DNA of 64,000 nt from Variovorax sp. CAN15 (lineage in GTDB: Bacteria > Pseudomonadota > Gammaproteobacteria > Burkholderiales > Burkholderiaceae_C). Positions 1-64,000 of the stretch are shown here, one piece after another (positions within the stretch are counted from its first letter, which is position 1; each line of letters opens with the position of its first letter). The notes under the pieces are model-generated. The model was given only the letters and a program-made list of their open reading frames with translations, was not told where the DNA came from and did no database searches. Location: the NCBI RefSeq assembly GCF_030462475.1, contig NZ_JASMRZ010000003.1:128894-192893 (forward strand), in the 5' to 3' direction. The position numbers and the translations under genes were made by a program.

Positions 1-1441
1 GTGAAACAGCATCGCGCTTTCGGCTGAAAGCATCCCAGCGCTCGTCATCAACGAGGCCCAGCTTCCGACCGGTTTCGGTCAGGCGCATGTCGGCGTTGTC
101 CTCGCGCAGCTGCAGCCGGAACTCGGCGCGGCTGGTGAACATGCGGTACGGCTCGGTCACGCCCTTGGTGATCAGGTCGTCGACCAGCACGCCCAGATAG
201 GCTTCGTCGCGGCGCGGCAGCCAGGCATCTTCGCCACGGCATTGCAGCGCGGCGTTGATGCCGGCGAACAGCCCTTGGGCCGCGGCTTCTTCGTAGCCAG
301 TGGTGCCATTGATCTGCCCGGCGAAGAACAGCCCCTTGACCGAACGCGTCTCGAAGCTGCTCTTGAGCTCGCGCGGATCGAAGTAGTCGTACTCGATGGC
401 ATAGCCCGGCCGCAGGATGTGCGCGTTCTCCAGCCCAGGCATCGAGCGAACCAGCTGGTACTGGATGTCGAACGGCAGGCTCGTCGAGATCCCGTTCGGG
501 TAGTACTCGTTGGTCGTCAGGCCTTCGGGCTCCAGGAAGATCTGGTGGCTTTCCTTGTCGGCAAAGCGGTTGATCTTGTCTTCCACGCTCGGGCAGTAGC
601 GTGGCCCGACGCCGTCGATCTTGCCGGTGAACATCGGGCTGCGGTCGAAGCCCGAGCGGATGATCTCGTGCGTGCGCGCATTCGTATGGGTGATCCAGCA
701 AGGCATCTGCTGCGGATGCATGTCCGCGCGGCCCATGAAGCTGAACACCGGCATCGGCCCTGCCCCGCCGGGCATGCCGTCGCCCGGCTGCTCGGTGCAC
801 TTCGAGAAATCGATGCTGCGCCCGTCGAGTCGCGGCGGCGTACCGGTCTTGAGCCGGCCTTGCGGCAGCTTCAGCTCCTTGAGCCGCGCAGACAGGCTGA
901 CGGCCGGCGGATCGCCCGCGCGCCCGGCCTGGTAGTTGTCGAGCCCGACGTGGATGCGCCCGTCGAGAAAAGTCCCTGCAGTCAGCACCACGGTCCGCGC
1001 ACGGAAAGCAATGCCCACCTGCGTGACGGCGCCGACCACGCGATCGCCCTCCACCATCAGGTCGTCGACCGCTTGCTGGAACAGGCTCAGGTTCGGCTGG
1101 TTCTCCAGCCGATGACGGATGGCCGCCTTGTACAGAACCCGGTCCGCCTGTGCACGCGTGGCGCGCACGGCCGGACCCTTGCTCGAATTGAGAATGCGGA
1201 ACTGGATGCCGGCCTCGTCCGTCGCGATCGCCATCGCACCGCCAAGCGCATCGACCTCTTTCACCAGATGGCCCTTGCCGATGCCGCCGATCGACGGGTT
1301 GCAGCTCATCTGGCCCAGCGTCTCGATGTTGTGGGAGAGCAGCAGCGTCTTGGCGCCCATGCGCGCGGCGGCGAGCGCGGCTTCGGTGCCGGCATGGCCA
1401 CCGCCGACGACGATCACGTCGAATTCTTCGGGGTACAGCAT
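1..1441 (-). CDS. mnmG: tRNA uridine-5-carboxymethylaminomethyl modification enzyme MnmG (GidA), 5' part
   Basis: FAD-dependent enzyme that, with MnmE, adds the carboxymethylaminomethyl group to wobble uridine 34 of certain tRNAs. The frame opens with [15 protein letters not shown], followed by the FAD dinucleotide-binding signature GGGHAGTEA, and further on [14 protein letters not shown] and [11 protein letters not shown], all typical of MnmG. About 480 codons are visible without a stop; the usual length is about 640-660, so the C-terminal quarter lies off the left edge. The true reading frame is missing from the ORF track because it has no stop inside the window; the listed 48..1508 ORF is a shadow. 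The ATG at 1441 gives the standard N-terminus. A DnaA box lies about 85 bp upstream. Confidence 0.97.
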
Positions 1442-1524
1442 TTGGAGTGGGAGCGCACAACTGACGCGTGCGCGGCGCAAAAGGGGCACCGATTTTAATC
1501 GGCGACACCCTGTTGCGTCCCCTG

Positions 1525-1533
1525 TGTGGATAA
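1525..1533 (-). promoter_or_regulatory. DnaA box upstream of mnmG
   Basis: TGTGGATAA, the exact complement of the consensus TTATCCACA, in the leader region of mnmG. DnaA boxes near mnmG (gidA) are known in several bacteria; here it may tie mnmG transcription to DnaA. A single 9-mer could also occur by chance. Confidence 0.5.
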
Positions 1534-1581
1534 GCCTGGAGAGCGACGCCTAAGGGCTTTCTCCAAGACGATCACTCGATA

Positions 1582-1606
1582 GTTTGCTATCTTTTTAATA
1601 GCAAAC
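1582..1606. repeat. GCTAT/ATAGC short hairpin (copy 1)
   Basis: Perfect 9-bp arms GTTTGCTAT and ATAGCAAAC around a 7-nt T-rich loop, just downstream of the transglutaminase stop and upstream of mnmG. It may act as a transcription end signal for the leftward operon, but no long T tract follows. Similar AT-rich GCTAT...ATAGC hairpins occur at 43226 and 44570, and an imperfect one at 33389. Confidence 0.55.
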
Positions 1607-1613
1607 AAGCCTG

Positions 1614-2501
1614 TTAGGCCGCGGCTTCGTCCACCTGTCCCAAGGGCACGGGCTTCTCGATACCCATTACCTCACCCGAGGGCGAAGGCGGCATCGACGG
1701 CTGCAGGCTCTCGTCCTGCAGTTCCTGCACGACAAGTTTCTTGCCCGTCATGCGGACATTGCCAAAGATGGTGCAGAAGGCCACGTCCTTCGCGTCGCGC
1801 CCCGTGCCTACCCGCACGAGCCTGTCGACCGGAGCCATGCGGGTCGGGTCGAACAGCACCCAGCGTCCACCGATCCACGCCTCGAACACGGCATGGAAAT
1901 CCTGCGGAGGCTCGTCGAACCAAACGTAGCCGACGACCAGCCGCGCCGGAATGTTGAGCGCACGGCAGAAGGTGATGCCCAGGTGGGCGAAGTCGCGGCA
2001 CACGCCCGCGCGTTCGACGAACACCTCGCGCGCGGTCGTGGTCGAGTCGCTGCTGCCCGGCTCGTAGGTGATGCTGTCGTGGATCCAGTCGACGATGGCC
2101 TGCACCCGGCCGATGCCGGGCGGCAGGTCGCCGAAGAGCTGCTGGGCGCAGCGCGACATCAGGTCCGACTCGCAATAGCGCGTCGGCGTCATGTAGTGCA
2201 GCACCTCGTCGGGCACCTCGGTCACCGGCATCTCGGCCAGGTCGTCAGGCACCACCACATGGGCACGCCGAACGCTGGCCTTGTAGGCGATCTTCAGCGG
2301 CCCCGGCTTCGCATCGAAACGGAAGAAGCGGTTGCCGCTTCCCTCGTCGCAGAAGAGCCGCAAAGGCGTCGGCGGCTCCACGATCAGTTCCTCCCCGACC
2401 ACGCTCTGCATGTCCGAGCGCGCCGCCTCGATGTTCAGCAGCATGTGCGCGGGGGCGGCAACTTCGTAGTCGAGCTGCGCCTCGATGTGAGAGATGTGCA
2501 T
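1614..2501 (-). CDS. Transglutaminase-like cysteine protease family protein
   Basis: A 295-residue protein of the bacterial transglutaminase-like superfamily. The N-terminal half ([14 protein letters not shown]...) matches the beta-rich domain of these proteins. The core has the catalytic Cys in AGVCRDFAHLG, a following FHAVFEAWIGGRW segment with the His, and LFDPTRMAP with the Asp, so the Cys-His-Asp triad is intact. No signal peptide is evident, so a cytoplasmic protease or amidase role is likely; the substrate is unknown. The ORF track begins further upstream, but the ATG at 2501 overlaps the stop of the preceding DUF1328 gene (ATGA) and gives the family N-terminus. Co-transcribed with that gene. 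Confidence 0.88.
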   Translation of the reverse strand: MHISHIEAQLDYEVAAPAHMLLNIEAARSDMQSVVGEELIVEPPTPLRLFCDEGSGNRFFRFDAKPGPLKIAYKASVRRAHVVVPDDLAEMPVTEVPDEVLHYMTPTRYCESDLMSRCAQQLFGDLPPGIGRVQAIVDWIHDSITYEPGSSDSTTTAREVFVERAGVCRDFAHLGITFCRALNIPARLVVGYVWFDEPPQDFHAVFEAWIGGRWVLFDPTRMAPVDRLVRVGTGRDAKDVAFCTIFGNVRMTGKKLVVQELQDESLQPSMPPSPSGEVMGIEKPVPLGQVDEAAA

Positions 2502-2686
2502 CAGTCGATCGCTTTTTTCACGGCGCCCACGCCCAGCACGGCCAGCACCACGAACAGCAGCGCCAGTACCAGGAACAGGCCGAACAGGAGCTTGGCGATG
2601 CCGGCGGCACCCGCCGCAATGCCGCCGAAGCCGAGCAGCGCGGCCACGAGCGAGATGACTGCAAAAATGATGGCGTACTTCAACAT
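2501..2686 (-). CDS. DUF1328 family small membrane protein
   Basis: A 61-residue protein made of two hydrophobic segments separated by a Gly/Ala-rich turn ([18 protein letters not shown]), ending in a short basic tail. This is the UPF0391/DUF1328 (YtjA-like) family of small inner-membrane proteins of unknown function, often stress induced. The ATG at 2686 is preceded by GGAGAAACG, a good ribosome-binding site; the longer ORF in the track is not supported. Its stop overlaps the start of the transglutaminase-like gene by ATGA, so the two form a leftward operon. Confidence 0.88.
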
Positions 2687-2870
2687 TCGTTTCTCCTTGC
2701 AGCAGGCCCTGCCCGCCGTGCAACGGAGCTTAGGAAGCGCGGTCTTCCAGCCTGATAGTCGCCCCGCGCGAGAGGCCGTAGGACAAAAACGCGACGCCCT
2801 CAAACCCGCTAGCATCCGCTGCGGTTTACCCAAAAATCCAACCAATCTCGACATTCACTGGAGTTCTCGA

Positions 2871-3479
2871 ATGAAGCTGTACTACTCGCCCGGCGCCTGC
2901 TCGCTCTCCCCCCACATCGCGCTGCATGAAGCGGGCATCGCCGCCGAACCCGTGCTGGCCAGCACCAAGAGCCACAAGCTGCAAGACGGCACCGACTACT
3001 ACGGCATCAACCCCCTGGGCTACGTGCCGATGCTCGAGCTCGACGACGGTACCCGCCTGCGCGAAGGTCCCGCCATCCTGCAGTACATCGCCGACCTTGC
3101 CCCCACCAAGAACCTCGCGCCGGCTGCCGGCACCATCCAGCGCTACCGCCTGCAGGAATGGCTCACCTTCATCGGCACCGAAGTGCACAAGGGCTTCAGC
3201 CCGCTGTTCAACCCGAACATGCCCGAAGAAGCCAAGGCCATCTTCAAGGACAAGCTCAAGTCGCGCTTCCAGTGGCTCGACAATGAACTGGCCAGCAAGG
3301 AATACCTGATGGGCGAGCACTTCAGCGTGGCCGACGGGTACCTGTTCACCGTGACCAACTGGACCAAACCGACCAACGTCAACATCTCCGGCTTCCCCAA
3401 CCTGCTGGCCTGGCACGCACGCGTCGGCGCCCGTCCCGCCGTCCAGGAAGCAATGAAGGCCGAAGGTCTTCTGAAGTAA
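2871..3479 (+). CDS. Glutathione S-transferase (beta class)
   Basis: A 202-residue cytosolic glutathione transferase. It starts MKLYYSPGACSLSPHIAL, with the Cys-Ser-Leu-Ser arrangement of bacterial beta-class GSTs in which the N-terminal Cys contacts glutathione. The thioredoxin-like domain includes NPLGYVPMLEL and the glutathione-binding EGPAILQYIAD; the all-alpha C-terminal domain contains FSVADGYLF, the N-capping box. Length fits the family. The start at 2871 was chosen because it gives the canonical N-terminus; the ORF track runs on upstream from 1893. A hairpin and a T-rich terminator follow the gene, so it is probably monocistronic. Physiological substrate unknown (detoxification assumed). 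Confidence 0.92.
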   Translation: MKLYYSPGACSLSPHIALHEAGIAAEPVLASTKSHKLQDGTDYYGINPLGYVPMLELDDGTRLREGPAILQYIADLAPTKNLAPAAGTIQRYRLQEWLTFIGTEVHKGFSPLFNPNMPEEAKAIFKDKLKSRFQWLDNELASKEYLMGEHFSVADGYLFTVTNWTKPTNVNISGFPNLLAWHARVGARPAVQEAMKAEGLLK

Positions 3480-3485
3480 GCCGAA

Positions 3486-3501
3486 GCACGCTAAAGCGTG
3501 C
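3486..3501 (+). other. Small hairpin downstream of GST
   Basis: GCACGC-TAAA-GCGTGC, a perfect 6-bp stem 7 bases after the GST stop codon. It may protect the mRNA 3' end; the terminator at 3561 lies further on. Confidence 0.4.
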
Positions 3502-3560
3502 AGAAGCAGCGAGCGGGTCAGGCCTACCCTTCAGGGAAAACCCGAACCGCTTCAGCCACA

Positions 3561-3584
3561 AGCCGCACGATGCGGCTTTTTTTT
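3561..3584 (+). terminator. Intrinsic terminator after GST
   Basis: AGCCGCA-CGA-TGCGGCT followed by eight T residues: a 7-bp GC-rich stem with a U-tract. It separates the GST gene from the downstream enoyl-CoA hydratase gene. Confidence 0.88.
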
Positions 3585-3646
3585 CGGGCCACGCTACGGG
3601 CAGGAGAGAACAAGTCTCCCGACACCGAAGCACAAGGACCCGCGCC

Positions 3647-4429
3647 ATGCCCGAAACACCCCCGTCCACCGAATTGCGCGAAGAGATGCGCGGGCCCGTG
3701 ATGTGGCTCACCATCGACCGCGAAGAGCGCCGCAATGCAATCAGCCCCGCAGTGCTCGCGGGCCTGGGCGACGCCCTCGCCCGCGCCAATAGCGACACCG
3801 CCGTGCGCGCCGTGGTCCTCACCGGCACCGGCACGCGCGCCTTCTGCGCCGGCGCCGACCTGCAAAGCGGCACCTCCTTCAAGTTCGACTACGCCGCGCC
3901 CTACCAGGGCTTCGCCAACCTCTTCCGGCAGGCCCGGCAATCGACCGTGCCGCTGATCGCGCGCGTCAACGGCGCCTGCATGGCGGGCGGCATGGGCCTC
4001 ATGGCGATGTGCGACATGGCCGTGGCGAGCAGCCAGGCCGTGTTCGGCCTGCCCGAGGTGAAGGTCGGTCTCTTTCCCGCCCAGGTGCTCAGCGTGCTCG
4101 GCGGCCTGTTGCCGCGCCGCGTGCTGGCCGAGATGTGCATCACCGGCGAGCCCATCGGCGCCGCGCAGGCGCTGGAACTGAATCTCGTCAACCGCGTGAG
4201 CGACGACGTCGACGAAAGCGTCGACTGGCTGCTTGGGCGCATGCTCGACAAGTCGCCCGCCGCCATCCGCCGCGGCCTCTACACCATGAAGAAGATCGAG
4301 GCCATGGCCTTCGAGGAATCGATGGCCTTCACCGAAAGCCAGATCGGCCTGTTCGCGCTCACCGAGGACGCGGCCGAAGGGCAGCTCGCCTTCCGCGAGA
4401 AGCGCAAGCCGCAGTGGAGCGGCCGATGA
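3647..4429 (+). CDS. Enoyl-CoA hydratase/isomerase family protein
   Basis: A 260-residue crotonase-fold protein. Visible signatures are AFCAGADL (oxyanion-hole Gly), NGACMAGGMGLMAMCDMAVA, and FGLPEVKVGLFP around the second active-site region. Crotonase members hydrate, isomerise or cleave acyl-CoA thioesters; the exact reaction cannot be assigned from sequence alone. Its stop overlaps the ATG of the AtuA-like gene (ATGA), so the two are translationally coupled. This pairing is reminiscent of acyclic terpene (citronellol/geraniol, atu) or leucine-type degradation clusters, where an enoyl-CoA hydratase accompanies AtuA. The biotin carboxylase and dehydrogenase genes of such clusters are not in the window. 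Confidence 0.88.
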   Translation: MPETPPSTELREEMRGPVMWLTIDREERRNAISPAVLAGLGDALARANSDTAVRAVVLTGTGTRAFCAGADLQSGTSFKFDYAAPYQGFANLFRQARQSTVPLIARVNGACMAGGMGLMAMCDMAVASSQAVFGLPEVKVGLFPAQVLSVLGGLLPRRVLAEMCITGEPIGAAQALELNLVNRVSDDVDESVDWLLGRMLDKSPAAIRRGLYTMKKIEAMAFEESMAFTESQIGLFALTEDAAEGQLAFREKRKPQWSGR

Positions 4430-6297
4430 GCAGCAGCAACAACAACAACGACGAACGCATCGTCCGCATCGGCGGCGCCTCAGGCTTCTGGGGCGACAGC
4501 AGCGTGGGCGCGCCGCAGCTCGTGACCAGCGGCCGGATCGACTACCTTGTGTTCGATTACCTCGCCGAACTCACCATGTCGATCCTCGCGGGCGCGCGGC
4601 TCAAGAAGCCAGAGCTGGGCTACGCCACCGACTTCGTTTCGGTGGCCATGAGGTCCGTGCTGAAGGACGTCGTGAGACAAGGCATCCGCGTGGTGAGCAA
4701 TGCCGGCGGCGTCAATCCGCAAGGCTGCGCCGACGCGCTCGCGGCACTGGCCGCCGAGCAGGGCATCGCACTGAAGATCGCCGTGGTGAGTGGCGACGAT
4801 GTGTCGCCGCTGCTGCCGCAACTTCGCCAGGAGCAACCACCGGTGCGCGAACTGCAGAGCGGCGCCGCGCTGCCCGAACGCGTGCTCACCGCCAATGCAT
4901 ATCTCGGCGCGCAGCCCATACGGGCCGCGCTCGACGCGGGCGCGCAGATCGTCATCACCGGCCGCTGCGTCGACTCCGCCGTCACGCTCGGCGTGCTCAT
5001 GCACGAGTTCGAGTGGCAGCCGGGCGACCTCGACCTGCTCGCCGCGGGCAGCCTCGCGGGCCACATCATCGAATGCGGCTGCCAGGCCACCGGCGGCCTG
5101 CACACCGACTGGGACACCGTGCCCGACTGGCCCAACATCGGCTACCCCATCATCGAATGCAGCGCCGACGGCAGCTTCATCGTCACCAAGCCCGCAGGCA
5201 CCGGCGGCAAGGTCACGCCCGCGGTGGTGGGCGAGCAGATGCTCTACGAGATCGGCGACCCCGCCGCCTACCTGCTGCCCGACGTGGTGGCCGACTTCAC
5301 GCAGGTACGCGTCGAGCAGGCCGGCGAGCACCGCGTGCGCGTGCACGGCGCGCGTGGCCATGTGCCCACCGCGAGCTACAAGGTCAGCGCCACCTACGTC
5401 GACGGCTTCAAGACGGCGGCGCAGCTCACCATCGTGGGCTTCGACGCGGTGGCCAAGGCCAAGCGAACGGGCGAGGCCATCCTTGCGCGCACGGGTGCGC
5501 TGTTCTCGCAATACGGCTTCGGCCCCTACAGCGGCACGCAGCTCGAAGTACTGGGCGCGGAGTCGTGCTACGGCCCGCATGCACAGGCATTGCAGACACG
5601 CGAAGCGGTGCTGCGGCTCGCCGTGACGCATCCGCGCAAGGAAGCGCTGGAGCTGTTCGCGCGAGAGGTCGCACCTGCCGGCACGTCGTGGGCACCGGGC
5701 ACCACTGGCGCGGGCGGCGGACGGGCTTCGGTGTCGCCGTCGATCCGGCAATATGCCTTCCTGCTCGACAAGTCGCTGGTCGAGACATCGGTGGCCATCG
5801 ATGGAAAGCGCATCGACATCCCGCGCACCCCAACCTCATCCGCAGCCGAGACGGCCAAGCCCATCTCTTCGCCTGCCGGAGCCACCAGGACGGAGGCCAC
5901 ACCTTCTTCCTCTTCTTCCTCTTCTTCCTCTTCTTCCTCTTCTTCCGATGCGGACAGCATCGAAGTACCCCTGCTGCGCCTGGCCTGGGCGCGCAGCGGC
6001 GACAAGGGCGACACATCGAACATCGGCGTCATCGCACGCCACCCCGCCCTGCTGCCGCTGTTGCGCGAGCAGCTCACCGAAGCGCGCGTGACCGAGTGGC
6101 TCGCGCACCTCGTCAAGGGCCGCGTCACGCGCCACGAGGTGCCCGGCATCGACGCCTTCAACTTCGTCTGCGAGCAGGCGCTGGGCGGCGGCGGCATGGC
6201 CTCGCTGCGCAACGATCCGCTCGGCAAGGGCATGGGGCAGATCCTGCTGGCGATGCCGCTGCGCGTGAGTCCGGCGCTGCTGGCCTTGCTCTCCTAG
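4426..6297 (+). CDS. AtuA-like acyclic terpene utilisation protein (DUF1446) with poly-serine linker
   Basis: A 623-residue protein. Residues about 10-460 form the DUF1446/AtuA domain (RIGGASGFWGDS, GYATDFVS, SNAGGVNPQGCADAL, GRCVDSAVTLG). A low-complexity linker follows, including an uninterrupted serine run of about 15 residues, then a C-terminal about 105-residue AtuA-like domain starting VPLLRLAWARSGDKGDTSNIG. In many genomes these two parts are contiguous or separate genes. AtuA proteins belong to citronellol/geraniol catabolism clusters, but the biochemical role is not settled. The serine run is encoded by 9-bp tandem repeats that can change linker length in frame. The ATG at 4426 overlaps the upstream stop. 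Confidence 0.87.
   Translation: MSSSNNNNDERIVRIGGASGFWGDSSVGAPQLVTSGRIDYLVFDYLAELTMSILAGARLKKPELGYATDFVSVAMRSVLKDVVRQGIRVVSNAGGVNPQGCADALAALAAEQGIALKIAVVSGDDVSPLLPQLRQEQPPVRELQSGAALPERVLTANAYLGAQPIRAALDAGAQIVITGRCVDSAVTLGVLMHEFEWQPGDLDLLAAGSLAGHIIECGCQATGGLHTDWDTVPDWPNIGYPIIECSADGSFIVTKPAGTGGKVTPAVVGEQMLYEIGDPAAYLLPDVVADFTQVRVEQAGEHRVRVHGARGHVPTASYKVSATYVDGFKTAAQLTIVGFDAVAKAKRTGEAILARTGALFSQYGFGPYSGTQLEVLGAESCYGPHAQALQTREAVLRLAVTHPRKEALELFAREVAPAGTSWAPGTTGAGGGRASVSPSIRQYAFLLDKSLVETSVAIDGKRIDIPRTPTSSAAETAKPISSPAGATRTEATPSSSSSSSSSSSSSSDADSIEVPLLRLAWARSGDKGDTSNIGVIARHPALLPLLREQLTEARVTEWLAHLVKGRVTRHEVPGIDAFNFVCEQALGGGGMASLRNDPLGKGMGQILLAMPLRVSPALLALLS
5903..5947 (+). repeat. Tandem 9-bp microsatellite encoding poly-Ser linker
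   Basis: Five consecutive copies of CTTCTTCCT (the last ends in G) inside the AtuA-like gene. Read in frame they encode only serine. Because the unit is 9 bp, slippage changes the linker by three residues without a frameshift. Confidence 0.93.
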
Positions 6298-6382
6298 CAC
6301 CAATCCAGACAACCGTGCGACAGCAGGGTTGAGGCCGGGGCCTTAGCCTTGCGCCCGTATCAACTCTGCTTTCGATCGCACG

Positions 6383-7486
6383 ATGTCCACCCTCTTCGAC
6401 CCCGTACAGGCCGGCGACCTGAAGCTCGCCAACCGCATCGTCATGGCGCCGCTCACGCGCAACCGCTCACCGAACGCCATCCCGCCCGACATCGCCGCCA
6501 CCTACTACGCCCAGCGCGCCAGCGCCGGCCTGCTCATCACCGAAGCCACCGCCATCAGCCACCAGGGCCAGGGCTATTCCGACGTGCCCGGCCTCTACGG
6601 CACCGAGCAGCTCGACAGCTGGAAGCGCGTGACCGAAGCCGTGCACGCCAAGGGCGGCAAGATCGTCGTGCAGCTGTGGCATGTGGGCCGCGTCTCGCAC
6701 AACGAACTGCAACCCGGTGGCGGAAAGCCCGTCGCCCCTTCGGCCATCACCGCCAAGACCAAGACCGTGCTCATCAAGGACGGCGTGCCCACCTTCGTCG
6801 ACACCTCCGAGCCGCGCGCGCTCGACGCCGGCGAACTGCCGGGCATCGTGCATGCCTACGCGGTGGCCGCACGCAGCGCGGTGGAAACCGCTGGCTTCGA
6901 CGGCGTGGAGATCCACGGCGCCAACGGCTACCTGCTCGACCAGTTCCTCAAGGACGGCAGCAACAAGCGCAACGACGACTACGGCGGCAGCATCGAAAAC
7001 CGCGCCCGCCTGCTGCTCGAAGTCACGCGCGCCGTGGTCGACGCCGTGGGCGGCGGCAAGACCGGCATCCGCCTGTCGCCCGTCACGCCAGCCAACGACG
7101 CGTACGACAGCGACCCGCAGCCCCTCTTCACCTACGTGGTGAAGCAGCTCGCCACGCTCAACCTGGCCTACATCCACATCATCGAAGGCGCCACCGGCGG
7201 CCCGCGCGAGATCGAGGACCGCCCCTTCGACTACGAAGCCCTCAAGGCCGCATACCGCGAGGCCGGCGGCAAGGCCGCATGGATGGTCAACAACGGCTAC
7301 GACCGCCCGCTCGCCGAAGAAGCGCTGAAGGAAGGCGACGACCTCGTGGCCTTCGGCAAGCCCTTCATCTCCAACCCCGACCTCGTGCGCCGACTGCGCG
7401 AGAACGCGCCGCTGAACCCGCTCGACAAGGCCACCATGTACGGCGGCGGCGCCAAGGGCTACACGGACTATCCGGCGCTGGCCTGA
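6383..7486 (+). CDS. Old yellow enzyme family ene-reductase (NemA-like)
   Basis: A 367-residue NADH/NADPH:flavin oxidoreductase of the old yellow enzyme family, probably FMN-dependent and cytoplasmic. It reduces activated C=C bonds, nitrate esters or N-ethylmaleimide. The N-terminus has MAPLTRNRSP; QLWHVGRVSH and PVAPSAI line the FMN site. EIHGANGYL carries the His-x-x-Asn pair that binds the carbonyl substrate, followed by the family signature RNDDYGGSIENRARLL. AFGKPFISNPDLV near the C-terminus binds the FMN phosphate. Length matches NemA/PETN reductases. No repressor (NemR) lies next to it, so the native substrate is open. Confidence 0.92.
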   Translation: MSTLFDPVQAGDLKLANRIVMAPLTRNRSPNAIPPDIAATYYAQRASAGLLITEATAISHQGQGYSDVPGLYGTEQLDSWKRVTEAVHAKGGKIVVQLWHVGRVSHNELQPGGGKPVAPSAITAKTKTVLIKDGVPTFVDTSEPRALDAGELPGIVHAYAVAARSAVETAGFDGVEIHGANGYLLDQFLKDGSNKRNDDYGGSIENRARLLLEVTRAVVDAVGGGKTGIRLSPVTPANDAYDSDPQPLFTYVVKQLATLNLAYIHIIEGATGGPREIEDRPFDYEALKAAYREAGGKAAWMVNNGYDRPLAEEALKEGDDLVAFGKPFISNPDLVRRLRENAPLNPLDKATMYGGGAKGYTDYPALA

Positions 7487-7553
7487 GGCCGCGCGCGGCC
7501 ATGGCAAGATGCGGCGGACCCGTTCGTTCGCCGCCAGCAAGGAAGGAAACGCC

Positions 7554-8039
7554 ATGGCCCGCATCGCGCAACGACTGGCCGATTCCGGCCTCGTATTGCC
7601 ACCCGCAGTGACGCCGCCTCCCGGCGTCGCGTTGCCCTTCCAGTTCGTGCGCATCGTCGGCCGACGCGCGTTGATCTCGGGCCACGGCCCGCTCAATGCC
7701 GACGGCACCATCGCCGCGCCGCTGGGCAAGCTGGGCCGCGAATTGAACGTGGAACAGGGCTACACCGCCGCGCGCCTCACCGCGCTCGCGATGCTCGGCA
7801 GCCTGCAGCGCGCCCTCGGCGACCTGGACCGCATCACCGCATGGACGCGCGTGTTCGGCATGGTCGCCTGCGCACCGGGCTTCGACAGGCAACCGGCCGT
7901 CATCAACGGCTTTTCCGATCTCATCCTCGAAATCTTCGGCCCCGACATCGGCGCGCATTCGCGCAGTGCCGTTGGCATGGCGGAGTTGCCGTTCAACATC
8001 CCTGTGGAGATCGAAGGCGAGGTGGAGTTCGACGCATGA
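7554..8039 (+). CDS. RidA/YjgF family protein
   Basis: A 161-residue member of the RidA/YjgF/Rid superfamily with the typical core RALISGHGPL, ARLTALAMLGSLQRALGDLDRI and a C-terminal VGMAELPFNIPVEIEGEVEF. RidA proteins hydrolyse reactive enamine/imine intermediates; this longer form resembles the Rid subfamilies that keep the fold but may lack the catalytic Arg. The ATG at 7554 follows AAGGAAGGAAACG, a good ribosome-binding site; the ORF track start 15 codons upstream is less likely. Its stop overlaps the next gene (ATGA). Confidence 0.85.
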   Translation: MARIAQRLADSGLVLPPAVTPPPGVALPFQFVRIVGRRALISGHGPLNADGTIAAPLGKLGRELNVEQGYTAARLTALAMLGSLQRALGDLDRITAWTRVFGMVACAPGFDRQPAVINGFSDLILEIFGPDIGAHSRSAVGMAELPFNIPVEIEGEVEFDA

Positions 8040-8497
8040 GCGCCACGCCCTGGACGCTGCGGCGCGCCGATGCTGCCGATGCCGCAGCCATCGCCGAATG
8101 CGCTGTGGAAGCCTTTCGCCACTACATTCCGCGCTTGGGCCTCGAGCCGATTCCCATGACCAAGGACTATGGCGCGTCCATCGCGAATGCGCAGGTCTGG
8201 GTCGCGCAGCGGCAGGAGCAGGTCGTCGCAGCACTGGTGCTCGACATCACCGACGAAGGCTTCCTGATCGATGTGATCGCGGTGCGCCCCGCACAGCAAG
8301 GCACAGGCGTGGGCCGCGCATTGCTCGAGCTTGCGGAGCGCGAGGCACGGCGGCAAGGCCATGACTCGATCTACCTCTTCACCAACGAAAAAATGACCGA
8401 GAACCGCGCGCTCTACGAGCGCATCGGCTACGTCGAATACAAGCGCCTCGTGCTCGCGCAGCGCACGCGCGTTTTCATGCGCAAGCCCTTGAAGTGA
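8036..8497 (+). CDS. GNAT family N-acetyltransferase
   Basis: A 153-residue acetyltransferase of the GNAT fold. The acetyl-CoA pyrophosphate-binding motif A is VRPAQQGTGVGRALL (Q/R-x-x-G-x-G/A), followed by motif B NRALYERIGYVEYKR. The substrate is unknown. It overlaps the RidA-like gene by ATGA and abuts the VOC gene, suggesting a three-gene transcript 7554-9261. Confidence 0.88.
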   Translation: MSATPWTLRRADAADAAAIAECAVEAFRHYIPRLGLEPIPMTKDYGASIANAQVWVAQRQEQVVAALVLDITDEGFLIDVIAVRPAQQGTGVGRALLELAEREARRQGHDSIYLFTNEKMTENRALYERIGYVEYKRLVLAQRTRVFMRKPLK

Positions 8498-8508
8498 GGC
8501 CTCCTGCG

Positions 8509-9261
8509 ATGCAGCTCGAACGCATTCATCACGTCGCCGTCATCTGCTCCGACTACGCGGTGTCGAAGCGCTTCTACACCGAGGTGCTGGGCCTGCGCGT
8601 GGTGGCCGAGAACTACCGCGCCCCGCGCGATTCGTACAAGCTTGATCTCGCTTTGCCCGACGGCTCGCAGATCGAGCTCTTCTCGTTTCCCGGTGCACCC
8701 GCGCGGCCGACGCGGCCCGAAGCGCAGGGACTGCGGCACCTGTCCTTCGAAGTGCACGACGTGCAGGCGGCGGCCGACGAACTCTCGGCACAGGGCATTG
8801 CCGTGGAACCGCTTCGCATCGACGAATACACCGGCCGACGCTTCACCTTCTTCGCCGACCCCGATGGGCTGCCGCTCGAACTCTACGAGGCCGCGCCAGG
8901 CAGGGATCTCGAAGCGCTGCTGCTGGAGCTGGAAGGCGCGCTGCATCTGCGCGAGGTGCGCGCGAGCGCCGCACGGCTGCAGGAACTGCTCGACGACGAC
9001 TTCCACGAACTCGGCGTTTCGGGCACGGTATGGACACGCGCCGCCATCATCGATGCGCTGCGCGACGAAGTCTTTTCGAAACGAACGATCTCGGACTTTC
9101 GCGTTCTGCGCATGGCCCCCGACGTGGCACTGGCCACCTATCGCGCACACCGCGAAGCCATTCCCCAACGTCTGGCAGCGGACTCCCTGCGCAGCTCGCT
9201 ATGGAAGCTGCGCGCAGGCCGCTGGCGCATGGCATTCCACCAGGGCACGCCGCTCGCCTGA
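8509..9261 (+). CDS. VOC (glyoxalase/GloA2-like) domain fused to a DUF4440/NTF2-like domain
   Basis: A 250-residue fusion. Residues 1-125 are a vicinal-oxygen-chelate domain very like E. coli GloA2 (YaeR): HHVAVICSDYAVSKRFY, IELFSFPGAPARPTRPEA, GLRHLSFEVHDV, RRFTFFADPDGLPLELYE, including the metal-ligand His and Glu. Residues about 130-250 resemble the DUF4440/SnoaL NTF2-like fold (LLDDDFHELGVSG, W-T-R, and a terminal SSLWKLRAGRWRMAFHQGT). The GTG at 8494 overlaps the upstream stop and is an alternative start, but the ATG at 8509 gives the GloA2-like N-terminus. Function is unproven; a small-molecule lyase or isomerase is plausible. Confidence 0.85.
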   Translation: MQLERIHHVAVICSDYAVSKRFYTEVLGLRVVAENYRAPRDSYKLDLALPDGSQIELFSFPGAPARPTRPEAQGLRHLSFEVHDVQAAADELSAQGIAVEPLRIDEYTGRRFTFFADPDGLPLELYEAAPGRDLEALLLELEGALHLREVRASAARLQELLDDDFHELGVSGTVWTRAAIIDALRDEVFSKRTISDFRVLRMAPDVALATYRAHREAIPQRLAADSLRSSLWKLRAGRWRMAFHQGTPLA

Positions 9262-9274
9262 ACGCACAGGCGAT

Positions 9275-10702
9275 TCAGGCCACCTCGCCGAAAGCCACGC
9301 TCACCCGCAGGCCAGTGGGCTCGGCGGCTTCGAGCCGCAGTTCCGCTCCCAGCAGCTCTGCATAGCGCGAGACGATCGACAGGCCCAGCCCCGAGCCCTG
9401 CCCCAGCTTCTCTCCAGCCGGACCTTGCGCCCATCGCTGCATCAGGGCTCGCTGCGCCTCCAGCGGAATGCCCGGCCCATCGTCGATCACGCTCAGCGTG
9501 CGGCCCGCGAGTTCGACGGTGATGGTGCGCCCGCCGTAGCGCAGCGCGTTGTCGATCAGGTTGTCGAGGATGCCTTCCACCAGCGCCTCGTTGGCCTGCA
9601 CGACCACACCGTCGTCGAGGCCGCGCGCGCCCAGGTCGACGCCGCGCGCATCGGCTCTCGCCAGATGCCGCAGCACCGTCTGCTCGGCGAGCACGTCGAG
9701 CCGCACGGGCACGCGTTTGAGCTCGGTGCGAGCCTCCTCGGCCAATGCGAGCGCCAGCAACTGGTCTATGAGGTGGCTGGCGCGCGCCTGGCGCTCCGAC
9801 ACGCGCTCGAGCTGCTCGCGCCATACCTTGGTGTCGTGCTGGGCCAGGCCGTATTCGGCCAGTGCGCGGATGCCCGCCAGCGGCGTGCGCAGTTCGTGCG
9901 CCACGTTGCCCACGAACTCGCGTTGCGCCTGCACGCTGTTGCCCAGCCGCTCGAACAGCGAGTTGACCGCATTGCCCAACCGCTGGATCTCGCGCGAGGT
10001 CTGCGCCACGGCTACCGGAGAAAGGTCGCGCACGTCGCGCCGGTCGAGCGCGCGCTGCAGGTCGCCCAGCGGCCGCAGATCGCTGCGGATGCCGTACCAG
10101 AGCCAGATCGCGAGCAGTATCAGCAGCACGATCTGCGGCGCGAGCGCATAGCCCAGCAGTTGCCGCACCAGCGCAGCGCGGCTCAGCGTGGTCTGCGCGA
10201 TGATCACCCGATAGGGCATGCTGATGTCGGGCTCGGCGTCATGCTCCAGCACCACCGCGCGCAGCGTGCTGCCTTCATAGTTCACGTCGGAGAAACGGTA
10301 GCGCGCACCGTCCACAGGCAGCGGCGCCTGCAGGCCCGCCTGGCCCGAGATCAGCGAGCCGTCGAGCCGCTGCACCGCGAAGTACACCTTGTCGATCTGG
10401 TCGAAGAGCACGGTCGCCACCTCGCGCGGAGAGAGCATCAGCTCGATGCCGCGCTCGCCCGCCTGCACGTTGGCCGACAGCGCATAGGCGTCATCGAGCA
10501 TGCCGCGGTCGAAGGCCTGTTCGGAGAAGTAGTTGGCGATGACCAGCGCGATGACCGCGCCGACCATCCACGTGAGTGCCAGCGGCACCAGCACGTTGCG
10601 CAGCACGCGCTGCGTGAGCGACGGCGCACGCACCGCAGCCGGCTGCGATCCGGCGCTGGTCTGTTGCTGCTGCCCGTTCACTCGCGCACCGGCGTCGATC
10701 AC
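9275..10702 (-). CDS. Sensor histidine kinase (TctE/QseC-like)
   Basis: A 475-residue inner-membrane histidine kinase, partner of the response regulator encoded just upstream. The N-terminus has a membrane segment (VLVPLALTWMVGAVIALVIANYF), a periplasmic domain of about 130 residues typical of the 2CSK_N class, and a second membrane segment (APQIVLLILLAIWLWY). Then come a HAMP-like linker, the H box FVGNVAHELRTPLAGIRAL, the N box EGILDNLIDNALRYGG, and G boxes DDGPGIP and GSGLGLSIV. The GTG at 10702 overlaps the regulator stop (GTGA); the GTG at 10681 is an alternative. Signal unknown; TctDE-like systems often sense carboxylates. Confidence 0.9.
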   Translation of the reverse strand: MIDAGARVNGQQQQTSAGSQPAAVRAPSLTQRVLRNVLVPLALTWMVGAVIALVIANYFSEQAFDRGMLDDAYALSANVQAGERGIELMLSPREVATVLFDQIDKVYFAVQRLDGSLISGQAGLQAPLPVDGARYRFSDVNYEGSTLRAVVLEHDAEPDISMPYRVIIAQTTLSRAALVRQLLGYALAPQIVLLILLAIWLWYGIRSDLRPLGDLQRALDRRDVRDLSPVAVAQTSREIQRLGNAVNSLFERLGNSVQAQREFVGNVAHELRTPLAGIRALAEYGLAQHDTKVWREQLERVSERQARASHLIDQLLALALAEEARTELKRVPVRLDVLAEQTVLRHLARADARGVDLGARGLDDGVVVQANEALVEGILDNLIDNALRYGGRTITVELAGRTLSVIDDGPGIPLEAQRALMQRWAQGPAGEKLGQGSGLGLSIVSRYAELLGAELRLEAAEPTGLRVSVAFGEVA

Positions 10703-11388
10703 ACCTCGGCTTCGAGCAGGTAGCCGATGCCGCGCAGCGTGCGGATGCTCGCGCCCGTGCCCTGCAGCTTTTTGCGCAGGCGCGAGATGAAGGCCTCGAG
10801 CGCGTTGTCGCCCAGCGATTCGTCGAAGCTGGAGAGCTTGTCGGACAGCGCACGCTTGCTCACCGTGCGGCCCGGCGGGCTCATGAGCTCCCACAGCACC
10901 TCGAACTCGCGAGCGGGCAGGTCGAGCGGCCCGCTCGCCGTGGAGAAGCGGCGCGCCTTGCGGTCGAGCTTGAGCTGACCGAGCAGCACGATGTCTTCCG
11001 TGCCCTTGGCGCGGCGCACGAGTGCTCGCAGGCGTGCTTCGACCTCCGCCAGGTCGAAGGGCTTGCCGAGGTAGTCGTCGGCGCCCGCGTCGAGACCGGC
11101 GATGCGTTCCTCGGTGCGCCCGCGCGCGGTAAGCACCAGCACCGGCGTGCGGTCGCCGCGTGCGCGTGCCTGCCGCAATGCGGTGAGGCCGCTTGCGAGG
11201 CCGCTGGTCGGGCTCGCGGTGGCGGGCAGGTTGAGGTCGAGCAGCACGGCATCGAAGGGCTGCACGCGCCACAGGTGGTCGGCATCTTCGACGTTGGTGG
11301 AAACATCGACGCGATGGCCTGCATCAGCGAGGCTGCGTACCATCACATCGCGCAAAACGGTGTCGTCTTCGACAAGCAGAATTCGCAT
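10699..11388 (-). CDS. OmpR-family response regulator (TctD-like)
   Basis: A 229-residue response regulator. The receiver domain has the acidic pair in LVEDD, the phosphoacceptor Asp in DAVLLDLNLP, the Thr/Lys region LVLTARG and GADDYLGKPFDLAEV. The C-terminal winged-helix DNA-binding domain ends with RLRKKLQGTGASIRTLRGIGYLL, typical of OmpR/PhoB-type regulators. It forms a leftward operon with the histidine kinase. The 137-bp region separating it from the rightward hydrolase gene probably holds its promoter; I could not identify an operator. Confidence 0.92.
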   Translation of the reverse strand: MRILLVEDDTVLRDVMVRSLADAGHRVDVSTNVEDADHLWRVQPFDAVLLDLNLPATASPTSGLASGLTALRQARARGDRTPVLVLTARGRTEERIAGLDAGADDYLGKPFDLAEVEARLRALVRRAKGTEDIVLLGQLKLDRKARRFSTASGPLDLPAREFEVLWELMSPPGRTVSKRALSDKLSSFDESLGDNALEAFISRLRKKLQGTGASIRTLRGIGYLLEAEV

Positions 11389-11525
11389 GGTCTTTGAATG
11401 GTTGGGGGTAATCTGCCTTGCGAACGACGGGTCAGCAGCCGGTCAGTCGCTCCAAGCGATAAACGCCACATGAGCATACGACAGCACGATGAATCACGGG
11501 CCATTTTCATGGCCCGCGCAACACG

Positions 11526-12386
11526 ATGAGCGCACGCGAACCCTCCGATCTGCTGAGCCTGGTTTCCCCGGAAGTACAAGGCACCGCCGTGGTCCTGCTG
11601 CATGGTTTATGCAGCACGCCTGACGAGTTGCTGACCGTGCAGTCGGCGCTGCGCAGCCGTGGCTATCCGGTTCATCCGCTGTCCATCGAGGGTTACTCGT
11701 TCGACGCCGACGCACCGATGCAGCGCGCGGCGCCGTACGAACGCTGGCTCGACGCGATCCAGATCCAGGTGAAGGCACTGCGCCAGCGTCACGACCGCGT
11801 GATGCTCATCGGCATCTCCGCGGGCTCCTCGCTGGCGCTGGGCGCGGCCATCCGCTGCGGCGGCGACGTCGATGCGCTGGTGCTCATGTCGACCACGCTG
11901 CGCTTCGACGGCTGGGCCATCCCGCGCACGCAGTTCCTGCTGCCGCTGGCCTTCTACACGCCGCTGGGCCGGCTCTGGCAATACCGCGAGCGCCCGCCCT
12001 ATGGCGTGAAGAACGAACGCGTGCGCGCCTGGATCGAACGCGAGCTGCGCCACCGCAAGATCTCGCGCGCCGGCAGTTCTGTCCTCGGCGTGGGTCACCT
12101 TCGCGAGCACGACCGTCTCATCCGCCACGTGCGCCGCAACCTGCACGGCGTGCAGTGCGGCAACGTGCTGGCCCTGCATGCCCAGCAGGACGAGGTGGCC
12201 AGCGTGGCCAACCTGGGCATCCTCGCGCGCGGCCTTCGCTGCCGCGCATTCCGTGCCGTGGTGGTCGCCAACAGCTACCACATGATCACGATCGACAACG
12301 ATCGTCAACAGGTCGTGAGCGAAACGGTGTCATTCGCCGATGCTGTGGCGCATGGCACGATGCCCGAGCATCCGCTGTACGCCTGA
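11526..12386 (+). CDS. Alpha/beta hydrolase (carboxylesterase-type)
   Basis: A 286-residue alpha/beta-hydrolase-fold protein. The oxyanion region is VVLLHGLCSTPDEL and the nucleophile elbow is LIGISAGSS (G-x-S-x-G, Ser nucleophile). An acidic residue near LALHAQQDEVASV and a His in NSYHMITIDNDR complete a likely Ser-Asp-His triad; the latter motif resembles monoacylglycerol-lipase/Est30-like esterases (NSxHxxTxD). It sits 34 bp before an acyl carrier protein gene and a ketosynthase gene, so it may release or edit acyl groups in a small lipid pathway. Substrate unknown. Confidence 0.85.
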   Translation: MSAREPSDLLSLVSPEVQGTAVVLLHGLCSTPDELLTVQSALRSRGYPVHPLSIEGYSFDADAPMQRAAPYERWLDAIQIQVKALRQRHDRVMLIGISAGSSLALGAAIRCGGDVDALVLMSTTLRFDGWAIPRTQFLLPLAFYTPLGRLWQYRERPPYGVKNERVRAWIERELRHRKISRAGSSVLGVGHLREHDRLIRHVRRNLHGVQCGNVLALHAQQDEVASVANLGILARGLRCRAFRAVVVANSYHMITIDNDRQQVVSETVSFADAVAHGTMPEHPLYA

Positions 12387-12420
12387 CAACCTCGATCACG
12401 TCCGAAAGGAAAGCATCCCC

Positions 12421-12717
12421 ATGTCTTCTTCCGATCTCTCCTCGCCCACCTTCAACACCATCGCCGCGATCCTGCGGGACGACTTCCGCGTCGACTCCGC
12501 GGCCATCTCGCCGGCCACCGCGCTGACCGACCTCGGCCTCGACTCGCTCGCGCTGATGGAGTTCGTCTTCGCCGTCGAAGACGCATTCCACCTGCGCATT
12601 CCCGAGGACCGCCTCGACCCGCGCGAAGCCGGCATCACGCTGCAGCGCCTGTGCGAAGTGATCGACACCGAGAGCGCCGGTGCAACCGCGGGCCTGCCCG
12701 CCGAAGCGACGGCATGA
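12421..12717 (+). CDS. Acyl carrier protein
   Basis: A 98-residue acyl carrier protein. The phosphopantetheine attachment motif is DLGLDSLALMEF, with Ser42 as the modified residue; the surrounding four-helix pattern (DDFRVDSAAISPATALTDLG ... LEDAFHLRIPEDRL-like) fits the family. It carries the fatty-acyl chain for the ketosynthase encoded immediately downstream, with which it overlaps by ATGA. The ATG at 12421 follows GAAAGGAAAGC. The housekeeping AcpP is normally next to fabF/fabD, so this is a specialised ACP. Confidence 0.92.
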   Translation: MSSSDLSSPTFNTIAAILRDDFRVDSAAISPATALTDLGLDSLALMEFVFAVEDAFHLRIPEDRLDPREAGITLQRLCEVIDTESAGATAGLPAEATA

Positions 12718-13997
12718 GCAGCGGCGCCGCTCACTCCGTGCTCGCCGCCTCCGCCGCGCGTGTCGCATCGGCGCCCGTGCGCGTCAGCGGCATCGGCTTC
12801 GTCACGCCCATCGGCCGCACCGTGGAGGCCTTCGACGAAGCCCTGTTCGCTGGCCGATCGGCAGTTCGCGCGCAGACGCTGGAGATCAAGGGCATGGACC
12901 CGATGGCGCTCGCCGTCGCCGCCTGCGACTTCGATTCGAACGGCGTGCGCAGCACCTCCCGCCTGCCGCTGGACCGTGGCACCGCCATGGCGCTGGCCGC
13001 CGCGCAGGACGCCGCCGGCGAAGCGAGGATCGACCTCGACACCATCGACCGCGACCGTCTCGGCATCTTCTGGGGCAGCGGCCTCGCGGGCGCCGGCACC
13101 TTCGACAACACCACCAGCACGCTCTACGGCGAACAGCGCCGCATGCGCCCGACCACCGTGCTCACAGTGATGCCCAACGCCGCGGTGGCGGAGCTCGCCC
13201 TGCACTTCGGCGCGCGCGGCTCTGCCATTGCATACGCCTGTGCCTGCGCATCCTCGGCCGTGGCCATCGGCGAGGCGATGCGCGCCATTCGCGGCGGCTG
13301 GATCGACGTCGCCATCGTCGGCGGCCACGACGCCATGCTCACGCCCGGCGTGATGGCCAGCTGGCACGCCATGCGCGTGATGGCGCCGCCGCCGGCCGAT
13401 GCGCCATCGACCGCATGCCGGCCCTTCTCGGGTGACCGCGCGGGCTTTGCCATCGGCGAAGGCGCGGCCGCGCTGGTGCTCGAATCCGAAGCGCACGCGG
13501 CTGCGCGCGGCGCTGAAGCCGCGCCCTTCGTGCTCGCGGGCTACGCCACCAACTGCGACGGCACGCACATCACCAACCCCGACACCGCGGGCCAGGTGCG
13601 CGTGATGCGCGCCGCGCTGCGCGACGCGGGCATCGAGGCTTCCGAGATCGGCCACATCAATGCGCACGGCACGGCCACCTCGGCCGGCGATGCGGCCGAA
13701 GCCGCATCGATCCGCGAAGTGTTCGGCAACACCGTTCCGGTGAGCGCGACCAAGGCCATCCACGGCCACGTGCTTGGCGGCGGCGGTGCGATCGAGCTCG
13801 TCGCCACGCTGCGCGCGCTGGCACGCGAGACGCTGCCGCCCATCGCCAACCTGCAGACGCCCGACGCCGCTTTCGATCTCGACTTCGTGCAGGGCGAGGC
13901 CCGCGAGGCCAAGGGCATGCGCTACGCGCTGTCCAATTCCTTCGCTTTTGGCGGCACCAACGCCGTCATCGTGGCCGGCCGCGCGTCCGATCGCTGA
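12714..13997 (+). CDS. Beta-ketoacyl-ACP synthase (KAS II-like)
   Basis: A 427-residue thiolase-fold ketosynthase. The catalytic triad is visible: Cys178 in YACACASSA, His in INAHGTATSAGD, and His in KAIHGHVLGGGG (the KxxxGHxxGxxG motif). The C-terminal SFAFGGTNAVIV is standard. It condenses malonyl-ACP with an acyl group, probably on the ACP encoded directly upstream (ATGA overlap). Its pairing with a dedicated ACP and a hydrolase suggests a side pathway for an unusual acyl chain rather than bulk fatty acid synthesis. A sterol-desaturase-type gene follows 33 bp downstream. Confidence 0.93.
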   Translation: MSSGAAHSVLAASAARVASAPVRVSGIGFVTPIGRTVEAFDEALFAGRSAVRAQTLEIKGMDPMALAVAACDFDSNGVRSTSRLPLDRGTAMALAAAQDAAGEARIDLDTIDRDRLGIFWGSGLAGAGTFDNTTSTLYGEQRRMRPTTVLTVMPNAAVAELALHFGARGSAIAYACACASSAVAIGEAMRAIRGGWIDVAIVGGHDAMLTPGVMASWHAMRVMAPPPADAPSTACRPFSGDRAGFAIGEGAAALVLESEAHAAARGAEAAPFVLAGYATNCDGTHITNPDTAGQVRVMRAALRDAGIEASEIGHINAHGTATSAGDAAEAASIREVFGNTVPVSATKAIHGHVLGGGGAIELVATLRALARETLPPIANLQTPDAAFDLDFVQGEAREAKGMRYALSNSFAFGGTNAVIVAGRASDR

Positions 13998-14030
13998 AGA
14001 TTCACTGAACGCTTCCTGAAAAATCGCGCG

Positions 14031-15161
14031 GTGCATCGGCTGGTTGTTTTCGTGGTGCCGGTGTTCGCGCTGCTCATGGCGTGCGAGTTCGCCTGGGGCT
14101 GGCTCAAGCGGCGCAACACCTACCGCTTCAGCGACACCATCGGCAGCCTCAGCCAGGGGCTACTGAGCCAGGCGCTCTCGGTGTGCACGCAGCTCTTCCA
14201 GATCGGCCTGTACGCACTGGTCTATCCGCTGGTCGCGATCTGGACGCGGCCCGCCTTCTGGGACAGCGCCATGGGCTGGATCGCCGCGGTGCTGCTGTTC
14301 GACTTCTTCGACTACTGGCTGCATCGCGCCGGGCACGAGTCGGCCGTGTTCTGGGCCGCCCACTCGGTACACCACCAGAGCCAGCACTTCAACTTCTCCA
14401 CCGCACTGCGGCAGGAAAGCACGGTGGCATTTCTCGGCTGGGCCTTCTACCTGCCGATGGCGGTGATCGGAGTGCCGCCGGAGCAGTTCGGGCTCGCGGG
14501 GCTGATCGTGCTGGTCTACCAGTTCTGGATCCACACCGAGCACATCGGCAAGCTGGGCTGGTTCGACCGCGTGTTCTCCTCGCCTTCGAACCACCGCGTG
14601 CATCACGCGGTGAACGACCGGTACATCGACCGCAACTACGGCGGCATGCTCGTGGTGTGGGACCGCATGTTCGGCACCTTCGCCGAGGAAACCGAACGCT
14701 GCGTCTACGGCACGCGCAAGGCGCTCGCCAGCTTCGACCCGATGCGCGCGATCCTCGGCCCCTACATGCCGCTGCTGCGCGACGCCTGGCACACGAAGCG
14801 CTGGCAGGACAAGATCGCCGTGTGGCTCAAGCCGCCGGGCTGGCGGCCGGCCGACGTGGCGGCGCGCTTTCCGGAACCCGCGTTCTCGCTGGAAGAAGCC
14901 ATGCGCATCCACGCCCCCGTGCTCACGCGAGCGCAGGTCGCCTCGGCCACCCTTCACTTCGCATGCTGGGTCGGCGTGACGCTGGCCTTTCTCTGGCGCG
15001 CGGACGATCTCGCTTTCCGCACAGGGCTGTCGCTTCTCGCACTCTCGGTCGGCGGATTCTGGTCGACAGGCGCGGTACTCGATTCGCGCCTGCGTCTGCG
15101 ATGGGCGTGGTGCGCACAAGCGGCACTTCTCGCCATCTCGGCGGTACTGCTCTTCGGCTGA
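14031..15161 (+). CDS. Sterol desaturase / fatty acid hydroxylase family protein
   Basis: A 376-residue integral membrane di-iron oxygenase. The histidine clusters that bind iron are visible: WLHRAGHE, HSVHHQSQHFN and NHRVHHAVN with a further HTEH. Several membrane segments flank them and there is an extra C-terminal pair. These enzymes hydroxylate or desaturate lipid chains (for example ornithine lipids, sphingoid bases, plasmalogen precursors). The start is uncertain: GTG at 14031 is used, but in-frame GTGs at 14052-14061 or the ATG at 14076 are possible and no clear ribosome-binding site discriminates. It lies just after the ACP-ketosynthase genes, on the same strand, hence probably acts on their product. 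Confidence 0.87.
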   Translation: MHRLVVFVVPVFALLMACEFAWGWLKRRNTYRFSDTIGSLSQGLLSQALSVCTQLFQIGLYALVYPLVAIWTRPAFWDSAMGWIAAVLLFDFFDYWLHRAGHESAVFWAAHSVHHQSQHFNFSTALRQESTVAFLGWAFYLPMAVIGVPPEQFGLAGLIVLVYQFWIHTEHIGKLGWFDRVFSSPSNHRVHHAVNDRYIDRNYGGMLVVWDRMFGTFAEETERCVYGTRKALASFDPMRAILGPYMPLLRDAWHTKRWQDKIAVWLKPPGWRPADVAARFPEPAFSLEEAMRIHAPVLTRAQVASATLHFACWVGVTLAFLWRADDLAFRTGLSLLALSVGGFWSTGAVLDSRLRLRWAWCAQAALLAISAVLLFG

Positions 15162-15219
15162 ACGCCGGGCATCCGCCGCCCGCTATGCTCGGCGCCTTCA
15201 CCGTTGCAGGGCACCCATC

Positions 15220-15702
15220 ATGCGCAGGCTGGCCACTCCCGAAGACATCGACACCGTCTTCGCCCTCTACATGCACGAGAAGGTCGTGCCCTACCTGGGC
15301 TACGACCCGATGCCGCTGGAAGACTTCAAGCAGATCTACCGGCAGCTGCTGGATGGCCGCGACTTCTTCGTCTACGAACGCGACGGCCGCATCGCCGGCT
15401 TCTACCGAGCCTCGCGCTACCCGGGCCGCGTGCGGCATGTGGCCGGCCTGGGCACGCTGGCCGTCGACCCTACGCTGCATGGCCAAGGCATCGCGCTGGC
15501 GATGGTCGCGGATGCGATCGAACGGCTGAAGGCGGACGGCGTCAAGCGCATCGAGCTCATCGTGGAAAGCGACAACGCACCAGCGCTGCGCTTCTACGAG
15601 AAGCTCGGCTTCGAAAGGGAAGGCACGCTGCGCAGGTTCTACAAGCGCGCCTCCGACAAGCAGGCCATCGACGACCACATCATGGCGCTGCTGTTCGACT
15701 GA
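15220..15702 (+). CDS. GNAT family N-acetyltransferase
   Basis: A 160-residue GNAT protein. Motif A is LAVDPTLHGQGIALAMVADAI and motif B LIVESDNAPALRFYEKLGFEREGTLR, close to the ribosomal-protein/amino-acid acetyltransferase branch (L-amino acid acetyltransferase-like), but the substrate is not predictable. It is transcribed toward copA; the stop codons are only about 15 bp apart. Confidence 0.88.
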   Translation: MRRLATPEDIDTVFALYMHEKVVPYLGYDPMPLEDFKQIYRQLLDGRDFFVYERDGRIAGFYRASRYPGRVRHVAGLGTLAVDPTLHGQGIALAMVADAIERLKADGVKRIELIVESDNAPALRFYEKLGFEREGTLRRFYKRASDKQAIDDHIMALLFD

Positions 15703-15717
15703 ACTTGCGAAGGAGCC

Positions 15718-17961
15718 TCAGGGCTTCCACCGCCGCAGCAGCAGCGCATTGGCCATCACGCTCACGCTCGACAGCGCCATCGCCGCGCCGGCCACCACCG
15801 GGCTCAGCAGGCCGAAGGCCGCGAGCGGAATGCCGGCCACGTTGTAGGCGAAGGCCCAGAACAGGTTCTGCCGGATCTTCGCCACCGTGCGGCCCGAAAG
15901 CTCCAAGGCCTGCGCGACCAGCGCAAGGTCGCCACGCATCAGCGTGATGCCGGCGGCTTCCATCGCCACGTCGGTGCCGCCGCCCGAAGGCGCCATTGCA
16001 ATGCCGACGTCGGCCGCAGCCAGCGCGGGTGCATCGTTGGCACCGTCACCGATCATCGCGACGACATGCCCGTCGCTTCGCAGCGCCGCGACCTGCGCAG
16101 CCTTGTCGGCAGGCAGCACATCGGCGCGCACATCCTCGGCCGCGATGCCCAGCCGTGCTGCCATGGCCTGCGCCGCGCGCAGGTTGTCGCCCGAGATCAT
16201 CACAACGCGCAGTCCACGTGCACGCAGCGTGCGGATGGCTTCGGCGGCCTGCGGCTTGGGCTCGTCGGCGAAGGCGAGCAGGGCCTGCACATGCGCGGCG
16301 CCGGCTTCGTCGAAGCGCAGCAGCGCGGAGACCGTCGCGCCCTGCGATTGAAGATGCTCCACTTCCTCCGCGTCGGGTACCGCGTCGAGTTCGCGGCACC
16401 AGCGCAGGCTGGCGATGGCCCACTGACCGCCCTCTACTTCCCCGCGAACGCCACGGCCCGGCGAGGCCTGCATCGCACCCAGCACGGGTACATGCAGATT
16501 GCGCTGCGCGGCGGCCGACGTCACCGCCTTGGCCAGCGGATGCTCGCTGCCGCCTTGCAGGCTGGCGGCGGTGGCGAGCAGCTGGTCCTGGGAGACCGAA
16601 GCGCCGGCCACGGGCACCAGCGCGGTGAGCACGGGGCGGCCGACGGTCAGCGTGCCAGTCTTGTCGAACGCGGCTGTGTCGACCCGGTGCGCTATTTCCA
16701 GTGCCCGGGCGTCCTTGATGAGCACGCCATGCCGCGCCGCCACGCCAGTACCAGCCATCACCGCCACGGGCGTCGCAAGGCCGAGTGCACACGGACAGGC
16801 GATGACGAGCACCGCCACCGCATGGATCAGCGCGGTCTCGATGCCGGCACCCGCCACCATCCATCCCGCGAAGGTGACCAGCGCGATCAGCAGCACCACC
16901 GGCACGAACACGGCGGCGACCTTGTCCACCAGACGCTGGATCGGCGCCTTGGCGGCCTGCGCGTCCTCGACCAGGCGGATGATGCGCGCCAGCACACTCT
17001 CGGCGCCGACAGCGCTCACCTCGACGACCATGCGGCCGTCGCCGTTCACCGCGCCGCCGGTCAGCGCATCACCCGGTCCCTTGGTCACCGGCAGCGGTTC
17101 GCCGGTGAGCATGGATTCGTCGACTTCGGAATGCCCTTCCAGCACCTTCGCATCGGCCGGCACGCGCTCGCCGGGCCGCACCGCGAGACGGTCGCCAACC
17201 ATCACCTCGGCGAGCGGCACGTCGCTTTCCTTTCCGCGTGCGTCGAGCACGTGCGCCACTTCGGGCCGCAGCTGCTGCAGCGCGCGGATCGCCGAGGTGG
17301 CCTGCCGCTTGGCGCGTGCCTCCAGCCATTTGCCGAGCAGCACCAGCGTGATCACCACCGCCGAGGCCTCGAAGTACAGGTGCGGCACCATGCCATGGCC
17401 CGCATGCTCGCCGGTGGCGGCGCGCCACCAGAGCCAGAGCGAAAGCCCGAAAGCCGCGCTGGTGCCGAGCGCCACCAGCAGGTCCATGTTGCCGGTGCGC
17501 GCCTTCACCGCATGCCAGCCCGCGCGATAGAAACGCGCGCCCAGCCAGAACTGCACCGGCGTCGCGAGCAGCAGCTGCGCCCATGGCGGCAGCATCCAGT
17601 CGAGCCCGAAGAAGCCGCCCAGCATCGGCGCCATCAGCGGGATCGACAGCGCAAGCCCGATCGCGACCGGGGCGAAGCCGGCCCATGGCGAGAGCCTGGC
17701 TTCGTCTGCCGCGCTGCTGGCGGCACGAGGTTCATAGCCGGCGGCGCGCACGGCGCGGCGCAGGCGGACATCGATGTCATCCTCGCCAGAGGCAACCACG
17801 CGGGCCGATTCGGTCGCGAGATTCACGCTCACGTCCTGCACGCCAGGCACGTTCTTCAGGGCACGCTCCACACGCATGACGCAGGAGGCGCAAGTCATGC
17901 CGCCGATGGACAGATCGAGCGTGGCGGTGGCGGGTATTTGCCGGAGCTGAGGTTTTTCCAT
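15718..17961 (-). CDS. copA: Copper-exporting P1B-type ATPase CopA
   Basis: A 747-residue Cu(I)-exporting P-type ATPase in the inner membrane. One N-terminal heavy-metal-associated domain carries GGMTCASC (Cys24, Cys27). The transmembrane metal site is the CPC in [13 protein letters not shown]; other landmarks are the actuator loop MLTGEPLPV, phosphorylation motif DKTGTLT, HP motif SEHPLA, and hinge [19 protein letters not shown], all intact. Length is usual for single-HMA CopA. Divergent from copZ-cueR with a CueR promoter between them. The predicted transcription start falls at or next to the ATG at 17961 and there is no ribosome-binding site, so the mRNA is probably leaderless. Confidence 0.95.
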
Positions 17962-17967
17962 GCACCA

Positions 17968-17998
17968 AGGCTAAAGCCTCACACCATGTCAAGGTCAA
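17968..17998 (-). promoter_or_regulatory. CueR-type copper promoter of copA
   Basis: On the minus strand TTGACC (-35, 17993-17998) and TAGCCT (-10, 17968-17973) are separated by exactly 19 bp, the overlong spacer typical of MerR-family activated promoters. Within it the imperfect 21-bp dyad starting ACCTTGAC and ending GAGGCT (17975-17995) is the expected CueR box. It drives copA leftward. Confidence 0.88.
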
Positions 17999-18128
17999 GC
18001 GGAACAATCCAGAACCCCTGTGCTGGACGTTGACATCGTGAGAGGGTTCAAACTGCGGTTTCCCGGGTCGGTTGGCCGACCACTTCCCTTTCCCACCCAT
18101 CATTTATCTACTTTCAAGGAGTATCACG

Positions 18129-18323
18129 ATGAGCCAGAAATTCCAGGTCACGGGCATGAGCTGCGGCCATTGCGTGAACGCAGTACAGAACGCGGTGCAA
18201 ACGGTGGATCCCGAAGCGCAGGTCACGGTCGACCTGGAAACGGGCCATGTCGACGTGCTGAGCGAACAGCCGCGCAAGGACATCGTGGCCGCCATCGAGA
18301 ACGCGGGGTACGCGGTTCAATGA
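18129..18323 (+). CDS. copZ: Copper chaperone CopZ (heavy-metal-associated domain)
   Basis: A 64-residue cytoplasmic copper chaperone: a single ferredoxin-like HMA domain with the metal-binding loop GMSCGHC (Cys12, Cys15) and the conserved AIENAGYAV C-terminus. It delivers Cu(I) to CopA. The ATG at 18129 follows AAGGAGTATCACG, a strong ribosome-binding site. It overlaps the cueR start by ATGA, so copZ and cueR are co-transcribed and divergent from copA. Confidence 0.93.
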   Translation: MSQKFQVTGMSCGHCVNAVQNAVQTVDPEAQVTVDLETGHVDVLSEQPRKDIVAAIENAGYAVQ

Positions 18324-18721
18324 CGACGGGCCCGGTCAGCATCGGCGAGGCGGCGCAAAGATCGGGCGTGTCGGCCCGCATGGTCCGCCACTACGAGGGC
18401 CTGGGCCTGTTGCCCGCGGTGGCGCGCACCGAGAGCGGCTACCGCCAGTACGGCGAAGCCGACATCCACACGCTGCGCTTCATCAAGCGCTCACGCGACC
18501 TCGGCTTCTCGATGGAAGAGATCGCCGAACTGGTCGGGCTATGGAACAACCGGCGCCGCGCCAGCTCGAGCGTGAAGCGCATCGCCGAGAAGCATCTCGG
18601 TGAACTGGAACAGCGCATCGCCGACATGCAGTCCATGCGCAGCACGCTGGCGCACCTGGTGCATTGCTGCCACGGCGACGCGCGCCCCGAGTGCCCGATC
18701 CTCGACGACCTCGCGAAATAG
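18320..18721 (+). CDS. cueR: MerR-family copper-responsive regulator CueR
   Basis: A 133-residue MerR-family activator. It has an N-terminal winged helix (SIGEAAQRSGVSARMVRHYE), a dimerisation coiled coil, and a C-terminal metal-binding loop with Cys117 and Cys125 (CHGDARPEC), the eight-residue spacing found in Cu(I)/Ag(I)/Au(I) sensors of the CueR type. It binds the overlong-spacer copA promoter about 350 bp upstream. Translationally coupled to copZ. A dispersed repeat element begins immediately after its stop. Confidence 0.93.
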   Translation: MTTGPVSIGEAAQRSGVSARMVRHYEGLGLLPAVARTESGYRQYGEADIHTLRFIKRSRDLGFSMEEIAELVGLWNNRRRASSSVKRIAEKHLGELEQRIADMQSMRSTLAHLVHCCHGDARPECPILDDLAK

Positions 18722-18724
18722 GTA

Positions 18725-18817
18725 CTCCCCCAGGCTTCGCGCACTTCGTGTCGCTGCGCCAACCCCTTCGCCGGGGCCAATACCTGTGGCCCGGCGAAGC
18801 CGGTTCCACGGTGTTCC
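18725..18817 (-). repeat. Dispersed about 90-bp repeat, copy A
   Basis: Read on the minus strand, this segment aligns with 21169-21258 on the plus strand at roughly 80 percent identity by eye. Shared blocks include GTGGAACCGGCTTCGCCGGG-like, GGGGTTGGCG and ACACGAAGTG. It lies in the spacer between cueR and the TerB-like gene and contains the inverted block CCGGCTTCGCCGG, able to fold into a hairpin. It looks like a REP-type intergenic element. Confidence 0.75.
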
Positions 18818-18830
18818 CGGAATAAGTCCT

Positions 18831-19784
18831 TCAAGCGCCGCGCACCAAGGACAAGACCTTGCCCGCATCCAGCGCGCGGGCCTTTTCCTGGATGGCGGGC
18901 AGATACTGCGTCTGCAGACTCTGCCCTTCCTTCACCACGCCCGAGAACGCGTCCTTCAGCATCTGCGTCGAGAGCGTGCGCCCACCCGCGTAGTAGCGTT
19001 TGGCGACGTGGCCCAGCGCGTAGGTCGACGCGAAACTCATCCCCGAACTCACCGCCTGGTTGCCCAGGCCGCGCAGCAGCCCGCCGCCGACTTTGCCGAG
19101 CAAGCCACCGAGCAGCTTGCGTCCTGCCTGCTCCAGGTACTGCGAGGTCAGGCCCACGCCGACGGTCGCCAGGAAATCCTTGATGTGGCCGCTGTCGAGC
19201 TGGTAGCCATAGGCCTGGCCGATGCGGTAGACCAGCTTCATCTGCAGCGGAATGATCGCCATGGTCGAGAGCGTCTCGGGCAGCAGCTCGAGCGCGCCGT
19301 TCAGGATGGAGGCGTTGAGGATCGACTTGTCCAGCTCCGTCGTGTCGGGGCTCTTCGGCGCTGCGGGCATGGATGCCGGCACCGACGACGCTGCCACAGT
19401 GGCAGCCACCGGCACCGCGGCGATCTCTTCCGCCTTCCGCGAGAAAGCGGCCGCCGAAGCGTCCAGGCCCAGCGAGGTGCGCACGTCCGCCAGGAACATC
19501 CGCTCCGCCTCCGACTGCGCGCCGTCGGCATCGCAGACGCACACAGCCATCTCATAGGCGAGCTGCCTCGATTCCATGCTCTTGAGCTCGCCCGCCACCG
19601 AGGCCAGCGAAACCCGCTTCATCAGCACGTCCTGGTAGAGCGTCGGCAGGTTCAGCCCGTCGGCCTGCCACAGGCCCTCCGCGATGCGCTTGATCTCGGC
19701 GCGCTCGCGCTCGTGCTTCTCGCCATCGACGAAGGCGGCCAGCAGGCTCAGGGTAACGATCGACTTTGTTTCAGAAGGTGTCAT
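18831..19784 (-). CDS. TerB-domain protein with Gly-rich hydrophobic C-terminal region
   Basis: A 317-residue protein. Residues 1 to about 115 resemble the TerB/DjlA-like all-helical domain (LLAAFVDGEKHERERAEIKRIAEGL, MAVCVCDADGAQSEAERMFLADVR, with paired acidic residues). The middle is Ala/Pro/Ser-rich. The C-terminal half (ILNGALELLPETLSTMAIIPLQMKLVYRIGQAYGY, GRKLLGGLLGKVGGGLL) resembles DUF697-type membrane-associated regions. A role in envelope or stress response is possible but not known. The ATG at 19784 starts the TerB-like domain; the ORF track start at 19943 would run into the origin-like region and is not supported. It faces away from that region. Confidence 0.72.
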   Translation of the reverse strand: MTPSETKSIVTLSLLAAFVDGEKHERERAEIKRIAEGLWQADGLNLPTLYQDVLMKRVSLASVAGELKSMESRQLAYEMAVCVCDADGAQSEAERMFLADVRTSLGLDASAAAFSRKAEEIAAVPVAATVAASSVPASMPAAPKSPDTTELDKSILNASILNGALELLPETLSTMAIIPLQMKLVYRIGQAYGYQLDSGHIKDFLATVGVGLTSQYLEQAGRKLLGGLLGKVGGGLLRGLGNQAVSSGMSFASTYALGHVAKRYYAGGRTLSTQMLKDAFSGVVKEGQSLQTQYLPAIQEKARALDAGKVLSLVRGA

Positions 19785-19878
19785 GTTCGATATTTCCGCA
19801 ATTTCAATGAGTTGGCGGAGTCGCAGCCGCGGTCCGGAGATTCCGTCAGGCGTTCTCCCCACAAACCTTGGGCAACTC

Positions 19879-19887
19879 TGTGGATAA
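19879..19887 (-). promoter_or_regulatory. DnaA box (perfect)
   Basis: TGTGGATAA, complement of the consensus TTATCCACA, in the origin-like region. Confidence 0.72.
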
Positions 19888-20054
19888 CGTTGGCACTTCC
19901 ATGTAGGGGTTCTGCAAGTTGTTGATTTACAAATGAAATCCATGGATTGCCCAAAATTTCAGCAATGAATTTCTACCGGCAAAAACCGCCTTCGCAGATT
20001 TCTGAAGAGCCGTCAAAGGACAAGTCTGGGGACATTTTTTGAACAAACCATGGT

Positions 20055-20063
20055 TTATCCACA
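20055..20063 (+). promoter_or_regulatory. DnaA box (perfect)
   Basis: TTATCCACA, consensus, opposite in orientation to the box at 19879 and about 110 bp left of the weaker box ATGTCCACA at 20174. Confidence 0.72.
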
Positions 20064-20200
20064 GGCCCGAAGGGTTACCCAATGTTGTCCATGTCGCGGG
20101 TACAAACCGGAAGCACGGCTGCACACAGTGACGGCGGCATGACAAGTGCTTGTCGCATAACGAAAAAAACGTCATGTCCACAGAGGGATGCGACCCTTAT

Positions 20201-20214
20201 CTACTACTACTAAT
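20201..20214 (+). other. DnaA-trio-like repeat
   Basis: CTACTACTACTAAT: four CTA triplets, so the complementary strand reads 3'-GAT-GAT-GAT-GAT-5', the DnaA-trio pattern bound by DnaA as single strand. It is directly followed by AT-rich DNA. Confidence 0.6.
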
Positions 20215-20260
20215 TTGAATAATAAAAACAAGAGATAGGGAACAGGAAAAGCTGCGCCCG

Positions 20261-20282
20261 AAAAAAAAGGCCGCGAACGGCC
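20261..20282 (-). terminator. Leftward intrinsic terminator facing the origin-like region
   Basis: On the minus strand GGCCG-TTCG-CGGCC followed by eight T residues. It would stop transcription running left from the creB side before it enters the origin-like region. No leftward gene ends here, so its purpose is not obvious. Confidence 0.68.
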
Positions 20283-20351
20283 GCGCCGGTCCCGGATGCC
20301 TCGGACGAAACCGGTCCTCCCAGCCTTCCTCCCCCTCGCTAACATTCGCGG

Positions 20352-21143
20352 ATGAGCTTCAAACCCCGGATCCTGATCGCCGAAGACGAGTCGGGCATCG
20401 CCGACACGCTGCAATACGTCCTGAAAAGCGACGGATTCATCCCCGTCTGGTGCGCAACGGCCGAGGAAGCCATCGCCCAGTTCGCGCAGGAGCCGCCGGC
20501 GCTGGCCATCCTGGACATCGGGCTGCCCGATCTCAACGGTTTCGAGCTCTTCAAACGCCTGCAGGCGCTCAATCAGTCCATGGGCGGCCCGGAGGTGCCC
20601 ATGGTGTTCCTGACGGCCCGCAGCGACGAAATAGACCGCGTGGTGGGCCTCGAACTGGGCGCCGACGACTACATTGCCAAGCCCTTTTCTCCACGAGAGC
20701 TCGTCGCCCGGGTACGAACGATCCTGCGGCGCAGCGCCAGAAACGGCTCAGGAGCCCAGCCAGCGGCCGCTGGCGCGAATCACGTGGGGGGGCATCAAAT
20801 ATCCGCGAACGGCGCTCCTGCGGGCTATCAGCCCCCCGCATCGCCCTTCGCGCTGGACACCGAGCGCATGCAGATCCGTTACTACGGACGGCTGCTCGAG
20901 CTATCGCGCTACGAATACGGCTTGCTGAGATTGCTGGTGCAGCGCCCCGGCCGTGTCTTCACACGCGACGAACTGCTCGAACACGTCTGGGACGACTCCA
21001 GCGACAGCTTCGACCGCACCGTCGACGCGCACATCAAGACCTTGCGCGCCAAGCTCAAGGCGATCGCGCCGGACGTGGAGCCGATCCGCACGCTGCGCGG
21101 CACCGGCTACGCACTGAACGAAGAACTGCCATCAAAGGCATGA
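20352..21143 (+). CDS. creB: Response regulator CreB
   Basis: A 263-residue OmpR-family regulator. The receiver domain shows AEDESGIADTLQYVL, phosphoacceptor Asp in LAILDIGLPDLNG, and GADDYIAKPFSPRELVAR; the winged-helix effector ends GTGYALNEE. The sequence and the CreC-like kinase downstream match the E. coli CreBC system, which controls creD and, in related bacteria (BlrAB), beta-lactamase genes through a TTCAC-N6-TTCAC tag. Here the receiver and DNA-binding parts are separated by a longer Gly/Ala/Pro linker of about 40 residues (residues about 130-165). It lies right of the origin-like region, transcribed away from it. Confidence 0.88.
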   Translation: MSFKPRILIAEDESGIADTLQYVLKSDGFIPVWCATAEEAIAQFAQEPPALAILDIGLPDLNGFELFKRLQALNQSMGGPEVPMVFLTARSDEIDRVVGLELGADDYIAKPFSPRELVARVRTILRRSARNGSGAQPAAAGANHVGGHQISANGAPAGYQPPASPFALDTERMQIRYYGRLLELSRYEYGLLRLLVQRPGRVFTRDELLEHVWDDSSDSFDRTVDAHIKTLRAKLKAIAPDVEPIRTLRGTGYALNEELPSKA

Positions 21144-21168
21144 CACCGGCCTTGGCCTGTCTTTTCGC

Positions 21169-21258
21169 GGAATACCGCGGAACCGGCTTTGCCGGGCCGC
21201 TGGTACTGCCCCCGGCGAGGGGGTTGGCGGCCACACGAAGTGGGCAGGCCTGCGGGAG
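21169..21258 (+). repeat. Dispersed about 90-bp repeat, copy B
   Basis: Plus-strand copy of the element at 18725-18817, in the unusual 124-bp gap between creB and creC. It starts GGAATACCGCGGAACC and includes GGGGTTGGCG and ACACGAAGTG. It separates two genes that are normally adjacent or overlapping, so it looks inserted. The copies are inverted relative to each other and flank the origin-like region. Confidence 0.75.
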
Positions 21259-21267
21259 AGCCAGGCT

Positions 21268-22713
21268 TTGACGAGGCGCACCCGGATCTTCATCGGCATC
21301 CTGCTGATCTACACGGCGGGCATCGCCTTCCTGCTCTACCGCGTCGTCTCCGACATCGATCCGCGCTACCGCGAATCCGCCGAGGAATCGCTGGTCGAGA
21401 CCTCGCAGCTCGTGGCCAGCCTGGTCGAGCAGGACGTGATCGCCGGCGCCATCAACACCGCGCGGCTCGAGCCGCTGTTCCGCACGGTCTACGCGCGCGA
21501 GTTCTCGGCGCAGATATACAACCTGCACAAGAGCCGCGTCGAGCTGCGCGTGTACGTCACCGACCGCAACGGCCGCGTGATGTTCGATTCGCTCGGCAGG
21601 CACCTCGGCGCCGACTATTCGAAGTGGAGCGACGTGAGCCGCACGCTTGCCGGCCTGTACGGCGCGCGCACCTCGCGCGACGTCGACGGCGATCCGCGCA
21701 CTTCGGTCATGTACGTGGGCGCCCCGATCCGCTGGAACAACGAGATCGTCGGCATGGTCAGTGTCGGCAAGCCTGTGCAGAGCTTCGGGCAGTTCGTGGA
21801 GGACGCGCGTGGGCGAACCATCTGGGTCGGCGTGGGCTCGGCGCTGGCGCTGCTGCTGCTCACCTTGATCGTCTCGGTCTGGCTGGTACGGCCCTTCGGC
21901 CTGATCCGCGACTACTGGACCTGGGTGCGCGCCCAGCGCAGCCTGAGCCTTTCACGCATGGCAAGGCGCGCGGTCGACGGCGTGCGCACCGGCTTCAGCG
22001 AAATGCGCGACGCGCTCACCGGGCGCAACTACGTGGCCGACTACGTCCAGACCTTCACGCATGAAGTGAAAAGCCCGCTCTCCGCCATCCGCGGCGCGGC
22101 CGAGCTGCTGCAGGAACCGTCGATGCCGCATCCCGAGCGCGAACGCTTCCTGAAGAACATCGAGCGCGAGACCCAGCGCATCCAGGAAATCGTCGACCGC
22201 ATGATGGAGCTCACCGCGCTCGAAACGCGGCGCGCGCTCGATCGCACCGAACCGGTGGCATTGGCCGCGCTGATCGACGACATCGCCACCAGCGCACAGA
22301 CAGCGGCAGCCAAGCGCAACATCAGGCTGCTGGTGAACATTCGCAACGAAGCACGCACCGAAGGCGACCCTTTCCTGCTGCGCCGCGCGATCAGCAACCT
22401 GCTCGACAACGCCATCGATTTTTCGCCGCGTGACAGCGAAGTTCTGCTCACGCTGGAAACGACCTCGAAGCTGGCCCGCGTGAGCGTGCGCGACCACGGC
22501 CCCGGCATTCCGGAGTACGCGCAGGAAAAAGTTTTTGAAAAGTTCTATTCACTCGCCAGGCCGCACAGCCAGAAGAAGAGCACCGGCCTGGGGCTGGCCT
22601 TCGTGAAGGAGATCGCGGCCCTGCACCACGGCCGCATCGACCTGGGTAACGCGTCGCGTGGCGGGGCGGTGGCGACGCTCACGTTGCCGCTGCTGTCTTC
22701 TTCACATCACTGA
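21268..22713 (+). CDS. creC: Sensor histidine kinase CreC
   Basis: A 481-residue inner-membrane sensor kinase. It has an N-terminal membrane segment (IFIGILLIYTAGIAFLLY), a periplasmic sensor of about 160 residues, a second membrane segment (ALALLLLTLIVSVWLV), H box FTHEVKSPLSAIRGAAELL (nearly the E. coli CreC sequence), N box RRAISNLLDNAIDFS, and G boxes DHGPGIP and KKSTGLGLAFV. The start appears to be TTG at 21268; an upstream start is blocked by the repeat element. Its 3' end overlaps the convergent desaturase gene by 12 bp. CreC phosphorylates CreB in response to metabolic or cell-wall cues. Confidence 0.88.
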   Translation: MTRRTRIFIGILLIYTAGIAFLLYRVVSDIDPRYRESAEESLVETSQLVASLVEQDVIAGAINTARLEPLFRTVYAREFSAQIYNLHKSRVELRVYVTDRNGRVMFDSLGRHLGADYSKWSDVSRTLAGLYGARTSRDVDGDPRTSVMYVGAPIRWNNEIVGMVSVGKPVQSFGQFVEDARGRTIWVGVGSALALLLLTLIVSVWLVRPFGLIRDYWTWVRAQRSLSLSRMARRAVDGVRTGFSEMRDALTGRNYVADYVQTFTHEVKSPLSAIRGAAELLQEPSMPHPERERFLKNIERETQRIQEIVDRMMELTALETRRALDRTEPVALAALIDDIATSAQTAAAKRNIRLLVNIRNEARTEGDPFLLRRAISNLLDNAIDFSPRDSEVLLTLETTSKLARVSVRDHGPGIPEYAQEKVFEKFYSLARPHSQKKSTGLGLAFVKEIAALHHGRIDLGNASRGGAVATLTLPLLSSSHH

Positions 22714-23616
22714 ACGGATTTCGACAAGCTCGGGACGTGGCGGCAGCGATTCCGGCAGACGCAGATCCCAGGCCAGGCCGCAGCGCTCGAACAGCCTGAG
22801 CATCCACCAGCCCGGGTCCCATTCGCCAGGCGCGAGTCCCAGCCGGGCCGAGCCCGGATAGGCATGGTGGTTGTTGTGCCAGCTCTCGCCCATGGTCAGC
22901 AGCGAAGTCCACGGAATATTGCGTCCCTGCACGGCGGCACCGCGCACTTCGTAGTTCATCTTGCCCTGGTTGTGCGCGAACCAGCCGATCAGCCAATGGC
23001 CCAGAACGCCGGCGGTGACGCGTGCGCACACGCCCCAGAAAACGAATGCCCATCCACCCCAGAGATGGAAGAGCAAGGCGATGGGCAATTGCTGGAGCAT
23101 CCAGGTTCTTTCGAGCCAATGCAGGAAGCGATCGTTCGTGACAAGAGGTTCGATCCGGATGCCGGGTGGATTCGCAAGATGGAGTTCGCAGTGAAGCTGC
23201 CACCAGGCATCGGTCCAGAAACCGCGGCCGTGCCGCAGGTAGTCGTGGCAGACCGGCAGGCGTTGTGCATAGTCGCGCAACTCATGCTGGCGAAGAATGC
23301 CCAGCGGACCGGCCAGGCCGACGAGCACGCCGCAATAGATCAAGGTGCAGCGCAGCCATCGGGGGTATTGGAAGCTGTGATGAATCAGCTGGCGATGGCT
23401 GCCCAGCGAGTGGCCGAACAAGAGCACGAACGCGGTGCTCGCGACGAAGAGCGCGAGTGCATCCCACCGGAAAAAGAAAAGGCCGCCGACCAGCGCGGCG
23501 GCGGCCATGCCAGAGAACCAGAACGACTTGACTGGTGAATACAGAACTTCGCCTTCGCAGACGAAATCGGCTTGCCCCGCGTGAACCCGATGGTGATCGA
23601 GACCGGTGGACTGCAT
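22702..23616 (-). CDS. Fatty acid desaturase family protein
   Basis: A 304-residue membrane protein of the acyl-CoA/acyl-lipid desaturase superfamily. Histidine boxes visible are GHSLGSHRQLIHHSF (first), and ESWHNNHHAYPGSARLG (third, H-N-N-H-H, the delta-9 type). The usual middle box HRxHH is not found in its normal place between them; the intervening stretch has HELRDYAQ and CHDYLRHG instead, while an HHRVH motif occurs at the very N-terminus. Hydrophobic segments fit a four-helix membrane topology. It probably introduces a double bond into a lipid chain, but the altered box makes the activity uncertain. It overlaps creC tail to tail. Confidence 0.78.
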   Translation of the reverse strand: MQSTGLDHHRVHAGQADFVCEGEVLYSPVKSFWFSGMAAAALVGGLFFFRWDALALFVASTAFVLLFGHSLGSHRQLIHHSFQYPRWLRCTLIYCGVLVGLAGPLGILRQHELRDYAQRLPVCHDYLRHGRGFWTDAWWQLHCELHLANPPGIRIEPLVTNDRFLHWLERTWMLQQLPIALLFHLWGGWAFVFWGVCARVTAGVLGHWLIGWFAHNQGKMNYEVRGAAVQGRNIPWTSLLTMGESWHNNHHAYPGSARLGLAPGEWDPGWWMLRLFERCGLAWDLRLPESLPPRPELVEIRSVM

Positions 23617-23626
23617 TGCAGGAAGC

Positions 23627-24232
23627 TCAGCGCCCGATCAGCGCGCAATAGGCTTCGCGCGTCTGCGGGCTCACCGCACGCAGTGCCTGCAGGTACTGAG
23701 TCTGGTGCTGCCCGATCATGCGGGCCGAGGCCACCGTCTTCGAGCGGCAATACCAGTGGCAGGTGTGCTGCAGCAGGAACAGCTCGGCCGACATCATGTA
23801 GGCCTTGGACTTGGGCGTGCGGCCCGCTTCGTTGCGCATCACGCCGGCGATGCCGCGTGCGTGGATGAGCAGTGCCTGGCGCATGTCGAAGGTCGCCGAC
23901 GGAAAGAACTGGGTGAATAGCGGAATGGCCACCGGCAGCTTGCTCACGCGGGTGACGGGCTCGGGCATGCGCGAGAACTCGGCTGCGAAGCCGTCGACCT
24001 GGGCGGATAGTTTTTCCTCGGTGGTGTCCAGCAGTTGCCAGATCTGGCGGCGGCGCTCGGCGTCGTCTTCGCCAAGGCAGCGCATGTAGCCGGAGGTGAG
24101 GCTTTCCATCAGCTTCTCGATCTGGTAGCGGCCGAGGTGGCTGGCCAGCAGCGCTATGCGCAGGCGCTGTTCTCTGGACTTGAGAATGTAGAAGCCGGCG
24201 GCGACGAGTGCTACCAGGGTGAGGATTTCCAT
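23627..24232 (-). CDS. Membrane-anchored hypothetical protein
   Basis: A 201-residue protein with one N-terminal membrane anchor (MEILTLVALVAAGFYIL) followed by a mostly helical soluble domain with many charged and Gln/Glu residues (ASHLGRYQIEKLMESL, TTEEKLSAQVDGFAAEF) and a C-terminal Cys/His-containing segment (LLQHTCHWYCRSK). I do not recognise the family. It starts just after the mrcA terminator and ends 10 bp before the desaturase start, on the same strand, so it may be co-transcribed with the desaturase. Confidence 0.65.
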   Translation of the reverse strand: MEILTLVALVAAGFYILKSREQRLRIALLASHLGRYQIEKLMESLTSGYMRCLGEDDAERRRQIWQLLDTTEEKLSAQVDGFAAEFSRMPEPVTRVSKLPVAIPLFTQFFPSATFDMRQALLIHARGIAGVMRNEAGRTPKSKAYMMSAELFLLQHTCHWYCRSKTVASARMIGQHQTQYLQALRAVSPQTREAYCALIGR

Positions 24233-24251
24233 GGATGCGGGAAGAAGGAGA

Positions 24252-24308
24252 AAAAGAGAAGGCGGGGAGCAGCGCCAAGTGTAGGCACCGCGACCCGCCT
24301 TCTCTTTT
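24252..24308 (-). terminator. Long-arm terminator downstream of mrcA
   Basis: Perfect 15-bp arms AAAAGAGAAGGCGGG and CCCGCCTTCTCTTTT around a 27-nt loop, 32 bp after the mrcA stop. On the minus strand the second arm ends in a T run, so it terminates the creD-GH3-mrcA transcript. Confidence 0.75.
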
Positions 24309-24340
24309 CAGCTCCGTGAAGAGCGTCGAAAAGCGTCCGG

Positions 24341-26740
24341 CTACCGGAAGAAATCGAGGATCCGGTTGCGCTCCTCCGGCGGGGGCGGCGCACCCACGGG
24401 CGCGCCGGTGAGTTGCTCGACCGGCGGAGGCGGCGTGTCGCTGTTCTCCAGGCCCAGGCTCGCCACGTTGTGGCCCGGCGTGAAGTCGTCGAAGTACCAC
24501 TCGCCGTCGATGCTCACCACGCCCTCGGGCTGGGCCGGATGCGTCACCGGCACGCCCTGCAGCGCGGTCTGCATGTAGCCGGTCCAGATCGGCAGGCTCA
24601 GGCTGCCGCCGGTCTCGCCGCGTACGCCGAGCTGGCGCGGCGTGTCGTAGCCGACCCATGCGATGCCCACCATGGTCGGCTGGAAGCCGGCGAACCATGT
24701 GTCGAAGGAATCGTTGGTGGTGCCGGTCTTGCCGTAGAGGTCGTCGCGCTTGAGTGCCTGGTAGGCCTTGAAGCCGGTGCCGTTTCGCACCACGCTCTGC
24801 AGCAGCGAATCCATGATGAAGGCGTTGCGCTGCGGAATGGCGCGGCGCGTTTCGTCGAGCACGGGCGGCTCGGTTTCCATGATGACCTTGTCGCGCAGGT
24901 CGGTGACGCGGGTGACCAGGTAGGGATTGACGCGGTAGCCGCCGTTGGCGAATACCGAATAACCCACCGCCATCTGCATCGGCGTGACCGAGCCGGCGCC
25001 CAGGCCCATCGGCAGGTTCGCGGGCTGCTTGTCCTTGTCGAAGCCGAACTTCGTGACCCAGTCCTGCGCGTAGGGAGCGCCGATCGACTGCAGAACGCGC
25101 AGCGTTACCAGGTTCTTCGACTTCATCAGCGCGGTGCGCAGCGGCATCGGGCCCTCATAGGTTCCTTCGAAGTTCTTCGGCTCCCAAGGCTGGCCGCCAT
25201 TGGCGCTGGCGTCGAAGTAAAGCGGTGCGTCGTTCACCACGGTGGCGGGCGTGAAGCCTTTTTCAAGCGCGGCCGAATAGATGAAGGGCTTGAAGCTCGA
25301 ACCCGGCTGGCGCCAGGCCTGCGTGACGTGGTTGAACTTGTTCTTGCCGTAGTCGAAGCCGCCCACCAGCGCCTTGATGGCGCCGCTGCGCGGATCCATG
25401 CCGATGAAGGCGCCTTCGACCTCGGGCAGCTGCGTGATCTCCCAGGTGTTCTTCGGCGTCTTCGCCACGCGGATGACGGCGCCGCGGCGGATCTTGATGT
25501 TGGGTGGCGCCTTCGCGGCAAGGCCCGACTGCGCGGGCTTCAGGCCCTCGCCGGTGATCTGGATGGTCTCGCCGTTCGCGCGCACCGCGCTGATTTCCTT
25601 CGCGCTCGCGTCGAGCACCACGGCGGCGATCACGTCGCCGTTGTCGGGATGTTCGGCCAGCGCGTCGTCCACCGCTTCGTCGATCTCCTTCTGCTCGGCC
25701 GGCAGGTCGATGACCTTCTCGGGACCGCGGTAGGGCTGGCGGCGCTCGTAGTCCATGATGCCCTTGCGCAGCGATCTGTAGGCAGCCGCTTGGTCGGCCG
25801 CCACGATGGAGGTGTAGACCTTCATGCCGCTGGTGTAGATGCTGTCGCCGTATTGCGCGTACATCATCTGGCGCACCGTCTCGGCCACGTACTCCGCGTG
25901 CAGACGGTTCGGATCGGCGGCGTCACGCAGGTGCAGCTCTTCCTTCTTCGCGGCGGCCGCCTGCTCAGCGGTGATGAAGCCGGTTTCCTGCATGCGGTCG
26001 ATCACATAGAGCTGGCGTGCGCGTGCGCGGCGCGGGTTGGCCACCGGGTTGTTTGCACCAGGGGCCTTCGGCAGGCCCGCCAGCATCGCGGCCTCGGCGA
26101 TGGTGATGTTCTGCAGCGGCTTGCCGAAATAGGTTTCGGCCGCGGCGGCGAAACCGTAGGCGCGGTTTCCGAGGTAGATCTGGTTCAGGTAGATCTCGAG
26201 GATCTGGTCTTTCGTGAGCTGCTGCTCCAGCCGCATCGCCAGCAGGATCTCGTAGGTCTTGCGGCTCAGCGTCCGCTCTGAGCTCAGGTACACGTTGCGC
26301 GCCACCTGCATCGTGATGGTCGACGCGCCCTGCTGGCGACCGCCCTTCAGGCTGGCGACGGCTGCGCGCACGAAGCCCTTGTAGTCGACGCCGCCGTGGT
26401 CGTAGAAGCGCGCGTCCTCCACGGCCAGCACCGCATCCTTCATCACCTTCGGGATGTTGGCGAAGGGCGTGAGGTTGCGGCGCTCTTCACCGAATTCGCC
26501 GATCAGCTGGCCTTCGGTCGAATACACGCGAAGCGGCAGCTTGGGGCGGTAGTCGGAAAGCTCCGAGACATCGGGCAGCTTCGGATAGATGGTCACGACC
26601 GCGACGATGGCGGCGACCAGCACAACCAGCGCGCCGGAGCCGACACCGATGGCGCCCCAGCCGGCGACGCGCTTCCAGTTGAAGCGTGGTGGCGCCGCGC
26701 CGTCGTCGCCGGGGGCCTTGGAGTTTGAGCGTTTGAACAT
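24341..26740 (-). CDS. mrcA: Penicillin-binding protein 1A (bifunctional transglycosylase/transpeptidase)
   Basis: A 799-residue class A PBP. It has a short cytoplasmic N-terminus, one membrane anchor (GVGSGALVVLVAAIVAVVTIY), then a GT51 glycosyltransferase domain with the catalytic Glu in AVEDARFYDHGG, GASTITMQVARN, RKTYEILLAMRLEQ and EIYLNQIYLGN. A PBP1A OB-like insert follows, then the transpeptidase domain with SxxK in GSSFKPF, SxN in KSKNLV and KTG in YGKTGTTND. It polymerises and cross-links peptidoglycan. The ATG at 26740 is used; the ORF track start at 26998 runs into the upstream gene. Last gene of a likely operon with creD and the GH3 gene. Confidence 0.95.
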   Translation of the reverse strand: MFKRSNSKAPGDDGAAPPRFNWKRVAGWGAIGVGSGALVVLVAAIVAVVTIYPKLPDVSELSDYRPKLPLRVYSTEGQLIGEFGEERRNLTPFANIPKVMKDAVLAVEDARFYDHGGVDYKGFVRAAVASLKGGRQQGASTITMQVARNVYLSSERTLSRKTYEILLAMRLEQQLTKDQILEIYLNQIYLGNRAYGFAAAAETYFGKPLQNITIAEAAMLAGLPKAPGANNPVANPRRARARQLYVIDRMQETGFITAEQAAAAKKEELHLRDAADPNRLHAEYVAETVRQMMYAQYGDSIYTSGMKVYTSIVAADQAAAYRSLRKGIMDYERRQPYRGPEKVIDLPAEQKEIDEAVDDALAEHPDNGDVIAAVVLDASAKEISAVRANGETIQITGEGLKPAQSGLAAKAPPNIKIRRGAVIRVAKTPKNTWEITQLPEVEGAFIGMDPRSGAIKALVGGFDYGKNKFNHVTQAWRQPGSSFKPFIYSAALEKGFTPATVVNDAPLYFDASANGGQPWEPKNFEGTYEGPMPLRTALMKSKNLVTLRVLQSIGAPYAQDWVTKFGFDKDKQPANLPMGLGAGSVTPMQMAVGYSVFANGGYRVNPYLVTRVTDLRDKVIMETEPPVLDETRRAIPQRNAFIMDSLLQSVVRNGTGFKAYQALKRDDLYGKTGTTNDSFDTWFAGFQPTMVGIAWVGYDTPRQLGVRGETGGSLSLPIWTGYMQTALQGVPVTHPAQPEGVVSIDGEWYFDDFTPGHNVASLGLENSDTPPPPVEQLTGAPVGAPPPPEERNRILDFFR

Positions 26741-26757
26741 GGGAAATGCCTGTTTGG

Positions 26758-28053
26758 CTAGCGAAAGGATTGGAGCCGCCGCGCGCTGCCGCGTTCCGGC
26801 GTCCGGAGTTCGAGCGTGCCTTGCAGCGCAGCGCGCTGCGCGCAATGCATCGCGTCGAAGTACTTGTCGTGGTCGAAGGCGATAAGCAGAAGATCCACTC
26901 CGGCGTCGAGCGCACGGACGGTGGCGTCGCAGAGACCGCGGTTGTAGGCCGCGCCCATCGTGAGATCGTCGGTGACGAGCAGGCCCTGGTAGCCCCATTC
27001 GCCTCGAATCACCCGCTGCACGATTTTGCGCGAGAAAGAGACCGGATAAGCGGCGTCAAGTTCCGCAAGGATGACATGGCCCAGCATGATCGCCGCATCC
27101 GAATGTTTCGATACGTCTTGAAACGGCTTCCAGTCGTGCTCCGCGAGCCGGGCGACGGGTGTGTGCAGTTCGGCGGCGAAATGGTGGGTGTCCCCGGTCA
27201 CGCCGGCCAGGCCGGGAAAGTGCTTGAGCGTGCCTCGTACGCCAGCGGATTCGAGGCCCAGCTCGTAAGCGAGCGCCACCTGCGCGGTGACCGCCGGGTC
27301 GGCCGATATGGCGCGTTCGTCGATGCGGGTGTGGAAGTCCCAGCGATCCGGCGCGCGCCCGGTGCGCAGGTCGACCACCGGGCTGAAGTTGAGCGTGATG
27401 CCGAGTGCGGCGAGCGCCCTGCCCTGCTGCGCGCCGTAGGCATGGGCGCGCTGGGTGAGTTCGTCGTCGGGCAGGTCGGCATCGTCGAGAAGCGAGGCGA
27501 GCACGGGCTGGCGTTCGACCAATGGGGACAGGCGGGAGACAGCGCCGCCTTCCTGGTCGGTCGCGACGATCAGCGGCGGCAGGCCGGCCGAACGGCGCAG
27601 CGCCTGCAGCCCTGAGATCTCGTCGCGCAGCTCTTCCGCCGTGCGACCCCTGACATTGCGGCCGGTGACGAAGATGCCGCCGATCAGCCCCTTGCGTGCC
27701 AGTTCGCGCAGCTCCTTCGCGTCGTCATAGCCGACGATGAAATGTGCGCCCACCGCCTGCGCGAGCGGGCCTTCCATCGCATTCACTTCGGCGCGGTGCT
27801 GGCGCGACATCGCTTCGTTGCACAGCGCCGTGAGCACGGCCGCGATTGCCAGTCCCAGCGCCACGGGCCGCAGCCTGCCTTGTGCAAAGCGCCAAGCGAT
27901 CGCGATGCTCGCAAGAAGCAAGGCCAGCAGCAGCGGCAGTTCCCACGCACGCATGAAGCGCAGGTGCGGGTCCTTCAGGTGCCAGGCCCAGAACCACAGC
28001 ACGGCCAGCGCCAGCCAGCCCGATGTACCGGCGATGACCCGCAGCAGCTTCAT
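26758..28053 (-). CDS. GH3 beta-N-acetylhexosaminidase-like protein with N-terminal membrane segments
   Basis: A 431-residue protein. Residues 1-85 contain three hydrophobic segments (LALAVLWFWAW, LLLALLLASIAIAW, LGLAIAAVLTAL); the remainder is a glycoside hydrolase family 3 domain. Family landmarks are ATDQEGGAVSRL, NFSPVVDL, the KHFPG motif with a following DTHH, and LLVTDDLTMGA with the nucleophile Asp. This matches NagZ-type enzymes, which release N-acetylglucosamine from anhydromuropeptides, but canonical NagZ is cytoplasmic and lacks membrane segments. The loop KHFPGLAG departs from the usual KHFPGHG. It overlaps creD by ATGA and precedes mrcA by 17 bp. Confidence 0.85.
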   Translation of the reverse strand: MKLLRVIAGTSGWLALAVLWFWAWHLKDPHLRFMRAWELPLLLALLLASIAIAWRFAQGRLRPVALGLAIAAVLTALCNEAMSRQHRAEVNAMEGPLAQAVGAHFIVGYDDAKELRELARKGLIGGIFVTGRNVRGRTAEELRDEISGLQALRRSAGLPPLIVATDQEGGAVSRLSPLVERQPVLASLLDDADLPDDELTQRAHAYGAQQGRALAALGITLNFSPVVDLRTGRAPDRWDFHTRIDERAISADPAVTAQVALAYELGLESAGVRGTLKHFPGLAGVTGDTHHFAAELHTPVARLAEHDWKPFQDVSKHSDAAIMLGHVILAELDAAYPVSFSRKIVQRVIRGEWGYQGLLVTDDLTMGAAYNRGLCDATVRALDAGVDLLLIAFDHDKYFDAMHCAQRAALQGTLELRTPERGSARRLQSFR

Positions 28054-29540
28054 GCGGCCGTCGGCGCTTCAAGTGCCGCTACGGGCGCGGCTTCGTTGCG
28101 GCGCGAGAGCGCGTACCAGTCGACCTTGCGCGTCACGAGCATCAATGTGGCCAGCATGCCGAAGATCAGCAGCGCACCCAGCAGCAGCGCATTGCTTTCC
28201 GACGCCAGCAGGCCGTAGAGCGCACCGTACAGCAGTGCGACGAATGCGCCGAACGACATGCCGCGGCGCCAGCCGCCCAGCACCGCGCTGAAGTACACGG
28301 CCAGCAGCGCGACGCTCGCCGAGGCGGCGCCCGCGTAGGCCATCCAGAAGGCGAACTTCTCGGACAGCGCCAGCAGCAGCAGGAAGAAGAGCGCGATCGA
28401 CAGGCCCACCAGCCCGTACTGGATCGGATGCAGGCGCAGCTTGCGGAACAGCTCGAACATGAAGGCGGCCATCAGCACCAGGCCGATGAAGAGCACGCCG
28501 TACTTGCCCGCGCGCGTGCTCATCGAATAGACGTTGATGGGCTGAGCGAGCGACACGTCGAAGGTCTGCAGCGGGCCCAGGTTCCGGCGCGCCGGAACTA
28601 CGGCGGCAGCTGTCGCTGCCACATCGGCGCTGCTGGCCACATCCACTGCGCCGCCCCGGCCCGAGAGGCCTGCGCGTACCTGCTCGCGCGACGAGGTCAC
28701 GAGCGAGGACACGCGCCAGTGCGCGTCGAAGCCCTGTGGCGTCACGCTGCGCTCGGCCGCGAGAAAGCGGCCGCCGAAGCTGGGGTGTGCCCAGGGCGAG
28801 CTCAGGTGTGCGGTCGTCTCTTCGGCGATGGGCGTGATGGCGAGCGTGTCCTGTCCAACCAGCCCCAGCTTCATCTCGAAAGGAATCGGTGTGCCGGCCT
28901 GCCAGGCGGCGAGCGCGGCGCCGGTGACCGGTGCATGGATGCCGTTGGCGAACCAGGCATCGTCGTCAAGGCCCGGCACGCGTTGCCTGAAGCGCAGGGT
29001 TTCGCCGCCCATGCTCATGGTGGGCGAGCCGTCGAGGCCGCGCAGGTCGCTCACGTTGAAGGCGATGAGCGGCGCCTTGAACTCGATCTTCGAATCGGTC
29101 TCGCTGTGCGGCACGGCCTTGGGGTCGAAGGCGGTGAAGCCGCCGGAGAGCACCGCATCGAGCGTGTAGAAGGGAATCTTGAAGATGCCGCGATAGCGTT
29201 CCTGTGGCGCCATCGTGCCCTCGATGTGCAGCTTGTCGGGGAACACCACGTGGGCCATTTCCTTGCTGCGCGGCTCCTGGCCGATCACCTTGCCCTGCGC
29301 GTTGCGCAGCGGCTCCATCCAGCGTTCCACGTAAGGCACCAGAAGCAGCGGGCCGACCATGGTCTGGCGGCCCGCGTAGGTGGAGGCGAGTTCGTCGGCA
29401 GCCTCGCGCTGGCTCTCGCCGCGGGCACGGTTGATCGAATCGATCTCCCCCAGCGGAATGCAAAGGAGCAGCAGCAGGAAAAGCAGGCCGGCGACCTTGG
29501 CCAGCATGGAACTCATCACGGCCCTGAGCAGCTGAAGCAT
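28050..29540 (-). CDS. creD: Inner-membrane protein CreD
   Basis: A 496-residue CreD/CetA-family membrane protein. It begins with a membrane segment (LAKVAGLLFLLLLLCIPLGEIDSI), followed by a long extracytoplasmic domain of about 270 residues, then a cluster of C-terminal membrane helices (GVLFIGLVLMAAFMFELF, GLVGLSIALFFLLLLALSE, LLAVYFSAVLGGW, LLGALLIFGMLATLMLV). E. coli CreD is the best-known CreBC target and affects envelope integrity and colicin E2 tolerance. A consensus CreB tag lies 84 bp upstream. First gene of the leftward operon with the GH3 enzyme and PBP1A. Confidence 0.92.
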   Translation of the reverse strand: MLQLLRAVMSSMLAKVAGLLFLLLLLCIPLGEIDSINRARGESQREAADELASTYAGRQTMVGPLLLVPYVERWMEPLRNAQGKVIGQEPRSKEMAHVVFPDKLHIEGTMAPQERYRGIFKIPFYTLDAVLSGGFTAFDPKAVPHSETDSKIEFKAPLIAFNVSDLRGLDGSPTMSMGGETLRFRQRVPGLDDDAWFANGIHAPVTGAALAAWQAGTPIPFEMKLGLVGQDTLAITPIAEETTAHLSSPWAHPSFGGRFLAAERSVTPQGFDAHWRVSSLVTSSREQVRAGLSGRGGAVDVASSADVAATAAAVVPARRNLGPLQTFDVSLAQPINVYSMSTRAGKYGVLFIGLVLMAAFMFELFRKLRLHPIQYGLVGLSIALFFLLLLALSEKFAFWMAYAGAASASVALLAVYFSAVLGGWRRGMSFGAFVALLYGALYGLLASESNALLLGALLIFGMLATLMLVTRKVDWYALSRRNEAAPVAALEAPTAA

Positions 29541-29623
29541 GTTTTTCTCTCCTCGTCTGTAGCGATGGCCGCGATGCTCGCCGCGCGAGCCGAAGGCCGT
29601 GTGAAGGGCACGGGCCGCCTCGC

Positions 29624-29639
29624 TTCACACAGACTTCAC
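29624..29639. promoter_or_regulatory. CreB binding tag (cre/blr tag)
   Basis: TTCAC-ACAGAC-TTCAC, an exact match to the CreB/BlrA consensus TTCAC-N6-TTCAC, with an opposed half-site GTGAA at 29601. It lies in the divergent region between creD and the VIT/VWA gene, 84 bp from the creD start and 107 bp from the other, so CreB could control both directions. Confidence 0.85.
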
Positions 29640-29745
29640 ACAGCGGATGCGGGCGGTCGACGACTTCAAGACGCCTTCCAACTGGCTTCTCGCGCGCTGG
29701 AGAAAGTTGCGGCCGTGCAAGTTCGCACGGACAAGGACCCCCGCC

Positions 29746-31806
29746 ATGGATGCCCAAACCACCCCACGTCCCGGCCGCTGGCTCTGGCTCGCCACCGTGA
29801 GCCTGGCGACCGCGGGCTTCATCGCCATGGGCGTGCGCCCGGTGCACGCGCAGGAAGCGCCAGCCGGCCCGCGCCAGAAGACCGAGAGCCCCTATTTCTT
29901 CGTGAAGAGCGACGATCCCTCGGTCGACCGCCTGCCGCTGAAGGGCACCGAGGTCTCGGTGAAGATCTCGGGCGTGATCGCCGACGTGACGGTCACGCAG
30001 ACCTACCGCAATGAAGGACAGCGCGCCATCGAGGCGAAGTACGTGTTCCCCGGCTCGGCCAAGGCCGCGGTGAGCGGCCTCAACGTGCGGCTGGCCGACC
30101 GGCTCATCACCGCGCAGATCCGCGAGAAGCAGCAGGCGCAGATCGAGTACGACACCGCCAAGAAGGAAGGCAAGACCGCCGCGCTGCTGGAGCAGCACCT
30201 GCCCAACGTGTTCCAGATGAACGTCGCCAACATCCTGCCGGGCGACGACGTGAAGGTGGAGCTGCGCTACACCGAGCTGCTGGTGCCGCAGTCGGGCAAC
30301 TACCAGTTCGTGTTTCCGACGGTGGTGGGGCCGCGCTACAACTCGCCGCAGTCGGAGAACGCACAGGCCAAGTGGGTCGCGCAGCCCACGCTGCCCGCGG
30401 GCACTGCCGCCGGCACCAGCTTCAGGCTCAAGGCCACCATCGACACGCCGATGGGCATCAAGGAGATCCGCTCCGCCACGCACGCCATCGACGTGAAGAA
30501 GAGCGACGAGGACCAGCACGCCGACGTCGTGCTCGCCGCCGATGGCCGTCCCGCCGACAACCGCGACTTCGTGCTCGACTACCGCCTCTCAGGCGAGAAG
30601 ATCGAATCGGGCCTGATGCTCTACAAGGGCCAGGGCAACAACGCCGAGAACTTCTTCCTCGCCATGGTCGAGCCGCCCAAGGCCGTGGCCGCCAGCGCGA
30701 TCTCGCCGCGCGACTACATCTTCGTGGTCGACATTTCGGGCTCGATGCATGGCTTTCCGCTCGACACCGCGAAGACGGTGCTCGAACGCCTGATCGGCGG
30801 CCTGCGCCCCAGCGACACCTTCAACGTGCTGCTCTTTTCGGGCAGCAACAAGATGCTCTCGCCCAAGTCGGTGCCGGCCACGCGCGCCAACATCGAGCAG
30901 GCGCTGTCCACCATCAAGAACTACAGCGGCAGCGGCAGCACCGAACTCATTCCGGCGCTCAAGCGCGTGTACGCCGAACCCAAGGAAAAGAACGTATCGC
31001 GCACCGTGGTGGTGGTGACCGACGGCTACGTGACGGTGGAGCGCGAGGCCTTCGAGCTGGTGCGCAACAACCTGTCGAAAGCCAACGTGTTCGCCTTCGG
31101 CATCGGCTCCTCGGTGAACCGCAGCCTGATGGAAGGCATCGCGCGTGCCGGCATGGGCGAGCCCTTCATCATCACCGACCCGATCCAGGCGCCCGAGCAG
31201 GCCGCGCGCTTTCGCCGCATGGTCGAGTCGCCGGTGCTCACGAACGTGAAGGCCACCTTCGGCGGTCTCGACGTGTACGACGTGGAGCCGCAGGCGCTGC
31301 CCGACGTGCTCGGCGAGCGCCCTGTGATCGTGTTCGGCAAGTGGCGCGGTGAAGCAAAAGGCCGCGTGATCATCGAAGGCCAGAGCGCCAGCGGCCCCTA
31401 TCGCCAGGAAGTGCGCATCGACGGCAACACCCGCCAGGACACGGCCTCGCTGCGCACGCTGTGGGCCCGCCACCGCATCCAGAGCCTGAGCGACCAGGAA
31501 ACGCTGGAAGGCGGCACGGCCCTGAAGGACCGCATCACCGAGCTCGGCTTGAAGTACAGCCTGCTCACCCGGTACACGAGCTTCATCGCCGTCGACAAGG
31601 TGGTGCGCAACATCGCGCCGCAGAACAGCGTGGACGTGAACCAGCCGCTGCCCCTGCCGCAAGGCGTGAGCGAGCTGGCGCTCGGCGCCGAGGTGCCGAG
31701 CACGCCCGAGCCCGAATCGCTGGGTGCCATCGCCGTAGTGCTGTCGATGCTAGCCATGCTGCGCCGCCGCGCGCGCCGCAACGACGCACGCCGCTTCACC
31801 GCCTGA
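29746..31806 (+). CDS. VIT/VWA domain protein with exosortase-type C-terminal sorting signal
   Basis: A 686-residue exported protein. A signal peptide (LWLATVSLATAGFIAMGVRPVHAQ) precedes a VIT domain (VSVKISGVIADVTVTQTYRN, ALLEQHLPNVFQMNVANI) and a von Willebrand factor A domain with the MIDAS motif DISGSMHG and later VVTDGYV. The C-terminus has TPEPES, a hydrophobic helix (LGAIAVVLSMLAML) and RRRARR, the layout of PEP-CTERM-like sorting signals. The exosortase gene follows 25 bp downstream, so this is its probable substrate. VIT/VWA proteins of this kind are predicted surface or adhesion proteins. The ATG at 29746 was chosen over the track start because it begins the signal peptide and follows AAGGAC. 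Confidence 0.88.
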   Translation: MDAQTTPRPGRWLWLATVSLATAGFIAMGVRPVHAQEAPAGPRQKTESPYFFVKSDDPSVDRLPLKGTEVSVKISGVIADVTVTQTYRNEGQRAIEAKYVFPGSAKAAVSGLNVRLADRLITAQIREKQQAQIEYDTAKKEGKTAALLEQHLPNVFQMNVANILPGDDVKVELRYTELLVPQSGNYQFVFPTVVGPRYNSPQSENAQAKWVAQPTLPAGTAAGTSFRLKATIDTPMGIKEIRSATHAIDVKKSDEDQHADVVLAADGRPADNRDFVLDYRLSGEKIESGLMLYKGQGNNAENFFLAMVEPPKAVAASAISPRDYIFVVDISGSMHGFPLDTAKTVLERLIGGLRPSDTFNVLLFSGSNKMLSPKSVPATRANIEQALSTIKNYSGSGSTELIPALKRVYAEPKEKNVSRTVVVVTDGYVTVEREAFELVRNNLSKANVFAFGIGSSVNRSLMEGIARAGMGEPFIITDPIQAPEQAARFRRMVESPVLTNVKATFGGLDVYDVEPQALPDVLGERPVIVFGKWRGEAKGRVIIEGQSASGPYRQEVRIDGNTRQDTASLRTLWARHRIQSLSDQETLEGGTALKDRITELGLKYSLLTRYTSFIAVDKVVRNIAPQNSVDVNQPLPLPQGVSELALGAEVPSTPEPESLGAIAVVLSMLAMLRRRARRNDARRFTA

Positions 31807-31831
31807 TCCATCCGGAAAAAGAAAGAAAAGA

Positions 31832-32761
31832 ATGTCCTTGGCAATGCTTGCCCACCGCCATCCGCGCATCGTGGACTGGGGCATCCACATCGACCGCACG
31901 CCGGCCGCCGGCTGGATCGGCCTGCAGTTCCTTGCGCTGATGCCCACCTGGGTGTGGATGGCCCAGCGCATGCGCGACGGCTCCGACGATCCGCTGGGAC
32001 TGCTGGCACTGGTCGCGCTCGCCGCGCTGGCCTGGAGCCGCAGGCGCGAACTGCGCGCTTCGCCCCGGCTGGGCTGGCTCGCGCTGGCCGGTGCAGGCAC
32101 CGTGCTCGCTACGCTGCTGCGCACGGGGCTCGGCTTCATGCCCGCGCTGCCGCCGCTCGCGGCCGGACTGATCGCTGTGCTGGCCCTGGCCTGCGGGCTG
32201 CTGGCTTTCCTGCCGCGCAAGGTGGCGGCGCTCCCGGTGGCCGGCCTCGCGGTGCTCGCGCTGCCGCTGCTTTCTTCGTTGCAGTTCTATGCTGGCTACC
32301 CGCTGCGCATGGTCACGGCCGAGGTCAGCCGCTGGCTGCTGTCGCCGGGCTTCGAGGTGGCGCGCGAAGGCGCGAGCCTGGCGGTCGATGGCCGGCTGGT
32401 GATCGTCGATGCGCCCTGCTCCGGCGTGCAGATGGTGTGGCTGGGCTACTTCACGGCCTGCGCGGTCGCGCTGTGGGCATCGCGCAGCGGCCGGGACTTC
32501 ATGGCGCGGCTGCCGATGGTCGGGCTTCTGGTGCTCGCCGGGAACATCGTGCGCAACAGCGTGCTGATCGCCTTCGAGGGGGCCGGCCATCCGCTCGCGC
32601 CGTGGGCGCACAACGCGCTGGGCCTCTTGGTGCTGGCCGTGGTGTGCGGCGCCATCGCCCGGCTGATGGTGCCGGCGCGTCCCGCGCCCGAACCCGCCGA
32701 ACTGCCCATTCCGGGCCTGATCACCACCCAGGGAGGCCGCCATGTCGACACCGTTCTTTGA
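31832..32761 (+). CDS. Exosortase (Xrt family)
   Basis: A 309-residue polytopic membrane transpeptidase-like protein. The exosortase catalytic residues are present: Cys196 in VDAPCSGVQMVW, Arg241 in NIVRNSVLI, and His260 in WAHNALGLL. Eight or so hydrophobic segments surround them. Exosortases process C-terminal tripartite sorting signals of the PEP-CTERM type, in a manner convergent with sortases. The target is probably the VIT/VWA protein encoded directly upstream. It resembles the exosortase subgroup found beside VIT/VWA genes in proteobacteria (XrtQ-like), but I cannot confirm the subgroup. The 3' end overlaps the EpsI-like gene by 20 bp. Confidence 0.87.
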   Translation: MSLAMLAHRHPRIVDWGIHIDRTPAAGWIGLQFLALMPTWVWMAQRMRDGSDDPLGLLALVALAALAWSRRRELRASPRLGWLALAGAGTVLATLLRTGLGFMPALPPLAAGLIAVLALACGLLAFLPRKVAALPVAGLAVLALPLLSSLQFYAGYPLRMVTAEVSRWLLSPGFEVAREGASLAVDGRLVIVDAPCSGVQMVWLGYFTACAVALWASRSGRDFMARLPMVGLLVLAGNIVRNSVLIAFEGAGHPLAPWAHNALGLLVLAVVCGAIARLMVPARPAPEPAELPIPGLITTQGGRHVDTVL

Positions 32762-33314
32762 GCGCTGGTTCGCGAACCATTTCATCAACCGCATCGGCCA
32801 CAAGACCGCTTTCGCGTTCGCGATGCTGCTGTGCATGCTGTGGTCGGCCACGGCGGCGCTGCGCACGCCGGCGGAACCGATGGCGCCTGCCGTCGCTTCG
32901 CACGAATGGCCCAGCGAGTGGGACGGCGCCGCGCTGCGCCCGCTGGCCCTGAGCGACATCGAGCAGCGTTTTGCCGACCGCTTCCCCGGCGCGATCGGCC
33001 GCATGACCGACGGCACGCAGACGCTGGTGATGCGCGAGGTCAGCCAGCCCACGCGCATGCTGCATCCGGCCACCGACTGCTATCGCGCGCTGGGCTACCG
33101 CATCGAGCAGGCGCGCCTGGAACGCGACGCTCGCGAGCGCATGTGGCGCTGTTTTGTTGCGCAACGGCACGGAGCGCAAAAAATCCGCGTCTGCGAGCGC
33201 ATCGTCGACGCCCGGGGCACGGCTTTCACGGACACTTCGAGCTGGTACTGGGCAGCAGCCAGCGGCCAGTCGCATGGGCCGTGGCAAGCTGTCACCGTAG
33301 CGAGACCGATCTGA
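32742..33314 (+). CDS. Exosortase-associated EpsI-like protein
   Basis: A 190-residue protein with an N-terminal membrane anchor (TAFAFAMLLCMLWSATAAL) and a periplasmic domain. Features such as MLHPATDCYRALGYRI, CFVAQRHGAQKIRVCERI and SWYWAAASG match EpsI/DUF3485-type partners that are fused to or encoded beside exosortases. Its role is thought to be in exosortase-dependent export. The ATG at 32742 is preceded by a strong GGAGG and lies inside the 3' end of the exosortase gene, so translation is coupled. Confidence 0.78.
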   Translation: MSTPFFERWFANHFINRIGHKTAFAFAMLLCMLWSATAALRTPAEPMAPAVASHEWPSEWDGAALRPLALSDIEQRFADRFPGAIGRMTDGTQTLVMREVSQPTRMLHPATDCYRALGYRIEQARLERDARERMWRCFVAQRHGAQKIRVCERIVDARGTAFTDTSSWYWAAASGQSHGPWQAVTVARPI

Positions 33315-33325
33315 GAAACCTGCCT

Positions 33326-34594
33326 GTGAAGAAGACCCTGCGATTCATGCTCTATGGCCTGATGGCCCTGGTCATTACGGCCTGTGTAGCTATCTTTTTG
33401 ATAGTCAAGCTGGCGCTCGCGCCGGCTGCCGGCGAATGGAGCACCTCGGTGAAGGCGGGGCCGCTGAATTTCGAGATCGGCGTGCCGACGGCGGTGCGCG
33501 TGGCCACCTCGACATGGTTCGCGCCGCACCTCGATGGCCGTTCCTTCGACACCCGCTTCGGCACCGTGCGCTTCGCCTGGAAGCCAGCCGGCGAACTGCT
33601 GGAAATGCAGTGCGCGCCCTGCAGCGCCGACGTGCCGGCGCTGGGCACTCAGCCGATCCGCGTCGATCGCCTGATCGCCACGGTGAAGCGCGACGGCAAC
33701 ACACTCGCCGGAACCTTCGAGGCCACGCCGCAGAGCAACGACGCGAGCCAGCTTCACGGCCATTGGGACGGCAGGCTTACGCCGAAGAACATCCACCTCG
33801 ATGCCAGCGTGCAGGACGCGCCCATCGCCCGCTGGTACGCGGTGCTGGTGCCCGCCCTGCCCGAGCTGCAGCGCGCGCGCATCGGCGGCACGCTGGCGCT
33901 GCGCGGCCAGCTCGTGCTGCCCGAGGCCACCTTCGCGGTGCAGCCGGCCATCAGCCAGTTCACCGTGGAAGGGCTGGGCACCGAGGCCATGCTGGGCGCG
34001 CGCACCAGCTGCGGCCCGTCGGCGAAGCTGGCGAACGACAGCTGGCTGGCGCGCGCCGTCATCGCGGCCGAAGACCAGCGCTTCTTCACCCACGGCGGCT
34101 ACGACCTCACGGAAATCCTCGCCTCCATCGACAACAACCAGAAGCCCGGCCAGACGCGGCGCGGCGGCAGCACGCTCACGCAGCAGCTCGCCAAGCTGCT
34201 GGTGACGGGCAGCGACCGCACGGCCGAGCGCAAGCTGCGCGAGCTGCTCTACGCGGTCGAGATGGAGCAGACGCTGGGCAAGGCCCGCATCCTGCAGCTG
34301 TACCTGGACAACGCCCCTTGGGGCGGCAATCTCTGCGGCGCCGAGGCCGCGGCGCGGCGCTACTTCAAGCGCAGCGCGCGCACGCTCGAACCGGCGCAGG
34401 CCGTGTGGCTCGCCGCCATGCTGCACAAGCCCCAGGCCGTGCTCGAACAATGGCGGCGCGACGGCCAGGTCGATCCCGATCGCATCAAGTGGATCGCCGA
34501 AGGCATCCGCGGAATCAGCCGCAACCAGCGCGAGGCCCTGCTCAAGAGCGTGGCCGCGGCGAAGTTCAGGGCGCCGGAGGCTGCCACGCAATGA
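33326..34594 (+). CDS. Monofunctional GT51 peptidoglycan transglycosylase with extra N-terminal domain
   Basis: A 422-residue membrane-anchored glycosyltransferase. Residues 7-30 are a membrane anchor, followed by about 190 residues of unrecognised beta-rich sequence with two Cys (EMQCAPCSAD). Then comes a GT51 domain: IAAEDQRFFTHGGYD with catalytic Glu, RRGGSTLTQQLAKLL, RKLRELLYAVEMEQTLGK, and ILQLYLDNAPWGGNLCGAEAAARRYF. There is no transpeptidase domain. Standard MtgA is about 230 residues, so this is an extended form. GTG start at 33326, 11 bp after the EpsI-like stop; it seems to belong to the exosortase operon. A GCTAT-type hairpin lies within the anchor codons. Confidence 0.85.
   Translation: MKKTLRFMLYGLMALVITACVAIFLIVKLALAPAAGEWSTSVKAGPLNFEIGVPTAVRVATSTWFAPHLDGRSFDTRFGTVRFAWKPAGELLEMQCAPCSADVPALGTQPIRVDRLIATVKRDGNTLAGTFEATPQSNDASQLHGHWDGRLTPKNIHLDASVQDAPIARWYAVLVPALPELQRARIGGTLALRGQLVLPEATFAVQPAISQFTVEGLGTEAMLGARTSCGPSAKLANDSWLARAVIAAEDQRFFTHGGYDLTEILASIDNNQKPGQTRRGGSTLTQQLAKLLVTGSDRTAERKLRELLYAVEMEQTLGKARILQLYLDNAPWGGNLCGAEAAARRYFKRSARTLEPAQAVWLAAMLHKPQAVLEQWRRDGQVDPDRIKWIAEGIRGISRNQREALLKSVAAAKFRAPEAATQ
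33388..33406. repeat. GCTAT/ATAGC short hairpin (copy 2, inside CDS)
   Basis: AGCTATC-TTTTT-GATAGTC, an imperfect version of the hairpin at 1582, inside the codons for the membrane anchor of the GT51 protein (VAIFLIV). Confidence 0.4.
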
Positions 34595-35361
34595 GCACCT
34601 TCCACCTGTCGGCTACCGAGATCGAGGCCATCGAGCGAGCCACCATCGCGGCGGTGTCGCCCGACGTGACGGAAGAAATCGACGGCTGGCTTCTGCCCTT
34701 CGCGAGCGGTACCGTCAAGCGCGCGAAGTCGGCCGTGCCGCTGCATCGCGACGCGGTCGAAGCCGCCACGCTCGACCGCATCGAGGACCGCTACGACAGT
34801 CGCCAGGCGGCGCCCGCGCTGCGGCTGGCCGACGCGCCGTGCTTCGACAGCCTTCGTGCCGAGCTGGAGCGCAGGCACTACATGGCCGACAGCCCCACCT
34901 GCGTGCAGATCGGCTCGGCACAGCACATGCGGCAGGTGGCCGCGCCGGGCGGCGCATTGGCGGATGTCGACCCGGCGCCCGACAACGCCTGGGCGGCCCT
35001 GTTCCTGGGCGAGGGCTTCGACCCTGTGGATGGCGCCCATCGCGTGCGAATGCTCTCCCGCGCCAAGGGCACGCTCTACGCGAGCGTGCGCGAAGGCGGC
35101 CTCACTGTGGCAGCGGGGGCCATGGCCTTCGGCCACGGCTGGGCCAGCGTGCACGGCATGCGCACCGACCAGGCGCAGCGCGGCCGGGGCCTCGCGGGAC
35201 GCGTGCTGGCCGGGCTGGCGCAGGCCGCTTCGGAGCGCGGCTTCGAGCGGGTGTTTCTGCAGGTCGATGCGGGCAACGACGCGGCGCTGTCGCTGTACCG
35301 ACGCGCCGGCTTCGAGACGCAGTGGAAATACAGCTACTGGCAGCGCCAGCAGTGGCCTTGA
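34591..35361 (+). CDS. GNAT family N-acetyltransferase
   Basis: A 256-residue protein. The C-terminal half is a GNAT domain (GMRTDQAQRGRGLAGRVLAGLAQAASERG for motif A, and VDAGNDAALSLYRRAGFETQWKYSYW for motif B). The N-terminal half (DVTEEIDGWLLPFASGTVKRAKSAVPL) looks like the degenerate first GNAT domain of two-domain acetyltransferases. Substrate unknown. It overlaps the GT51 gene by ATGA. Confidence 0.85.
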   Translation: MSTFHLSATEIEAIERATIAAVSPDVTEEIDGWLLPFASGTVKRAKSAVPLHRDAVEAATLDRIEDRYDSRQAAPALRLADAPCFDSLRAELERRHYMADSPTCVQIGSAQHMRQVAAPGGALADVDPAPDNAWAALFLGEGFDPVDGAHRVRMLSRAKGTLYASVREGGLTVAAGAMAFGHGWASVHGMRTDQAQRGRGLAGRVLAGLAQAASERGFERVFLQVDAGNDAALSLYRRAGFETQWKYSYWQRQQWP

Positions 35362-35436
35362 AGCCGCAGGCCCTGCGAGCCGTTGTCTGACAGCGCACGG
35401 GTGGCGCTGCGCGGGCGTTAGTGCCACCATGGAAGC

Positions 35437-36333
35437 ATGACGAACGCCAACCACCACGCCAACCACCCCACCGATCCCGTCGCCACGCCGCGCGGCATCG
35501 ACCACATCGTGGCCGGTGTTTCCACCAGCGATGGCGACGGCGTGAAACTCACCCGCGTGCTGCAGCAGCCGCTGCAGAAGCGGCTCGATCCCTACCTCAT
35601 GCTCGATGCCTTCGGCAGCGACAACCCGGGCGACTACATCGGCGGCTTTCCGAGCCATCCGCACCGCGGCTTCGAGACCGTCACCTACATGATCGCGGGC
35701 CGCATGCGGCACCGCGACAGCGCGGGTCACGAAGGGCTGCTCGAGAACGGCGGCGTGCAGTGGATGACCGCCGGCCGCGGCCTCGTGCACAGCGAATTGC
35801 CCGAGCAGGAAGAAGGGCTGATGGAAGGCTTCCAGCTCTGGCTCAACCTGCCGGCGAAAGACAAGATGCGCGAGCCCTGGTATCGCGACATCCAGAGTGC
35901 CGAGATTCCCGAATTCACCACCGCCGGCGGTGCGCGGGTGCGCGTGATCGCGGGCGCGAGCCACGGCATCGAGGGCGCCGTGCGGCGCGAGCATACCGAG
36001 CCGCTGTACCTCGACATCGAGCTGCCCCCGGGCGTCGAATTCGCGCAGCCGCTGCCCCATGACCACAACGCGCTGGTCTACGTGTTCCGCGAGTCGCTGT
36101 GGATCGCGGGCAGCGAGATCCCGACGCGGCGCATGGCCATCCTCGCCAACGACGCGGGCAGCGACGGCTTGGTATTGCGCGCCGGCGCGACCAACCACAG
36201 CCCGGCGCGCGCGTTGCTCATTGCCGGCAAGCCGCTGAACGAACCGATCGCACAGTACGGCCCGTTCGTGATGAACACGCCCGAGCAGGTCAGGCAGGCG
36301 GTGCACGACTTCCAGAATGGAAAGCTGGGCTGA
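35437..36333 (+). CDS. Pirin family protein
   Basis: A 298-residue bicupin of the pirin family. The metal-binding cupin motif is visible in GGFPSHPHRGFETVTYMIAG and GGVQWMTAGRGLVHSE, supplying His, His, His and Glu ligands. The C-terminal pirin domain (PLYLDIELPPG, VYVFRESLWIAG) is present. Bacterial pirins include quercetinase-like dioxygenases and regulators of pyruvate dehydrogenase; the function here is not decided. Apparently monocistronic. Confidence 0.92.
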   Translation: MTNANHHANHPTDPVATPRGIDHIVAGVSTSDGDGVKLTRVLQQPLQKRLDPYLMLDAFGSDNPGDYIGGFPSHPHRGFETVTYMIAGRMRHRDSAGHEGLLENGGVQWMTAGRGLVHSELPEQEEGLMEGFQLWLNLPAKDKMREPWYRDIQSAEIPEFTTAGGARVRVIAGASHGIEGAVRREHTEPLYLDIELPPGVEFAQPLPHDHNALVYVFRESLWIAGSEIPTRRMAILANDAGSDGLVLRAGATNHSPARALLIAGKPLNEPIAQYGPFVMNTPEQVRQAVHDFQNGKLG

Positions 36334-36821
36334 GGCTGCTGCACTCGCCCGCCTTCCAGGCCCCGGCCTTTCGCGCCGCGACAGATTCGCCGCGGCGCAT
36401 CGAACTCACATCTCTGCGACTGGCTCGACTGGATGGGGCTGATCGACACCGGCACGCAGGCGCGGGTGGACCGCTGCATCGGCTACTACGAGCCCTCCGC
36501 CACCAGCCACGACGCTCTCGATGCCGACGCCGCCGTGCAGGAGGAAATCCGCCCGGTGGCCCGCGCCGTCGCCAAGGCGGTCGGTGATCTTCGCGCGGGG
36601 GCAGGCTGCAGCCGCGCGATAGCGGGTTGAAGCGGCCCCGGCCCAAGTGATTCCGAGCCGGCAAGGGCAACAAGTCGCGCCGCAGGCTGCTTGCGCAGGG
36701 CCTGTTCATCATTCTTTACCCAAGCTCACGCAGGGCTAACGCATGCGATACAGAGCGCTTCCACACTCCGTCTCACCTGCTGCCCATCGGCGGCGGGCTT
36801 CTTCGAAAGGAAGCACTTCTC
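36334..36821. other. Intergenic region with possible ORF remnant
   Basis: A 488-bp gap. On the plus strand, frame of 36433-36630, it encodes a short stretch (DWLDWMGLIDTGTQARVDRC, then IGYYEPSATSHDALDAD) with protein-like composition but no start signal or recognisable family. It could be the remnant of a decayed gene or a small ORF. The rest shows no feature I can name; just before the Spy-like gene the sequence AAAGGAAGCACTTCTC provides its ribosome-binding site. Confidence 0.4.
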
Positions 36822-37388
36822 ATGATCTCTCTTCGCCAACGCATCGTCTGGGCCAGCCTGCTCGGTTCGGCCGCCCTCGCCTCTTCGGGTGCCTTCGCTC
36901 AAGCGCCGGCAGCCGCTCTGTCCGCAGCCGCGCCCACCGCCGCGGTGGCCCAGGCCGACAACGCCGCCGCGCCCAAGGCGCAGCACAAGCGCATGGACCC
37001 GGCCCAGCGCATGGAGCGCATGAAGGAACACCGCGCCAAGCGCCTCGCGGCCCTGAAGGAAAAGCTCAAGCTCACCTCGGCACAGGAAGGCGCCTGGAGC
37101 ACCTTCACCAGCGCGACGCAGCCGCCCGCCGGTCCGCGTCCGCACATGGACCGAGCCGAGTTCGCCAAGCTGACCACGCCCGAGCGCCTGGAACGCATGC
37201 AGGCCCGTCAGGCCGAGCGCAGCGCGATGTTCGCCAAGCGCGCCGAAGCCACGAAGACCTTCTATGCCGCGCTGACGCCCGAGCAGCAGAAAGCCTTCGA
37301 TGCCGAGACCGCGCACTTCGGCCATCGCGGCCACCGCGGCCATGACGGCGCCAAGCACGGTGCGCCCGCCGCCCCCGCCAAGAGCTGA
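36822..37388 (+). CDS. Spy/CpxP-like periplasmic LTxxQ protein
   Basis: A 188-residue periplasmic protein. A signal peptide (IVWASLLGSAALASSGAFAQA) is followed by an Ala/Pro-rich stretch and a helical region rich in Arg, Lys, Glu and Met with the LTxxQ-type motif twice (LKLTSAQEGAW and AALTPEQQKAFD). The C-terminus is His/Gly-rich (GHRGHRGHDG). This is the Spy/CpxP superfamily of periplasmic chaperones and envelope-stress sensors; the His tail may bind metal. It ends at an intrinsic terminator. Confidence 0.85.
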   Translation: MISLRQRIVWASLLGSAALASSGAFAQAPAAALSAAAPTAAVAQADNAAAPKAQHKRMDPAQRMERMKEHRAKRLAALKEKLKLTSAQEGAWSTFTSATQPPAGPRPHMDRAEFAKLTTPERLERMQARQAERSAMFAKRAEATKTFYAALTPEQQKAFDAETAHFGHRGHRGHDGAKHGAPAAPAKS

Positions 37389-37416
37389 TCGATAGCCGTC
37401 CGGCGGCAACCGCAAG

Positions 37417-37449
37417 AAGCCCGCAATGCGAAAGCGCTGCGGGCTTTTT
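37417..37449 (+). terminator. Intrinsic terminator after the Spy-like gene
   Basis: AAGCCCGCA ... TGCGGGCTT followed by T residues: 9-bp arms with a 12-nt loop, 29 bp after the stop codon. It may also serve the convergent gene at 37466. Confidence 0.85.
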
Positions 37450-37465
37450 CACTGGCTGTCGTTCT

Positions 37466-37897
37466 TTACTTCGGCGTGCCGGTCTTGTCGGTCGGGTTCG
37501 TCACCACGTCCGGGCGCTCACCCTTCTGGCCGAAGCGCGGCGTCACCTTGCGGCCGGTCTGGCTGACTTCCGCACGGGACATCTCGCCGGTCGGCTGCGG
37601 CATGGCGTTGGGCTGATGGTTGACCGTGGTGGTCACCTCGCCCTTGGGCACCGGGTTGTTGGCGTTGTTGCGGTTGTGGGCGCGGGCCTCGGCCTTCACC
37701 GCATCCCGCGATGCCGGCATCGTGTTGTCCGGGCGCTGCGGTGGATTCGCCACGCCTGCCGGGGTCATCGTGCTGGCCTGGCCGCCGACCGATGGATCGG
37801 GCTGAGCCGGAATGGAGGTTGCCTGCGCCATGGCCAGCCCCGCGGCGCCGAGCAGCGCAGCGAGAACGGTGGCGCGGATGGAAGCCTGATGTCTCAT
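37466..37897 (-). CDS. Small exported hypothetical protein
   Basis: A 143-residue protein with a clear signal peptide (RATVLAALLGAAGLAMAQA). The mature part is hydrophilic, Asn/Pro/Thr-rich and likely disordered (NRNNANNPVPKGEVTTTVNH, TGRKVTPRFGQKGERPDVV). I do not recognise a family; it looks like a short periplasmic protein of the kind common in Burkholderiales. The ATG at 37897 follows AAGGAGATCACCC, a strong ribosome-binding site, so the track start nine codons upstream is rejected. Convergent with the Spy-like gene. Confidence 0.72.
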   Translation of the reverse strand: MRHQASIRATVLAALLGAAGLAMAQATSIPAQPDPSVGGQASTMTPAGVANPPQRPDNTMPASRDAVKAEARAHNRNNANNPVPKGEVTTTVNHQPNAMPQPTGEMSRAEVSQTGRKVTPRFGQKGERPDVVTNPTDKTGTPK

Positions 37898-38146
37898 GGG
37901 TGATCTCCTTGTGGCTTGATCCATTTGTTCATTTCCGCAGGGCGGAGCGGGGTTTCCGTTCCTTCTTTCCTTGCGAAACGTGGAATCACCGTAGGAGCCT
38001 CGGAAAATCGCCCGTGTGAGGGTGCGGCAGGCATGCCTGTAGGAGCCGGCCGTCCGGGCGCGAAGGCGGCGGCAGGATGGCGGCGGGAAGAAGTTGGCGC
38101 GTTCCTACAGTCGGCAAGGACGCGGCCACGTACAACGTGGATGACG

Positions 38147-38977
38147 ATGTCTTCCTCACCCATCATTCCCGACGCCAGCGCGCCCGATGCCCGGACGGCC
38201 AGGCCTGCCGAGGCCGCGATGCAGGTCGCGCCGACCTCGCTCAAGGTCATGACGGTGAACACCCACAAGGGCTTCACCGCGCTGAACCGCAGGTTCATCC
38301 TGCCCGAACTGCGGGATGCGGTGCGCACCGTGGGCGCCGACGTGGTGTTCCTGCAGGAGGTGCTGGGCACCCATTCGCGCCATCCACGCAGGGTGAGCAA
38401 CTGGCCCGAAGCGCCGCACTACGAATTCCTGGCCGACACCATGTGGCCGCAGTTCGCCTACGGCCGCAACGCGGTGTATCCCAAGGGGCATCACGGCAAC
38501 GCGGTACTCTCGAAGTTCCCGATCGTGCATTTCCGCAACCACGACGTGTCCGTCAGCGGTCCCGAGAAGCGCGGCCTGCTGCATTGCGTGCTGCGGCTGC
38601 CGGGCCGCGCGGTCGACGTGCACGTGATCTGTACCCATCTGGGGTTGGCCGAGGCGCACCGGCAGCAGCAGCTGGAGTTGCTGTGCCACATCGTGCGCGA
38701 CGAGGTGCCCGCCGAGGCACCGCTGATCGTGGCGGGCGACTTCAACGACTGGCGCGGCCGCGCGCACGACGTCCTGGAAAGGGGCGCGTCGCTGCGCGAG
38801 GTTTTCGTGCACGCCACCGGCCGCGCGGCCCGGACCTTTCCGGCGCGCTTTCCGGTGCTCTCGCTGGACCGCATCTACGTGCGCAACGCCGGCGCCCATG
38901 CCCCTGTGGTGCTGCCGCGCAGGCCGTGGTCGCATCTGTCGGACCACGCGCCGCTGGTGGCGGACATCGACCTGTGA
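38147..38977 (+). CDS. Endonuclease/exonuclease/phosphatase family protein (YbhP-like)
   Basis: A 276-residue member of the EEP superfamily. Catalytic landmarks are [16 protein letters not shown] (Glu), ICTHLGL (His), [11 protein letters not shown] (Asp, Asn) and a terminal [10 protein letters not shown] (Asp-His). It is the equivalent of E. coli YbhP, encoded with clsB and ybhN as here. Phosphodiesterase activity on a lipid headgroup is plausible. Start is uncertain between ATGs at 38141 and 38147; neither has a strong ribosome-binding site. Its stop overlaps the GTG of clsB. Confidence 0.85.
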
Positions 38978-40269
38978 GCAAGCCAGCCGTGAACAACAAC
39001 AGCAACGACAACCACTGGATCGCCGGCAACCGCATCGGCCTGCTGGAGAACGGCGAGGAGTTCTTTCCGCGCGTGTTCAAGGCCATCCGCCGGGCGCGGC
39101 GCGAGGCGATCGTCGAGACCTTCATCCTGTTCGAGGACAAGGTCGGCCTGCAGCTGCATGCCGCCATGCTCGAGGCGGCGCTGCGCGGCGTGAAGGTCGA
39201 CCTGATGATCGACGGCTTCGGCTCGCCCGACCTCTCGCGCGAATTCATCGAGGGCCTGACCTCGGCCGGCGTGAAGGTGCGGGTGTTCGATCCGGGCCGC
39301 CGCTTCATGGGCCAGCGGCTCAACGTGTTCCGCCGCATGCACCGCAAGATCGTGGTGATCGACGGCGAGCGCGCCTTCGTCGGCGGTATCAACTATTCGG
39401 CCGACCATCTGCTCGACTATGGCCCGATGGCCAAGCAGGACTACGCGGTGGAGCTCGAAGGGCCCATCGTGGGCGAGATCCACCAGTTCGTGCTGCGAGC
39501 CATCGCCCTGGGCGGCAAGGGGGCGGGCTGGTTCCGCCGCAGGCTGCGCCAGTTGCCCGACGCGAGGCATGCGCAGTCCGCCGGCACGGCCGACGCGATG
39601 TTCGTCACGCGCGACAACCGGCGCCACACCAACGACATAGAGCGGCAATACCGCGCCGCGATTCGCGCGGCGCGCGAGCGCATCGTGATCGCCAACGCGT
39701 ATTTCTTTCCGGGCTACCGGCTCATCAAGGAACTGCGGCGCGCGGCGCGGCGCGGCGTGGACGTGCGGCTCATCCTGCAGGGCGAGCCCGACATGCCGAT
39801 CGTGAAGACTGCCGCGAGCATGCTCTACCACCACCTGCTGCACGCGGGCGTGCGCATCTACGAGTACTGCGAACGCCCGCTGCACGGCAAGGTCGCGCTG
39901 ATGGACGGCAAGTGGAGCACCGTGGGCTCGAGCAACCTCGATCCGCTGAGCCTCTCGCTCAACCTCGAGGCCAACGTGGTCGTGCGCGACGAAGCCTTCA
40001 ACACGGTGCTGGCCGAGCGCCTTGAAAAGCTGATGCAGTACAGCTGCAAGCAGGTGGAGGCGGCCGACCTCGCCAGCGAATGGAGCGGCTGGAGGCTGGT
40101 GCGCAGCTTCTTCGTCTTCCACATCCTGCGCTGGTATCCGGCCCTGCTGGGCCGGCTGCCGCGCCACGTGCCGCGCCTGACGCCGGCCGAGGCCACCGAC
40201 CTCGCGAGCCGGCGCGATACCGGGCGCAGCGATCCCACGGGCGGCGCCACGCAGACGGAAGCGGCCTGA
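38974..40269 (+). CDS. clsB: Cardiolipin synthase B (phospholipase D family)
   Basis: A 431-residue enzyme with two HKD phospholipase D motifs: [19 protein letters not shown] (first) and [21 protein letters not shown] (second). ClsB makes cardiolipin (or phosphatidylglycerol) by phosphatidyl transfer at the inner membrane. The N-terminal [24 protein letters not shown] is typical of ClsB rather than ClsA, which has membrane helices. GTG start at 38974 overlaps the YbhP-like stop (GTGA). Middle gene of a ybhP-clsB-ybhN operon. Confidence 0.92.
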
Positions 40270-40292
40270 GCCGCGACGGAAGCCGTGCTTCG

Positions 40293-41273
40293 ATGAGCAC
40301 CATCGCCCTCTCGCGCCACAACTGGCGGCCCTGGGCCCGCCGCGCGGCGGTGTGGGGCTTCTTCGCACTGATCGCATGGCTGCTCGTGCGGCAGGCGCTC
40401 GCGATCGACTGGGAGGACGTGTTCGACGCGATCCGCGCGCTGCCAGCCACTTCCCTGCTCGCGGCCGCCGCGCTGGCGGCCTGCAGCTTCGCCCTCTACA
40501 GCACCTACGACCTGCTGGGCCGTCGCCTCACGCGGCACAGGCTGGGCACGCCCACGGTGATGGGCGTGACCTTCATCAGCTACGCCTTCAATCTCAACCT
40601 GGGCTCTCTGGTGGGCGGCGTGGCGTTCCGCTACCGGCTCTATTCGCGGCTGGGGCTTTCCAACGACACCATCACGCGCGTGCTTGGCTTCAGCATGCTG
40701 ACGAACTGGCTGGGTTACCTGGTGGTGGCTGGCACGGTCTTCTGCTTCTGGCCGATGACGCTGCCGCCCGAATGGAAGATCGGCAGCGAGGGCCTGCGCA
40801 TCCTCGGCGCGGTGCTGCTCGTGGTCGCGCTGGCCTATCTGGTGCTGTGCGCCGTGGCGCGCGGGCATGTGTGGCGCGTACGCGGATTCGGGCTCAAGGT
40901 GCCGGGGTTCGCGATGGCGGTGCTGCAGCTCGCGATGTCGTGCGCCAACTGGTCGCTGATCGGCGGCGTGATCTGGTTCCTGCTGCAGGGGCAGGTCGCC
41001 TATGCGCAGGTGCTCGCGGTGCTGCTGGCGGCGGCGGTGGCCGGCGTTCTCACGCACGTGCCGGCGGGGCTCGGCGTCCTGGAGGCAGTGTTCGTGGCGC
41101 TGCTCTCGCACGAGGTGCCGCAGGCACAACTGCTCGGCGCGCTGCTGGCGTACAGGGGGCTTTACTACCTGCTGCCGCTGGCGGTGGCCGCGCTGGCCTA
41201 TCTGTTCACCGAGGCGCGGGCCAGGCGGCTGGGTGTGCACACACCTCGGAAGGGCCGCGAGCGTGGGAAGTGA
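40293..41273 (+). CDS. YbhN/UPF0104-type lysylphosphatidylglycerol synthase transmembrane family protein
   Basis: A 326-residue integral membrane protein with about eight helices and the family motifs YAFNLNLGSLVGGVAFRYRLY and THVPAGLGVLEAVFVALL. It is the flippase-like membrane domain family that includes YbhN and the membrane part of MprF, without the synthase domain. Third gene of the phospholipid operon after clsB (23-bp gap). It may move a lipid across the membrane, but this is not established. Confidence 0.88.
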   Translation: MSTIALSRHNWRPWARRAAVWGFFALIAWLLVRQALAIDWEDVFDAIRALPATSLLAAAALAACSFALYSTYDLLGRRLTRHRLGTPTVMGVTFISYAFNLNLGSLVGGVAFRYRLYSRLGLSNDTITRVLGFSMLTNWLGYLVVAGTVFCFWPMTLPPEWKIGSEGLRILGAVLLVVALAYLVLCAVARGHVWRVRGFGLKVPGFAMAVLQLAMSCANWSLIGGVIWFLLQGQVAYAQVLAVLLAAAVAGVLTHVPAGLGVLEAVFVALLSHEVPQAQLLGALLAYRGLYYLLPLAVAALAYLFTEARARRLGVHTPRKGRERGK

Positions 41274-41442
41274 CGGGCCCGGCAGCCGAAGAGGCTTTCG
41301 GCCGGCACGTAATTTCCACATCGGAAAGCGGAACTTGATCAACAAAAATGCAGATCTGTTTGGCTTGTGCACCAACTCCTGTCGCCGGCCACCACCTATA
41401 GTGGCCCGACCCCCTTTCACGCGTTCAGTCGCGGCCTCCTAC

Positions 41443-41946
41443 ATGTCGTCCTCCAGTTCAGTCGCCCGTCTCCCGGGCCCGCTCATGCAGCAGTGGTTCG
41501 ACCTGGCGCTCAAGACCCACGAAATGCTGCTGTCGTCCGGCCTCGTGATCGGCATGCGCACCGAGCGCATGGCCCGCGCGGGGCTCGCGCCCAGCGCGGA
41601 CGACCTTGCCGAGTTCCAGCTCATGGGACAGGAAAAGCTCGATGCCGCGAGCGAATCGGGCATCGCGATGGCCAGGCAATGGCACAGCAGCCATTTCTCC
41701 CTCGCCAACCGGGTGCTGCAGCAATGGCTGCAGAGCACGACGGCCTTCTTCTCGCTGGCGGGCAGCGTCACACCCGCGCAGGCGGCCGCGCATGGCGATG
41801 CCTTTGTTCAATCGGCCGCGGATACGGTCGATGCGGCGAGCGAGCTGCCGGGGATCGCGGCACGCATCGCGCGCCAGGGCCTGACGCCGATCCATGCCGC
41901 CGCCACTTCCAACGCGCGCCGGCTCTCGGGGCTCGAGGAATCCTGA
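41443..41946 (+). CDS. Phasin-like protein
   Basis: A 167-residue soluble helical protein. The segments LALKTHEMLLSSGLVIGMRTERM, EFQLMGQEKLDAASESGIAMARQW and AHGDAFVQSAADTVDAASELPGIAARIARQGLTPIHAAATSNARRL resemble phasins that coat polyhydroxyalkanoate granules. Alternatively it is a conserved protein of unknown function. The ATG at 41443 is the first sensible start; the track start lies inside the upstream gene. Stops 3 bp before the convergent phosphoesterase stop. Confidence 0.6.
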   Translation: MSSSSSVARLPGPLMQQWFDLALKTHEMLLSSGLVIGMRTERMARAGLAPSADDLAEFQLMGQEKLDAASESGIAMARQWHSSHFSLANRVLQQWLQSTTAFFSLAGSVTPAQAAAHGDAFVQSAADTVDAASELPGIAARIARQGLTPIHAAATSNARRLSGLEES

Positions 41947-41949
41947 GCC

Positions 41950-43200
41950 TCAGGCCTTCGCCGGCACCAGCGTCAGCAGCGTGATCTCGGAAGGTGCGCC
42001 GAAGCGCTTGGGCGGGCCCCAGTAGCCGGTGCCCCGGCTCACGTAGACCCACATGTCTTGCAGCCGGTGCAGGCCGGCCGTGAAGGGCTGCTGCATCGGC
42101 ACGAACAGGTTCCAAGGAAAGAACTGGCCACCGTGCGTATGGCCCGACAGCTGCAGCTGGTAGCCGGCCGCGGCCGCCAGGGGCGCGCTGCGCGGCTGGT
42201 GCGCGAGCAGCACGCGCGTGTGCACCAGCGGCGGCGCGTCGTGCAGCGCCAGGTGCGGGTCGCTGGCGTGCGCCGCGTCGAAGTGCCCGGCGGTGAAGTC
42301 GGTCACGCCGGCCAGAACCAGCGCGCTTTCGAAAAGCTCCTCGTCGGTCTGCGCGCCGCGCACGTTGCGCGTCTGCAGCACCACGTGCTCGTTGAGCAGC
42401 ACCTTCAGGCCCAGTCGGCGCAGCTCGTCGATCCAGGCATGCGCGCCCGCGTAGTACTCGTGGTTGCCCGTGACCACGAAGGTGCCGTGCCGCGCGCGCA
42501 GCCCGGCCAGCGGCGCGATGTGCTCGCGCAGCTCGGGCACGCTGCCGTCGACCAGGTCGCCGGTGATCGCGATGGCGTCCGCGCCCAGGCGGTTCACCGC
42601 GTCGACGATGCGCTGGATGTAGCTGTTGCGGATCGTCGGCCCCACGTGGATGTCGCTGAGCTGCGCGATGGTGAAGCCTTCGAGCGCCTGCGGCAGGCCG
42701 CGGATCGGCACTTCCACCCGCTTCACGCCGGCCGTGCGGCGCGCGTTCAGGAAGCCGACGACCGAGGTGGCCGTGGCCATCGCCAGCACCGCCAGCGCGC
42801 TCCATGGCAGCAGGGTGCTCCACTGCACCTGGACGCCGCCGACGGCCCCCGCGAGCCAGGCCAGCAGCAGGCCGGCGTCGCGCACCAGCGTGAGCACGAA
42901 CATCGAGGAGAACCAGCCCATGCTGATCAGGCCGGTCCACTTGAGCACGGTGCCGTTTCCAGCGCCCTCGCGAGTACCGCGGCGCGACACGAAGGGCAGC
43001 GGGATGGTCGCCGCAGACACCACCAGCGCGGCGAGCGCCAACGGCCACGCGGGCGTGAGCACGGCCAGCGCGGGCAGCAGGCGCAGCGCGATATAGACGT
43101 GCAACAGCGCGGTCAGGGCGCTCAGGGGACGGATCGGCATCGGGGCAATGGGGTCGGGCACTGCCCGGGACAGGCCATCTGCAAGGCGCATGCCGTGCAT
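41950..43200 (-). CDS. Membrane-associated metallophosphoesterase (YaeI/YkuE-like)
   Basis: A 416-residue protein with four N-terminal hydrophobic segments (residues about 25-165) and a C-terminal calcineurin-like phosphoesterase domain. The metal-binding motifs are complete: LSDIHVG (D-x-H), GDLVDG (GDxxD), GNHEYY (GNHE) and SGHTHGGQF (GHxHGG). Relatives (YkuE, YaeI, LpxH-like) hydrolyse phospholipid or nucleotide substrates. The ATG at 43140 (MPIRPLS) is an alternative start, 20 codons inside. Convergent with the phasin-like gene. Confidence 0.87.
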   Translation of the reverse strand: MHGMRLADGLSRAVPDPIAPMPIRPLSALTALLHVYIALRLLPALAVLTPAWPLALAALVVSAATIPLPFVSRRGTREGAGNGTVLKWTGLISMGWFSSMFVLTLVRDAGLLLAWLAGAVGGVQVQWSTLLPWSALAVLAMATATSVVGFLNARRTAGVKRVEVPIRGLPQALEGFTIAQLSDIHVGPTIRNSYIQRIVDAVNRLGADAIAITGDLVDGSVPELREHIAPLAGLRARHGTFVVTGNHEYYAGAHAWIDELRRLGLKVLLNEHVVLQTRNVRGAQTDEELFESALVLAGVTDFTAGHFDAAHASDPHLALHDAPPLVHTRVLLAHQPRSAPLAAAAGYQLQLSGHTHGGQFFPWNLFVPMQQPFTAGLHRLQDMWVYVSRGTGYWGPPKRFGAPSEITLLTLVPAKA

Positions 43201-43225
43201 TCAAGATACCGCGAGGCGCCTGGGT

Positions 43226-43244
43226 CGCTATTTTTTCTATAGCG
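43226..43244. repeat. GCTAT/ATAGC short hairpin (copy 3)
   Basis: CGCTAT-TTTTTCT-ATAGCG just upstream of the phosphoesterase start, followed by TACAGCGCCCGGATAGC. Same layout as 1582 and 44570. Confidence 0.5.
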
Positions 43245-43333
43245 TACAGCGCCCGGATAGCAAGCCTTGAGGCATGGCCCAATCCTCGGATTGTGCGCCG
43301 GCCGGATGCGCGCCGGTGCTCACTTGCGCGGCG

Positions 43334-43828
43334 CTACTGCACCGTGCGCGTGCCGGCTGAAGCCATGTCGGTGCCGGCGGGCCAGACGAAGGTCGCCTTG
43401 GCCGGCGCACCCTGGAGCACGTGCAGGTCCTGCTTGAGCACCTGGCTGCCGATGCGCGCCTCGACCACGTAGTTGCCCGGGTCCAGCCGCGCCACCATGA
43501 AGGGGCCGCCCGACACCACGTTGTCCAGCAGCGCGGTGCCGCTGCCGTCGCGCACCGTCACGCGGACGTTGGCGGCGAAATCGGCGCCCTTGTGGTCCTT
43601 GATCGCGAATTCGAAGGTGGCGGGCCAGCGCGGGGACACGGTCTCCATCAGCTTGGCCTCGTCGCTGCCGATGCCGCCGCTCATGTATTCGACGCCGTGC
43701 GACATGTAGATCGGCGGGTTCACCGCGGCCTGTGCCGGCGTGAACGCACCGAACAGGACGGCGCCGCAGAACATCGCAGCCGCCAGCGGCCGCATCACGC
43801 GCAGCGAGGATGGGAAACGGGAGTTCAT
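43334..43828 (-). CDS. Exported protein, tandem paralogue 1
   Basis: A 164-residue periplasmic protein. After a signal peptide (PLAAAMFCGAVLFGAFTPAQAA) it reads NPPIYMSHGVEYMSGG, DEAKLMETVSPRWPATFEFAI and a beta-rich region resembling carboxypeptidase-regulatory (Ig-like) folds (VRDGSGTALLDNV, RLDPGNYVVEARIG). The function is unknown. It is clearly homologous to the protein encoded next to it (43936-44457), with the same order of motifs. ATG at 43828, preceded by AAGGACCTGAGC, is chosen over the longer track start. Probably co-transcribed with the paralogue. Confidence 0.75.
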   Translation of the reverse strand: MNSRFPSSLRVMRPLAAAMFCGAVLFGAFTPAQAAVNPPIYMSHGVEYMSGGIGSDEAKLMETVSPRWPATFEFAIKDHKGADFAANVRVTVRDGSGTALLDNVVSGGPFMVARLDPGNYVVEARIGSQVLKQDLHVLQGAPAKATFVWPAGTDMASAGTRTVQ

Positions 43829-43935
43829 GCTCAGGTCCTTTCTTTGCTTTTTCGTCGTGGCAAGAGGCCACGAAGCCACTGTGCGGCGCACGGCTTAGGA
43901 AAGTCTGACCTGATGCCCGCCGCGGCGGGCCGGGC

Positions 43936-44457
43936 TCAGCGGACGCTGGCGGAGGACTGCGCGAGCGTCTGCGCCTGCGGCGGCATCACCGAGGCCATGT
44001 CGAAGTTCGACGGCCACGCGAAGGAGGCGCGCGCCGGCACGCCCGCGATCACGACCATCGTCTGCGTCAGCGTGAGGCCTCCGAGCGTCACGTTCACGTC
44101 GTAGGCGCCCGGATTCAGGCGCGCGAGCATGTAGGGGCTCTTCGATTCCACGCTCATCACCGGCTGGCCGGTGTATTTCTGGCGGATTTCCACCGAGGCC
44201 TTGGCCGGAAAGCCCGGCTGCAGCGCCCCCTTGCCATCGCTGATGCCCAGCTCGATGGTGGCTGCCCAGCGCGGCGAGACCATTTCCATGAACGCGGCCT
44301 CGTCCCTGGCGGCGCCGCCGCACATGTATTCGATGCCCTGCGCCATCTGGATGGGCGGGTTGGTGAACGCGTGGGCCGTGCCCATGGCCCCGAGGAATGC
44401 TGCTGTGCCGCCCAATACCAGCGCGGCCAATGGCCGGCGGAGACGCTTAGGGTTCAT
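43936..44457 (-). CDS. Exported protein, tandem paralogue 2
   Basis: A 173-residue periplasmic protein with a signal peptide (PLAALVLGGTAAFLGAMGTAHA). The mature part mirrors paralogue 1: NPPIQMAQGIEYMCGG, DEAAFMEMVSPRWAATIELGI, and an Ig-like core (RLNPGAYDVNVTLGG, PARASFAWPSNFDMAS). Both keep an adjacent ...EYM-x-GG motif, here with a Cys. No known family function; the pair arose by local duplication. Transcribed leftward just ahead of paralogue 1. Confidence 0.75.
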   Translation of the reverse strand: MNPKRLRRPLAALVLGGTAAFLGAMGTAHAFTNPPIQMAQGIEYMCGGAARDEAAFMEMVSPRWAATIELGISDGKGALQPGFPAKASVEIRQKYTGQPVMSVESKSPYMLARLNPGAYDVNVTLGGLTLTQTMVVIAGVPARASFAWPSNFDMASVMPPQAQTLAQSSASVR

Positions 44458-44569
44458 TGCTGTGTGGTCCTCGATCTTGCGTGACGTGAAATCCGTCGGG
44501 GATTTTGCTTAGCAAGAGTCGGGCTAGATATAGCGTTTACGAGGAACGATCCGCGGATCGGAACTGAAT

Positions 44570-44586
44570 GCTATTGTTTTCATAGC
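44570..44586. repeat. GCTAT/ATAGC short hairpin (copy 4)
   Basis: GCTAT-TGTTTTC-ATAGC, 4 bp left of the palindrome at 44590. Same pattern as at 1582 and 43226. Confidence 0.45.
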
Positions 44587-44589
44587 TGA

Positions 44590-44614
44590 TGACGGCCATG
44601 TGACATGGCCGTCA
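44590..44614. other. Perfect 12-bp-arm palindrome
   Basis: Arms TGACGGCCATGT and ACATGGCCGTCA around a single G. It has no T-tract, so it is more likely a protein-binding site or repeat relic than a terminator. Confidence 0.6.
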
Positions 44615-45038
44615 CCCGGTTTCGGCGGCTCGGCTCAGGAAAACCCTGATCGGCGGCTTCACGGCGCCTTCGGCGACGGTCGCACGGCGAACGCCTACAA
44701 CGGTGCACGCCGGCGCGCTGATCGGGCGCGCGGCGAGCGGCACCGGCGGGATCGCCCGGCTGACGCGGCAGATGCAGCGCGTGCTGGAAAGGCAGTTCAG
44801 CCCCGGCTGCGCCCGTACCGGCAACCGTGCGGGCAACGGCACCGACGCGACGTGATCCGACCTGAGGTGGCCTCGCCTGTCGATGGCGCTGCCGTGCGCA
44901 GCGCTTCGACGAGCGTGAGCGTGTTCCGCACCCGTGGGGCGTGTCGCCGCGCGGCGGCAGGGATGTTCGCGGCGCCATATGCTCGGCGCTCCAGAACAAC
45001 AAGCCCCGTCCCGGCCGCCGCCGCGCGACGACCCACCG

Positions 45039-45932
45039 ATGCAACCGACCGGAACCCTGCGCGGCATCGCCGCGATGCTGTTGGCCTGCGCCTTCTTCGC
45101 CTGCATGGACGCCATGCTCAAGACCCTGGCCGGCCACTACCCGCCGCTGCAGGTGACGGCGCTGCGCGGCCTGACCGCCCTGCCTCTGGTGTGCCTGTAC
45201 ATCGCCTGGCGGCGCGAGGCGGGCGGCGTCTTCAACCGCCGGCTGCGCTGGCGGCTGCACCTGCTGCGCGCCACGCTCAACATGGCGATGCTCGTGCTCT
45301 TCGTGCACGGCCTGAAGACGCTGGGGCTGGCCGAAGCCTACACGCTCACCTTCATCGCGCCGCTGCTGATGGTGCTCATCGCGGTGCCGATGCTGGGCGA
45401 ATCGATCCTGCCGCGGCACTGGGTCGCCATCGGGCTGGGCTTCGCGGGCGTCGTGATCGCGCTGCGGCCCGAGCAGGACGCCTTTCTCGCGCCGGGCGCG
45501 CTCGCGATCCTGGTGGCGGCGGTCTGCTATGCGCTGTCGAACATGCTGGGCCGGCTCATCAGCCGCACCGAGCCGAGCGCCGCGCTGGTCTTCTGGACCA
45601 CCGCCGGCATGGCGTTGGGCGGCAGCCTGCTGTCGGCGCCGCAATGGGTGCCGATCCAGCCGCAGCACACCTGGGTGCTCGCGGGCCTGGCCCTGAGCGG
45701 CTTCCTGGGCCAGCTCGCCATTGCAGAGGCGTTCCGCCATGGGCAGGCCGCCGCCATCGCTCCATTCGAATACAGCGCCCTGGCCTGGGGGCTCCTGATC
45801 GACTGGCTGTTCTGGAACGCCGCGCCCGATGCATGGACGCTGGGCGGCGGCGCGCTGATCATCGCGAGCGGGCTGTGGCTGGCGCGAAGCGAGGCGCCGA
45901 GATCAGGAACACAGGAGCGGCGCGCGGCCTGA
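45039..45932 (+). CDS. EamA/DMT-superfamily transporter
   Basis: A 297-residue inner-membrane protein with ten predicted helices in two EamA repeats (LLACAFFACMDAMLKTLAG and LRGLTALPLVCLYIAW in the first; GALAILVAAVCYALSNMLGRLI and WVLAGLALSGFLGQLAIAEAF in the second). Members export or exchange amino acids, purines or other metabolites; the substrate cannot be inferred. ATG at 45039 gives the family N-terminus. Convergent with gntR; the stops are 16 bp apart. Confidence 0.9.
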   Translation: MQPTGTLRGIAAMLLACAFFACMDAMLKTLAGHYPPLQVTALRGLTALPLVCLYIAWRREAGGVFNRRLRWRLHLLRATLNMAMLVLFVHGLKTLGLAEAYTLTFIAPLLMVLIAVPMLGESILPRHWVAIGLGFAGVVIALRPEQDAFLAPGALAILVAAVCYALSNMLGRLISRTEPSAALVFWTTAGMALGGSLLSAPQWVPIQPQHTWVLAGLALSGFLGQLAIAEAFRHGQAAAIAPFEYSALAWGLLIDWLFWNAAPDAWTLGGGALIIASGLWLARSEAPRSGTQERRAA

Positions 45933-45948
45933 GCCGCCCGCCTGCCGA

Positions 45949-46635
45949 TCACTCGATCAGCGCGCGCTTCACGTCTTCCTGCAGGCTGCGCAGGTGATCG
46001 CGCATGGCCACGCGCGCGCGTTCGGCGTCTCGTGCGCGCAGCGCGCGGATGATCTCGCCGTGCTCGTCGTGGTTCTCCGAATGCCTGTGCAGCGGGCTGT
46101 GCAGGCGGAAGAGCCGTGCGTTGACGCGAAGCTCCTCCACCAGCCGCGGGAACACGACGTTGCCGCTGGCCCTGGCGATCAGCAGGTGGAAGCGGTCGTC
46201 GAAGTGCCAGTGCTCGGTCTCGCTGTGCTCGCCGCCGCCCAGCGTCGCGATGTCGGCCTCCAGCGCGTCGATCTCCGCGTCGGTGATCTTGCCCACCGCC
46301 AGTGCGATGGCCTCGCACTCGATGACCTCGCGCGCGCGCATGCAGTCGAAGTATTCCTTGGTGCCTAGCGCGCGCACGGCGTAGGAGCGCGCATCGCGCC
46401 GCACCAGCAGCCCCTCGCCCGCCAGCCGCACCAGCGCTTCGCGCATGGGCGTGCGCGAGATGCGCAGGTCTTCCGCCAGCCGTGCCTCCTGCAGCGGGCT
46501 GCCGGCCGATATCTGGCGATCGAGGATGAGGGTGCGCAGCCGGTCGTAGGCCTGTTCGGCCAGGCTGGCGGAGCGCACCTCCAGGGGGGCGATCGTGATG
46601 GTGGCGGGCTGCGTGGGGCTGGGAAGGCTGGGCAT
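45949..46635 (-). CDS. GntR-family regulator (FadR/FCD subfamily)
   Basis: A 228-residue repressor. The N-terminal winged helix is SLAEQAYDRLRTLILDRQIS, LAEDLRISRTPMREALVRLAGEGLL; the C-terminal all-helical FCD domain has the metal/ligand-binding residues in FHLLIARASGN and HDEHGEIIRALRARD. It is the last gene of the leftward catabolic operon, so it probably controls the whole locus by binding the GTATAC repeats between the two divergent operons. Ligand likely the pathway substrate or an intermediate. Confidence 0.92.
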   Translation of the reverse strand: MPSLPSPTQPATITIAPLEVRSASLAEQAYDRLRTLILDRQISAGSPLQEARLAEDLRISRTPMREALVRLAGEGLLVRRDARSYAVRALGTKEYFDCMRAREVIECEAIALAVGKITDAEIDALEADIATLGGGEHSETEHWHFDDRFHLLIARASGNVVFPRLVEELRVNARLFRLHSPLHRHSENHDEHGEIIRALRARDAERARVAMRDHLRSLQEDVKRALIE

Positions 46636-46707
46636 GCGGGGATGGGCGAAAGCCGCGAGGGCGGGTGAGCTTAGCAGGGCCGGCCGGGCGCGCTCAGGGC
46701 CATTCTT

Positions 46708-48162
46708 TCAGAGCCATTTGTCCAGCGGATTGCCGTCGTTGGGCGCGCGCGGCCGCAGGCACGGAAGGAACTGGCCGGAGCCGGGCTCGGCCTGGAACAC
46801 GCCGTCCTGCCACACGACGCGCCCGCGCGAGACGGTCAGGCCGGGCCAGGCGCGCAGCCGCATGCCCTCGTAGGGGGTGTAGTCGGCGTCGTGGTGGAGC
46901 ATGTCGTTGGACAGCAGCTTCCCCTGGCCCTCGGGGAACATGTCCCACACCACGAAGTCGGCGTCGCTGCCCACGGCGATGGTGCCCTTGCGCGGGTACA
47001 GGCCGTACAGGCGCGCCGGGTTCGTGGCGGTGAGCTCGACGAAGCGGTGGATGTCGATGCGCCCCTTGAGCACGCCTTCGCTCATGAGCAGCGGCAGGCG
47101 CGTTTCCACGCCTGGGATGCCGTTGGGGATGCGGTCGAAGGAGGCGTTGTCGCCGGCCACGCGCTTGCCGTCGCTGCCGTTCATGTTGAAGGGCGCATGG
47201 TCGGAAGAGACGATGGTGAAGAGCCCGCTCGACAGCCCGTTCCAGATGAACTGCTGGTTCGCCTTGTCGCGCGGCGGCGGGCTGCAGATGCAGCGCGCGC
47301 CGTGCATCGGGTCGTCGGGGTCGATGCCCAGGTCCTCGGCGCTCAGGAACAGGTATTGCGGGCAGGTCTCGGCGTGGATGGGCAGCCCGCGTCCGCGCGC
47401 CCAGTGGATCTGCTCGACGGCCTCGCGGCCCGAGACGTGGACGATCAGGATGGGCGTGTCGACCAGTTCCGCCAGCGCGATGGCGCGGTGCGTGGCCTCG
47501 CGCTCCACCGCCATCGGCCGCGAGCTGGAGTGGTAGCGCGGCGCGGTGAGGCCTGCGTCGAGCAGCTGCTCGGTGAGCCAGGCGATGCAGTCGCTGTTCT
47601 CGGCGTGGATCATCGTCATCGCGCCGTGTCGGCGGGCGGTGGCCAGCACCTCGATGATCTGGCGGTCGTCCAGCTTCAGGTCGTCGTAGGTCATGTAGAT
47701 CTTGAAGGAGGTGTAGCCCTTCTCGATCAAGGCGGGCAGCTCGCGCTGCGTCACGTCGCGCGTGGCGTCGGCCACGATCAGGTGGAAGGCGTAGTCGATC
47801 ACCGCCTTGCCCTCGGCGCGGCGGTGGTAGTCGTCGACGGCCTCCTGCACGCTGCGGCCCTTCTGCTGCGCGGCGAAGGGCAGCACGGTGGTGGTGCCGC
47901 CGCATGCGGCCGAGCGGGTGCCTGAGAGGAAGTCGTCGGCGAAGCGCGAGCCGTCGCTGGTGGGCTGGTCGAAGTGGCAGTGGCCGTCGACGCCGCCGGG
48001 CGTGACCAGCCGGCCGCGCGCGTCGATCTCGCGCGCGGCGCCGGCGTCGAGCCCCTGCGCGATGGCGCAGATGCGCCCGTCGCGCACGCCGATGTCGGCG
48101 GTGTAGCGGTCGCCGGCGGTGGCGATGTCTGCGTTGCGCAGGATCAGGTCGTAGGTGCTCAT
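46708..48162 (-). CDS. Dihydropyrimidinase/D-hydantoinase
   Basis: A 484-residue amidohydrolase of the cyclic amidase group. Metal ligands are visible in VDGHCHFDQP (two His), the carboxylated Lys in SFKIYMTYDD, His in MIHAENSD and VHVSGREA, and Asp in SSDHAPFN. The length suits dihydropyrimidinase and hydantoinase. It opens cyclic amides such as dihydropyrimidines or 5-substituted hydantoins to N-carbamoyl products. Its position beside an amino-acid transporter and dehydrogenase favours a hydantoin or lactam of an amino acid. Not accompanied by the usual pyrimidine-degradation genes. ATG at 48162. Confidence 0.9.
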   Translation of the reverse strand: MSTYDLILRNADIATAGDRYTADIGVRDGRICAIAQGLDAGAAREIDARGRLVTPGGVDGHCHFDQPTSDGSRFADDFLSGTRSAACGGTTTVLPFAAQQKGRSVQEAVDDYHRRAEGKAVIDYAFHLIVADATRDVTQRELPALIEKGYTSFKIYMTYDDLKLDDRQIIEVLATARRHGAMTMIHAENSDCIAWLTEQLLDAGLTAPRYHSSSRPMAVEREATHRAIALAELVDTPILIVHVSGREAVEQIHWARGRGLPIHAETCPQYLFLSAEDLGIDPDDPMHGARCICSPPPRDKANQQFIWNGLSSGLFTIVSSDHAPFNMNGSDGKRVAGDNASFDRIPNGIPGVETRLPLLMSEGVLKGRIDIHRFVELTATNPARLYGLYPRKGTIAVGSDADFVVWDMFPEGQGKLLSNDMLHHDADYTPYEGMRLRAWPGLTVSRGRVVWQDGVFQAEPGSGQFLPCLRPRAPNDGNPLDKWL

Positions 48163-48178
48163 TGGGCTTTCGTCCTCT

Positions 48179-48901
48179 TTAGCGCTGCTCGAGCGCGGGC
48201 TCCGCAGGCACCACCGGCGCCGCAGCGGCATTGCCGTAGGCGCGGCCGTAGTGGCGCTCGATGCGGCGCTGGATGAAGTCCCAGGCGGTGGTCATGAGCA
48301 GGTAGTAGATGGCGGCGACGATGAAGAGCTCGAGCACCATGAACTTCTCCTGGATCAGCACCTGGGTGCGGCGCAGCAGCTCCTCCATCGAGATCACCGA
48401 GGTGATCGATGTGGTCTTGAGCAGGCCGTTGATGCTGTTGCCCAGCGTCGGCACGATCAGGCGCATGGCCTGCGGCAGCACGATGTAGCGCATGGTCTGC
48501 GCGCTGCTGAAGCCCACGGCGCGCGCGGCGTTGGTCTGCCCGGCGGAGATCGACTGGATGCCGCCGCGCACGATCTCGGCGAGGTAGGCCGCCTCGTTGA
48601 GGATCAGGCCCAGCAGCGCCGACTCGATCACCGAGAGCTTCAGCCCCAGCTGCGGCAGCCCCGTGAAGATGATGATGAGCTGCACCAGCAGCGGCGTGCC
48701 GCGGAACACCCAGATGTAGAAGTGCGCCGGCGCCGACAGCCAGCGGTGGCTGGACAGGCGGGCCAGGGCCAGCGCGCAGCCCACCACCAGCCCGCCCGCG
48801 ATCGCCGCGAGCGTGAGCCACAGCGTGGTCACCGCGCCGCTGAGGATGTACGGATTGAACAGGTAGTCGAAGAAGCCCGACCAGCTCCAGCCTTGTCCCA
48901 T
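48179..48901 (-). CDS. Polar amino acid ABC transporter permease
   Basis: A 240-residue inner-membrane permease of the His/Glu/Gln-type family. It has about five hydrophobic segments and the EAA loop containing GFSSAQTMRYIVLPQAMRL. FRGTPLLVQL and LNEAAYLAEIVRGGI are also family hallmarks. It works with the binding protein encoded just upstream and the ATPase of the divergent operon (55103-55837). A single permease gene implies a homodimer. Confidence 0.93.
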   Translation of the reverse strand: MGQGWSWSGFFDYLFNPYILSGAVTTLWLTLAAIAGGLVVGCALALARLSSHRWLSAPAHFYIWVFRGTPLLVQLIIIFTGLPQLGLKLSVIESALLGLILNEAAYLAEIVRGGIQSISAGQTNAARAVGFSSAQTMRYIVLPQAMRLIVPTLGNSINGLLKTTSITSVISMEELLRRTQVLIQEKFMVLELFIVAAIYYLLMTTAWDFIQRRIERHYGRAYGNAAAAPVVPAEPALEQR

Positions 48902-48953
48902 GGAAGTTTCCTTCGCTTGCTTGCTCTATGGTGATGCGGACGGCGGCACGCCC

Positions 48954-49787
48954 TCAGCTCGCCGGGCCCTTGACCGTCACGGCGCCGTCGGCGGCCTTCA
49001 CGCCGTACTGGTCGAACAGCTTCTGGAAGCTGCCATCGGCCTTCATGTCGTTCATGACCTTGGCCATCGCGGCGGCCAGGTCCTTGTTGCGCGCGGCCAG
49101 TGCGACCGGCGTGGGGAACAGACCGTGCAGCACGCGCTCGAAGTCGCCGCGCTTCTGGTATTCGGCGCCGGTCGAGTCGATGGACAGCGCCACTTCCACC
49201 TGGCCTGCGCGCAGCGCCTGGAAGGCCATCGCGAAGTTCTCGAAGGTGCGGATGGTCATGCCCTTCATGCCCTTGTCGGTGAGCTGCTTGTCGAGCTCGC
49301 GCGCCTTGCGCTCCTCGAAGCCGCCGAGCTCCACGCCGATGCTCTTGCCCGAGAGGTCCTCGGGCTTCGTGATCTTCAGCGGGTTGCCCTTGGCGGCGCT
49401 GATGCTGATGGCCTGGTCTTCGTAGACCAGCATCTGCATGAGCTTGGCGCGCTCGTCGGTGAAGAAGATGCCGGTGTTGATGACGTCCCAGCGGCCGGCC
49501 TGCAGGCCGGGGATCATGGCCGAGAACTCGATGCGCACGTACTCGGGCGTGAGGCACAGGCGCTTGGCGATCTGCTCGCCCAGCTCCACGCGCATGCCCT
49601 TGAGCGCGCCGGTCTGGTCGACGAACTGCATCGGCGGCAGCGTCGGGTTCACCGACATGGTCAGCGTGCCCTTCTTGACGAGGGCCGAGTCGGGCACGGG
49701 CGACTTGCAGGCCTGCTGCGCGTTCGCGGCGCCAGCGCAGGAGATGAAGAGTGCCGTTGCCGACGCGAGAGCGGGGAGCAGTTTCAT
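48954..49787 (-). CDS. ABC transporter substrate-binding protein (polar amino acid type)
   Basis: A 277-residue periplasmic binding protein. A signal peptide (LLPALASATALFISCAGAANA) precedes the class II SBP fold (GTLTMSVNPTLPPMQFVDQTGALKG, DVINTGIFFTDERA, GKSIGVELGGFEE). Two extra Cys (QQAC and RLCLT) may form a disulfide. Binds the substrate of the locus, probably an amino acid or derivative. ATG at 49787 starts the signal peptide. Part of the leftward operon with permease and hydantoinase genes. Confidence 0.92.
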   Translation of the reverse strand: MKLLPALASATALFISCAGAANAQQACKSPVPDSALVKKGTLTMSVNPTLPPMQFVDQTGALKGMRVELGEQIAKRLCLTPEYVRIEFSAMIPGLQAGRWDVINTGIFFTDERAKLMQMLVYEDQAISISAAKGNPLKITKPEDLSGKSIGVELGGFEERKARELDKQLTDKGMKGMTIRTFENFAMAFQALRAGQVEVALSIDSTGAEYQKRGDFERVLHGLFPTPVALAARNKDLAAAMAKVMNDMKADGSFQKLFDQYGVKAADGAVTVKGPAS

Positions 49788-49857
49788 GGTGTGGTCCTTG
49801 AGGAAGGGATCGAGGCGACGAGGTGGGGAAAAGGAGAACGAGGTGCCGGCGGCCGCT

Positions 49858-50754
49858 TCAGGCGCGGATCGAGTCCAGCAGTTCGAGGCGCGCGAGCTCG
49901 CGGCGCAGGTCGGCGGCGTCGGCATCGGGCAGCGGCAGGCGCGGGGCGCGGGGCTTGCCGACGGGCAGGCCCATCATCGACAGGCCGTCCTTGGAGGCCG
50001 CGACATAGCGGTGGCCGCCGACCCAGCGCACGATCGGCAGCATCTTCCTGTAGAGCGCGAGCGCGGCGGGCATGTCGCGCTCGTCGGCCACCAGCTCGAA
50101 CAGGCGCGCCGACATCTTCGGAATGAGGTTGGAGCACACGGCCACCCAGCCTTGCGCGCCGAGCCAGAACGACTCGTAGCCCAGGATGCCGGCGAACACG
50201 GTCATGCGGTCGCCGCACAGCTCGATGATGTCGCGCACGCGGGTGACCTCGAGCGTCGACTCCTTGATGTACTTGCAGTTGTCGATGCGCGAGAGGCGCG
50301 CCACCAGTTCGGGCTTGAGGTCGACGTTGGCGGTGGCCGGGTTGTTGTAGACCATGATCGGAATGCCGATCGCCTCGCCCACCTTGCGGTAGTGCTCGAA
50401 CAGCTCGTCGTCGGTGGGCGTGCTGTAGAAGGGCGGAATGATCATGACGCCGTCGGCGCCCATGTTCTCGGCCTCGCGGCTCAGCCGCACGCACTCGTCG
50501 GTCCACTCCGCGCCGGTGCCGATCAAGACCGGCACGCGTTTTGCAGCGGTGCTCACGCAGGTTTCGATCACCAGCTGGCGCTCGTCGGGCGTCAGCGAGA
50601 GGAACTCACCGGTGCTCCCCAGGGGGATCAGCCCGTGGATGCCTTCCTCGATTTGCCAGTTGACCAGCTTCTTGAGCGCAGGCACGTCCACGTGCTTGCC
50701 GTCGGCGGTCATGGGGGTGATGAGCACCGTATAGGTGCCGCGGAACGCTGTCAT
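49858..50754 (-). CDS. DHDPS/N-acetylneuraminate lyase family aldolase or dehydratase
   Basis: A 298-residue TIM-barrel class I aldolase-fold enzyme. The Schiff-base Lys is in CKYIKEST, the catalytic Tyr in IMVYNNPAT, and the carboxylate-binding loop is LGSTGEFLSL. The family includes DapA, NanA, 2-keto-3-deoxy-acid aldolases and pyrroline-4-hydroxy-2-carboxylate deaminase. The neighbouring opine-oxidase-like fused dehydrogenase and transporter argue for a catabolic role, for example on a 2-oxo acid or a hydroxyproline-type intermediate. Real dapA would sit with lysine genes. First gene of the leftward operon; ATG at 50754. Confidence 0.88.
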   Translation of the reverse strand: MTAFRGTYTVLITPMTADGKHVDVPALKKLVNWQIEEGIHGLIPLGSTGEFLSLTPDERQLVIETCVSTAAKRVPVLIGTGAEWTDECVRLSREAENMGADGVMIIPPFYSTPTDDELFEHYRKVGEAIGIPIMVYNNPATANVDLKPELVARLSRIDNCKYIKESTLEVTRVRDIIELCGDRMTVFAGILGYESFWLGAQGWVAVCSNLIPKMSARLFELVADERDMPAALALYRKMLPIVRWVGGHRYVAASKDGLSMMGLPVGKPRAPRLPLPDADAADLRRELARLELLDSIRA

Positions 50755-50792
50755 GGGCAGTCCTTGGGAAAAATTCGGGCGATTCGGTATAT

Positions 50793-50815
50793 GTATACGT
50801 TGAGTATACGTATAC
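50793..50815. promoter_or_regulatory. GTATAC operator cluster (GntR-type)
   Basis: Three GTATAC hexamers at 50793, 50804 and 50810; the last two make the perfect palindrome GTATACGTATAC. They sit in the 108-bp divergent spacer between the DHDPS-family and fused-dehydrogenase genes. FCD-type GntR regulators often bind GTATAC-like palindromes, so the regulator encoded at 45949 is the likely ligand-controlled repressor. Confidence 0.7.
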
Positions 50816-50862
50816 AATCTGGCGCGTCAACCGTAAGTTGACGTTCTTCCTTCGCACTGACC

Positions 50863-53811
50863 ATGAGCGCCAGACTGACCCACCCTTCCATTACCCCGGC
50901 CGGGCGCCCCGTGCGCTTCTGGTACGACGGTCAGCCCGTCGAGGGCCTGGAGGGTGAAACCATCGCGGCGGCGCTGGCGGCTGGCGGCATCAAGGCGATG
51001 CGCCACACCCGCGGCGGCGAGCGCCGGGGTCTTTATTGCGGCATGGGCGCATGCTTCGACTGCCTGGTCACCGTCGACGGGCAATCCAGCCAGCGTGCCT
51101 GCCTCACGAAGGTGGCCGATGGCCAGCAGGTGCGTTCGGCACAACCCGCCGGCACGCCCGACGACCCGCTGCAGCCGCTCACCCCCCAGGCCGGCGCCGA
51201 ACCCGAGCGCCGGCAGGTCGACGTGCTCGTCGTCGGCGCGGGCCCGGCCGGCCTTTCGGCCGCGCTCGCCGCACGCCGCGCCGGTGCGGGCGTGCTGGTG
51301 CTCGACGAGCGCCCGCAGTCCGGCGGCCAGTTCTACAAGCCGCTCGCGCCTTCGCACTCGGCGCCCTCCCCGGCCGACCGCCAGTTCGCTCAAGGCCTCG
51401 CGCTCGAGCACGAAGTCCGCGCCGCCGGTGTCGCCATTGCCCAGGGCGCACAGGTCTGGGCAGCCTTCTCTCCACGCGAAGTCGCCGCGCTCATCGACGG
51501 ACGAGCTTGTGCCATCAACTGCCGGCAACTCGTCATCGCCCCTGGCGCCTACGAGCGCCCCGTGCCCTTCCCCGGCTGGACCCTCCCCGGCGTGATGACC
51601 ACCGGCGCCGGCCAGACGCTCGCACGCGCATACCGCGTGGCGCCCGGCCGCCGTGTGGTGATCGCCGGCAACGGACCGCTCAACCTGCAGCTCGCTGCCG
51701 AGTTCCTTGCCGGCGGCGCCGAAGTCGTCGCGGTATTGGAATCGGCCCCGCGCCCTTCGCCGAAGCAATGGCGCCATCTGCTGGCCGCGGCGCGCACGGC
51801 CCCCGACTTGCTGCTCGACGGCTGGCGCTACCTGCGAAAACTGCGCGCCCACAAGGTGCCTGTGCTGTGGGAACACGCCGTCGTTTCCGCCGAAGGCTCC
51901 ACCGGATTGCACGCGGTGCAAGTAGCGCAGATCGACGCCCGGGGCCAGGCCATGCCCACGACGGCACGCCGCCTCGAAGCCGACACGCTCTGCCTCGGCT
52001 ACGGCTTCATCCCCTCCACCGAACTCGCGCGCATGCTCGGCTGCGAGCACCGCCTCGCGCCCCGCCATCTGGGCTACCTCGCAACCGTCACGCAGGAAGA
52101 CGGCGCCACCAGCCTGCCCGGCGTGTACGTGGTGGGCGATGGTGCCGACCTCGGCGGCTCCCGCGTCGCGCTCGCGCGCGGCACGCTGGCCGGCACCGCC
52201 GTGGCGCGCAACCTCGGCCTGCAGGCTCCCGAGCCCGGCGAGGCGACGGAAAAACTGCACCGTGCCGAATGCTTCCAGCAGGCGCTGTGGTCGATCTATG
52301 CACCGCCGCCCGTCAACCTCTCGGTGGTGCCCGACGAAACACTGCTGTGCCGCTGCGAGGAAATCACCTTCGGCTCCGTGCGCGAGCAGATCCGCGCCGG
52401 CAGCGACACGCTGGCCGCGCTCAAGCGCAACACCCGCCTCGGCATGGGCCGCTGCCAGGCGCGCTACTGCGCCGTCACCGCCGGCCGGCTGCTGACCGAG
52501 ATGACCGGCCGGCAGCCGCAGGTCGAGCAGTACTTCGCCCCGCGCCCGCCCGCCAAGCCGGTGCCGGCCGGCGCGCTCGGCTTCGAGAAACCCGAGTGGG
52601 GCGGCCACAAGCCCGCCATCACGCCCAATCTCGCGCGGCCGGTGGAACAGGCGCCGTTCGAGACCACGCTGCGCACCGACGTGCTGGTGATCGGCGCCGG
52701 CGTGCTCGGCTCCTGCCTCGGCTACTACCTGTCGAAGGCCGGCCAGGACGTGACGGTGGCCGACCGCGACGACATCAACCTGCAGGCCTCGGGCGCCAAC
52801 GCCGGCAGCCTGCACGTGCAGCTTCTCTCATTCGACTTCGGCGCCAAGGCGCAGGAAGGCGGCGGTCCGGCCGCGGCCACGCTGCCGCTCGGGCCGATGT
52901 CGGTGCGCCTGTGGCAGGAGATCGAGGCCGACTGCGGCGAAGACCTCGAAATCAAGATCACCGGCGGCCTCATGGTGGCCGACAGCGAAGCCGGCATGCG
53001 TTTTCTAGAAGCCAAGGCCGCGCTGGAGCGCAGCCACGGCATCGATGCGCAGGTGATCGACGGCGCCGAGCTGCGGCGCCTTTCGCCCGCGCTGTCCGGG
53101 CAGCTGCTGGGCGCCGAGCTCTGCCCCATGGAAGGCAAGATCAATCCGCTGCGCGCCACCTACGCGGTCGCGCGGCGTGCCCAGCAGCAAGGCGCGCGCA
53201 TGCTGCGCGGCTGCGACGTGCAGTCCATCGAAGCGCTGCCGGGCGAAGGCGGCGGCTTCGTCGTGCGCACATCGCGCGGCAGCATCCACGCAGGGCGCGT
53301 CGTGAATGCGAGCGGCGCGTGGTCGAGTGCGGTCGGCCGCATGCTGGGCGTGAACATCCCCGTCAAGGGCGCGCCGCTGCAGATGATCGTGACGGAGCCT
53401 GCGCCGCCGCTGGTCAACCACCTCGTCGCGCATGCCGATCGGCACCTGAGCCTCAAGCAGGCCGCCAGCGGCGGCCTCATCGTCGGCGGCGGCTGGACGG
53501 CCGCCTTCAACGAAGGCATGCGCCTCAACCGCGCCGAGCGCGAGAGCATCGAAGGCAATCTCTGGGTGGCCGGCCATGTGCTGCCGGCCGTGCGCGGGCT
53601 GCACATGGTGCGCTGCTGGGCCGGCATGAACGTGAACATCGACGGCGCGCCCATCCTCGGCGAAGTGCCGGGCCGCCCCGGCTTCTACAACGCCGTCACT
53701 TCCAACGGCTACACGCTCGCTCCCATCACCGCGCGGCTGGTCACCGACCTCATCGTGCGCGGCCGCACCGACATCGACATCAGCCCCTTCCTCATCGACC
53801 GCTTTCTCTGA
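50863..53811 (+). CDS. Fused amino-acid/opine dehydrogenase: HcnA-HcnB-HcnC-like single polypeptide
   Basis: A 982-residue protein joining three usually separate subunits. Residues 1-95: [2Fe-2S] domain like HcnA/OoxX with Cys59, Cys64, Cys67 and Cys80 ([10 protein letters not shown]). Residues 118-460: FAD/NAD(P)-binding subunit like HcnB/OoxA (GAGPAG at 125-130, [11 protein letters not shown]). Residues about 490-545: BFD-like [2Fe-2S] motif (Cys496, Cys498, Cys531, Cys536). Residues about 605-980: D-amino-acid-oxidase-like FAD subunit as in HcnC/OoxB (GAGVLG at 611-616, [15 protein letters not shown]). Relatives oxidise glycine, opines or D-hydroxyproline and pass electrons to the membrane. 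It should oxidise the amino group of the locus substrate. Confidence 0.9.
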
Positions 53812-53816
53812 TCGCC

Positions 53817-55064
53817 ATGACCGATACCACCTCCCCGCGCGACACGCTGCGCGATTTCATCGACGCGCACTTCGACGAACAGGTCCGCACCCTCGCCGAG
53901 CTGGTGCGATGCCCTTCCGACAACCCGCCCGGCGATTGCGCCCCGCACGCCGAGCTCACCGCCCGCCTGCTCGAGGCGATGGGCTTCACGGTGGAGCGCC
54001 ACGAAGTACCCGCCGAATTCGCGGCCGCGCACGGCATGCGCAGCGTGACCAACCTGATCGTGCGCGAACGCTTCGGCGACGGCCCGGTGGTGGCGCTGAA
54101 CGCGCACGGCGACGTGGTCCCGCCCGGCGCGGGCTGGAGCGTCGATCCCTACGGCGGCGAGGTGCGCGACGGCTGGCTCTATGGGCGCGGCGCCGCCGTG
54201 TCGAAGTCGGACTTCACCACCTACGCCTTCGCGATGCGCGCACTCAAGCAGCTCGCGGCCTCGGGCACGCCGCTGGCCGGCAGCGTCGAGCTGCACCTGA
54301 CCTACGACGAGGAAACCGGCGGCATGACGGGGCCCGAATGGATCCTCTCCAAGGGCCTGAGCCGGCCCGACTTCGTGCTCTCCGCCGCCTTCTCGCACCA
54401 TGTCGTCGTGGCGCACAACGGCTGCCTGCACCTCGAAGTCGTCGTGCGCGGCACCTCGGCGCATGCCGCGCGGCCCGACACCGGCCACGACGCGATCGAG
54501 GCCGCGGCCACCCTGCTGCCCGCGCTCTACCGCTACCGCGACAGCCTCGCCGGCCGCCCCTCGCGCACGCCGGGCATCACCCATCCCACGATGGTGGTGG
54601 GCCTGATCGACGGCGGCATCAACACCAACGTGGTGTCCGACGTGCTGAGCCTGCGCATCGACCGGCGCATCGTGCCCGAGGAATCGCCCGAAGCCGTCGA
54701 GGCCGAACTGCGCGAGGTGATCGAGTCGGCCTGCCGCCCGCTGCCCGGCATCTCGGTGGAAATCCGCCAGATCCTGCTGGCCCGCCCTTTCGCGCCAGCG
54801 CCTGGCGCCGACGAGTTCGCCGCGCTGGTGTGCCGCGAGGCCAGCGAAGTCATGGGCAAGCCGGTCACGCCGATCGGCGTGCCGCTGTACACCGATGCGC
54901 GCCTCTACAGCGAGGCCGGCATTCCCACCGTGATGTACGGCGCCGGCCCCGAATCGCTGCTCGAAGCCAACGGGCACCGCGCCGACGAGCGCGTGCCGCT
55001 GGACGAACTGCGCAAGGCCACGCGCGTTGTCGCCAACACCCTGCACCGGCTGCTGACACGCTGA
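53817..55064 (+). CDS. M20 family metallopeptidase/deacylase (ArgE/DapE-like)
   Basis: A 415-residue M20 zinc hydrolase. Visible motifs are [10 protein letters not shown] with a His and Asp metal ligand, YDEETGG with the catalytic and metal Glu residues, and later [13 protein letters not shown] and a terminal [11 protein letters not shown] with the last His ligand. It removes an acyl or carbamoyl group from an amino acid. Next to a hydantoinase, it could act on an N-carbamoyl or N-acyl amino acid, supplying the amine to the fused dehydrogenase. ATG at 53817, 5 bp after the upstream stop; same operon. Confidence 0.87.
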
Positions 55065-55102
55065 ACCGGACTGCACCGGAGAAGAAAAGAGGAAGACGCA
55101 AC

Positions 55103-55837
<735 letters not shown>

Positions 55838-56017
55838 GGCTGGGTGCTCCGGTGGAGCGCGGTAGTTCTCGGATCCCCATAGCTTCATCCCGATGTGAGT
55901 GGTGCCGGGCAGACACTTCTTGTTTCACAAGGGTGATTGACTGTTACATTGCGTCGGCCGAATCGGCCTCGGCGGCCTTCGGCGTGAAGCAAGTTCAATT
56001 ACTCAATCGGAGGGATC

Positions 56018-56473
56018 TTGAGAAAAATCGCAGTTATTGCCTTGATGTCTGTCCTGTTCACGGGTTGTGCTTCCGTGAAGATGGAAAGTGCGGAGGCCTC
56101 GGCGCAGGCCAAGAAATTCTCGCCACCGTCGGCGGGTAATTCCGGTCTCTATGTCTATCGAGACAGCTTTGTCGGAAAGGCGCTCAAGAAGGACATCTGG
56201 GTCGACGGAAAGTGCCTCGGCGAGTCGGCGCCCGATGTGTTCTTCCGCACGGAGGTCGCAGGCGGCAAGGAGCACGAGATCGCGACGGAATCCGAGTTCT
56301 CGCCCAATACGCTCAAGCTGATGTTCGAGACGGGCAAGAACTACTTCGTGCGCCAATACATCAAGATGGGCGCTTTCGTGGGCGGCGCCAACCTTGAAGT
56401 GATGCCCGAGGCCGAGGGCAAGAAGGCGGTGGCGGCTTTGGGTCTCGCTACGCCGGGAACCTGCAGCAAGTAG
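56018..56473 (+). CDS. DUF2846-type lipoprotein
   Basis: A 151-residue lipoprotein with TTG start. The ribosome-binding site CGGAGGG precedes the TTG at 56018. The signal peptide [17 protein letters not shown] ends in a lipobox (LFTGC), so the protein is lipidated on Cys17. The mature part ([45 protein letters not shown]) matches the DUF2846 family of small lipoproteins of unknown function. The gene is noticeably less GC-rich and less codon-biased than its neighbours. It is isolated, ending at a convergent hairpin. Confidence 0.87.
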
Positions 56474-56481
56474 TCCGTCCG

Positions 56482-56509
56482 AACCCGCTCTCACGCGAGA
56501 GAGCGGGTT
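56482..56509. terminator. Bidirectional hairpin between the lipoprotein gene and gyrB
   Basis: AACCCGCTCTC-ACGCGA-GAGAGCGGGTT: 11-bp perfect arms between convergent genes. The T run is short on both strands, so termination efficiency is uncertain. Confidence 0.65.
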
Positions 56510-56560
56510 CAATGCGCGCTGCTGGCGACTTGGCCGCTGCAGCGTGCTTACACAACAGAA

Positions 56561-59230
<2,670 letters not shown>

Positions 59231-59265
59231 TCAAAAGCTCAATTCGCCGCCTCTTGAAAGCGCAA

Positions 59266-59285
59266 ACCCGCGGAGGGCCGCGGGC
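59266..59285 (-). other. Hairpin in the dnaN-gyrB spacer
   Basis: CCCGCGG-AGGG-CCGCGGG, 7-bp perfect stem 32 bp after the dnaN stop; on the minus strand it is followed by GGTTTGCGCTTTC. It may attenuate or uncouple gyrB from dnaN transcription. Confidence 0.5.
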
Positions 59286-59316
59286 TGTGTGCGCAAGGCG
59301 CTTCGGGGTCTGTCTG

Positions 59317-60423
59317 CTAGATACGCATCGGCATCACGACGTACTTGAAGGATGCGTTCTCGGGGATGGTTAACAAGGCCGAACTGTTGGAGTCGGCCAG
59401 ATCCAGCTTGACCATGTCCTGGTCCATGTTCGACAGCGCGTCGATCAGGTAGGTCACGTTGAAGCCGATTTCGATCGTGTCGCCACCGTAGTCGATGTCG
59501 AGTTCGTCCTGGGCTTCTTCCTGCTCGGCGTTGTTCGATGCGATGCGCAGCGTGCCCGGCTCGATGTTCAGGCGCACGCCCTTGAACTTCTCGCTGGTCA
59601 GGATTGCGGTGCGCTGCAGACTGGCCAAGAGCGGCGCGCGGCCCAGGGTGACGGTGTTCTTGTGGTTCTTGGGAATCACGCGGTTGTAGTCGGGGAACTT
59701 GCCTTCGACCAGCTTGGTGACGAACTCCATGCCGCCGAAGCTGAACTTGGCCTGGTTGTTCGCGAACTGCATCTCGATGGCGCCTTCGGCGTCGGACAAG
59801 AGGCGCTGCATTTCGAGCACGGTCTTGCGCGGCAGGATCACTTCCTGGCGCGGCACCTCGACGTCGAGCGTGGCCGACGAGAAGGCCAGGCGGTGGCCGT
59901 CGGTGGCCACCAGGCTCAGCTGCTTGCCTTCGGCAACGAACAGGATGCCGTTCAGGTAGTAGCGGATGTCGTGCACGGCCATCGCGAACGAGACCTGCGA
60001 GAGCAGGTCCTTCAGCGTCTTCTGCGGCACGCTGAACACGGGGCCGAAGTTGGCGGCTTCCTGCACCAGCGGGAAGTCTTCGGCGGGCAGCGACTGCAGC
60101 GTGAAGCGGCTCTTGCCGCCCTTGAGTACCAGCTTGCTGGCGCTGGATTCGAGGCTCACGGTCTGGTCGGCCGGCATGGTGCGCAGGATGTCGATCAGCT
60201 TGCGCGCGCCGATGGTGGTGGTGAAGCTGCCTTCGTCGCCACCGAGCTCGGCGGTGGTGCGGATCTGGATCTCGAGGTCGCTGGTGGTCAGCTGCAACTG
60301 GCCGCCGGTCTTGCGGATCAGCACGTTCGCCAGGATCGGCAAGGTGTGACGCCGCTCCACGATGCCCGCCACCGACTGTAGCGCGGCGAGGACCTTGTCC
60401 TGTGTTGCCTTCAAAACGATCAT
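59317..60423 (-). CDS. dnaN: DNA polymerase III beta subunit (sliding clamp)
   Basis: A 368-residue sliding clamp. It begins MIVLKATQDKVLAALQSVAGIVERRHTLPILANVLI and ends SFKYVVMPMRI, both conserved at the clamp ends; the hydrophobic cleft segments are recognisable (SSALLTIPENASFKYVVMPMRI). The dimer forms three domains per subunit and tethers Pol III to DNA. The ATG at 60423 follows a purine-rich GAGGAAGAAG. Located between dnaA and gyrB, the standard order. Confidence 0.97.
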   Translation of the reverse strand: MIVLKATQDKVLAALQSVAGIVERRHTLPILANVLIRKTGGQLQLTTSDLEIQIRTTAELGGDEGSFTTTIGARKLIDILRTMPADQTVSLESSASKLVLKGGKSRFTLQSLPAEDFPLVQEAANFGPVFSVPQKTLKDLLSQVSFAMAVHDIRYYLNGILFVAEGKQLSLVATDGHRLAFSSATLDVEVPRQEVILPRKTVLEMQRLLSDAEGAIEMQFANNQAKFSFGGMEFVTKLVEGKFPDYNRVIPKNHKNTVTLGRAPLLASLQRTAILTSEKFKGVRLNIEPGTLRIASNNAEQEEAQDELDIDYGGDTIEIGFNVTYLIDALSNMDQDMVKLDLADSNSSALLTIPENASFKYVVMPMRI

Positions 60424-60523
60424 GTCTTCTTCCTCTTCCTATCTCTTTGAATCAGCATGTAAGGTGCCATTCTCCGCTGTCGCGGGGGGCATCCCCGATG
60501 ACATCCGGCTTCTTCCCGACTGA

Positions 60524-61903
<1,380 letters not shown>

Positions 61904-61953
61904 GGGCGTATGGAAAAGTGAAGGGACCCTCGGGCATTTTTTGGTATAGGTAT

Positions 61954-61962
61954 TGTGGATAT
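61954..61962 (-). promoter_or_regulatory. DnaA box (one mismatch) in the dnaA leader
   Basis: TGTGGATAT, one mismatch to the complement of TTATCCACA, 51 bp upstream of the dnaA start. Likely autoregulatory site. Confidence 0.55.
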
Positions 61963-62003
61963 TCTCTGCTGGAAGGCGCCCGGCATTCTAACTTGTCAAA
62001 ACC

Positions 62004-62012
62004 TTATCCACA
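62004..62012 (+). promoter_or_regulatory. DnaA box (perfect) upstream of dnaA
   Basis: TTATCCACA in the divergent dnaA-rpmH spacer, about 100 bp before dnaA. The spacer has no AT-rich unwinding-like stretch, so this reads as a dnaA regulatory site rather than an origin. Confidence 0.7.
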
Positions 62013-62054
62013 CGCCGGCAAGTGTGTCGAAAGGCCCGCAAATCTGCTCGAAGA

Positions 62055-62083
62055 TTGTTCCGGGGGCCAATGTTTGCGATAAT
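62055..62083 (+). promoter_or_regulatory. Promoter of rpmH
   Basis: TTGTTC (-35, 62055-62060), 17-bp spacer, GATAAT (-10, 62078-62083). Predicted start about 62090 with a 5' leader of about 130 nt before the rpmH ATG at 62222. Confidence 0.6.
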
Positions 62084-62221
62084 TGCGGGTTTCCCTGAAA
62101 ACCTCTTTGCGTCTTTCGGGGGCCATCCGAAACACGCCCGCCCCGGCGCCTCGCAGGTACTTCAGGCTTTCAAATGTGAAAGCGCGAAGGGCCAGCGCGA
62201 ACAGGGAATTAGGAAATCACC

Positions 62222-62356
62222 ATGAAACGCACCTACCAAGCATCCAAAGTCCGCCGCGCCCGTACCCACGGCTTCCTGGTCCGCATGAAGACCCGCGGCG
62301 GCCGCGCCGTCATCAACGCACGCCGCGCCAAGGGCCGCAAGCGCCTGGCCGTCTGA
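62222..62356 (+). CDS. rpmH: 50S ribosomal protein L34
   Basis: A 44-residue ribosomal protein ([19 protein letters not shown] ... [11 protein letters not shown]), too short for the ORF track. All residues of the L34 consensus core are present. Structural protein of the 50S subunit. The ribosome-binding site AGGAAATCACC precedes the ATG. First gene of the rightward rpmH-rnpA-yidD-yidC cluster. Confidence 0.98.
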
Positions 62357-62457
62357 CGGCAGCTCACCTGCCGTTGCCAGCAGCCGACCCGTCAGCGCCA
62401 GCTCCATCCGCCGGGGCTTCCGGCCCGGGCAGGCATGACACAAGCGGCCCGGCTTCC

Positions 62458-62877
62458 ATGCAGCGGCTCAAGTCCCGCGCGCAATTCCAGGCCGTCCTCG
62501 CAGGTGCCACCGTGGCGCGCACTGCTCATTTCGCATTGCACCGCTGTGCGCTCGATCTCGCATCGAGCGCACAGCCGTTGTTCGCGTCCGACGACGTCTG
62601 GCTGGGTGCCATGGTGCCCAAGCGCTGGGCGCGTCGCGCCGTCACGCGCAATGCCATCAAGCGCCAGATCTATTCCGTGAGCGCGCAGTCGGGCGCCGCC
62701 CTGCCCCGTGCCGCGCACGTAGTGCGGCTGCGCGCGGGCTTCGATCGCAAGGAATTCGTGAGCGCCTCTTCGGACAAGCTCAAGGCAGCCGTGCGCGCCG
62801 AACTCCAGCAGCTGCTGGCACGTGCCGCGCGCGCTCCCGCGGCCCCTCCTGCCCCTCCTCCTCCTTTTTCGTCATGA
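62458..62877 (+). CDS. rnpA: Ribonuclease P protein component
   Basis: A 139-residue basic protein that forms RNase P with the M1 RNA to process tRNA 5' ends. The N-terminus MQRLKSRAQFQAVLAGATVARTAHFALH and the motif PKRWARRAVTRNAIKRQIY (the conserved K-R-x-x-x-R-A-V-x-R-N-x-x-K-R core) are characteristic. The C-terminus is Ala/Pro-rich and longer than in E. coli. The ATG at 62458 is used; longer readings through 62083 are not supported. Stop overlaps the yidD ATG. Confidence 0.93.
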   Translation: MQRLKSRAQFQAVLAGATVARTAHFALHRCALDLASSAQPLFASDDVWLGAMVPKRWARRAVTRNAIKRQIYSVSAQSGAALPRAAHVVRLRAGFDRKEFVSASSDKLKAAVRAELQQLLARAARAPAAPPAPPPPFSS

Positions 62878-63161
62878 AACGCCTGCTGATCGGCTTCGTG
62901 AAGGCCTACCGCCTGCTGCTGAGCCCTTGGCTCGGCCAGTCGTGCCGCTTCACGCCGACCTGCTCCGTGTATTCGATCGAGGCGCTGGAGGTGCATGGCG
63001 CGCTCAAGGGCAGCTATCTCACCCTGCACCGCATCGCGCGCTGCCAGCCCTGGTGCCAGGGCGGCCACGATCCGGTCCCGCCGAAATCGCAGCGTCGCAC
63101 TGACCGGTCAGGATCGCTGTTTTCGTCTCTTCTCTCTTCCGACAAGAAGTCTTCGTCATGA
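62874..63161 (+). CDS. yidD: Membrane protein insertion efficiency factor YidD
   Basis: A 95-residue YidD. Conserved motifs are LIGFVKAYRLLLSPWLGQSCRFTPTCSVYSIEALEVHG and LTLHRIARCQPWCQGGHDPVP, with the invariant Cys residues. It assists YidC in inserting inner-membrane proteins. It overlaps rnpA by ATGA and yidC by ATGA. Confidence 0.96.
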   Translation: MKRLLIGFVKAYRLLLSPWLGQSCRFTPTCSVYSIEALEVHGALKGSYLTLHRIARCQPWCQGGHDPVPPKSQRRTDRSGSLFSSLLSSDKKSSS

Positions 63162-64000
63162 ACGATATCCGCCGCACGATACTGTGGGTGATTTTTGGTT
63201 TCTCGCTGGTGCTGCTGTGGGACCAATGGCAGGTCTTCAACGGCAACAAGCCGACCTTCCTGCCGTCGACCAAGCCGGCCGCCACGGCCGCCGCTCCCGC
63301 AACCACCGCTTCCGCAGCCAACAGCAACGGCGTGCCTGCCGCATCCGGTAGCGGCAACGCGGGCGCGGTGCCCACGCAGGCCGTCGCGGCCGCGCCGCGC
63401 GAGCAGGTCAACGTGACCACCGACCTGTTCAAGGCGAGCATCGACAGCGAAGGCGCCACGGTCAACCACCTCGAGCTGCGCAAGTACGACGAAGCCGACC
63501 GCACCAAGCACGTAGTGCTGTTCGAAAACGGCTCGCCCGCCACTCGCTACGTCGCGCAGACCGGCCTGCTGAACCAGGTCGACACCGGCGAGCGCTTCCC
63601 GAACCACCTGACGCAGATGACGCCCCGGACCGGCCCGCGCGAGATGGCCGATGGCCAGAACACGCTGGAAGTGAGCTTCGAAAGCGCTCCCGTCGGCGGC
63701 CTGAAGTACGTCAAGACCTATGTGTTCCACCGCGGCGAGTACACCATCGGCGTGCGCCACGAAGTGGTCAACACCAGCGACCAGCCCCGCGATGCGCAGC
63801 TCTACCTGCAGCTGCAGCGCCACGGCACCGTGGCCGCCGGCACCATGTTCGGCACCAACACCTTCACCGGCCCGGCCGCGTACACCAACGAGAAGAAGTT
63901 CCACAAGCTCGACTTCAAGGACATCGCCAAGGGCAAGGTCGAGCCGCCTCCTGCGGCCAACGACGGCTGGATCGCGATGGTGCAGCACTACTTCGTGTCG
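63158..64000 (+). CDS. yidC: Membrane protein insertase YidC, 5' part
   Basis: The first 281 codons of YidC, cut by the right edge. It opens with MNDIRRTILWVIFGFSLVLLWDQWQVFNG, the N-terminal membrane helix, followed by an Ala/Pro-rich stretch and the start of the large periplasmic domain (VNVTTDLFKASIDSEGATVNHLELRKYDEAD, VKTYVFHRGEYTIGVRHEV). Typical full length is about 550-560. The insertase domain lies beyond the window. Confidence 0.97.
   Translation, partial: MNDIRRTILWVIFGFSLVLLWDQWQVFNGNKPTFLPSTKPAATAAAPATTASAANSNGVPAASGSGNAGAVPTQAVAAAPREQVNVTTDLFKASIDSEGATVNHLELRKYDEADRTKHVVLFENGSPATRYVAQTGLLNQVDTGERFPNHLTQMTPRTGPREMADGQNTLEVSFESAPVGGLKYVKTYVFHRGEYTIGVRHEVVNTSDQPRDAQLYLQLQRHGTVAAGTMFGTNTFTGPAAYTNEKKFHKLDFKDIAKGKVEPPPAANDGWIAMVQHYFVS

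Follow-up and report, generated by a model that had tools for sequence, protein, structure and literature searches.

Where chromosome replication starts in this Variovorax is the question raised by a 567-bp gap (19785-20351) between a terB-like gene, whose start codon lies at 19784 on the minus strand, and creB, which starts at 20352. The position of the origin is usually thought to be fixed within a genus, and many database chromosomes have been rotated to dnaA as the presumed origin. The window, by which we mean the whole stretch of 64,000 nucleotides that was analysed (G000:C117:128894-192893), belongs to a 321.7-kb contig of a 6.9-Mb draft assembly in 193 contigs, and its placement in Variovorax follows from the gene order rpmH/dnaA/dnaN/gyrB and from close matches to named loci. 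We put at roughly 0.87 the probability that the chromosome of this bacterium has its replication origin (oriC) in the terB-creB gap, use of the site being judged from sequence comparison.

The elements reported in the first-pass annotation were all found in the gap (Table 1). Two perfect DnaA boxes of the sequence TTATCCACA stand in opposite orientation at 19879-19887 (-) and 20055-20063 (+), and a box with two mismatches, ATGTCCACA, is present at 20174-20182. It is followed by a GC-rich spacer (20183-20196), by CTACTACTACTAAT at 20201-20214 and by DNA that is AT-rich to about 20245. The sequence TTATNCACA occurs four times in the window compared to an expectation of 0.16, and none of 100 shuffles reached four. 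There are 16 perfect DnaA boxes in the 6.9-Mb assembly; the densest box cluster of the 321.7-kb contig is the terB-creB pair, 176 bp apart, followed by the pair in the dnaA promoter. The instability of the trio and AT-rich stretch reaches a z of about 5.9 over 40 bp and about 5.6 over 60 bp within the 321.7-kb contig, and in a relative with the module at dnaA-dnaN (G005) the same segment is likewise the least stable in 400 kb. Along the alignment the module runs in the order GTCAAAGGACAACTCTGGGGA, box TT(A/G)TCCACAG, GTTGT, GAAGC...CACAG, CAAGT..TTGTC, box TGTCCACAG, spacer and CCCTTATCTACTACTACTAATTTGAATAA. The 28 aligned sequences were selected by the trio motif, and copies found by profile retain the trios too.

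Table 1. Features of the putative origin region, of the dnaA region and of one set of additional copies (window positions unless a locus is named).
Feature	Position	Strand	Remarks
terB-like gene, left flank	18831..19784	-	PF05099, 32 bits vs cut-off 24.4
Conserved block to the left, holding the perfect DnaA box 19879-19887 (-)	19857..19890	-	kept in terB-creB group; outside core; shorter match in dnaA-dnaN copies
Core of the putative oriC module, ~231 bp, unit common to all sites and genera	20012..20245	+	28-sequence alignment A1; profile R1
Conserved block GTCAAAGGACAAGTCTGGGGA, left end of core	20012..20032	+	alignment
Perfect DnaA box TTATCCACA	20055..20063	+	TTGTCCACA in dnaA-dnaN Variovorax copies
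Weaker DnaA box ATGTCCACA, two mismatches, adjoins trios	20174..20182	+	TCCACAG invariant in alignment
Spacer GAGGGATGCGACCCTTAT	20183..20200	+	18 bp up to the four trios; 14 bp with TTA at 20197 counted in
Predicted AT-rich unwinding element	20198..20245	+	lowest duplex stability of the 321.7-kb contig over 40 and 60 bp
Four DnaA-trios, top strand CTACTACTACTA (3'-GAT-5' on other strand)	20201..20212	+	invariant in 28 sequences
Terminator-like hairpin, T-run toward module, between module and creB	20269..20282	-	3 in region vs 1.6 expected in shuffles (weak); A-run partly conserved
creB response regulator, right flank	20352..21143	+	NCBIfam CreB equivalog, 305 bits
creC sensor kinase	21268..22713	+	NCBIfam CreC equivalog, 591 bits
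dnaN	59317..60423	-	TIGR00663
dnaA-dnaN gap, apparently vacated, no box, no trio	60424..60523	-	103 bp between aligned coding regions
dnaA	60524..61903	-	TIGR00362, 557 bits
DnaA box pair in the dnaA promoter, spaced 50 bp	61954..62012	.	one-mismatch box 61954, perfect box 62004; no trio module
Module copies at the locus ~300 kb upstream of dnaA	L296:5892-6122, L081:6739, L133:7198, L299:5993, L119:3487, L300:5575		

Origins that combine a DnaA box with DnaA-trios, the BUS origins, are known, for example, from B. subtilis and H. pylori, with a usual spacer of 13 bp (PMC8287927). The gap has the identical order of box, GC-rich spacer, at least three trios and AT-rich DNA: the box beside the trios (ATGTCCACA at 20174) stays within two mismatches, the trios are four consecutive CTA repeats where at least three are called for, and the adjacent AT-rich DNA is easily unwound. 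It differs from the BUS origins in its single weak box by the trios, in its location away from dnaA and in its spacer of 18 bp (or 14, with TTA at 20197 as a trio), compared to the usual 13 bp; the 18 bp are slightly over the limit of 0-16 bp applied in PMC8287927, a point against the origin reading. Judging from this anatomy, DnaA would bind the boxes at 19879, 20055 and 20174, a DnaA filament would grow along the trio strand (20201-20212), and melting of the AT-rich DNA as far as about 20245 would allow helicase loading and initiation at terB-creB.

Two properties are expected of an oriC of the Comamonadaceae, homology to the dnaA-dnaN module of related genera and presence in essentially every genome, and the module has both. 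Among 111 genomes of the family, drawn from 110 genera, profile R1 matched 108, and among 102 Variovorax it matched 99, the window copy scoring 168.9 bits; of the three Variovorax left over, two have incomplete assemblies (73-88%), and the third, in 110 contigs, yielded no intact dnaN either. An exact scan of GTDB genomes for the box-trio pattern returned 115 stretches, nearly all from Comamonadaceae. The dnaA-dnaN gap is filled by the module in Polaromonas, Rhodoferax, Limnohabitans, Curvibacter, Caenimonas, Ramlibacter and part of Variovorax (dnaA-class genomes, with a gap of about 271 bp), and this lends support to the earlier claim of an origin-type element away from dnaA. Compared to the dnaA-dnaN oriC of Polaromonas, Limnohabitans, Ramlibacter and some Variovorax, the window module is homologous and shares blocks and order, but it lies at terB-creB about 41 kb from dnaA and has an extra left box, and the dnaA-dnaN gap here is empty, with a duplex more stable than that of the module. 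The pattern is exclusive: the dnaA-dnaN gap either holds the module at a length of about 271 bp or, in the 20 terB-creB genomes, measures 90-124 bp and lacks it. Across these 20 genomes the box/trio order of 19785-20351 is fully kept and the module blocks are largely invariant, whereas much of the remaining gap is not. The suspicion of a lineage trait also gained ground, as the module is at terB-creB in 20/20 Variovorax of one well-sampled group. Separately, a stretch of Prochlorococcus AG-449-P16 (L102:2065) has the same box-spacer-CTACTACTACTAA pattern and adjoins a distant dnaN homologue, which is likely an independent occurrence.

The first-pass annotation had also described the dnaA-rpmH spacer as carrying two boxes and no trio module, which was borne out by a one-mismatch box at 61954 and a perfect box at 62004. 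It had named that spacer as a frequent place of oriC; the ancestral site is probably the dnaA-dnaN gap instead. In a tree of dnaN and dnaA, the dnaA-dnaN state was found in every sampled outgroup and is therefore probably ancestral, the outgroups having been chosen among loci that carry the module in that gap. The terB-creB genomes fall into one clade with 94% support that also holds three dnaA-dnaN members (G021, RYN_564 and a MAG). It follows that there were either repeated moves of the module to creB or returns to dnaA-dnaN, a choice for which a tree of two genes is too small. Other sites were also found: between merR and creB (G029), beyond gyrB (G023, dw_308 and Ramlibacter aquaticus, probably joined by G030) and, some 37 kb away from dnaA, at a two-component locus (Sphag1AA, BIN18 and YR216). 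In one genome, G016, one copy occupies dnaA-dnaN and another, 30 kb off, the two-component locus, and three others (G412, G397 and G401) have copy pairs of the same spacing and orientation and so probably carry both as well. Such genomes look like intermediates of the move. Because they exist, the module most likely gained a second copy at a new intergenic position before the one at dnaA-dnaN disappeared. Taken at the level of sequence, the terB-creB site is strongly supported as the putative oriC of the family, relocated about 40 kb from dnaA, and as a lineage trait of the clade of V. paradoxus type, to which the window belongs.

The number of modules varies: 63 of the 102 Variovorax have exactly one, and 36 have two to five. 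A subset of the terB-creB strains has a second complete module some 300 kb upstream of dnaA, in a syntenic position that adjoins an E1-dehydrogenase gene. Its box, trio and AT parts are complete, and these copies are 74-90% identical to each other, which is above their identity to the primary copies. Several dnaA-class Variovorax (L294:5271, L295:5127 and L303:6131) have another, next to a malic enzyme/PTA gene and some 34 kb upstream of dnaA, with the trios one base nearer to the box and again with more similarity within the set than to the primary copies. As they are complete and closer to each other than to the primary copies, the extra modules look like old, maintained paralogues and not assembly noise. 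In Variovorax sp. UMC13 (G001, L287:3654-6420) at least three tandem copies lie between terB and creB. In two further genomes (L297 and L298, from G014 C6 and G009 C14) copies are found beside a TetR gene and apparent efflux genes, on contigs distinct from that of the primary copy, and the G014 copy is also near a T6SS VgrG gene. As more than one copy is present in 36 of the 102 genomes, a given copy need not be the active origin. A bolder reading is that about a third of Variovorax, with two or more complete and separately conserved oriC modules from less than 1 kb to about 460 kb apart, would in some cases fire more than one of them, making a natural multi-origin chromosome and a genus with origins that arise, relocate and disappear; we consider this unlikely.

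The window's contig has exactly two parS sites, 1.1 kb apart (G000:C117:127817 and 128886, at or just left of the window start), an arrangement identical in 16/16 Variovorax genomes searched. In the genomes examined the pair is about 10-50 kb from the module, on the far side of creB as seen from dnaA; this position is compatible with both candidate sites, and the proximity to the module counts for the terB-creB origin. The GC skew, proposed as a test in the first-pass annotation, is near zero in Variovorax, and plain GC, fourfold-site and TA skew (run on G000, G027, G031 and G005) cannot separate sites 40 kb apart, as the signal is weak and gene-strand and local effects dominate. In G005, a local cumulative GC-skew maximum (C1:46867) lies less than 100 bp from parS (46787-46802) together with a change in fourfold-site skew, which may be a coincidence. 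The KOPS-like, FtsK-type octamer GGGNAGGG has opposite polarity on the two arms of G027, with a terminus near 3.3 Mb. Its polarity switch is 100-220 kb upstream of dnaA on G027:C1, at neither dnaA nor the module. Since the octamer density near the origin is about that of the background of the reversed motif and gives little power, we did not weigh the switch for or against any site, and it is possibly noise.

The extra copies bear on the alternative that the module is a DnaA-titrating or reactivating site, like datA or DARS of E. coli, with the true origin elsewhere near dnaA. Copies beyond the first in 36/102 Variovorax, some of them far from dnaA and conserved as an orthologous set of their own, would suit such a role, and so would an octamer polarity switch 100-220 kb away. 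However, datA and DARS are box clusters that have no trio/unwinding element, whereas the module has a trio/AT element and holds the weakest duplex of the contig. Moreover, the 321.7-kb contig showed no further box cluster comparable to it, and the module is single in 63/102 Variovorax, in many of those at dnaA-dnaN or terB-creB. We leave this alternative a small chance.

A split origin has a slimmer chance; the module would be one of its lobes, and the dnaA promoter boxes (61954 and 62004) or others would take part, so that replication would not simply start at terB-creB. Every genome checked retains the dnaA promoter pair, which other Variovorax have regardless of the module site, and in many further genomes of the family the module occurs twice, at distances from a few hundred bp to tens of kb. 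On the other hand, the promoter pair is 40 kb off, has no trios and has a stronger duplex, and we know of no precedent for box pairs 40 kb apart acting jointly; the pair probably serves dnaA autoregulation. A remnant of an integrated plasmid or phage origin, to which extra copies in variable DNA such as that near the VgrG gene of G014 might point, is hardly credible, as 108/111 family genomes carry the module, many genera at dnaA-dnaN, its neighbours in the window are a terB-like gene and creBC rather than rep or integrase genes, and a search of 72,556 plasmid records with the module gave no match.

Candidates suggested by origins in other bacteria were rejected. The oriC of E. coli lies beside mnmG/gidA, about 40 kb from dnaA, at a stable position. 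In the window, mnmG is about 18.6 kb from the terB-creB module and has just upstream of it a lone perfect box (1525-1533; mnmG start 1441, minus strand) in a stronger duplex; the relative G027 has no perfect box upstream of mnmG. The gene hemE, an origin neighbour in some bacteria, is about 0.8 Mb from dnaA in G027. The putative terB-creB origin resembles that of E. coli in lying tens of kb from dnaA, but its box and unwinding-element layout is different, and the move in Variovorax would be recent and within the genus. The cyanobacterium Synechococcus lividus PCC 6715 is a single reported case of an oriC away from dnaA/dnaN in its group (PMC6323995). The likeness is an origin off dnaA/dnaN in one member of a group; in contrast, Variovorax has a whole clade, several alternative sites and variation in copy number. 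Putative double origins in DoriC have been predicted from box counts, neighbour genes and skew, and had not been shown as of 2015 (Gao 2015, PMC4403523). They too involve more than one origin-like region per chromosome, but the copies in Variovorax are homologous full modules with orthologous sets of their own.

No description of the oriC position of Variovorax was found in the open-access literature. The DnaA-box/DnaA-trio type of origin is known; what is new is the relocation of a traceable homologous module within a genus, together with conserved extra copies. The latter raise the question of whether a second origin is used, silenced or exploited in some chromosomes. It seems that the position of the origin can change within one genus, and as the duplication, coexistence and loss of one 231-bp module can be traced among close relatives, origin movement becomes testable in a culturable genus.
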